Positions 1 to 31,763 of a stretch of DNA of 31,763 bases are shown piece by piece. The DNA is taken from the IMG/VR virus record IMGVR_UViG_3300017739_000055, positions 1-31,763 of that record; one strand, 5' to 3'. Position 1 is the stretch's first letter; the number at the start of each line of letters is the position of its first letter. A program made the translations under genes and the position numbers. Source of the DNA: a virus. The notes beneath the pieces were generated by a model, which saw only the letters and a program-made list of their open reading frames with translations, made no database searches and was not told the origin of the DNA.

Positions 1-480
1 AATGATTTTGCTAAATATGTAATACAGCAATCAAGAAGTAATTTAACAAAAGGTAAAAAAAATGTAAGTAAGGACTTGTATAACTCTTTAAAAAGTGAAA
101 TTAATCCAACACAAAAGGGGTTGCTTTTGTTTTTTGAAATGCTTGAATATGGTGTATATCAAGATCAAGGTGTGAGTGGTACAAAAAAAAAATATGATAC
201 TCCATTTAAATACACAAATAAAAGACCAAACATTGGTGCATTAGATAAATGGTCAGTAAGAAAAAGCGCATTAAACAAAAAGGTACGAGATAAAAAAGGT
301 AGATTTATTCCAAGAAAATCTTTAATATACTTAATAGCTAATAAAATATTTTTTCAAGGTATAAGACCAAGTTTATTTTTTACTAAACCATTTGAAAAAC
401 GATTTAATACTTTTATCAATGAATTTGAGGTTGGGGTTACTGAAGATTTTGAAAACGATTTACAAGATGAAAAAGGATAA
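1..480 (+). CDS. HK97 gp10-like tail completion/assembly protein (5' partial)
   Basis: The reading frame is open to the left edge of the window, so the first ATG or TTG inside it is not the real start; about 11 N-terminal residues appear to be missing compared with its homologue at 30848-31399. The product is basic and shares YQDxGVxGT, a RKxL...KGRF block and GIxPSLFF..PF with that homologue. These are features of the HK97 gp10/minor tail family that acts at the head-tail joint or tail end during assembly. It lies 3 bases upstream of the next tail gene, as its homologue does at the other end of the window. The two copies have clearly diverged at protein level. The family assignment comes from motif resemblance and context; the exact role is inferred. 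Confidence 0.7.
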   Translation, partial: NDFAKYVIQQSRSNLTKGKKNVSKDLYNSLKSEINPTQKGLLLFFEMLEYGVYQDQGVSGTKKKYDTPFKYTNKRPNIGALDKWSVRKSALNKKVRDKKGRFIPRKSLIYLIANKIFFQGIRPSLFFTKPFEKRFNTFINEFEVGVTEDFENDLQDEKG

Positions 481-483
481 AAT

Positions 484-848
484 ATGGCAATAGAAAAGAT
501 AAATATAAACAGTCCAGTTTACTTAAAAGTAGAAAACTCAAACTTAGCAAGTTGTAAGCTAACAATAGCAATATATAGTGGTGCTTTCAACGCAAGTCCA
601 ACAACGACATATGAATTAATAAAAAATGAAGTAGGAAATAACAACTATGTGATATTTGAAATAGGAGAATTAATAAAAGATTATATCGCATATAGCTTTA
701 GTGGTACTTTTGGTAGTAATGGTGTAAATGTGTGGGTACAGACAACAGCAACACCATTTAATAGTTCAGGAACAGCACAAGATGCAATATCATCAATTAT
801 GTTAGCATTTGATGGAGTGGGATATTTTGAAGAAGGATTTGACATAAC
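484..848 (+). repeat. Left copy of a diverged end repeat
   Basis: These bases align without gaps to 31399-31763 with 17 mismatches by hand count, about 95% identity. The last 107 bases (742-848) are identical to the last 107 bases of the window. Most differences are synonymous. The flanking gp10-like gene is also present at both ends but far more diverged. This indicates either closure of a circular or redundant genome using a strain variant, or a true duplication. Confidence 0.9.
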
Positions 849-1602
849 ACAAACAACAAATAGTGCGACAACTCAAAACCTTACAAGACATAAAGGAAGT
901 GTGAAAACATTGATTAGTAATTCTACAATATTCAGAGAAACACAAGAAGTAATATATATACCCGTATTAGCAAACCTAAGTGTCAATTCTGGTAGTGATA
1001 CATTATCAGGTGCAACAACAGTAAACTTTAAAAATGGTGGATCAACAGTATCAACTGTAACAGTACCAACAGGTGTATCAAATTCTAACAACGCAATAGC
1101 ATACGCAACAAGTACAACTGCGACATTAACAAGTGTAGATATAGTAACAGGGGGATCAACAGAAACATTAACAATAGAAGAACAAGACTGCAATAAGTTT
1201 ACTAATCTTCCATTAGTGTTTGTAAATAAATCAGGCGCATTACAAAAAGTAAATTTCTTTTTAAAATCAACAGAAAGTGTAAATGTACAAAGAGAAGAAT
1301 TTAAAACAAATACTTTAACAACAGGTGCAACCTATTCGATAAATGCACATCAATATAAAAACAGAAATATAAATAGCAGAGAAACTATTGTATTAAATAC
1401 AGGATATGTAAATGATAGTTATAATCAAGTAATAGAAGAAATACTATTTACTAAAAGATGTTGGTTGTTTAAAGACAATCAATACTTGCCAGTTATACCA
1501 CAAGATAAAAGCGTACAGTTTAAAACATCTTTAAATGATAGGGTCGCAAACTACACTATGACTTTTAATTTTGCTTTTGATAAAATAAATACTATAAGAT
1601 AA
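484..1602 (+). CDS. Tail structural protein (372 aa), function unknown
   Basis: A 372-residue, Thr/Ser/Asn-rich protein with beta-strand-like composition and no membrane segment or signal peptide, as expected of a virion component. It follows the gp10-like gene by 3 bases and overlaps the next large tail gene by one base (TAATG), so all three are probably translated as a block. The first ~121 codons are present again at 31399-31763 at about 95% nucleotide identity, mostly with synonymous changes. I recognise it as the type of tail protein that precedes the tape measure in Bacteroidetes phages, perhaps distal-tail-like, but see no diagnostic motif. The structural role is inferred from position. 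Confidence 0.6.
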   Translation: MAIEKININSPVYLKVENSNLASCKLTIAIYSGAFNASPTTTYELIKNEVGNNNYVIFEIGELIKDYIAYSFSGTFGSNGVNVWVQTTATPFNSSGTAQDAISSIMLAFDGVGYFEEGFDITQTTNSATTQNLTRHKGSVKTLISNSTIFRETQEVIYIPVLANLSVNSGSDTLSGATTVNFKNGGSTVSTVTVPTGVSNSNNAIAYATSTTATLTSVDIVTGGSTETLTIEEQDCNKFTNLPLVFVNKSGALQKVNFFLKSTESVNVQREEFKTNTLTTGATYSINAHQYKNRNINSRETIVLNTGYVNDSYNQVIEEILFTKRCWLFKDNQYLPVIPQDKSVQFKTSLNDRVANYTMTFNFAFDKINTIR

Positions 1603-4193
1603 TGAACGAGCTAGGTCTATTAATACCAGACATAAAGATAGACAACCCACAACCTGATCCAGATTTGTGGAATACAACAGCTATAAACTGGGAAAATGGT
1701 TTTAGATTATGGAATGAAATAAATTTAATTACAGATATTGATTATCAAAGACTAGATTTATTTGAAGATGAACAAGTATCATTAACACAAACTATACAAG
1801 ATATAAGAGATATAGAAAAGGTGTTTACCGATTTTAGTAAGTCCTTTAGTTTACCCGCGAGTAGTAAAAATAATTTATTATTCAGGCATTATTATAGGAC
1901 AGACATTGAAGAAAACTTAATTGCAGATTCTATATTTAATGCAAACACAAAACTAAGGGCTATACTAGAGCTTAATTATAAAAACTTTAGAAATGGTTAT
2001 ATAGTTTTAAATGGTGTTAAATTAAAAAACAATCAACCAGAATCATACAACATAACATTCTTTGGAGAGACTGTAACATTAAAAGATAAAATAAAAGATA
2101 AAAAATTATCAGAACTAGACTTCTCTCAGTTTGACCATAGTTATAATGTAGCAACTGTAAAACAAGGTGTACAAAGTTTTGTAAATGTCTTAAATGGTCA
2201 ATCAACTACTAAAGCACATATTATATATCCTTTGATATCACATACAGATAGATTTATATATGATAGTAATAATGGGGGTGTATTGACATCACAAGAAAGA
2301 TCAAACAGAACTAGAAACTTATATGCAAGTGGTAGTCAATCTACAAGTGGTGCAGGAACTGCAAATGAAAGATTAGGAAGCACAATGGGTTTTACTTTTA
2401 ATGATTTAAAACCTGCATTAAGAGTTATAGATATTATTAATGTTATTGCACAAGACCCTACAATAGGTTTACAATTTAGTGATGACTTTTTTAAAGAAAC
2501 AGGAATGTTTGCAGATCTGTATATGTGGCTACATAGAAACAAAGGGGAGATAGGAATTACACCTAGCAACGAATCGAATGTATCTAATATTATACTAAAC
2601 CAAATACAAAGTTTTACAGCTACACAAGGTACGACACTAGAGTTCTTTTCTTTGTTACCTACAAGTAATTTTGCACCAACCTTTGATGGGGGTATATTTA
2701 GATTTGTAACACAAAGACTAGAAAGTCAAGTAGGTGTTATCGAGACTATGCAAATTAATTGGAAGATCACACCCCAAACCTCAAGTAAAAAGTTTACAGC
2801 AAAATTAAGAAGAGCAGGAACGGGAGAAATAATTGCAGCAGCGACATATTCACAAACTGGATCTATTAGATTACAACATTTGTTTGAGGGTGATGCAGGT
2901 TTTACACAACCATTAATGCAACATAATGTAGAGTTTGTAATTGAAACGACAGAAACAAGTTTAAATCTTACATACGAACTTACATTTACTAGAGTTGCTA
3001 GTGGACAATCAAATAATGCAGATAATTTTACTGCAACAGTACAAGCAGGTGTAGTAGAACCTGATAGTTTAGTAGAAACAATTTATGTACAAAACAATAT
3101 CCCAAATATTGGCATACTTGAATTTTTAACAGGAGTGTTTAAAACATTTAATCTTACAGCGTTTATTGAAAGCGATATATCTAGTGATGACTATGGTAAG
3201 GTGGTTGTAAAGACTTTAGATTCTTTTTATGCTAGTGGTACAAATCAAGAAATAACAGAGTTTATAGACATAACACAAAGTGAAAGTAATTTTAGTGTGC
3301 CATTTAATGATATAGAGTTTAAGTTTGCAGACCCTAAAACATTCGGTGCATTTTATTTTGAGAAACTAAACAACAGACAATTAGGAAGTGTTAAGGCAAG
3401 TGGCATTGGTAATAGTGGTAGAGACCCAAGATTAAATCGTGGTAGAGATTATCGTATAACATTACCATTTGAAAAAATGTTTTTTGAAAGATTAAGAAAT
3501 GTAAATGGTAGTGATTTTACAAAAATAGGTTATGGTTTCTTTGTAGATAGCGACCAAAATCCAACAATAAATAAACCTTTATTATTTTTCAATGAATCAA
3601 CTGCAACTGCAGGAATACAAATGATAGATGGTAATGGAACAGGAACGCCTGATACGATAACAACATATAATAGACCAAGTAATATAAGATCAGGAACACA
3701 AAGTGTAGTTATAGCAGTAAATGCAAGTGAATCAACTGCTGTTACTTTTAAATATTTAAATCCAACTAATTTTGCAGATGTAACTGTGTCGGTAAGTCCA
3801 GATAGTTCTACAACAGTTAATCCTTTAGTTACTGGAAGTTTACAAAGAACATCGGCAGTTACAAATGAATCTAACATAACTACAACCTTTACAACATTAA
3901 CATCAGGACAAACATTACATTTTAGTATTGAAGAAGATCCTTTTAATGATACACCAGAAACATCTACATTATTTGAAAACTTTTACAAGCAATACATAAG
4001 AGATGTATTTACATATAAGAGAAGATTAAAAAAATACAAAGCATTATTACCACAAAAGTTTTTACTTAAATATAAATTATCAGATACTATTGTTATAAAT
4101 AATACTGAGTTTATTATAAATAAAATAACTACAAACCTACAAACAGGTAAAAGTAGTTTAGAATTATTAACTAAAATAAATACTATCACGTGA
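1602..4193 (+). CDS. Large tail/baseplate-type structural protein (863 aa)
   Basis: An 863-residue protein starting at an ATG that overlaps the previous stop by one base. The N-terminal third contains a conserved-looking block with FTDFSKSFSLPASSKNN (about residues 78-94), a signature I associate with large tail-tip proteins of Bacteroidetes siphoviruses; the middle is Thr/Ser-rich and beta-like; the C-terminus is again conserved-looking (YKxRLKKYKxLLPQKFLLKYKLSD). Position between the 372-aa tail protein and the tape measure suggests a tail-tip or baseplate hub component. No enzymatic motif is visible. The stop codon overlaps a GTG start of a 50-aa gene. Confidence 0.6.
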   Translation: MNELGLLIPDIKIDNPQPDPDLWNTTAINWENGFRLWNEINLITDIDYQRLDLFEDEQVSLTQTIQDIRDIEKVFTDFSKSFSLPASSKNNLLFRHYYRTDIEENLIADSIFNANTKLRAILELNYKNFRNGYIVLNGVKLKNNQPESYNITFFGETVTLKDKIKDKKLSELDFSQFDHSYNVATVKQGVQSFVNVLNGQSTTKAHIIYPLISHTDRFIYDSNNGGVLTSQERSNRTRNLYASGSQSTSGAGTANERLGSTMGFTFNDLKPALRVIDIINVIAQDPTIGLQFSDDFFKETGMFADLYMWLHRNKGEIGITPSNESNVSNIILNQIQSFTATQGTTLEFFSLLPTSNFAPTFDGGIFRFVTQRLESQVGVIETMQINWKITPQTSSKKFTAKLRRAGTGEIIAAATYSQTGSIRLQHLFEGDAGFTQPLMQHNVEFVIETTETSLNLTYELTFTRVASGQSNNADNFTATVQAGVVEPDSLVETIYVQNNIPNIGILEFLTGVFKTFNLTAFIESDISSDDYGKVVVKTLDSFYASGTNQEITEFIDITQSESNFSVPFNDIEFKFADPKTFGAFYFEKLNNRQLGSVKASGIGNSGRDPRLNRGRDYRITLPFEKMFFERLRNVNGSDFTKIGYGFFVDSDQNPTINKPLLFFNESTATAGIQMIDGNGTGTPDTITTYNRPSNIRSGTQSVVIAVNASESTAVTFKYLNPTNFADVTVSVSPDSSTTVNPLVTGSLQRTSAVTNESNITTTFTTLTSGQTLHFSIEEDPFNDTPETSTLFENFYKQYIRDVFTYKRRLKKYKALLPQKFLLKYKLSDTIVINNTEFIINKITTNLQTGKSSLELLTKINTIT

Positions 4194-4342
4194 TATTACC
4201 TATTATTGAATTATTAAAATATGCAAGTGGCGAAACTGAAAATATTAGGATTGCACAGGGCAAATATAAATTACCTGAAAATATGCGAGATGGATATAAA
4301 CTTTTAAAAAAACAAATTAAATGGCAGTTGAACAAAACATAA
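4190..4342 (+). CDS. Small protein (50 aa) between tail genes
   Basis: The otherwise empty stretch between the large tail protein and the tape measure is filled by a 50-codon frame starting at GTG 4190 inside the GTGA overlap with the upstream stop and ending 22 bases into the tape measure gene. The product starts VILPIIELLKYASGETENIR and is a mix of hydrophobic and charged residues without a membrane segment. The tight coupling on both sides argues that it is translated. No function is recognised; small proteins at this place are often tail assembly factors, but that is only positional. Confidence 0.5.
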   Translation: MILPIIELLKYASGETENIRIAQGKYKLPENMRDGYKLLKKQIKWQLNKT

Positions 4343-6225
4343 TAGTAAGAGCAGACTTAAAAAAAGCTAAATCTGAATTTGAAGATTTGTCTGATGTTAT
4401 TCAAAGGCAAGATCAATTTTTAGCAAATTTAAAATTAAGAATAGTAGAAGCAGAAGCAAGTTTAAAAGATTTAAATTTTACACAAAAACAAGCTAGAGAA
4501 GCAACAATAAAAAAGTTAAATGAAGAACTCAGAATAGAATCAGCAGAATTAAAAGTTTTAAAAACAAGAGCAAATGGCTTAAATAAAACTTTAAAATCTC
4601 AAAATACAATTAGAAAAGCTGGTACAATAAAAGCTATTGAGTTCAATGAAACATTACTAAAGAATAGAGATATAAGTAGTGGTTTGTCAATGATCACTGG
4701 TGGATTATCATTGCAAGTTCAAAAGCTAGGTAAACTATTTGTTGCAACAGGTAAAGGTTTAAGGGTTTTTATACTTGGTTTAAGCACTTTACAAAAAGCA
4801 TTAGTTGCCACAGGTATAGGAGCAATAGCAGTTGGTATTGGGTTGTTGGTTGCAAACTTTGATAAAATAAAGCAACTTGTAACAGGCACTAACCCAGAAT
4901 TAGAAAAACTAGAATCAAATACCACCAAAATATTAGAAAACACTAGTGGTGAAATAACTTTATTAGAAAAAAGAAAAGAATTATTAAAGCTAAATGGTGA
5001 AAAGACAGAAGAAATTAATGAGTTATTGTTGCAAAAGTTTGAATTGCAAAAACAAAACTTACTAATATTATTAAAAGAACTAGAAACACAACTTGAATTA
5101 GAAACTGAACAAGCCAAACAATTAACTTTTTTTGAAAAATTAAAAATAGGAGCTTCTACGGTTTTACCATTTTTGAAAACAGGAGAAGAAGTGGCTAATG
5201 CTGTATCAAGTGAAAATGAAAAAACATTAGAATTATCAGGCAAAATACAAGACACAAGAAGTAAAATACTTGACCTTGATATTAAATTAGCAAAAATAAA
5301 CAAAGAAGAAACAGATGAAGAAGATAAACAACTTGAACTTTTAGATAAACAATTGCAAAAAGAACAAGAGTTATTACAAGCTAGAATAAAACAACAAATT
5401 AGTGCAGAAACAGAAATAGGAAAAATAAGAAAAGATTTTTTTAAACAAAATTTAGATGACCAAAAAGCCCTTTTAGAGATAGAAAGACAAGAACAATTAG
5501 ATCGTATTAAAGATGTACAAGGCAATGAGTTTGCAAAAAAATTAGCAATAGCAGAAGTAAATAAATTTTTTGATGAAAAAGAAATAGAAAGACAACAAAG
5601 AAAAGATGAACAAGATTTAAGTAGTCAGCAAAAACAAGCAGATGCTATTGAAAAAATAGAGCAACAAAAAATTAACATCAGAAACAAAACTTTTAATACA
5701 GCAGTAAGACTTGCAGGGGAGGATAGTAGATTAGGAAAAGCAATACTTGTTGCAAAAACTATACTTGCAGCAAAAGAAAACATAATGGAAGTTAAAAAAA
5801 CGCTTATAAAAGCAAAACAAGCATCCATTGAAGCTAGTGTTGATGGTGCAAAAGCAGGTAGTGCAGTAGCACAAGGGTCAGCAGAAACTTTAAAAATAGG
5901 TTTTCCACAGAACATACCATTAATTATTGCATATGCTGCACAGGCAATAGCAGTTATAAGTGCTGTAAAACAGGCAGTAGGCAAAACAAAAAAAGCTGCT
6001 GCTAGTGCAGGTGCTAGTTCAGGAATAGGTGCAAGTATTCAAACACCATCAATACCGACATCAGCACCGTCATTTAATATTGTAGGTGCTTCACAAGAAA
6101 ACCAATTAGCAAGCACAATTGCACAAACAACTAATCAACCAGTAAAAGCATTTGTTGTGGCAAGCGAAGTAACAACAGCACAAGGACTACAAAGAAATAT
6201 AATAGATGAAAGTAGTTTGGGTTAG
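4321..6225 (+). CDS. Tail tape measure protein
   Basis: A 634-residue protein with the classic tape measure layout: N-terminal coiled coil (about residues 13-95), a strongly hydrophobic glycine-rich segment (about 147-180), a long Lys/Glu/Gln-rich helical region (about 225-470), a second hydrophobic stretch near 520-560, and an Ala/Ser/Gly-rich linker. The end, VKAFVVASEVTTAQGLQRNI, is typical of tape measures in Bacteroidetes phages. The protein sets tail length and is threaded through the tail tube. At about 0.15 nm per residue the length would fit a tail of up to ~95 nm, consistent with a siphovirus. A 31-base gap with a GTTATATA motif separates it from the head genes. Confidence 0.9.
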   Translation: MAVEQNIIVRADLKKAKSEFEDLSDVIQRQDQFLANLKLRIVEAEASLKDLNFTQKQAREATIKKLNEELRIESAELKVLKTRANGLNKTLKSQNTIRKAGTIKAIEFNETLLKNRDISSGLSMITGGLSLQVQKLGKLFVATGKGLRVFILGLSTLQKALVATGIGAIAVGIGLLVANFDKIKQLVTGTNPELEKLESNTTKILENTSGEITLLEKRKELLKLNGEKTEEINELLLQKFELQKQNLLILLKELETQLELETEQAKQLTFFEKLKIGASTVLPFLKTGEEVANAVSSENEKTLELSGKIQDTRSKILDLDIKLAKINKEETDEEDKQLELLDKQLQKEQELLQARIKQQISAETEIGKIRKDFFKQNLDDQKALLEIERQEQLDRIKDVQGNEFAKKLAIAEVNKFFDEKEIERQQRKDEQDLSSQQKQADAIEKIEQQKINIRNKTFNTAVRLAGEDSRLGKAILVAKTILAAKENIMEVKKTLIKAKQASIEASVDGAKAGSAVAQGSAETLKIGFPQNIPLIIAYAAQAIAVISAVKQAVGKTKKAAASAGASSGIGASIQTPSIPTSAPSFNIVGASQENQLASTIAQTTNQPVKAFVVASEVTTAQGLQRNIIDESSLG

Positions 6226-6245
6226 CAAATAATTAATTAAATAAT

Positions 6246-6256
6246 GTTATATAAAT
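6246..6256 (+). promoter_or_regulatory. GTTATATA-NNT start-proximal motif
   Basis: GTTATATA lies exactly 3 bases before the ATG of the prohead protease gene and the third spacer base is T. The same arrangement occurs before the genes at 8091 (GTTAAATA), 10701 and 29642. It may be the initiator part of a phage promoter or a translation signal; here no good TAnnTTTG box overlaps it. Confidence 0.4.
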
Positions 6257-7828
6257 ATGAAAATAGTTGAACTAGTAATTGATGAGTATGATGAACTTGC
6301 AGGTATTGAAGCAATATCAGTAGTAGAAAGTCCAGCAATAGAAGAAGATTTTATTGCACTTAAAAAACAAGAAGTAAAATTAGTAGAAGCAGATAAAGAA
6401 AAAAAAATATTATTAGGTCCACTTCTCATACCAAATAAACCTATATACCGAAAAAATGCAGAAGAAGAATATTATATATATTTTTCACGTGAAACAGTTA
6501 GAAAAGCATCTGAAGGTTTTTTAATGAAAGGTAATCAAAGCAAGTCAACACTAGAACACCAACATAGCATAAAAGGATTAACATTAGTAGAAAGTTGGAT
6601 AGTAGAAGATTCAAAGTATGATAAGTCAAGAAAATATGGACTTGATGTGCCTGTTGGCACTTGGATGGGTGCTATTAAAGTAAATAATGATGAAGTTTGG
6701 AATGAGTATGTAAAAACAGGAAAAGTTAAAGGTTTTTCAGTTGAAGGTTATTTTGCAGATAAGGCAAAGCAAAAAGAAAGTAAAAGCTTAGAGGAGCAAG
6801 AAAGCGAAGAAATATTAGAAGCAGTTAAAAAGCTATTTAGTGAAAAGGTTACGCTAGAAAGTTACAATGATTACCCTGCTAGTGTTATTAATAATGCAAA
6901 GAGGGGTATTGAGTTAAATAAAAAAGTAAACAATAAATGCGCTACTTTGGTAGGAAAAAACAGAGCTAGACAATTAGTAGCGAAAGAAAAATTAAGTGTA
7001 TCTACGATTAAAAGACTTTATAGCTATTTAAGTAGGGCAGAAACCTATTACAATCCAAAAGACAATGAAGCTTGTGGTACAATATCTTTTTTGTTATGGG
7101 GTGGTAAATCTGCTAAAAGTTGGGCAGAAAGTAAACTTAAAAGTTTAGGAGAGTTAAAACTATATAGTGAAAAAGTAAATGATGATTATGCTATTATATT
7201 AGATCGTTTAGCATATTCGTCAAAAGATATGGCAGAAAAAATAGCTAAAGATATTGGTTGTGATGGGATACACGAACACGAGTTTGAGGATATGACTTGG
7301 TATATGCCTTGTGAAAAACATACACTTACAGAAGATGAATTTAAAAAATATAAATGTCCAGATGGCTATATAAAAGATTATATAAAACACAAGTGTGTAA
7401 AAAAGAGAAGCTACGCCAAGGTAGGACCAAGAGGGGGTATTGTTAAAAGTCCAAAAGCTCCAGGCAGTAGTAAAAATAAAAACCCAAAAGGGGTTGGTAG
7501 TGCAGGTGGAAGTGCAAAGGGTAAAACAGGAGCAAAGGTAAAAGCTAAAGATTTAAAAACACTACAAAACAAAGCAAATGATTTTAATGAAAGATATAAA
7601 GACAAATTAGGTTATGGTGTTACAGTTGGTCAACTATCTTCTGTTTTTCAAAGAGGATTAGGTGCATTTAATACAAGCAGTAGTCCAAGAGTTAGAAGCG
7701 CATCACAGTGGGCATTTGCTCGTGTCAATGCATATTTATATTTAGTAAAAAATGGTAGACCACAAAACAAAAAATATGTAACCGACAATGACCTATTGCC
7801 TAAAAAACACCCAAAGTCAAGTAAATGA
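6257..7828 (+). CDS. XkdF-type prohead protease with C-terminal extensions
   Basis: A 523-residue protein. Residues 1-170 match the phage serine protease XkdF/S78-like fold: LEHQH (His101/His103), LVESWIV..., VPVGTWMGAIKV and GFSVEG with the likely catalytic Ser161. These enzymes cleave scaffold and capsid precursors during head maturation. Residues ~205-295 form a helical domain (YPASVINNAKRG, VGKNRARQL, CGTISFLLWGG) seen fused to phage head proteins. A short Cys/His segment (~330-385) and a basic Lys/Gly-rich tail (~390-523) containing QWAFARVN follow. It is directly upstream of a small Cys protein and the scaffold, as expected for a maturation protease. The extensions make it more than twice as long as a bare protease; their roles are unknown. 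Confidence 0.8.
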   Translation: MKIVELVIDEYDELAGIEAISVVESPAIEEDFIALKKQEVKLVEADKEKKILLGPLLIPNKPIYRKNAEEEYYIYFSRETVRKASEGFLMKGNQSKSTLEHQHSIKGLTLVESWIVEDSKYDKSRKYGLDVPVGTWMGAIKVNNDEVWNEYVKTGKVKGFSVEGYFADKAKQKESKSLEEQESEEILEAVKKLFSEKVTLESYNDYPASVINNAKRGIELNKKVNNKCATLVGKNRARQLVAKEKLSVSTIKRLYSYLSRAETYYNPKDNEACGTISFLLWGGKSAKSWAESKLKSLGELKLYSEKVNDDYAIILDRLAYSSKDMAEKIAKDIGCDGIHEHEFEDMTWYMPCEKHTLTEDEFKKYKCPDGYIKDYIKHKCVKKRSYAKVGPRGGIVKSPKAPGSSKNKNPKGVGSAGGSAKGKTGAKVKAKDLKTLQNKANDFNERYKDKLGYGVTVGQLSSVFQRGLGAFNTSSSPRVRSASQWAFARVNAYLYLVKNGRPQNKKYVTDNDLLPKKHPKSSK

Positions 7829-8001
7829 AATATAAAAACAAAAAAAGATTACGTAACAAATTTATAGAGCTTACTTACGGTACACACGCTAGTCCTGTTG
7901 GCGGTAATCGTGCTTGTCTTTGTTGGGATGAAGAAACCTATAGTATTGAATGTTGCGATGGTACACTAAGAGCTCAAGGCATCGGTTCAATTACAGGTTA
8001 A
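7825..8001 (+). CDS. Small cysteine-rich protein (58 aa)
   Basis: Starts at an ATG inside an ATGA overlap with the protease stop and encodes 58 residues. The N-terminus is strongly basic (MKYKNKKRLRNK) and the C-terminal half has four cysteines in a C-x-C and CC arrangement within ACLCWDEETYSIECCDG. The YSxxCCDG pattern is recurrent in small proteins of Bacteroidetes and their phages. The cysteines could bind a metal or form disulfides. Location between protease and scaffold suggests a head-associated role, but no function is known to me. Confidence 0.65.
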   Translation: MKYKNKKRLRNKFIELTYGTHASPVGGNRACLCWDEETYSIECCDGTLRAQGIGSITG

Positions 8002-8069
8002 TTAAAAATTATATTCGTCTTATTAACTTATACTAGCTAAATATAACAAACCTTAAATGCAAAATAATT

Positions 8070-8090
8070 TATACTTGTTGTTAAATAAGT
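8070..8090 (+). promoter_or_regulatory. Candidate promoter/initiator before scaffold gene
   Basis: The 89-base gap after the Cys-rich gene ends in TATACTTG (8070-8077, seven of eight matches to the Bacteroidetes -7 box TAnnTTTG) followed by GTTAAATA exactly 3 bases before the ATG at 8091. No convincing -33 TTG is placed upstream. The downstream part is shared with three other structural gene starts. Confidence 0.4.
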
Positions 8091-8678
8091 ATGAAATCAC
8101 AAGAATTATTATCACAAATTAAAAATTTACTAGGTATGGAAAACGTACAATTAGAAAAATTATCACTTGATAATGGAACTGTTTTAGAAGCAGAATTATT
8201 TGAAAGTGGAAAAGAAGTTTTTATTCTGTCAGATGATGAAAGAATACCACTTCCAGTAGGAGAATATAAACTAGAAGATGGTAGGACTTTAAATGTAGAA
8301 GAAGAAGGTATGATATCAAATCTAAAAGAAGAAGAAGAAGAAGAAGAAAAAGAAAATGACAAGGAAGATAAAAAAGATGATGAAAAGGAAAAAGATGAGA
8401 TGAAATATGTAACGAAAGAAGAATTTCGTAAAGAAATGGATGACCTTAAAAAAAGCATTCAGGATATGATGGATAACAAAGATAAAGAAAAGGATGAAAT
8501 GGCATCACAGGTTGCAACAGAAGTTGCAGTTGAAATGAGTAGCCAAGAACCTGCAAGTAAACCAATTAAACACAGTCCAGAAAATAAAGAATCTGCACCA
8601 AAATTTAGGTTTGCTAAAAACAGAAAAACATCAACTTTAGATAGAGTGATGGAAACTTTAATAAACAAAAATAAATAA
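8091..8678 (+). CDS. Head scaffolding-like protein
   Basis: A 195-residue protein with an N-terminal folded part (about 1-75, including VLEAELFESG and PVGEYKLEDGR), a highly acidic Glu/Lys/Asp repeat region (about 80-105), and a helical, Met-rich segment up to a basic C-terminus (KFRFAKNRKTS). High charge, predicted coiled helix and position between protease and major capsid protein fit a scaffold that directs procapsid assembly and is removed by the upstream protease. The acidic run is encoded by a GAA-rich stretch near 8325-8350 that could vary in length. Assignment rests on composition and order, not on a recognised scaffold motif. Confidence 0.65.
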   Translation: MKSQELLSQIKNLLGMENVQLEKLSLDNGTVLEAELFESGKEVFILSDDERIPLPVGEYKLEDGRTLNVEEEGMISNLKEEEEEEEKENDKEDKKDDEKEKDEMKYVTKEEFRKEMDDLKKSIQDMMDNKDKEKDEMASQVATEVAVEMSSQEPASKPIKHSPENKESAPKFRFAKNRKTSTLDRVMETLINKNK

Positions 8679-8680
8679 TT

Positions 8681-9097
8681 ATGGCAGTATTAACACATAC
8701 AAGCGATGATGTAATGAGAATTTTTGATGACTATGAATTAATTTCAGCATCAGGATCATTAAATCTATCGGATTCTGGAAAAGTATTTAAAATTTCTGGA
8801 ACAGGATATACAGTAACACTACCCTCGCCAAGTGCAGGGTGGAAAGCAAAATTTGTTGTATCAGGCGCATTTTCAACAGACTTCGTAGTACAATCACCAT
8901 CAGACAATAGAGATACTATTAATGGTGGAGTAATTGTAAACGGAGCAATTGTTGAAGCTGATGCAGTAGATAGAGTAACATTTGAAGATGATGCAGAAAG
9001 TATCGGTGATCACATTGAAATACATTCTGATGGAACTAGCTACTTTTTAAGTGGAAATGGTAACGCTGCTTCTTCAATAACAGTTGGTGAATTATAA
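8681..9097 (+). CDS. Head decoration-like structural protein (138 aa)
   Basis: A 138-residue Gly/Ser/Thr-rich, beta-like protein starting 2 bases after the scaffold stop and lying 26 bases before the major capsid gene. It contains a fibre-like repeatable motif (ISGTGYTVTLPSPSAGWKAKF) with the TxTLPxxxxG pattern often seen in phage fibre and decoration domains. A decoration or capsid fibre role fits the position; no catalytic residues are visible. Confidence 0.55.
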   Translation: MAVLTHTSDDVMRIFDDYELISASGSLNLSDSGKVFKISGTGYTVTLPSPSAGWKAKFVVSGAFSTDFVVQSPSDNRDTINGGVIVNGAIVEADAVDRVTFEDDAESIGDHIEIHSDGTSYFLSGNGNAASSITVGEL

Positions 9098-9123
9098 TAT
9101 AATTAAATAAAAAAGAAAAAGAT

Positions 9124-10020
9124 ATGGCTACTACAACAAGTATAACAACTACATACGCAGGACAGGTCGCAGGTGAATATATCGCTGCAGCTTTATTGAG
9201 TGGTGTAACGTTATCGCAAGGTGGGGTTTCAGTAAAACCTAACATTAAATTTAAAGAAGTTATCAAAAAACTTGCATTAGATAGCATTTTAAAAGATGCT
9301 TCTTGTGATTTTGATCCAACTTCAAATGTAACATTAACAGAAAGAATTTTACAACCAGAGGAGTTTCAGGTAAACTTACAACTTTGTAAAAAAGATTTTA
9401 GACAAGACTGGGATGCTCAGTCAATGGGATTTAGTCAATATGACAATCTTCCTAAAAATTTCTCTGACTTCTTAATTGGACAAGTTGCAGGTAAGGTTGC
9501 TCAAAAAACAGAGCAGAATATTTGGCAAGGTGCAACTGCAAACGTAGGTGAGTTTAATGGCTTTCAAGCGTTACTTGCAGCAGATGGAGATGTTGTTGAT
9601 GTAACAGGTACAACATTATCAGCTACAAATATAATCGCAGAATTAGGAAAGGTAGTAGATGCTATTCCTAGTGCAGTTTATAGCAAGGAAGATGTAAAAA
9701 TTTATATTCCAACAAGTGCTGCTAAGTTTTATATTCAAGCACAAGCTGCTTTAGGATATAGAGAGCTTTACAACGTTGGTAAAACAGAGATGAACTTTCA
9801 GGGTATTCCATTATTTACAGCTCCTGGTTTAGGAAATGATAAAATGGTTGCTGCAGAATCTTCTAACTTATTCTTCGGAACAGGTCTATTAAATGACTGG
9901 CAAGAAGTTAAGTTAATTGATATGGCAGACATTGATGGAAGTCAAAATGTAAGAGTTGTTTTAAGAGGAAGTGCAGGAGTACAGCACGGAATAGGATCAG
10001 ATATCGTATTATACTCTTAA
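9124..10020 (+). CDS. Major capsid protein
   Basis: A 298-residue protein without signal peptide, located after protease, scaffold and decoration genes and followed at once by a strong intrinsic terminator, as often found for abundantly expressed capsid genes. The sequence (NIKFKEVIKKLALDSILKDA near residue 40, a long helix-like AGKVAQKTEQNIWQGA, then DVKIYIPTSAAKFYIQAQ and NFQGIPLFTAPGLG) matches what I know of Bacteroidetes phage capsid proteins with an HK97-like fold. It would form the icosahedral shell. There is no long N-terminal delta domain, which agrees with the separate scaffold-like gene at 8091. Confidence 0.8.
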   Translation: MATTTSITTTYAGQVAGEYIAAALLSGVTLSQGGVSVKPNIKFKEVIKKLALDSILKDASCDFDPTSNVTLTERILQPEEFQVNLQLCKKDFRQDWDAQSMGFSQYDNLPKNFSDFLIGQVAGKVAQKTEQNIWQGATANVGEFNGFQALLAADGDVVDVTGTTLSATNIIAELGKVVDAIPSAVYSKEDVKIYIPTSAAKFYIQAQAALGYRELYNVGKTEMNFQGIPLFTAPGLGNDKMVAAESSNLFFGTGLLNDWQEVKLIDMADIDGSQNVRVVLRGSAGVQHGIGSDIVLYS

Positions 10021-10036
10021 TATTGTTTAACATAAG

Positions 10037-10073
10037 AAAGGTAGGTGGGGTATATGCCTACTTACCTTTTTTT
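10037..10073 (+). terminator. Intrinsic terminator after the capsid gene
   Basis: AGGTAGGTGGG (10039-10049) pairs with CCTACTTACCT (10057-10067), 11 pairs including two G-U pairs, around a 7-base loop, and two further A-T pairs extend it. A run of seven Ts (10067-10073) follows directly. It closes the protease-scaffold-capsid unit. Confidence 0.85.
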
Positions 10074-10091
10074 ATAAAAAATTGAAAAATT

Positions 10092-10616
10092 ATGGCTTGT
10101 TTATTAACAAAAGGAAGAGGTTTACCCTGTAAAACAGGAGTAGGTGGTATTAAAGCAGTATTCTTTGTAGACTATGGAGGACTTGGTGCTTTGACAACAT
10201 CAGCAGGAGAAGTGTCAGGATTTGGTGGAAGTCCAACATTAATGAAGTTTGATGTTAAAGGTAATTCAACATTAGATACAACAGTAACATCTTCAAGAGA
10301 AAATGGTACAACTTTTTATGAATCTAGTTTAGTATTAAATTTAACATTTCAAGAAAAAGAAACATCAGAAGAAATAAAGTTGTTAGCAGTATCAAGGCCA
10401 CAAATCATAGTGGCGGATTATAATGGCAACTTCTTTTTAATTGGGGAGAAAAATGGCGCAGAGCTTACTTCTGGTTCATTTAGTGGTGGTGCAGCAATGG
10501 GAGACTTATTTGGTTATTCATTAACCTTTGCAACAACAGAGCAAGACCCACCATTGTTTGTGCAAAAAACTGTTATGGATGGTGCTACTGAGGGTACTCA
10601 AATTACACCAAACTAA
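10092..10616 (+). CDS. Probable major tail tube protein (174 aa)
   Basis: A 174-residue Gly/Thr/Ser-rich beta-type protein (MACLLTKGRGLPCKTGVGGI at the N-terminus, LVLNLTFQEKETSEEIK near the middle, GYSLTFATTEQDPP near the end). It sits alone between two strong terminators, an arrangement that suits a highly expressed structural monomer. The pattern resembles tail tube proteins of Bacteroidetes siphoviruses. Head decoration is an alternative. It is separated from the capsid gene by 71 bases and I see no clear promoter box in that gap. Confidence 0.5.
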   Translation: MACLLTKGRGLPCKTGVGGIKAVFFVDYGGLGALTTSAGEVSGFGGSPTLMKFDVKGNSTLDTTVTSSRENGTTFYESSLVLNLTFQEKETSEEIKLLAVSRPQIIVADYNGNFFLIGEKNGAELTSGSFSGGAAMGDLFGYSLTFATTEQDPPLFVQKTVMDGATEGTQITPN

Positions 10617-10640
10617 TATATTTTAATTTAGTTGAAATTA

Positions 10641-10668
10641 AGAGGGTTATTATACCCTCTTTTTTTTT
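10641..10668 (+). terminator. Intrinsic terminator after the tail-tube-like gene
   Basis: AGAGGGT (10641-10647) pairs perfectly with ACCCTCT (10654-10660) around a 6-base loop and is followed by nine Ts (10660-10668). A candidate promoter for the next gene follows within 15 bases. Confidence 0.85.
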
Positions 10669-10682
10669 ACAAATAAAAGTAT

Positions 10683-10700
10683 TTACTTTGTTATATAGGT
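10683..10700 (+). promoter_or_regulatory. Candidate promoter before 10701
   Basis: TTACTTTG (seven of eight to TAnnTTTG) runs into GTTATATA at 10690-10697, exactly 3 bases before the ATG. The string AAATAAAAGTATTTACTTTG before it strongly resembles the sequence before 29642. It follows directly after a terminator, so a new transcript is likely to begin here, with a leader of only a few bases. Confidence 0.5.
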
Positions 10701-11081
10701 ATGAAGATTTTAACTACTAGTGCAACAGGACAAAGTATAAAAATAATTCCTAGAACATTTGCATCAGTAAATAATATCATTGTTAGAGATGAGGTTACAA
10801 ATAAAAGTTTTACATATAGTAGTGTACAAACCTCTTTTACTAGCAATAATTATCTTACATTTTTAGTAACAGGAACAGGTATGGTAGATAGTGACAGCAA
10901 CACAATATTAAAAGAGAACAGATTTTATAATTTAACCGTAAACTCATCATCTGAGATTATTTATAAAGATAAATTTTTTGTTACAAATCAAAACCTTACA
11001 AATGGTAACTACGATATAAATAGTGGAGAGTATACTATTAGTAATAATATTTCATCAGATAACGAATATATAACAGTATGA
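10701..11081 (+). CDS. Hypothetical structural protein (126 aa)
   Basis: A 126-residue protein rich in Ser, Thr, Asn and Ile with beta-like alternation (KILTTSATGQSIKIIPRTF, then FTSNNYLTFLVTGTGMV, then YDINSGEYTIS). It has no membrane segment or catalytic motif. The stop overlaps the portal start (ATGA), so the two are translationally coupled. It is the first gene after a terminator-promoter pair. A connector or decoration role is possible; no family is recognised with confidence. Confidence 0.55.
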   Translation: MKILTTSATGQSIKIIPRTFASVNNIIVRDEVTNKSFTYSSVQTSFTSNNYLTFLVTGTGMVDSDSNTILKENRFYNLTVNSSSEIIYKDKFFVTNQNLTNGNYDINSGEYTISNNISSDNEYITV

Positions 11082-12853
11082 GTGATTTAAGAGTAATAAA
11101 TTTAAGCACATATACAAGTCCTGATGTAGTTGAAGTTTACAACAGAGATTACATACAATACGGAGAAGATAATTTATACTTTAAATATCTTATAGACAGG
11201 TATAATGGCAGTCCAACTAATAATGCTATTATAAACGCTATTAGTGAAATGATTTATGGAAAAGGATTAGATGCTACAAATAGTAGTTCAAAACCTAATG
11301 ATTATGCACAAATGAAAGTTTTATTTCAAAATCATTGTGTAAGAAAATTATGTTATGATCTAAAGTTAATGGGGCAATGTGCAATACAAGTAATTTATTC
11401 AGTTGACAGATCAAAAATTGTACAACTTGAACATTTACCTATTGAAACATTAAGAGCAGAAAAAAGTGAAGATGGTGAAATTAAAGCTTTTTATTATGCA
11501 CCTGATTGGGAAAAGGTAAAACCACAAACTCAATTAAAAAGAATCCCATCATTTGGTGAAAGCAACGAGAGTATTGAAATAATGTACATAAAGCCTTACA
11601 GGGCAGGATATTTTTATTATAGCCCTGTTGATTATCAGGGTGGTTTGCAATATGCCGAACTAGAGGAGGAGGTTAGTAATTATCATTTAAATAATATACT
11701 TAATGGACTAGCACCATCAATGCTTATAAACTTTAACAACGGAGTTCCAAATGAAGAAGAAAGGCGACTTATCGAACAAAGAATATACCAAAAGTTTAGT
11801 GGAAGCAGTAATGCAGGTAAATTTATTTTAGCATTTAATGATAACCCAGAAGCACAGGCTAGTATTGACCCAATACAATTAAGTGATGCGCATAATCAGT
11901 ATCAGTTTTTAAGTGATGAAAGTACAAAAAAAATAATGGTTAGCCACAGGGTGGTTAGTCCTATGCTTTTAGGTATTAAAGATCAAACAGGATTAGGTAA
12001 TAATGCAGATGAATTAAAGACTGCATCAATACTAATGGATAATACTGTTATTAGACCATTTCAAACATTATTAATAGACAGCTTTGATAAAATATTAGCA
12101 TATAATAATATATCACTAAACTTATATTTCAAAACATTACAACCATTAGAATTTACAGATTTAGAAAATGTAAATGATGAAAAAACAAGAGAAGAAGAAA
12201 CTGGCATAAAAAGAGATGATTTAAAAAAAGATTACTTTTTAGGTGGTAACTTAGGATCTCAAGTAGCAGACAATGTAATAGCAAAAGGAGAAGATATGGG
12301 TGATGAGTGGGAGTTGATTGATGAAAGATTAGCTCTTGAAGATGAAAGTGAGATACAAAAATATTTTGAATTTGCAACAGTTGTAACGGGTGATGCAAGA
12401 AAAAAAAGCATACAAGATACTGATCTGTTTAGAATAAGGTATGCATATTCTGGTGAGTTAACAATAGATAAAAAAGGTAACGTTGTAACGAGAGAGTTTT
12501 GTAAAAAAATGCTAAAAGCAAACAAAGTGTATCGTGTTGAAGATTTAAATAAAGTAAGTAAAGCAAATGTTGACCTAAGTCCTGCAGATGCAAAAGGTGA
12601 GGGATATAATATTTGGCTATACAAGGGAGGTGCAAACTGTCACCACGTATGGCTTCGTAGAGTTTATTTAAAAAAGAATAACAAAAAAATATCAGTTGGT
12701 AGGGCAAGAAAAATAATTAGTGCATTACCACTTGATGATAGGAAAGGTGCAAGATTTGAGGGTCCATCTGCACCTAAGAAAAACAAAAACCCAAAGGAAG
12801 TGGCAATGCGACCTATTGATATGCCTAACCAAGGATATAAAAACCCAAGATAG
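11078..12853 (+). CDS. Portal protein with C-terminal extension
   Basis: A 591-residue protein. The N-terminal ~430 residues match phage portal proteins of Bacteroidetes phages: RDYIQYGEDNLYFKYLIDRY at the start, a helical stem region, VSHRVVSPMLLGI and GLGNNADELKTAS. The portal forms the dodecameric channel for DNA packaging and tail attachment. A C-terminal domain (~430-591) contains FRIRYAYSG, TREFCKKMLKANKVYRVEDL, YNIWLYKGGANCHHVWLRRV and a basic end; the CHH and two Cys suggest a metal site. That extension is often seen in these phages and its role is unknown. It is followed 3 bases later by the head-tail adaptor. Confidence 0.8.
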   Translation: MSDLRVINLSTYTSPDVVEVYNRDYIQYGEDNLYFKYLIDRYNGSPTNNAIINAISEMIYGKGLDATNSSSKPNDYAQMKVLFQNHCVRKLCYDLKLMGQCAIQVIYSVDRSKIVQLEHLPIETLRAEKSEDGEIKAFYYAPDWEKVKPQTQLKRIPSFGESNESIEIMYIKPYRAGYFYYSPVDYQGGLQYAELEEEVSNYHLNNILNGLAPSMLINFNNGVPNEEERRLIEQRIYQKFSGSSNAGKFILAFNDNPEAQASIDPIQLSDAHNQYQFLSDESTKKIMVSHRVVSPMLLGIKDQTGLGNNADELKTASILMDNTVIRPFQTLLIDSFDKILAYNNISLNLYFKTLQPLEFTDLENVNDEKTREEETGIKRDDLKKDYFLGGNLGSQVADNVIAKGEDMGDEWELIDERLALEDESEIQKYFEFATVVTGDARKKSIQDTDLFRIRYAYSGELTIDKKGNVVTREFCKKMLKANKVYRVEDLNKVSKANVDLSPADAKGEGYNIWLYKGGANCHHVWLRRVYLKKNNKKISVGRARKIISALPLDDRKGARFEGPSAPKKNKNPKEVAMRPIDMPNQGYKNPR

Positions 12854-12856
12854 ACT

Positions 12857-13366
12857 ATGGCAACTGCATTATTTATAACAAGAAAACAATTAGTACAAAA
12901 TTCTATTTTAGATGGTAACGTTGATACTGACAAGTTTATTCAGTTTATAAAAATAGCACAAGATATACATATAAGAAATTATTTAGGTACAGACCTTTAT
13001 AATAAAATCAGCAATGATGTTGCAGGTGTGGGTGGTGCAAGTTTGTCAGGCGTTTATTTAACTCTTGTAACAACATATATACAGCCAATGCTTATACACT
13101 ATGCTATGGCAGATTATATACCTTTTGCAGCATATCAAATTAAAAATGGTGGTGTTTTTAAACATACAAGTGAAAATGCAGAAACAGTTAGTAAAAATGA
13201 AATTGATTATTTAGTTAAAAAAGAGAGAGATATTGCAGAGTATTATACAAGAAGATTTATTGATTTTATGAGTTTTAATCAAAGTAGTTACCCTGAATAT
13301 ACCTCTAATACTAATGATGATATTGATCCAGATAAGGATGCTCTTTTCAATGGTTGGGTATTATGA
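12857..13366 (+). CDS. Head-tail connector/adaptor protein
   Basis: A 169-residue protein beginning MATALFITRKQLVQNSILDG with NVDTDKFIQFIKIAQDIHIR and NYLGTDLYNKI. This opening is very characteristic of a small helical head-tail adaptor family of Bacteroidetes phages, similar in logic to gp6-type connector proteins that bind below the portal. Its place directly after the portal supports the assignment. The C-terminus is acidic. The stop overlaps the ATG of a possible 28-aa gene. Confidence 0.7.
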   Translation: MATALFITRKQLVQNSILDGNVDTDKFIQFIKIAQDIHIRNYLGTDLYNKISNDVAGVGGASLSGVYLTLVTTYIQPMLIHYAMADYIPFAAYQIKNGGVFKHTSENAETVSKNEIDYLVKKERDIAEYYTRRFIDFMSFNQSSYPEYTSNTNDDIDPDKDALFNGWVL

Positions 13367-13449
13367 AAAGAAAAAGCAAACCTAAAAATAAAAATGTGCA
13401 GAAATTAATAATTTACTTAAAAAAAATTGTAAATGGCAACATTAACTAA
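13363..13449 (+). CDS. Possible tiny basic protein (28 aa)
   Basis: An ATG overlapping the adaptor stop opens a 28-codon frame (MKRKSKPKNKNVQKLI...) that ends 17 bases inside the fibre gene. It is highly basic at the N-terminus. It fills the only gap between adaptor and fibre and has the ATGA coupling usual in this genome, but it is short enough to be chance. Confidence 0.3.
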   Translation: MKRKSKPKNKNVQKLIIYLKKIVNGNIN

Positions 13450-16400
13450 TACACAAATATCGGTAACATATGTAGGTCTCTTAAAGACAAGTGCTAATAC
13501 TATACTTACATCTACTGCCCAACAAATAACCGATGGGTCAGGTAATAATAGTATTTTATTTTTATCTACAGCAGGTGTTGGTATTGGGGGTGCAGCAGCA
13601 TCAGGCAAAGAATTAGATGTAACAGGTAATGTACTTGTAACAGGTGATCTTCAAGTTGATAATATACAAATAGATGGCAACACTATATCGAGTACAGCAG
13701 GTACAGACTTAAATATAACACCTTTAGCAGGACAACAAATTGTTTTAGATGGAACTATTGTTATTGATGCAGGAGTTGTAACTGGTGCTACATCTATAAC
13801 ATCAACAAGTTTTGTTGGAGAACTAACTGGAAACGCTAGCACATCAACTAAAATAGCAAGTATAACAAATAGTAATATTGTACAACTTACATCTTCACAA
13901 ACACTTACTAATAAGACAATAGATGTCGATAACAATACAGTTTCTAATATTGAGGTTGATAATTTTAAAGCATCAGCTATTGTAATAGAGTCAGAGGGCA
14001 TAGGCTCAAATGATAATGATACTACATTACCGACAAGTGCTGCTGTTAAAGATTATGTCGATACACAAGTAACAGCTCAAGATTTAGATTTTGCAGGTGG
14101 TAGTGGTACTGGGTCTGTAGACCTAGATAGTCAAACTTTTACTATTGCAGGAACTACAAATGAAATAGAAACATCAGCAAGTGGTCAAACGCTTACAGTA
14201 GGTTTACCAAGTACAGTAGCGATTACTACAAAAATTACTTCACCTATTTTCGGATTAGGAGATGGAACAAGTAATAAAATACAATTTATAGGAGGTCAGG
14301 GAAACTGGAGAATAAATATTAGCGATAGTGCAAATCAATTTGTTATACATTCTGAAAGCTTAGCATCTGATTATTTTACAGTTATTGGTGGTGGTGGCAT
14401 TAAGCTAAATGCTTATGGTTCTGGTAGTAAAACAGGTACAGTTGCAAAAAACCTAGCTGTTGATTCTAGTGGAAATATTATTGAAACAGATGGTGGAGTT
14501 GTAGATGGTAGTGGAACAGCTAATGATGTTGTTATGTGGTCGGACAGTAATACTCTAACAGATGCACCTATTGCTATTTCTGGTAACAATGCAACTTTTG
14601 CAGGAAATGCAACTTTGTCTGGGCAAGTTTTATGTGATACAAATACAACAACACCAACAGGTGGCGAAGCAGTTTTTTATAAATCAAGTGCAGGAGCAGT
14701 ATTATCTGGTTATCAAGCAATATTAGAAACTGGTTCAGGTGGTTCAAGGGCAACTGCCTTAACAATAGATAATTCACAAAACTCGACTTTTGCAGGGGAT
14801 GTAACTGCAAATGGTGATGGTAGTTTTGGAACATCAGGTGCAACAAATAATTCTAGTGTAAAAACACTTGATGGCTCTATAATTACAAAAATTCAATCAC
14901 AAACAGCAGGAGACACAGCAGGAATACTTGGAACTGAAAGCAACAATGTTTTAAAATTAGTTACAAATAACTCAACTGCTATAACAATAGATACTTCACA
15001 AAACGCAACTTTTGCAGGCAGGGTAGGAATTGGAGCAACCTCTTTTACCTTTAGTGATTTATTAACAATTAAGAGTCCATCATCAAATACAACAACAGGC
15101 ATAGCTTCACCACAAGGGATTAATTTAAATAATACTAATACAACAGATGGAAATTATACTACAATTCAAAATAGAGATGGCAATGGCGACCAAAATGCAG
15201 AAATTAAGTTTTTTAACATATCTCACACAAACAATCAAGGTGCTATAGCTTTTACTACTCGTTCAGGCACAGATGTTGGAGAAAGAATGAGACTTGATTC
15301 ATCAGGAAATGTTGGAATAGGAACTGATACCCCATCAACTTATAATGCACAATTAGTTTCATTTAAAGATGGTGGCTCATTTGCTTATTTAGGTCATAAT
15401 AATTCTGGGGGAACTTTCCCTAAAGTATCGGCTTTAAGTTTTGGCAGTAGTGCTGTTTCATTTTCACATACAACTAATGGTGGAACAAATGCTTTAACAG
15501 GTTCAGCACAAATAGCAGCTATACAATCAGCTTCAAGCAATGCCGTTACTGATATGGCTTTTTATACAACAGCAGGTGGAAGTGTAACAGAGAAAATGAG
15601 ACTTGATTCATCAGGAAATTTGGGGATTGGACAAGCTCCAAGTACTGCTAAATTAGAAGTAGCTGGTGAAGCAAGAGTTTACACAGGTTCAAATCTTGGT
15701 TATTGGGGTGTTGATGCAGGTAATTCTTATGTTTACTTTGGTACTAATTCTTCAGGGTATGGTTTATCTTTTCAAACTAGTGGAGCAGAGAAAATGAGAC
15801 TTGATTCATCAGGAAATTTAATTGTTAATGATACAAGTTCAGACCTTTCATCTTCAGGTAGAGGTGTAATTGAAATTAATGGTACTTCTCAAGCTATTTT
15901 AGGTTTAAAAGTAAATGGCGATGTAAAAACATATTTATTCCAAGACGGAGATAATGTTGAATTAAACAATACTGCAAGTGGTAGTTTGACTTTAAAAACT
16001 GCTGCAACTACAGCTTTAACCTTAGACTCGTCACAAAATGCAACTTTTGCAGGTAATGTTTTAATTGGTGCTACTTCAGCAGCAGCAGGTGTTTTAGTTG
16101 TTGATGGTAATAGTGCTAATAATATTTGGGTTGTGGGTAGAGATTCAGATGGTACAGGTTCTTTAAGTTTTAGAAATGCTGCTGACAACGCTTATAATGC
16201 AAGACTAGAAGCTGTGAGTGGAGCATTAAAATTTGAAACTAATGGTACTTTAGCATTAACCATAGACAGTTCTGGACAAATAACAAATACAATGTCTGGT
16301 GGTAAAGTTCTTACAGATACAAATGGGTTTATAACAAGTTTTCAAACTTTAGATACTGCAACTGCTGGTGGTCGTTATATGGGCAAATCTAATCGTGGAT

Positions 16401-17215
16401 TATTAGGTCAAATACGAATTGAACAAACAGCTACAAGTGCAGATGGAGGTTATATAAGTTTTGATACATCTCCTAATGGCTCTACTACACCTACAGCAAA
16501 AATGCGTATAACATCTGGGGGTGATATTGCTGTTGGTGTTACATCAGCTCAAGGAAGAATACATATACACAACTCAGGTACATCTTATTTACATATCAGC
16601 AATGACACAACTGGGTCTGCTTCTGGAAGTGGAACGGATATTGGGGTTTTTACAGGTACATCTGATTTACAAATAAACAATAGAGAAGCAGCATCAGTTG
16701 CAATTTCTACAAGTAATACTGAAAGAATGCGTATTGCAAGTGGGGGGAATTTATTAGTGGGTATAACTGATGAATCAAGCCAACCAACTACTAAAAACTT
16801 TTTTATAGCTGATTATCAAAGTGGTGCTTCTATTACAGTTGGTGGTCATAGTGGAAGTCATACTGCAGTTTTATTTAGACACAATGGAGCAACAACTCCA
16901 GGCTCAATAGTAATAACAACAAATACAACAACTTACAACACATCTTCAGATTATAGATTAAAAGAAGATTTACAAGACTTTGCAGGATTAGATATGGTTT
17001 CTAAAATACCTGTTTATGATTTTAAATGGAAAACAGATGAAAGCAGGAGTTATGGAGTTATGGCACACGAACTAGAAGAAGTTTTACCACAAGCAGTAAA
17101 TGGAGAAAAAGATGCAGAAGAAATGCAAGGTGTTGATTATTCTAAAATAGTTCCTTTATTAGTTAAAGCAATACAAGAATTACAAAAAGAAATAGAAATA
17201 CTTAAAAATAAATAA
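13433..17215 (+). CDS. Tail fibre/spike with C-terminal S74 intramolecular chaperone
   Basis: A 1260-residue protein. The N-terminal part (1-150) looks like a virion-attachment domain with VTGDLQVDN and TLTNKTIDVDNNTVSN-type repeats. The centre is a long run of Gly/Ser/Thr/Asn-rich repeats, including several copies of MRLDSSGN and NATFAG, typical of trimeric beta-structured fibres. The C-terminal ~90 residues from SSDYRLKEDL (1171) onward form an S74 endosialidase-type chaperone with the Ser-Asp dyad, GVMAHELEEVLPQAV and a closing coiled coil; such domains trimerise the fibre and then cleave themselves off just before the Ser. It should bind the host surface. Repeated DNA in the gene could promote recombination and receptor switching. 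Confidence 0.85.
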   Translation: MATLTNTQISVTYVGLLKTSANTILTSTAQQITDGSGNNSILFLSTAGVGIGGAAASGKELDVTGNVLVTGDLQVDNIQIDGNTISSTAGTDLNITPLAGQQIVLDGTIVIDAGVVTGATSITSTSFVGELTGNASTSTKIASITNSNIVQLTSSQTLTNKTIDVDNNTVSNIEVDNFKASAIVIESEGIGSNDNDTTLPTSAAVKDYVDTQVTAQDLDFAGGSGTGSVDLDSQTFTIAGTTNEIETSASGQTLTVGLPSTVAITTKITSPIFGLGDGTSNKIQFIGGQGNWRINISDSANQFVIHSESLASDYFTVIGGGGIKLNAYGSGSKTGTVAKNLAVDSSGNIIETDGGVVDGSGTANDVVMWSDSNTLTDAPIAISGNNATFAGNATLSGQVLCDTNTTTPTGGEAVFYKSSAGAVLSGYQAILETGSGGSRATALTIDNSQNSTFAGDVTANGDGSFGTSGATNNSSVKTLDGSIITKIQSQTAGDTAGILGTESNNVLKLVTNNSTAITIDTSQNATFAGRVGIGATSFTFSDLLTIKSPSSNTTTGIASPQGINLNNTNTTDGNYTTIQNRDGNGDQNAEIKFFNISHTNNQGAIAFTTRSGTDVGERMRLDSSGNVGIGTDTPSTYNAQLVSFKDGGSFAYLGHNNSGGTFPKVSALSFGSSAVSFSHTTNGGTNALTGSAQIAAIQSASSNAVTDMAFYTTAGGSVTEKMRLDSSGNLGIGQAPSTAKLEVAGEARVYTGSNLGYWGVDAGNSYVYFGTNSSGYGLSFQTSGAEKMRLDSSGNLIVNDTSSDLSSSGRGVIEINGTSQAILGLKVNGDVKTYLFQDGDNVELNNTASGSLTLKTAATTALTLDSSQNATFAGNVLIGATSAAAGVLVVDGNSANNIWVVGRDSDGTGSLSFRNAADNAYNARLEAVSGALKFETNGTLALTIDSSGQITNTMSGGKVLTDTNGFITSFQTLDTATAGGRYMGKSNRGLLGQIRIEQTATSADGGYISFDTSPNGSTTPTAKMRITSGGDIAVGVTSAQGRIHIHNSGTSYLHISNDTTGSASGSGTDIGVFTGTSDLQINNREAASVAISTSNTERMRIASGGNLLVGITDESSQPTTKNFFIADYQSGASITVGGHSGSHTAVLFRHNGATTPGSIVITTNTTTYNTSSDYRLKEDLQDFAGLDMVSKIPVYDFKWKTDESRSYGVMAHELEEVLPQAVNGEKDAEEMQGVDYSKIVPLLVKAIQELQKEIEILKNK
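15287..15817 (+). repeat. Three exact 24-bp direct repeats in the fibre gene
   Basis: The same 24 bases, beginning ATGAGACTTGATTCATCAGG, occur at 15287-15310, 15596-15619 and 15794-15817, 309 and 198 bases apart and all in frame, encoding MRLDSSGN. Related but diverged copies (AGAATGCGTATTGCAAGTGG) occur near 16726. A second repeat, GCAACTTTTGCAGG, recurs near 14590, 15007 and 16039. Confidence 0.9.
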
Positions 17216-17217
17216 TT

Positions 17218-17538
17218 ATGGCAAAAGCAAAAATAAGTTACAGTTGGATTATTAATGCATTAGATGCAAAGATAAGTCAAGATTCAAACGACAATGTTGT
17301 TTATAATGTGCATTGGAGTTATGTTGCAACTAAGGGTGACCATACAGTTAGTAATATTGGCACACATTCAGTTGTATATGACAAAGACAATTTTGTTGAA
17401 TATGATAAACTAAAAAAGTCTGATGTTGAGGGTTGGTTAGAATCTGGTATAGATGTAGATAATATGAAATCTAATTTATCAAATCAAATATCAAAACTAG
17501 AAAAACCAACTGATATAACATTAAGACCAAGTTGGTAA
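17218..17538 (+). CDS. Small fibre-associated protein (106 aa)
   Basis: A 106-residue protein starting 2 bases after the fibre stop. Its sequence (ISYSWIINALDAKISQDSND, NVVYNVHWSYVATKGD, DKDNFVEYDKLKKSDVEGWL) corresponds to a short protein commonly found after tail fibre genes in marine phages. No signal peptide or membrane segment is present. A fibre accessory or tail role is likely from position only. Confidence 0.55.
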   Translation: MAKAKISYSWIINALDAKISQDSNDNVVYNVHWSYVATKGDHTVSNIGTHSVVYDKDNFVEYDKLKKSDVEGWLESGIDVDNMKSNLSNQISKLEKPTDITLRPSW

Positions 17539-17544
17539 ATTTAC

Positions 17545-17552
17545 TATATTTG
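17545..17552 (+). promoter_or_regulatory. Candidate -7 box TATATTTG
   Basis: TATATTTG matches the Bacteroidetes TAnnTTTG box exactly in the 28-base gap before the gene at 17567. A TTG at the expected -33 distance is not seen, so promoter activity is uncertain. Confidence 0.3.
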
Positions 17553-17566
17553 ATAAAAAATATATT

Positions 17567-17833
17567 ATGAGTAAAAATTTAGAACAATCAGAATTAGAGT
17601 ACATTAAAGATTTGTTAGATAGTAAAACAAAAAACTATATGACAATAGGTCAAAAGTATGAGCAAAGAGAAATATTATTAGCACAAGCAAATAAACTTGT
17701 GAATGAAAATATTGAATTGCAACAAGACTTTGATAAGTATATGAAAAAGCTAGAAGAAAAATATGGCAAAGTAAATATTAATCTTAATGATGGCTCTATT
17801 CAAGAAATAGAGGAAAATGAGCAAACTACTTAA
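17567..17833 (+). CDS. Small coiled-coil protein (88 aa)
   Basis: An 88-residue, mostly helical, charged protein (LEQSELEYIKDLLDSKTKNY; LVNENIELQQDFDKYMKKLEEKYG) without membrane segments. The stop lies 17 bases inside the next gene in another frame. It is found at the boundary between fibre and lysis genes. The function is not recognised. Confidence 0.6.
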   Translation: MSKNLEQSELEYIKDLLDSKTKNYMTIGQKYEQREILLAQANKLVNENIELQQDFDKYMKKLEEKYGKVNINLNDGSIQEIEENEQTT

Positions 17834-18098
17834 TGAAGATACACAAATAAAATTAGATTTAAAAACAATAGCAGTAGTTATAGTTGGTGCTGCTTCACTT
17901 GTTTTAATGTACACCGATCTAAACGCAGGTATAGAAGAAGCAAAACTACTCCCTGAGCCAAGCATATCACGAACTGAATACGATTTGAAAGATCAATTAA
18001 TACGTGAAACAATCGAAAATACAGCAAAGCAAGTTGAAGAAAACAGTAATAAACTAGATAAAATAGATGAAAAATTATATGAAATTATACAGAAATGA
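17817..18098 (+). CDS. Single-span membrane protein with coiled coil (lysis cassette)
   Basis: A 93-residue protein with one clear membrane segment near residues 16-32 (TIAVVIVGAASLVLMY) followed by a charged helical region that looks like a coiled coil (about 55-93). This layout would suit a holin partner, antiholin or inner-membrane spanin subunit. It starts inside the preceding gene and its stop overlaps the next start (ATGA). It is immediately upstream of a secreted protein and the endolysin, so a lysis role is plausible but not shown. Confidence 0.6.
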   Translation: MSKLLNEDTQIKLDLKTIAVVIVGAASLVLMYTDLNAGIEEAKLLPEPSISRTEYDLKDQLIRETIENTAKQVEENSNKLDKIDEKLYEIIQK

Positions 18099-18433
18099 AA
18101 AAGTTAGTTGTCCTAATTGCTCTATGTGTTTTTGCAATCAGTAACTCACAAGAATTTACTGTATTACACATTAATAGTTCTTGGAATAGTAGAAATGATT
18201 ATAAAGATCTTAATGAAATAAAAGGTGCTAAAGTTATAAAAGCATTACTAGAAGAACAATCTTCTGCTATTAAAAGTCAAATTAAATCTGTTCCTGTTAT
18301 ATTTATATATAGAGACAGAAGTTTAATTGGTAGATGGGATGCAGATATATCTTTAACGATAAAAGCACCTGTTGAAGAATTACAAAATGTAGTAAATAGA
18401 AGTAGATATAGGAGGGTAACAAGTTATGATTAG
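18095..18433 (+). CDS. Secreted thioredoxin-like protein lacking CxxC
   Basis: A 112-residue protein with a clean Sec signal peptide (MKKLVVLIALCVFAISNSQ; cleavage likely after about residue 18). The mature part reads like a minimal thioredoxin fold: FTVLHINSSWNSRNDY in the place of the WCxxC active site, then QIKSVPVIFIYRDRSLIGRW with the cis-proline position (SVP). The redox cysteines are absent, so disulfide exchange is not expected. It lies between the membrane protein and endolysin and overlaps the endolysin gene by 8 bases. It would act in the periplasm. Similar small proteins occur in flavophage lysis regions; the role is unknown. Confidence 0.65.
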   Translation: MKKLVVLIALCVFAISNSQEFTVLHINSSWNSRNDYKDLNEIKGAKVIKALLEEQSSAIKSQIKSVPVIFIYRDRSLIGRWDADISLTIKAPVEELQNVVNRSRYRRVTSYD

Positions 18434-18890
18434 CAAACATATATCTGAAAAGGAAGCAACTAAAAGTGTTACAGCTTTGAGAATGAATATTGACAATACA
18501 CCTAACGGAACTGTAATAAACAATATGAAACTGTTAGCACAAAAAGTATTTGAACCTTTAAGGTTCTGGGTTGGAGGAGCTATAAAAATTAATTCATTTT
18601 ACAGATCAAGAGCTTTAAATGATGCAATCGGTGGTTCTACTTTATCACAACATTGTCAAGGAAGAGCAATGGACATAGATGATGTTTATGGACATAAAAC
18701 AAATAAAGAAATGTTTTACTACATAAAAGAAAACATAAACTTTGATCAAATGATATGGGAGTTCGGTAACGAAGATAACCCAGATTGGATACACATTAGC
18801 TATGTTAGTCAAGATAAAAACAGAAACAAAATATTAAAAGCTGTTAGAGATGATGGTAAAACTAAATACATAGATATAACTAATGTCTGA
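18426..18890 (+). CDS. Endolysin, M15-family peptidase
   Basis: A 154-residue protein with the M15 D-Ala-D-Ala/L-Ala-D-Glu peptidase zinc site: SFYRSRALNDAIGG, then SQHCQGRAMDID (74-85) supplying His76 and Asp83, and DWIHISY supplying His123. It cuts peptide stems of host peptidoglycan at lysis. There is no signal peptide, so release needs a holin, which is encoded next (18883, 8-base overlap). Length is normal for phage M15_3 endolysins. Confidence 0.85.
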   Translation: MISKHISEKEATKSVTALRMNIDNTPNGTVINNMKLLAQKVFEPLRFWVGGAIKINSFYRSRALNDAIGGSTLSQHCQGRAMDIDDVYGHKTNKEMFYYIKENINFDQMIWEFGNEDNPDWIHISYVSQDKNRNKILKAVRDDGKTKYIDITNV

Positions 18891-19341
18891 TAAAAAGAAA
18901 TTCAAAGATACAACTGTAGGTAAGTTATTGTTCGGAGCTGCATCAATTGTAAATCCCACACTAGGAAGTGTATTACAAGGTGTTACAAGTCCAAAAGAAG
19001 CAATAGCAGAGATCGGTAAAGCAAAGATATCTACAAGTGATAAAATCAAGTTACAACAACTTATATACGAACAACAAAATAAAGAGATAGAGTCAATTAC
19101 AAGTAGATGGGAAGCAGATTCAAAAAGTGATAGTTGGTTAAGTAAAAATGTTAGACCTATGGTATTGGTTTGGTGTATTGTAATATTCTCATTTGCAGGG
19201 ATACTTGATAGTGTAGAAAGCGTACCATTTCATATTGGTGAGCTGTGGAATGATACTTTTGAAAAGGTTATGATGGCAGTTGTATTGGCATACTTTGGTG
19301 GTCGTACAACTGAAAAGGCAACAAGAATGTTTAAAAAGTAA
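18883..19341 (+). CDS. GTA-type 3TM holin
   Basis: A 152-residue protein. The C-terminal half matches the holin family with up to three membrane spans known from gene transfer agents and phages: DSWLSKNVRPMVLVWCIVIF, then a second hydrophobic helix MMAVVLAYFGGRTTEKA and a basic end. The N-terminal part has a weaker hydrophobic segment (LFGAASIVNPTLGSVL). It should form lesions in the inner membrane that release the M15 endolysin. Direct coupling to the endolysin gene supports this. Two spans are clear and a third is doubtful. Confidence 0.75.
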   Translation: MSDKKKFKDTTVGKLLFGAASIVNPTLGSVLQGVTSPKEAIAEIGKAKISTSDKIKLQQLIYEQQNKEIESITSRWEADSKSDSWLSKNVRPMVLVWCIVIFSFAGILDSVESVPFHIGELWNDTFEKVMMAVVLAYFGGRTTEKATRMFKK

Positions 19342-19475
19342 TGGCAAAAAAAGCTAGTGTACATCAATACAAAAGTAATACCAAAAAAAGAAAAGGTATT
19401 CATTCTAAAACAAAAAGCAGTAAATTAAAAAATAGTAAAAACTATTTTAAAAAATATATAGGTCAAGGTAGATAG
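19341..19475 (+). CDS. Lys/Arg-rich small protein (44 aa)
   Basis: A 44-residue protein starting at an ATG that overlaps the holin stop (TAATG): MAKKASVHQYKSNTKKRKGI and so on, ending KKYIGQGR. It is very basic. Very similar small proteins occur next to lysis genes in Bacteroidetes phages, so it is likely real. It may bind nucleic acid; the function is unknown. Confidence 0.7.
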   Translation: MAKKASVHQYKSNTKKRKGIHSKTKSSKLKNSKNYFKKYIGQGR

Positions 19476-19555
19476 TTATAAGTATAATATAATATAAGTA
19501 TATATAATACTTGTATAATTATAATATATAAATATATGCGAACAAAAAAAATTTT
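19476..19555. other. AT-only intergenic stretch with inverted repeat
   Basis: About 80 bases made almost only of A and T, with AAGTAT-ATATA-ATACTT forming a perfect 6-bp inverted repeat and a late AAAAAAAATTTTTT tract. It separates the lysis cassette from the NinG-like gene. It could hold a promoter for that gene, or an easily melted site; no specific motif decides. Confidence 0.4.
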
Positions 19556-19966
19556 TTGGTATATTTATATGTCTTGAGAAAAAAAAGTCGTAAAAACATC
19601 ATTAAAACACTTGACAAGGTGTTCTCTGAATACATAAGAAGAAGATATGCTAAAAATGATATAGCAGAATGCTTTACTTGTGGTAAAAAAGATCATTGGA
19701 AAAAAATGCAATGTGGACATTTTCAATCTAGAAAATATTATAGCACAAGGTGGAATGAAGATAACTGTCAAGTGCAATGTGTAGGTTGCAATATGTTTAA
19801 GGGTGGAGAACAATATAAGTTTGGATTACACTTAAATATGAAGTATGGCGATAAGAAAGCAGAAAAATTATTTTTATTAGCCAAAAAAACAAAAAAATTT
19901 ATTAATTTTGAACTCATAGAGAAGATCGAATATTACAAAAATTTGATCGCATCCCTTAATTCTTAA
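19556..19966 (+). CDS. NinG-like HNH/zinc protein
   Basis: A 136-residue protein with the NinG (Rap) pattern of phage lambda: a basic helical N-terminus (KTLDKVFSEYIRRRYAKND), CFTCGKK, MQCGHFQSRKYYSTRWNEDN, and QCVGCNMFKGG, giving two CxxC zinc pairs and an HNH-like His-Asn core. Such proteins act in recombination as structure-specific endonucleases. Only TTG starts are available: 19556 and 19574 are both possible, and the conserved part begins near the second. The stop codon lies within the stem of the following terminator. It stands alone between the lysis and replication regions. Confidence 0.75.
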   Translation: MVYLYVLRKKSRKNIIKTLDKVFSEYIRRRYAKNDIAECFTCGKKDHWKKMQCGHFQSRKYYSTRWNEDNCQVQCVGCNMFKGGEQYKFGLHLNMKYGDKKAEKLFLLAKKTKKFINFELIEKIEYYKNLIASLNS

Positions 19967-19976
19967 GGGGTTTTTT
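19953..19976 (+). terminator. Intrinsic terminator overlapping the NinG-like stop
   Basis: CCCTTAA (19953-19959) pairs perfectly with TTAAGGG (19963-19969) around a 3-base loop and is followed by six Ts (19971-19976). The stop codon of the gene (19964-19966) is in the 3' arm. Confidence 0.8.
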
Positions 19977-19992
19977 ATGTTTATTTATTTAG

Positions 19993-20019
19993 AATAGGGA
20001 GACTTTGGTCTCCTTATTT
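19993..20019. terminator. Second hairpin, likely terminator
   Basis: AATAGGGAGAC (19993-20003) pairs with GTCTCCTTATT (20008-20018) with one G-U pair and a TTTG tetraloop. The T tract behind it is short and broken, so it may back up the previous terminator or protect the transcript end. Confidence 0.6.
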
Positions 20020-20072
20020 GCTTGTAACATTTTTTTATTTAAAATATTTTTATTATTTTAGCTGTAAATAAA
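20018..20072 (+). promoter_or_regulatory. Candidate promoter and family-A leader before 20078
   Basis: Downstream of two terminators, a TTG at 20022 is followed after 20 bases by TATTTTTA (20045-20052), close to the Bacteroidetes -33/-7 layout. Overlapping it, 20049-20072 is a 24-base motif (TTTATTATTTT then GTAAATAAA) that recurs at 28425 (20 of 24 matches) and 28167. It ends 5 bases before the ATG. Confidence 0.45.
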
Positions 20073-20077
20073 TAAAT

Positions 20078-20314
20078 ATGATTAAATACAAACATAAATT
20101 ACACATTACAGATATTCGCTTTAATAATGAAGATATTACAGTGGAATATAACTATTCAAAAGCAGAGCTTGGACACCTTGATGGTACGGGTACTTTTGAT
20201 GGTGTAGAGATAGTAAAGGTATTACTAGACACAGTAGATGTAACTAAATTAATACATAGTGATTATATAGAAGATATAGAATTAGATGTATTAGATAAAC
20301 ACGTTAATAAATAA
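20078..20314 (+). CDS. Hypothetical protein (78 aa)
   Basis: A 78-residue acidic protein (KLHITDIRFNNEDITVEYNY; GHLDGTGTFDGVEIVKVLLD). It is the first gene of the replication region, right after the double terminator and a family-A motif, so it should be among the first genes transcribed. No family is recognised. Its stop overlaps the start of the next small gene. Confidence 0.6.
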   Translation: MIKYKHKLHITDIRFNNEDITVEYNYSKAELGHLDGTGTFDGVEIVKVLLDTVDVTKLIHSDYIEDIELDVLDKHVNK

Positions 20315-20493
20315 TGGACTTTTTACTAGCAAAATTATCTCAATTAGAAAAAGATAAATTATCATTAATTATAGAAAATCAAGAATTAAGAAATGAACTT
20401 AATGATGAAAAAATTAAGGTAAGATTATTATCAGCAAAAGATGAGATCTTGCACGAAAGAAATAATGAAGAATACTTTAACTCAAAAAAATAA
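20314..20493 (+). CDS. Small helical protein (59 aa)
   Basis: A 59-residue protein from an ATG overlapping the previous stop (TAATG). It is almost wholly helical and charged (LAKLSQLEKDKLSLIIENQE; LRNELNDEKIKVRLLSAKDE), as in a short coiled coil. Six bases separate it from the next gene. The function is unknown. Confidence 0.6.
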   Translation: MDFLLAKLSQLEKDKLSLIIENQELRNELNDEKIKVRLLSAKDEILHERNNEEYFNSKK

Positions 20494-20499
20494 ATAAAT

Positions 20500-20886
20500 A
20501 TGGAATATACAAGTACAATTAAATCAATAATTAAAAAAGAAAGCTTTAACACCAAAGATGGTGCATTAATAAACAAATATATGGTACAATTTGCTAATGG
20601 TCATAATCCAAATGTTTACACAACAAAGGAATTAACTTTTGATGTAGGCGAGGAGATTACTTACAATTTAGATCAAGCAAAAAATAAAGCAAAATTAATG
20701 CCTAAAACAAACAATAATTACACAAACCCAAAAGATGATATACAGAAATATATTATTAGACAAAGCTGTTTAGATCGTGCAACAGAATTATTAAAAGATC
20801 GTAACTATAATTGGGAAATGGAAAAAAACAGAGATAAATTAACAGAATTAGCAGAACATTTAAAAAACTACGTATACAATGGATAA
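20500..20886 (+). CDS. OB-fold-like, possible ssDNA-binding protein (128 aa)
   Basis: A 128-residue protein with an N-terminal beta-rich part (SFNTKDGALINKYMVQFANG and LTFDVGEEITYNL) that looks like a small OB fold, and a helical C-terminal part with IIRQSCLDRATELL. This combination is seen in small nucleic-acid-binding proteins of Bacteroidetes phages. It overlaps the next gene, which has an SSB-type acidic tail, and lies before the helicase. A role in coating or loading single-stranded DNA is an inference. Confidence 0.5.
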   Translation: MEYTSTIKSIIKKESFNTKDGALINKYMVQFANGHNPNVYTTKELTFDVGEEITYNLDQAKNKAKLMPKTNNNYTNPKDDIQKYIIRQSCLDRATELLKDRNYNWEMEKNRDKLTELAEHLKNYVYNG

Positions 20887-21136
20887 AGATATAAAATTTA
20901 TAAGCGGCATATATGCTACACAACACAGGGATTGGTGTCATAGAATAGCAATTAATGTAAAACAATTTGAAGAACAGTTTAAATTATTTAAAGAAAATGC
21001 CAACGAAAAGGGCTTTTATGAATTTGAAATGTTAAAAAGCAAAAAGGGTAAATTATATTTTAAAGAAAAAGATTTACCTAGACAAGAAGTTACTTCACAA
21101 GATCATAGCCCAGACCGAGACCCACTACCATTTTAA
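20879..21136 (+). CDS. Small protein with SSB-like C-terminal tail (85 aa)
   Basis: An 85-residue protein (ISGIYATQHRDWCHRIAINV; KGFYEFEMLKSKKGKLYF) whose last residues are DHSPDRDPLPF. An acidic stretch ending in Pro-Phe is the hallmark of bacterial SSB tails (DDDIPF) that recruit replication and repair partners. The body is too short for a full SSB and may work with the OB-like protein whose gene it overlaps by 8 bases. The helicase gene follows after 16 bases. Confidence 0.5.
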   Translation: MDKDIKFISGIYATQHRDWCHRIAINVKQFEEQFKLFKENANEKGFYEFEMLKSKKGKLYFKEKDLPRQEVTSQDHSPDRDPLPF

Positions 21137-21140
21137 TTTT

Positions 21141-21148
21141 TATATTTG
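21141..21148 (+). promoter_or_regulatory. Candidate -7 box TATATTTG
   Basis: TATATTTG lies in the 16-base gap before the helicase gene and matches TAnnTTTG exactly, but part of the required upstream region is inside the previous coding sequence and no TTG sits at the right distance. Confidence 0.3.
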
Positions 21149-21152
21149 CTTA

Positions 21153-22067
21153 ATGCTAATTAATTATGATGATGAGATTGACAAATTAATAAAAATCAGA
21201 CAAGGCAAAGTTACAGAGGGCTATAAATTAGATTTACCAGAAATTGATGAATATTTTAGATTTAAAAAGGGTAACTTTAATTTAATACTTGGTCACGCGA
21301 ATACAGGTAAAACTACAATTACATTATTTTTTATGTTGCTTTATTCATTAAAGCACAAAATTAAATGGTTGGTATTTTCAAGTGAAAATGATAGCCATAC
21401 TATTATAAAAAAATTAATTGAGTTTCTTGCAGTACAGCCAATAAATAAAATATCTACTGAAACATTTGATAAACACGCGAAGTTTGTTTTTGATCACTTT
21501 AAATTTGTAGATTGTCAAGATACATATACATTTAAACAATTATTAAAGTTTGGAGAAGTTGTAAAAAATGCTTGGGATTATCAAGGTTTTTTAATTGATC
21601 CTTATAATAGTTTATTTAAAGATCGTGAATTAATGAAAGGAATTAATGGTCACGAGTACGATTATGAAGCTACAAGTCAAATGCGATTATTTTGTAAAAA
21701 GTTTAATATCAGTATATGGCTCACAACACACGCGACAACAAATGCATTAAGAATAAAGCATCCTTTACAGCACGATTATGCAGGGCACCCAATACCACCA
21801 CTAGCTAGTGATGTTGAGGGAGGGGGCAAGTTTGTAAACAGGGCAGATGATTTTCTTGTTATACACCGATACACACAACACCCATCAGAGTGGATGAATA
21901 ACCACATACATATTAGAAAAATAAAAGACAACGATACAGGGGGTAGACCTACACCAATTGACACACCAATAGTTTTAAAATCTATTAAAAATAATGTGGG
22001 GTTTGAATTAAATGGAAAAAAAATACTAAATTTAGCATTAGTTGAACAAATTAATGCACCATTCTAA
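21153..22067 (+). CDS. DnaB/RecA-like replicative helicase ATPase
   Basis: A 304-residue protein with one RecA-type ATPase core: Walker A LGHANTGKTT (46-55), the SSEND segment after beta-2, Walker B GFLIDPYNS (Asp149), then IWLTTHATTNALR and a C-terminal HIHIRKIKDNDTGG finger. This matches DnaB-like/Twinkle-type helicases that lack a primase domain. No separate primase or DNA polymerase is visible in the window, so replication probably relies on host enzymes. It ends overlapping the sigma-like gene by 14 bases. Confidence 0.75.
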   Translation: MLINYDDEIDKLIKIRQGKVTEGYKLDLPEIDEYFRFKKGNFNLILGHANTGKTTITLFFMLLYSLKHKIKWLVFSSENDSHTIIKKLIEFLAVQPINKISTETFDKHAKFVFDHFKFVDCQDTYTFKQLLKFGEVVKNAWDYQGFLIDPYNSLFKDRELMKGINGHEYDYEATSQMRLFCKKFNISIWLTTHATTNALRIKHPLQHDYAGHPIPPLASDVEGGGKFVNRADDFLVIHRYTQHPSEWMNNHIHIRKIKDNDTGGRPTPIDTPIVLKSIKNNVGFELNGKKILNLALVEQINAPF

Positions 22068-22536
22068 CCTTGAACATAAATTAACACAAAGACATAAAGA
22101 TTGGATACGTATTTCTAAATCATTTGGCGCAGGCGATTATTCTGAAGATTTAGTGCAAGAAATGTACATACGAGTATTAAAATATATTCGTAATGGCAAA
22201 GATCTTTCATACAAGGGCGACATCAATTATTTATATATTTATCAGATGCTCAGGCATATGAGTATAAATCTTTTGCTAAAAAAGAGAAAAATTAATGTTA
22301 TTAATATAGAAGCAGTTAAAAATAAGAAAAAAACAAATACTGAAGTTAATATAGAAAAGGTATATAAAAAGATAAATAAAACACTTGATGATATGTATTG
22401 GTACGATTCACAAGTATATCGTATAATAGAAAGTGGTGTTAGTATAAAACAGCTAAGTAAAAAAAGTGAAATTAGTTATTATAGCCTTTACAGAACATAT
22501 AACAAAGTAAAAAATATATTAAAAGAATTATTATGA
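22054..22536 (+). CDS. Sigma-70-like RNA polymerase factor
   Basis: A 160-residue protein from ATG 22054; a TTG 12 bases earlier is also possible. The N-terminal half resembles sigma region 2 (WIRISKSFGAGDYSEDLVQE, MYIRVLKYI, INYLYIYQMLRHMSINLLLK), and the C-terminal ~45 residues form a helix-turn-helix like region 4 (GVSIKQLSKKSEISYYSLYR). A short charged linker joins them. It could redirect host RNA polymerase to phage promoters. It lies among early-type genes. Small divergent sigma-like proteins are known in Bacteroidetes phages; actual activity is inferred. Confidence 0.65.
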   Translation: MHHSNLEHKLTQRHKDWIRISKSFGAGDYSEDLVQEMYIRVLKYIRNGKDLSYKGDINYLYIYQMLRHMSINLLLKKRKINVINIEAVKNKKKTNTEVNIEKVYKKINKTLDDMYWYDSQVYRIIESGVSIKQLSKKSEISYYSLYRTYNKVKNILKELL

Positions 22537-22658
22537 GATTAGGAGACATTGTTTATTATATTACGAAATATACAGGAATTAGATATATATGGAAAAAAAT
22601 ATATCCTGACTGTGATTGTGATAAAAGAAGAAAAAAATGGAACGAAATAAATCTTTAG
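22533..22658 (+). CDS. Small protein with CDCDxRR motif (41 aa)
   Basis: An ATG overlapping the previous stop opens a 41-codon frame: MRLGDIVYYITKYTGIRYIW then PDCDCDKRRKKWNEI. The pattern (GD..YYITKxTGI plus a C-x-C-x3-RR end) recurs in tiny proteins of Bacteroidetes phages. The end overlaps the next gene by 22 bases, and that gene carries a similar FCDCNARR motif. A small metal site is possible. Confidence 0.6.
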   Translation: MRLGDIVYYITKYTGIRYIWKKIYPDCDCDKRRKKWNEINL

Positions 22659-22843
22659 ATAAAACCTTATGGAAAGAGGTTAGAAAAAGAATCACTAGCC
22701 GTATGCAACACGATGATTTTTTAATTATGTGCCAACTACACGCTAAATATATGAAACATAAATATCACGAACTTAATTTTTGTGATTGTAATGCAAGAAG
22801 AATAAATCAATGGATTGAGGAAGTGGACAAATGTTTAAATTAA
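22637..22843 (+). CDS. Small protein with CDCNxRR motif (68 aa)
   Basis: A 68-residue basic, helical protein (WKEVRKRITSRMQHDDFLIM; MKHKYHELNFCDCNARRINQ). It contains an additional Cys (MCQLH) and two His near the CDC motif, so a small zinc site could form. It overlaps its neighbours on both sides. The function is not recognised. Confidence 0.55.
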   Translation: MERNKSLDKTLWKEVRKRITSRMQHDDFLIMCQLHAKYMKHKYHELNFCDCNARRINQWIEEVDKCLN

Positions 22844-23244
22844 AAGAAGTACATAATATGGAAAAAGCCATAGTTGGTGTCTTAAATATCTTCGGATGGG
22901 AATTAAAATGGACTGGTGGTAAATATGAACATTATGATTGTCGTGGGTTAACACCAAAAGGTTATGAGTGTGTTATTGAAATGAAGTTTAGAAAAGATTA
23001 TTACAAAAAAAAATTATTAGAAAAATATAAGTACGATCAACTAATGAGTATGGATAAAGACATAGTTAAGCTTTATTTTGTAAATGATCCAAAAGCAAAT
23101 TATATGTTCTGGCTTAATGAATTAGAATTAAATGAAAAAACAAGTATGTGGTGTCCAGAAACAACATTATGGAATAGTAGAAAAATAAGAAAGGATTGTT
23201 ATTTAATTGATGAAAACCAAGCAGTTATGACAAACATTAACTAA
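22831..23244 (+). CDS. PD-(D/E)XK nuclease-like protein
   Basis: A 137-residue protein (from ATG 22831; ATG 22858 is equally possible and nothing decides). The region GGKYEHYDCRGLTPKG followed by YECVIEMKFRKDYY gives an acidic residue and an E-x-K pair in beta-strand context, the signature of small PD-(D/E)XK nucleases such as resolvase-type enzymes, and LLEKYKYDQLM continues the typical helix. A Holliday-junction or nick-processing role would fit the recombination genes around it. The fold is inferred from these few residues. Confidence 0.55.
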   Translation: MFKLKEVHNMEKAIVGVLNIFGWELKWTGGKYEHYDCRGLTPKGYECVIEMKFRKDYYKKKLLEKYKYDQLMSMDKDIVKLYFVNDPKANYMFWLNELELNEKTSMWCPETTLWNSRKIRKDCYLIDENQAVMTNIN

Positions 23245-23251
23245 TTTTTTT

Positions 23252-23259
23252 TATTTTTG
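23252..23259 (+). promoter_or_regulatory. Candidate -7 box TATTTTTG
   Basis: TATTTTTG matches TAnnTTTG in the 44-base gap after the nuclease-like gene, 29 bases before the ATG at 23289. No TTG is seen at -33, so it is weak. Confidence 0.3.
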
Positions 23260-23288
23260 TAAAAAATAGTAAACTTAAAAAATGTATT

Positions 23289-23468
23289 ATGGTAATATCT
23301 AATCAAATATTTGAATCTTTTAGAATTAAAGAAAGAGTAAAAGAACAAAAAAAGGCAGTTAAAATATTAATATCACAAGGTTATACTTTGTTAGACCCAG
23401 AAGGCAACATACTCAACAAACAAAACACAAGGTTTGATATTGATAACAATAAAGTACAGCCAGAATGA
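23289..23468 (+). CDS. Small hypothetical protein (59 aa)
   Basis: A 59-residue protein (IFESFRIKERVKEQKKAVKI; LISQGYTLLDPEGNILNKQN). It fills the gap between the nuclease-like gene and the coiled-coil gene and ends with an ATGA overlap with the latter, which supports translation. The xxGYxLxDxxGxILNK pattern recurs in small phage proteins near recombination genes; the function is unknown. Confidence 0.6.
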   Translation: MVISNQIFESFRIKERVKEQKKAVKILISQGYTLLDPEGNILNKQNTRFDIDNNKVQPE

Positions 23469-23770
23469 ACACACAGCATTTTCAAATATACGAAGCATCA
23501 TTTAATCACATTGGCAGTATTTTAGTAGAAGAACACGAAAAAAGTAAACAAAAAAATACAGCAGATAAAATTAAATGTATAAATCAAATGTATATGTATA
23601 CTAATACTTTACAGATTGATTATAATATTTTGTTAGAAAAATATAAAATTTTAAAAACAGAGTATAACAAACAGATACAAGAATTAAATACTAATCTAAA
23701 TGAAGCACATAACATTATTGGACTCAAAAATTTGGGAAGTAAAAGATTTACTGACCAAAATGCAAAGTGA
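23465..23770 (+). CDS. Small coiled-coil protein (101 aa)
   Basis: A 101-residue helical protein (ASFNHIGSILVEEHEKSKQK; a long Lys/Gln/Asn-rich coiled region near 55-90). It starts in an ATGA overlap and overlaps the PDDEXK exonuclease gene by 11 bases. It could be an accessory to that nuclease; no family is recognised. Confidence 0.5.
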   Translation: MNTQHFQIYEASFNHIGSILVEEHEKSKQKNTADKIKCINQMYMYTNTLQIDYNILLEKYKILKTEYNKQIQELNTNLNEAHNIIGLKNLGSKRFTDQNAK

Positions 23771-24494
23771 TGACTTTTACTATGGATATTTAAGTAAAGC
23801 TGCTCTTAGTAGTTCATCAATCAAGCATCTTATCAAAAGTCCAAAAAAATACAAGTATATAACTAATAATGCACAGCGTATGAATTCAGCAATGAAAACA
23901 GGTTGGCTATTGCATTGTGCTGTATTAGAGCCAGAAAAATTTTCTAATCAAATATTTGTTGACGTACAAAGTAGAAATACAAAAAAATTTAAAGAAGTAG
24001 CACAAGGTAATGATATGATTTTTACAGCTAAAGAAAGATCAGAAACAGAAAGGTTGCAAGACGCTATATTTAGAAATGAACAAGCACTTAGGTTATTAAG
24101 TAACTGTGAATTTGAGGTTCCAAAAATTGGTATGATAAATGGTTTACCTTTTCGTGGTAAAGCAGATGTTTTATGCAATAATGGCATTGTGGATCTAAAA
24201 ACTTCAATGAATATAGAGCTTTGGGATCCTAAAAAAAAATATGTAACAGGTAGTCCTTATAATCTACATTATGACGTTCAAGCTTTTATATATTCAAGTA
24301 TATTTAATATTGATTACAAAAATTTTACATTTTTAGTTATTGATAAAGGCTCACTTGATATAGGGATTTTTGAGTGTAGTGAAGAATTTTACTTAAGTGG
24401 AAAACAAAAAACCTATGAAGCTATTTCAAGGTATAGGCAATTTTTTATAGATGAAGTTGATATTGATAGTTATACATTAAGAGGTACATTATGA
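23760..24494 (+). CDS. PDDEXK-type exonuclease (DUF3799/RecE-like)
   Basis: A 244-residue protein from ATG 23760; an in-frame ATG at 23700 would add 20 residues and a 71-base overlap, which I consider less likely. It has SxSxIKHLIKSPKKYKY, GWLLHCAVLEPEKF, then FRGKADVLCNNGIVDLKTS with Asp and the D-x-K catalytic pair, and YDVQAFIYSSIF. These are the landmarks of the RecB/RecE-related PDDEXK family (DUF3799) that prepares recombination ends. A matching annealase is not obvious in the window. Confidence 0.75.
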   Translation: MQSDDFYYGYLSKAALSSSSIKHLIKSPKKYKYITNNAQRMNSAMKTGWLLHCAVLEPEKFSNQIFVDVQSRNTKKFKEVAQGNDMIFTAKERSETERLQDAIFRNEQALRLLSNCEFEVPKIGMINGLPFRGKADVLCNNGIVDLKTSMNIELWDPKKKYVTGSPYNLHYDVQAFIYSSIFNIDYKNFTFLVIDKGSLDIGIFECSEEFYLSGKQKTYEAISRYRQFFIDEVDIDSYTLRGTL

Positions 24495-25063
24495 TAGTAA
24501 ATATAGAAGAAATAAAATACAACGACAAGAACCCGAGGGTTATAAAAGATTACAAATTTCAAAAACTTGTTAAAAGCATTAAAGACTTTCCAGAAATGCT
24601 TGAAAAAAGACCAATAGTTGTAGATGAAAATATGGTTGTACTTGGTGGCAATATGCGATTAAGAGCCTGTCACGAAGCAGGCTTTACAACTGTACATATA
24701 TTAAAAGCTGAGGGGTGGTCTGACAAACAAAAAGAGCAATTTATTATAAAAGATAATAGTAGCTTTGGAGAGTGGGATTGGGACATACTTGCAAATGAAT
24801 GGGAGATTAAAGAGCTATCAGATTGGGGGTTAGATTTACCAAAGATATATTTTGATGAAGACAAAGAGCCGGAGGTCGACAGAGACATCTTTGATCAAGA
24901 ACTTGATACCTATATAAATGCAAAAGTTAAACAGATCACATTATACTTTAATGCACAAGATTACGAAGAAGCCATCAATGATTTAGAAAAAATAAGAGAG
25001 AAAGAAAATTTAACAGACAACACACAAGTATTTAAGTTTCTGATTGAAAAGTATGGATTATAA
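24491..25063 (+). CDS. ParB-like N-terminal domain protein
   Basis: A 190-residue protein starting in an ATGA overlap. The N-terminal ~75 residues are a ParB/Srx-like domain: IKYNDKNPR (NPR 14-16), KRPIVVDENMVVLGGNMRLR and the GGNxRxxA box (52-59). The part FGEWDWDILANEWEIKELSD and LDLPKIYFDEDKEPE matches ParB-like proteins that accompany DNA-modifying enzymes in phages. The C-terminus is helical and acidic. It overlaps the glycosyltransferase gene by 11 bases and is probably part of the same modification cassette, where ParB-like proteins may guide or regulate base modification. A partition role is unlikely, as no ParA is present. Confidence 0.7.
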   Translation: MIVNIEEIKYNDKNPRVIKDYKFQKLVKSIKDFPEMLEKRPIVVDENMVVLGGNMRLRACHEAGFTTVHILKAEGWSDKQKEQFIIKDNSSFGEWDWDILANEWEIKELSDWGLDLPKIYFDEDKEPEVDRDIFDQELDTYINAKVKQITLYFNAQDYEEAINDLEKIREKENLTDNTQVFKFLIEKYGL

Positions 25064-25796
25064 AATAGCAATACCATCATATAAAAGACCTGAAACAATA
25101 AAAAACAAGACTTTAAAATTGTTATCTAAATATAACATTGATAAAAAAAAGATAACTGTATTTGTTGCAAATAAACAAGAGGAAAAAATATATAAAGATA
25201 GTATAGGTGCTGAATATAAAATAGTTGTAGGTGTACCAACAATTGGCAAACAAAGAAACTTTATAGAAAAATACTATAAACAGGGAACTAACCTGATGAT
25301 GTTTGATGATGATATTGACAGTGTAATGCGCAAAAGTGTAACAAAATTAATAGAGTTAGAAGATTTAGAAAAAGACGTTATTTATAAAGGATTTAAAACT
25401 TGCGAAATTACAGGTGCAAAAACGTTTGGAATTTATGCTGCAGGTAATCCATATTTTATGAAGCATAGAATTTATACAAAACTTTGTTATATTATTGCTA
25501 GTATGTTTGGTGTTGTTGTGGAACACGATCCGTTTTTAGAACGAGTAACAAATCACGGTGAAGATTACGAATATAGTATAAGGCAATATATAAAAAACAA
25601 AGTACTTGTTAGGCTTGACTATTTAACAGTAAAATCAAACTATTATAAAGAAGCGGGGGGTTTACAAACAATAAGAACATCAGAGTATGTTTATAACTCT
25701 ATATATCAAATACAAAGTATGTTTCCACAATACTGCAAAATGTACATAAGAAAAAGCACAGGTAATGCAGAACTAAGATTAAAAGATATGCGATGA
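25053..25796 (+). CDS. TET-associated glycosyltransferase (TAGT-like)
   Basis: A 247-residue protein from ATG 25053. The GT-A-type N-terminus is clear: IAIPSYKRPETIKNKTLKLL, then ITVFVAN, GVPTIGKQRNFI and LMMFDDDIDSV, with DDD (85-87) as the metal/sugar-nucleotide site. This pattern is that of the TET-associated glycosyltransferases of phages, which attach a sugar to hydroxymethylated bases in DNA. A downstream block has VVEHDPFLERVTNHGEDYEY. It overlaps both the ParB-like gene and, by 4 bases, the TET/JBP gene, which strongly supports this reading. Sugar and target base cannot be read from sequence. Confidence 0.75.
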   Translation: MDYKIAIPSYKRPETIKNKTLKLLSKYNIDKKKITVFVANKQEEKIYKDSIGAEYKIVVGVPTIGKQRNFIEKYYKQGTNLMMFDDDIDSVMRKSVTKLIELEDLEKDVIYKGFKTCEITGAKTFGIYAAGNPYFMKHRIYTKLCYIIASMFGVVVEHDPFLERVTNHGEDYEYSIRQYIKNKVLVRLDYLTVKSNYYKEAGGLQTIRTSEYVYNSIYQIQSMFPQYCKMYIRKSTGNAELRLKDMR

Positions 25797-26674
25797 AAAG
25801 AATTGACGTAGAAAGAAAACCAATAGATAAAAAAGATTATATAAGAAGAACAGCACAATTGAGTGATGTATCAAGGCATATTAATGAAGATGTAATTATT
25901 TACGAGAATGATAAGCCAATTTTATTATATAGAATATTACCAAAAAAACCTACTGATGTTCGGTGGGCAGTAAAAAACATAAAATATGGCACAGGCAAAA
26001 GAACGCACGGCTTGGTAAACACAAGTGCTGTATTTGGCTACAACCCCAGACAAGAAAATAAACACGATTATTGTAGTGCTAGTGCAATGGGAACAACACA
26101 CCCTAAACAACATTATATAATAAGTAGATACGCTAAAGAAGTTGCTAAATTTTATCACGAGTTTTTCCCCACAACTTATTACGATCACAAAAATAAAGTA
26201 AAAGAAAAAGTAAAAAAACAATGGGTAATAAACGGTAGTGTGTTTACGAGTGGTATTGTAAATAAAAATAATCAACTTAAATATCATTACGATAGTGGCA
26301 ATTTTAAAAATGTATTTAGTAATATGATTGTATTTAAAGGGGATGTAGATGGTGGTCATTTAGTTATACCTGAAATTGATATATCTTTAGAAGTAGCAGA
26401 TAATTCACTAACAATATTTGATGGTCAAGATTATATTCACGGCGTTAGCCCTATTGAATACATACATAAAGAAAGCTATAGATATAGTGTTGTATATTAC
26501 TCATTGGAAAGAATGTGGCAATGTATGACTGTTGATGAAGAAATAGGAAGAATCAGAACAAAGAAAATGCAAAGAGAAATAAATAGATTAAATCCAGAAC
26601 ATTTAGATACACTAAAGCAAAGAAAAAAAGAAGCTAAAGATTATAAACAAAGTATAGAAAATGAACAAAAGTGA
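25793..26674 (+). CDS. TET/JBP-family 2-oxoglutarate/Fe(II) dioxygenase
   Basis: A 293-residue protein starting in an ATGA overlap. It carries a full 2OG-Fe(II) signature: LKYHYDSGN gives His165 and Asp167, GGHLVIPEIDISLEVADNSL is the typical double-psi barrel core, FDGQDYIHGVSPI gives His216, and SYRYSVVYYSLERMW gives Arg230 that binds 2-oxoglutarate. The order and spacing match TET/JBP dioxygenases that oxidise the methyl group of 5-methylcytosine or thymine in DNA. FGYNPR (81-86) may be part of the N-terminal substrate region. The C-terminus is a Lys/Glu-rich helix. It is coupled to a TAGT-like gene and followed by terminase. Which base is oxidised is unknown. Confidence 0.8.
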   Translation: MKRIDVERKPIDKKDYIRRTAQLSDVSRHINEDVIIYENDKPILLYRILPKKPTDVRWAVKNIKYGTGKRTHGLVNTSAVFGYNPRQENKHDYCSASAMGTTHPKQHYIISRYAKEVAKFYHEFFPTTYYDHKNKVKEKVKKQWVINGSVFTSGIVNKNNQLKYHYDSGNFKNVFSNMIVFKGDVDGGHLVIPEIDISLEVADNSLTIFDGQDYIHGVSPIEYIHKESYRYSVVYYSLERMWQCMTVDEEIGRIRTKKMQREINRLNPEHLDTLKQRKKEAKDYKQSIENEQK

Positions 26675-27020
26675 ACACATAAAAAAAGGATTACTTGATG
26701 CATTAGAAAAATCTTTAGGCATTGTCACATCTGCTTGTAAACAAGTTGGAATTGGTAGAACTACTTTTTATAATTATTATAACGAAGATAAAGAATTTAA
26801 AGCATCAGTAGATGATGTGCAAAATATGAGCTTGGACTTTGCTGAAAGCAAATTACTTGAACAAATTAAAAATGGCTCAACGGCTGCAACTATATTTTAT
26901 TTAAAAACTAAAGGTAAAAAAAGAGGATATGTTGAAAGACAAGAGATTACAGGTGCAAATGGAATACCAACTGATGTAAAAATAGAAATCGTAGAGAATG
27001 CAAATAGAACTCAAGACTAA
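26661..27020 (+). CDS. Terminase small subunit
   Basis: A 119-residue protein with an N-terminal helix-turn-helix (GIVTSACKQVGIGRTTFYNY) followed by DKEFKASVDDVQNMSLDFAE and a C-terminal part ending near KKRGYVERQEITG, a layout usual for small terminases that recognise packaging sites. It overlaps the dioxygenase gene by 14 bases and the large terminase by 23 bases. The HTH resembles TetR/Fis-like ones but the context is decisive. Confidence 0.8.
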   Translation: MNKSEHIKKGLLDALEKSLGIVTSACKQVGIGRTTFYNYYNEDKEFKASVDDVQNMSLDFAESKLLEQIKNGSTAATIFYLKTKGKKRGYVERQEITGANGIPTDVKIEIVENANRTQD

Positions 27021-28155
27021 TGTTGTATTTAAGCATCTTGTTAAAACAGACAAAAAAATAATAGTAAACCAAGGTGGAACCAGATCAGGTAAAACTTATA
27101 ACATTCTTTTATTTATTATCTTTTATTATTGCTTACGAAATTCTAAAAGGGTTATTACTATTTGTCGTAAGACTTTTCCAGCACTTCGTGCAACTGTTCT
27201 TAGAGATTTTATTAGTATTTTAAAAAAGTATGAACTATATAAAGAAGAACATCACAACAAATCAAGCTCTGAATATTCTCTTTTTGGTAATCTTGTTGAG
27301 TTTATTTCTTTGGATCAGCCTGTTAAAGTTAGAGGAAGAAAACGAAACTTATTATTTGTTAATGAAGCAAACGAGCTGTATTTTGAAGATTGGCAACAGC
27401 TATTGTTCAGAACAAGTGAAAAGATAATACTTGACTATAATCCAAGTGAGGAGTACCATTGGATATACGATAAAATAATACCTAGAGAAGATGCTAGTTT
27501 TTTAAAAACAAATTATCTTGACAATCCTTTTTTAGAAAAAACGTTAATAGATGAAATTGAAAGATTAAAATATACAGATGAACAATACTGGCAAATATAT
27601 GGACTGGGTGAAAAAGGTTTAAGCAAGGCAGTAATATTTAATTATGTAGAATATAATATTATTCCTGCTGAAGCAGAGTTTGTTGCACTGGGTATGGACT
27701 TTGGATTTACTAACGACCCAACAGCTATGGTAAAAATATATAAACATAATCTAAATTTATACATAGAGGAGTTATTATATAGAAGAATGATGACAACGAA
27801 CGATATACATAATTTTCTTAAAAACAACATAACAAAGCAAGTAATATATGCTGATAGTAGTGAGCCACGAATAATTGAAGAACTTAGAAGAATGGGTTGG
27901 AGCATCAGGCCAAGTTTGAAAGGCAAAGATTCTATAAACGCAGGTATTGATTTATTGAAAAGATATAAATTACACATACATAAAGATAGTACAAACGCTA
28001 TACAAGAGTTTAGAAATTATAAATGGAAAGAAGATAGGTCAGGTAAATTAACAAACACCCCAGAAGATAAAAACAACCATATTACAGATGCAGTCCGATA
28101 TGCAACTTATTCTATATTAAGTAAGCCAAACTTTGGTAAATATGCCATTAGGTAG
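26998..28155 (+). CDS. Terminase large subunit
   Basis: A 385-residue protein with both activities of the DNA packaging motor. ATPase: Walker A GGTRSGKT (26-33) and Walker B LLFVNEANE (Glu123). Nuclease (RNase H-like): MDFGFTNDP (Asp234), IYADSSEP (Asp286) and ITDAVRYA (Asp364). The arrangement RKTFPALRATVLRDF matches the Terminase_3/6C-type proteins. Length is slightly short but complete. It starts within the small subunit gene, as is usual. Confidence 0.9.
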   Translation: MQIELKTNVVFKHLVKTDKKIIVNQGGTRSGKTYNILLFIIFYYCLRNSKRVITICRKTFPALRATVLRDFISILKKYELYKEEHHNKSSSEYSLFGNLVEFISLDQPVKVRGRKRNLLFVNEANELYFEDWQQLLFRTSEKIILDYNPSEEYHWIYDKIIPREDASFLKTNYLDNPFLEKTLIDEIERLKYTDEQYWQIYGLGEKGLSKAVIFNYVEYNIIPAEAEFVALGMDFGFTNDPTAMVKIYKHNLNLYIEELLYRRMMTTNDIHNFLKNNITKQVIYADSSEPRIIEELRRMGWSIRPSLKGKDSINAGIDLLKRYKLHIHKDSTNAIQEFRNYKWKEDRSGKLTNTPEDKNNHITDAVRYATYSILSKPNFGKYAIR

Positions 28156-28166
28156 ATTTAAGTTAT

Positions 28167-28190
28167 TTTATTATATTAAGAGTAAATAAA
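28167..28190 (+). promoter_or_regulatory. Family-A upstream motif before 28198
   Basis: The 24 bases (TTTATTATATT, then a variable part, then GTAAATAAA) match the copy at 28425 in 21 of 24 positions and end 7 bases before the ATG. A TTAG lies about 19 bases upstream (28148). A shared promoter/leader element is likely. Confidence 0.45.
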
Positions 28191-28197
28191 TATAAAT

Positions 28198-28404
28198 ATG
28201 GAAAAATTAGTACAAATACAATTATCAGAAGATCAAAAAAAGCTCGTAGAACACGAGTTTAGAATGACTAGTATATTCGTGCCTAACTTTGAAAGAAAGC
28301 TCTCTAAAAAGCTTTGGAATGACCTTAAGCTGTCTGTTTATGTAACTTATAAAGGTGGCTATTTTATAAAAGCAGAAACTGAATCAAAGCCAGTGCTTAG
28401 GTAA
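28198..28404 (+). CDS. Hypothetical protein (68 aa)
   Basis: A 68-residue protein (LVQIQLSEDQKKLVEHEFRM; NFERKLSKKLWNDLKLSVYV) with no membrane segment or known motif. It has its own family-A upstream motif after the terminase. The function is unknown. Confidence 0.55.
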   Translation: MEKLVQIQLSEDQKKLVEHEFRMTSIFVPNFERKLSKKLWNDLKLSVYVTYKGGYFIKAETESKPVLR

Positions 28405-28406
28405 AT

Positions 28407-28448
28407 TTTGAATTGTCATAAATTTTTATTATATTTAATGTAAATAAA
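28407..28448 (+). promoter_or_regulatory. Promoter-like site with family-A motif before 28455
   Basis: TTTG at 28407-28410 is followed after 19 bases by TATATTTA (28430-28437), close to the Bacteroidetes -33/-7 pattern. The -7 box is embedded in the 24-base family-A motif (28425-28448), which ends 6 bases before the ATG. This is the best -33/-7 pair in the window. Confidence 0.5.
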
Positions 28449-28454
28449 CATAAA

Positions 28455-28730
28455 ATGAAAAATACATTTGAAATAAAATCATATAATATTGATTACTATA
28501 TAAGAGGTAAACTTATTGGTTCAATAATAACTAAAAAGCCTGACAGAGAAATTATGGGTTATATGGGCAGAAAAAATACTATACTTGAAAAAGATATATT
28601 ATTAAAAAACAAGAAATACAAAAAAGGTATTACTGTTACAACAGAGTGTTTACCAATATGTGGTAAATATATCGGCACACAAGAAGATAAGATATCAGCA
28701 ATGCTTAAAACTAGATTACCTTATGAATAG
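28455..28730 (+). CDS. Hypothetical protein (91 aa)
   Basis: A 91-residue basic protein (FEIKSYNIDYYIRGKLIGSI; MGYMGRKNTILEKDILLKNK; TVTTECLPICGK). Two Cys (ECLPIC) might bind a metal. It is preceded by a promoter-like site. The following gene starts 8 bases before its stop. The function is unknown. Confidence 0.55.
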   Translation: MKNTFEIKSYNIDYYIRGKLIGSIITKKPDREIMGYMGRKNTILEKDILLKNKKYKKGITVTTECLPICGKYIGTQEDKISAMLKTRLPYE

Positions 28731-29070
28731 ATATATATACGACAATAGACACATAACTGAGGGGGATATATTTTACTCATCGTGGGGTTATGAACAAACC
28801 AATATAAATTTTTATAAAGTAAAAAAAAGAATTGGTAAAGCTACTGCTGAAATCGTACCATTAGAAAATAAAATAGTATACGAAAAAAGCAATCAAACAC
28901 AAGATGCTGTTGTGCCATACAATAATGAGGGAAAGTCTTTTAGGTGTAGGATTAAATATGTTTGTTGGGATAATTTTAAAGAGCCTAGAATAAACCTATC
29001 TACATATCAAACAGCTTATTTATGGAATGGTAAACCAAAATATCAAACAAATGCATACTATGGACACTAA
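28723..29070 (+). CDS. Conserved small phage protein (GDIFYSSWGYEQTN motif)
   Basis: A 115-residue protein from ATG 28723; a GTG at 28660 would create a long overlap and is less likely. It contains GDIFYSSWGYEQTNINFYKV, a pattern I know from many phage and mobile-element proteins of unknown role, and a beta-rich remainder with FRCRIKY. It overlaps the next gene by 11 bases. Confidence 0.65.
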   Translation: MNRYIYDNRHITEGDIFYSSWGYEQTNINFYKVKKRIGKATAEIVPLENKIVYEKSNQTQDAVVPYNNEGKSFRCRIKYVCWDNFKEPRINLSTYQTAYLWNGKPKYQTNAYYGH

Positions 29071-29275
29071 AGAAATATTGCATATATATAATAGATTATC
29101 AAATGAAGATCTTATAAATTTATTTGAGATGGCTAGTGAAAGAATATTCGTATGGAACCCAAATGATAAAACTTGCTATGATCTTGATAGTGATGTACCC
29201 TGTTGTTTTAATGGAACACAAATACAGATCAATATTGCAGATGATGGTATGATTTTAAAACCTATGATAAATTAA
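29060..29275 (+). CDS. Hypothetical protein (71 aa)
   Basis: A 71-residue protein from ATG 29060; earlier in-frame ATGs at 29027 and 29051 would lengthen the overlap. The sequence (MDTKEILHIYNRLSNEDLIN; DKTCYDLDSDVPCCFNGTQI) has three cysteines and is acidic. Its stop overlaps the next start (TAATG). The function is unknown. Confidence 0.55.
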   Translation: MDTKEILHIYNRLSNEDLINLFEMASERIFVWNPNDKTCYDLDSDVPCCFNGTQIQINIADDGMILKPMIN

Positions 29276-29433
29276 TGAGAGAATTTGGAAGAATAATAAA
29301 AAAATTAATATCAGGAACATCTGATCAAACTTGGATATGCATACCTGAATTTATGGATGAAAAAGAAAAGAAATTATTTATAAAAAATACAACAGAGTTT
29401 TTGAAAAATAACATATTAATTAAAGAAAAATAA
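29275..29433 (+). CDS. Small hypothetical protein (52 aa)
   Basis: A 52-residue protein from an ATG overlapping the previous stop (MREFGRIIKKLISGTSDQTW; then DEKEKKLFIKNTTEFLKNNI). Helical and basic. Its stop again overlaps the start of the next small gene, so a chain of coupled tiny genes ends this region. Confidence 0.55.
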   Translation: MREFGRIIKKLISGTSDQTWICIPEFMDEKEKKLFIKNTTEFLKNNILIKEK

Positions 29434-29552
29434 TGAAAACAAAATTATATCTACACCCATTAACAAAACAATTTGTGAGTAAAGAAAAATATTTTAACTT
29501 TATAAAAAGTAAGGCTTTTCCAAAAGAGCCTTTTAATGAAAGGATCAAATAA
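29433..29552 (+). CDS. Small hypothetical protein (39 aa)
   Basis: A 39-residue basic protein (MKTKLYLHPLTKQFVSKEKY; FPKEPFNERIK) starting in a TAATG overlap. It is the last gene before a strong terminator. It is short, but the coupling and position make it credible. The function is unknown. Confidence 0.5.
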   Translation: MKTKLYLHPLTKQFVSKEKYFNFIKSKAFPKEPFNERIK

Positions 29553-29579
29553 TTTTTTCATTTTTTTATAAGTTGTTTG

Positions 29580-29611
29580 GAGGGTTGGTTTTATACTAAC
29601 CCTTTTTTTTT
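29580..29611 (+). terminator. Intrinsic terminator ending the small-gene region
   Basis: GGGTTGGT (29582-29589) pairs with ACTAACCC (29595-29602), eight pairs with one G-U, around a 5-base loop, followed by nine Ts (29603-29611). It separates early-type genes from the tail operon. Confidence 0.85.
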
Positions 29612-29623
29612 AAAATAAAGTAT

Positions 29624-29641
29624 TAATTTTGTTATATAACT
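29624..29641 (+). promoter_or_regulatory. Candidate promoter before 29642
   Basis: TAATTTTG (29624-29631) matches TAnnTTTG exactly and its G begins GTTATATA, which ends 3 bases before the ATG. The preceding AAATAAAGTATTAATTTTG is very similar to the sequence before 10701, also directly after a terminator. The leader would be only a few bases long. Confidence 0.55.
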
Positions 29642-30381
29642 ATGAGACTTAAATTATCGATACCTACAAAACTATCTGAAATAAAATTAGAACAATATCA
29701 AGAGTATTTAAAGGCTGTTGAGAATGAAATAGACGATTACACAGCAGGGTCAAAAATGATTAGTATATTTTGCAACATACCAGAAGCAGACATATATGAA
29801 TTTAAAGTATCACACATTACAAGTGTAAGCAACACATTACAAAAGGTTTTTAATGAAAAAACTAATAATCTCGTAAGAAATTTTAAAATAAATAATATTG
29901 AGTATGGGTTTATACCTAATTTAGATGAGATAACATTTGGAGAATATATTGACCTAGATAATAATTTAAAAGACTGGCAACAAATGCACAAAGCTATGAA
30001 TGTTTTTTATAGACCTGTTGTGCAAAAGCATAAAGAAAGATATATAATAGAGAAATATAAACCAGAAAATAACGAAAATTTAAAACAAATTCCATTAGAT
30101 GCCTGTTTTAGTTCTATTGTTTTTTTTTACAATTTAGGCAAGGAATTGAGTCAGATTATGCTGGGTTATTTAACTCCACAGGAGATGGAGAAACTTCATC
30201 AATCGGAAACTTTGCTACCAAGTGGGGATGGTATCAATCAATTTATGCACTCGCTAAAGGGGATATTAGAAACTACGAAAATATCACTAAGCTAAATGTA
30301 CATCAATGTTTGACAGCACTAGAATTTATAAAAGAGAAAAGCGAAGTAGAACAAAAACAAATTAACAAAAATTTTAAATGA
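29642..30381 (+). CDS. Tail gene with probable -1 frameshift product (join 29642..30127,30127..30381)
   Basis: Frame 0 encodes 217 residues and stops at 30295. At 30120-30128 there is a run of nine Ts forming the slippery heptamer T TTT TTT in frame (30121-30127). The -1 frame is closed by TAG at 30109-30111 and then open to TGA at 30379-30381, and that stop overlaps the next ATG (ATGA). A -1 slip gives a 246-residue product: 162 shared residues, then LQFRQGIESD..., including KWGWYQSIYALAKGD and KLNVHQCLTALEFIKEKSE. This resembles the lambda G/GT tail assembly chaperones in logic and in its place at the start of the tail operon. The -1 extension looks protein-like and explains the otherwise empty 30296-30377. 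Confidence 0.65.
30121..30127 (+). other. -1 ribosomal frameshift heptamer (T TTT TTT)
   Basis: Within nine consecutive Ts, codons GTT TTT TTT TAC place a U UUU UUU slippery sequence in the zero frame. The -1 frame opens 9 bases upstream and stays open for 250 bases after it. No strong stem is obvious by eye just downstream. Confidence 0.6.
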
Positions 30382-30848
30382 GCAATCAGGGTGTAAGAGG
30401 TTTTTATCAAGTAACTAAAACTATAAAAGATAGTTTACTTTCAGATGTAAATGTAAACACAGTAACAACGGGAGATATAACCAAAATAGATTTAAGTAAG
30501 CAGACCATATTTCCATTATCACACTTGCTAGTAAATAATGTTATACAAGAAGATCAAATACTTAGGTTTAATATTAGTGTTTTTTGTATGGATGTGGTTG
30601 ATGTAAGCAAAGATGAAACAACTGATATTTTTGTAGGCAACAATAACGAACAGGATGTTTTAAATACACAACTAGCAGTAATAAACAAATTAATAGAATT
30701 ACTTAGAAGAGGGACACTACATACAAATAAATACCAATTAGATGGTGTTGTAAATTGTGAGCCTTTTTATGACAGGTTTGAAAACGAAGTTGCAGGATGG
30801 GCAGGAACTATGGATATATTAATAGCTAATGATATAAATATTTGTTGA
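30378..30848 (+). CDS. Probable tail terminator/completion protein (156 aa)
   Basis: A 156-residue protein starting in an ATGA overlap with the frameshifted frame. The sequence (MSNQGVRGFYQVTKTIKDSL; SKQTIFPLSHLLVNNVIQED; LRFNISVFCMDVVDVSKD; FENEVAGWAGTMDILIANDI) has the alternating helix-strand look of gpU-like tail terminator proteins, and similar proteins precede the gp10-like gene in related phages. The stop overlaps the next ATG. Confidence 0.6.
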   Translation: MSNQGVRGFYQVTKTIKDSLLSDVNVNTVTTGDITKIDLSKQTIFPLSHLLVNNVIQEDQILRFNISVFCMDVVDVSKDETTDIFVGNNNEQDVLNTQLAVINKLIELLRRGTLHTNKYQLDGVVNCEPFYDRFENEVAGWAGTMDILIANDINIC

Positions 30849-31399
30849 TGGATTTAAAAAAAGTAAACATAGTATTAAGAAACTTTGGACAAAACGTTGT
30901 TAGAGAAGCAAAGCAAAATGCACCAAGTGAAAAAGTATCAGGCAAACTTAAGAATAGTATTAGCTATAAAAAATTTGCAGATGAAATAGAAGCTGTTGTA
31001 ACTTTTTTTATGGAGGACTATGGGAAGTATCAAGATTTAGGTGTGAAAGGAACTAAAAGTGGAGAAAGTTTAGGTAAAAAATACTATGGCTCAAAAGCAA
31101 AAGAATATAAATACACAACAAAAATGCCACCTCCAAATAAGCTAGATAGATTTGTAGTTAGAAAAGGTTTAGCACCTAGAGATTTAAAAGGTAGGTTTAC
31201 TGGCAGGTCTTTAAAAACTGTAGGCTATCAAAAATCAATAACATTTTTAATTGCAAGATCAATATTTGCAAAAGGCATAAAACCTAGTTTGTTTTTTTCT
31301 GAGCCTTTCAGAAAATACTTCCAAGATTTTCCTAGACAAATTGCACAAGCGTACGGAGATGATTTTGAAACTTTTGTAGAATTAAAATTTAAAGGATAA
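30848..31399 (+). CDS. HK97 gp10-like tail completion/assembly protein
   Basis: A 183-residue basic protein from ATG 30848 (TGATG overlap); TTG 30842 is a poorer start. The N-terminus MDLKKVNIVLRNFGQNVVRE and APSEKVSGKLKNSI is typical of the HK97 gp10 family, and YQDLGVKGT, KLDRFVVRKGLAPRDLKGRF and GIKPSLFFSEPFRKYF are shared with the truncated gene at window positions 1-480. It is about 17 residues longer in the central part than that copy. It should act at the head-tail junction or tail end. Its stop overlaps the next gene (TAATG). Confidence 0.75.
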   Translation: MDLKKVNIVLRNFGQNVVREAKQNAPSEKVSGKLKNSISYKKFADEIEAVVTFFMEDYGKYQDLGVKGTKSGESLGKKYYGSKAKEYKYTTKMPPPNKLDRFVVRKGLAPRDLKGRFTGRSLKTVGYQKSITFLIARSIFAKGIKPSLFFSEPFRKYFQDFPRQIAQAYGDDFETFVELKFKG

Positions 31400-31763
31400 T
31401 GGCAATAGAAAAAATAAATATAAACAGTCCTGTTTACTTAAAAGTAGAAAACTCAAACCTAGCAAGTTGCAAACTAACAATAGCAATATATAGTGGTGCT
31501 TTCGACGCAAGTCCAACAACTACTTACGAACTCATAAAAAATGAAGTAGCAAACAATAACTATGTGATATTTGAAATAGGGGAATTAATAAAAGATTATA
31601 TCGCATATAGCTTTAGTGGTACTTTTGGTAGTAATGGTGTAAATGTATGGGTACAAACAACAGCAACACCATTTAATAGTTCAGGAACAGCACAAGATGC
31701 AATATCATCAATTATGTTAGCATTTGATGGAGTGGGATATTTTGAAGAAGGATTTGACATAAC
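31399..31763 (+). CDS. Tail structural protein, 3' partial (second copy)
   Basis: The first 121 codons of a protein nearly identical to the one at 484-1602; the window ends inside it. Visible amino-acid differences include Asn to Asp and Gly to Ala changes near residues 36 and 51. It starts at an ATG overlapping the gp10-like stop, whereas the left copy has a 3-base gap. Confidence 0.8.
   Translation, partial: MAIEKININSPVYLKVENSNLASCKLTIAIYSGAFDASPTTTYELIKNEVANNNYVIFEIGELIKDYIAYSFSGTFGSNGVNVWVQTTATPFNSSGTAQDAISSIMLAFDGVGYFEEGFDI
31399..31763 (+). repeat. Right copy of the diverged end repeat
   Basis: Ungapped match to 484-848 with 17 mismatches by hand count, concentrated in the first 260 bases; 31657-31763 is identical to 742-848. 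The window ends within an identical stretch, as expected where an assembly graph closes on itself. Confidence 0.9.

Follow-up and report, generated by a model that had tools for sequence, protein, structure and literature searches.

Identity and organization of the cassette

The window analyzed here, comprising all 31,763 bases of one IMG/VR virus record, encodes a TET/JBP dioxygenase and a glycosyltransferase directly ahead of the terminase genes, raising the question of which base in the phage DNA would be oxidized and decorated when no enzyme for making 5-methylcytosine (5mC) is apparent. An earlier examination of the letters alone (hereafter, the sequence-only reading) had described three overlapping genes, including a ParB-like gene with a GGNMRLRA box, lying directly before terminase. 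The open reading frame coordinates and the terminase matches agree with this description, and the features of the locus are as follows:

24491..25063, + strand: ParB-like protein, 190 aa; first of the three overlapping genes and the usual module opener
25053..25796, + strand: TET-associated glycosyltransferase (TAGT), between ParB and TET; the ORF also opens at a TTG at 25044
25793..26674, + strand: TET/JBP Fe(II)/2-oxoglutarate dioxygenase, 293 aa; assigned by Pfam and AlphaFold/Foldseek
26661..26674, no strand: TET/TerS overlap; site of an extra C5-methyltransferase gene (~585 bp) in the relatives L009, L010 and L021
26661..27020, + strand: terminase small subunit TerS (HTH), directly 3' of TET; PHROG terminase small subunit, 1.1e-7
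26998..28155, + strand: terminase large subunit TerL; Pfam Terminase_3C 1.8e-21, Terminase_3 4.8e-20

A DUF3799/exonuclease VIII-like nuclease is encoded just ahead of the cassette (23700-24494), and shortly before it (22831-23244) is the gene for a conserved protein of 137 aa that has no assigned family.

The DDD motif of the glycosyltransferase and the His165-x-Asp167, His216 and Arg230 residues of the dioxygenase had led the sequence-only reading to name both enzymes, and profile and structural searches bore this out. The glycosyltransferase matched PF20691 (E=5.7e-17; 62.8 bits against a curated cut-off of 27.5), and its AlphaFold model (mean pLDDT 90) retrieved the GT-A glycosyltransferases AvpGT and TarS as the best Foldseek matches; together with the DxD-type motif and the neighboring TET, these are the properties of a TAGT. 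The dioxygenase matched Tet_JBP (PF12851; E=3.1e-11; 43.2 bits against a curated cut-off of 34.9), and its AlphaFold model (mean pLDDT 92) had only NgTet1, CMD1, CcTet or TET2 among its 26 top-ranked PDB chains (E ~1e-12 to 1e-9), which ranked above the AlkB-type enzymes ABH2 and FTO, with no other 2-oxoglutarate family ahead. A profile built from 54 phage TETs also reached NgTet1, TET2 and CMD1 by sequence. PHROG 6059 and many actinophage records label this family 'queuine tRNA-ribosyltransferase', a label that we rejected because both Pfam and the fold indicate Tet_JBP; it is a widespread misannotation, and one phage record names the family 'DpdA-like'.

To place the locus in context, we assembled 257 TET loci, consisting of the window, 80 close relatives, 16 isolated phages and 160 more distant viral contigs, many of which are near-duplicates, so that counts drawn from them are not independent. 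The iron triad (H165-x-D167 and H216) and the 2-oxoglutarate-binding R230 are kept in essentially all 257 TETs. Comparison of the window with the C5-methyltransferase-free, TAGT-bearing relatives L003, L005 and L020 gave dN/dS values of 0.05-0.08 for TET and 0.07-0.2 for TAGT, similar to those of terminase. These ratios indicate that both genes are under strong purifying selection without a C5-methyltransferase, and are not decaying.

The ParB-like protein has a ParB N-terminal domain, with the GGNMRLRA box and a KDN...WDWD motif; its ParB_N Pfam match is under the family cut-off (E=1e-3), and PHROG ParB-like families match at 7.3e-24. Another of its matches is to the N-terminal region of phrog_498, annotated as 'DNA methyltransferase' (1.2e-23), and therefore the same ParB-type domain occurs with other DNA-modifying enzymes. 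A ParB-like gene precedes TET in most of the 257 loci, and its presence with TET upstream of terminase in the window is the arrangement of the predicted ParB-TET thymidine hypermodification (THM) operons.

Extent and source of the record

The sequence-only reading had considered that the ~31 kb might be a whole genome. The contig ends match each other (472-848 against 31391-31763, 94% over 377 bases), and a sister contig, L001, with 99.97% identity to window 20180-31704, terminates in the same gene. The L001 end and the 94% end repeat therefore imply that the record is approximately one genome length, with ends from different strains. To judge from these matches, it is a population assembly joining two strains rather than a genome proven to be closed. 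The genes at 1-480 and 30842-31399 are related, but have diverged from each other. The source is a small marine-type tailed phage, and the arrangement of its cassette is shared with other phages rather than unique. A search of a genome collection for prophage copies returned one distant actinobacterial locus and nothing else.

Absence of a methyl-making enzyme

No PF00145 match was found anywhere in the record, and a PPC-type motif followed by ENV was absent from every window ORF of at least 40 aa, consistent with the claim of the sequence-only reading that the window has no C5-methyltransferase. A hidden, divergent enzyme was also considered, and rejected after phmmer with a compact C5-methyltransferase, along with the ORF motif search (at least 40 aa), detected none in the window. 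By profile and by motif, the window therefore does not carry the phage C5-methyltransferase of 5mC-dependent phage TET systems. A dUMP/dCMP hydroxymethylase route was rejected given that no thymidylate synthase family protein is encoded in the window. Neither a 5-hydroxymethyluracil (5hmU) kinase (PF18751) nor an N4/N6 methyltransferase was found in the window, and there was no ADDT among the scanned proteins; the kinase and an ADDT/pyrophosphorylase are further features of THM operons.

The same absence was observed in other phages. Two of the closest relatives, G012 and G013, look complete, as near-identical repeats (101 and 220 bases) are present at their ends; both retain ParB-TAGT-TET without a C5-methyltransferase. 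Such an enzyme was found nearby in 6 of the 257 TET loci, and whole-record searches detected one in 4/50, 4/50 and 1/16. The missing methyltransferase emphasized by the sequence-only reading is thus real but not unusual; ParB-linked phage TETs as a rule have none.

Where the enzyme does occur, its placement is informative. In L009, L010 and L021, whose TETs are 86-91% identical to that of the window, a compact C5-methyltransferase is placed exactly between TET and TerS, as a precise presence/absence insertion: L020 and L021, without and with the gene, respectively, are 91-93% identical on either side of it, and the corresponding pair L005 and L009 is ~95% identical. The L009/L021-type enzyme is ~200 aa, with GxGG, SPPC and ENV motifs and a PF00145 score of 30.1 bits, while that of L074 is of a different type (27% identity) and is located elsewhere in its genome.

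L009:2524-3120; L021 ~9119-9709; L074:3069-3737: compact C5-methyltransferases, ~200-220 aa, without an obvious target-recognition domain

The presence of a C5-methyltransferase inside the cassettes of relatives keeps 5mC, or both bases, among the possible substrates. Two further candidates for small C5-methyltransferases were rejected based on translation and Pfam, that of MED4-184 being a ParB-like protein and that of P12024L an N4/N6 methyltransferase.

Partner enzymes and the predicted base pocket of TET

Across the 257 loci, TET is accompanied by a TAGT, by ADDT or a related pyrophosphorylase-type enzyme together with the 5hmU DNA kinase family, or by an FkbM-type methyltransferase. ADDT and/or the 5hmU kinase occur in ~97 of these loci, and the substrate of 5hmU DNA kinase is the 5-hydroxymethyl group of 5hmU in DNA (PMC7653180). 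A TET that feeds 5hmU chemistry with no methyltransferase needed would most simply act on thymine. On a TET tree of 91 representatives, at least 16 changes between sugar-type and amino-acid-type partners were counted, and such interchange is simplest if the oxidized base is the same.

One of these changes lies close to the window. The TETs of L075-L077 fall within the window's own supported clade (58% identity), and in place of the glycosyltransferase these loci carry an ADDT (E=1.5e-8; 35.1 bits, above the cut-off of 26.2), a flavoenzyme and a weakly matching P-loop kinase; the 5hmU kinase match in L077 is below the family cut-off. In L077 (3459-5516), the ADDT, the flavoenzyme, which is of DAO type, and the P-loop protein are inserted between ParB and TET, and PHROG calls the P-loop protein 'terminase small subunit'. 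Separately, L252 (record G077) combines in one phage a C5-methyltransferase, two ParB-like genes, TET, ADDT and a 5hmU kinase, and both pyrimidine routes may be present there.

By alignment, the predicted base-pocket residues of the window TET are N170, Y236 and L238, corresponding to N1387, Y1902 and H1904 of TET2 and D234, F295 and H297 of NgTet1. An Asn at the position of TET2 Asn1387 may pair with thymine O4, which an Asp cannot (PMC7854593). However, TET2, which acts on 5mC, has this Asn too, and the pocket therefore leaves the base undecided. The phage TETs split cleanly by the residue pair at HxD+3 and Arg+8 into N/Y/L (168) and D/Y/R (82) types, and both types occur next to ADDT and 5hmU kinase as well as next to TAGT, so we rejected the pocket residues as a predictor of the base. 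As far as can be judged from alignment, pocket type marks subfamilies rather than the base, and the residues of the window fit either base.

Exchange of the slot gene between ParB and TET

The glycosyltransferases in the slot between ParB and TET share 15-90% identity, far below the conservation of their neighbors. Slot proteins are <30% identical in 95 of 202 locus pairs whose TETs are 90-99% identical, these pairs stemming from fewer independent swaps. Homology is lost close to where ParB ends or the slot gene starts, and returns at the TET start codon, as in L024/L025 (break at 1409, return at 2158, L024 coordinates), L035/L038 (3942 and 4662, L035 coordinates) and L005/L009 (247 and 1036, L005 coordinates). 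The occupants include TAGT, TAGT-like proteins scoring under the Pfam threshold, proteins that resemble glycosyltransferases but match no Pfam family, a larger protein without an assigned family (L052/L057) and, in L075-L077, the ADDT set. We read this pattern as a decorating enzyme that is exchanged by recombination in conserved flanks. The exchangeability of the modifier gene beside a nearly constant TET is what is new. Upstream of ParB, L035 (2079-3130) also carries another glycosyltransferase-like gene, together with one for a Methyltransf_24/TylF-type methyltransferase (70 bits), the latter possibly a sugar O-methylating step.

A model for the cassette and its alternatives

Based on the gene content and the comparisons above, we consider it on balance probable that the cassette is a post-replicative hypermodification module that converts thymine to 5hmU and then to a base-J-like glycosyl-5hmU. 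TET would hydroxylate the thymine 5-methyl group in replicated phage DNA, and the slot glycosyltransferase, here TAGT, would then transfer a sugar to the new hydroxyl from a nucleotide-sugar of the host. The likely part of the ParB-like protein is to load onto the DNA or track along it, and to guide or couple the enzymes. The gene order suggests that decoration would occur just before terminase packages the DNA, and the modification may shield phage DNA from host nucleases. Swapping of the glycosyltransferase gene through the conserved flanks would change the decoration while the oxidation step stays. Thymine needs no methyltransferase, and given that the window, G012 and G013 lack one, the thymine route is favored. 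More tentatively, and somewhat short of an even call, the cassette could be a phage counterpart of base J, in which the sugar is varied by cassette exchange and an optional C5-methyltransferase extends modification to cytosine. By analogy, such exchange of the sugar might be likened to the swapping of surface-antigen genes.

The sequence-only reading had offered host 5mC or thymine as the substrate; of the two, thymine is now better supported, but the C5-methyltransferases in the cassettes of L009, L010 and L021 speak for the cytosine route as well. By that route, TET would oxidize 5mC made by a host or co-infecting-phage C5-methyltransferase and TAGT would glycosylate the resulting 5hmC, with the phage C5-methyltransferase gene as a module component that is optional and readily lost. 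Loss of this kind would fit the compact enzymes between TET and TerS and their absence from the sisters L020 and L005, and the modeled TET fold is nearest to 5mC enzymes. A statement in PMC11404850, citing Burke et al. 2021, likewise has characterized phage TETs acting on 5mC. However, nearly all ParB-TET phages, complete genomes included, lack a C5-methyltransferase, yet TET is under strong constraint, and the pairing of a C5-methyltransferase with ADDT and 5hmU kinase in L252 implies that presence of the enzyme is no proof of 5mC use. Host 5mC is, moreover, usually sparse and strain-specific, and we regard the cytosine route as rather unlikely.

It is conceivable, though we think improbable, that TET is a dual-substrate enzyme oxidizing both thymine and 5mC, in which case an added methyltransferase would create a second modified base. 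Near-identical TETs are found with and without the methyltransferase, and an Asn at the N4/O4-contacting position would suit either base (PMC7854593); against this, we know of no measured phage enzyme of the window's TET subfamily. A far less probable explanation is that the cassette is not a DNA-modification unit, and that the target of TET or TAGT is RNA, protein or a cell-surface sugar, or that the enzyme is inactive. While GT-A folds are common among surface-sugar enzymes, the dioxygenase model is structurally closest to TET enzymes, many of them DNA-bound, the catalytic residues are essentially invariant, TAGT is defined by its association with TET, and the order ParB-TET-X-terminase recurs in very distant phages.

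Near-identical phage pairs, either with and without the C5-methyltransferase or with unrelated glycosyltransferases and nearly the same TET, provide natural tests of the substrate under the thymine model and its alternatives. If the slot is read correctly, DNA decoration evolves by switching one gene, there would be strong pressure from host enzymes that recognize modified DNA, and the slot would be a source of new DNA glycosyltransferases.

Comparison with known systems

The phage TETs of Burke et al. 2021 (PNAS) reportedly act on 5mC and are paired with a phage C5-methyltransferase, and to our knowledge all biochemically characterized phage TETs oxidize 5mC. The window shares with these systems a TET/JBP dioxygenase, a glycosyltransferase partner and a packaging-gene neighborhood, but lacks the C5-methyltransferase that they carry. 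In Nonlabens phage P12024L, a phage of Bacteroidota, TET adjoins a TAGT (PF20691, 4.2e-21) and there is no PF00145 match, as in the window; in contrast, its TET belongs to the D/Y/R group (26% identity to that of the window), the gene order differs, an N4/N6-type methyltransferase is present, and no ParB adjoins TET. The proposed chemistry is the same as that of kinetoplastid base J, in which JBP1/JBP2 and a glucosyltransferase bring about thymine hydroxylation in DNA followed by glycosylation, although that pathway is eukaryotic and JBP1 has a J-binding domain.

The actinophage operons offer a further comparison. A similar operon of Rhodococcus phage Tonitrus has been described as a possible thymidine hypermodification system (PMC11955845), and one of Gordonia phage CaiB as nucleotide modification genes (PMC9302106). 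The window differs from the operons of these phages, Hangman and Donny/Acadianvirus in being without a 5hmU kinase, ADDT and sugar deacetylase, in its ParB-TAGT-TET order, and in its TET sequence (~28-34% identity). Like the window, they place a ParB-like gene, TET/JBP, a decorating enzyme and mostly terminase in one run, have no C5-methyltransferase in the genome, and carry a TET of the N/Y/L pocket subfamily.
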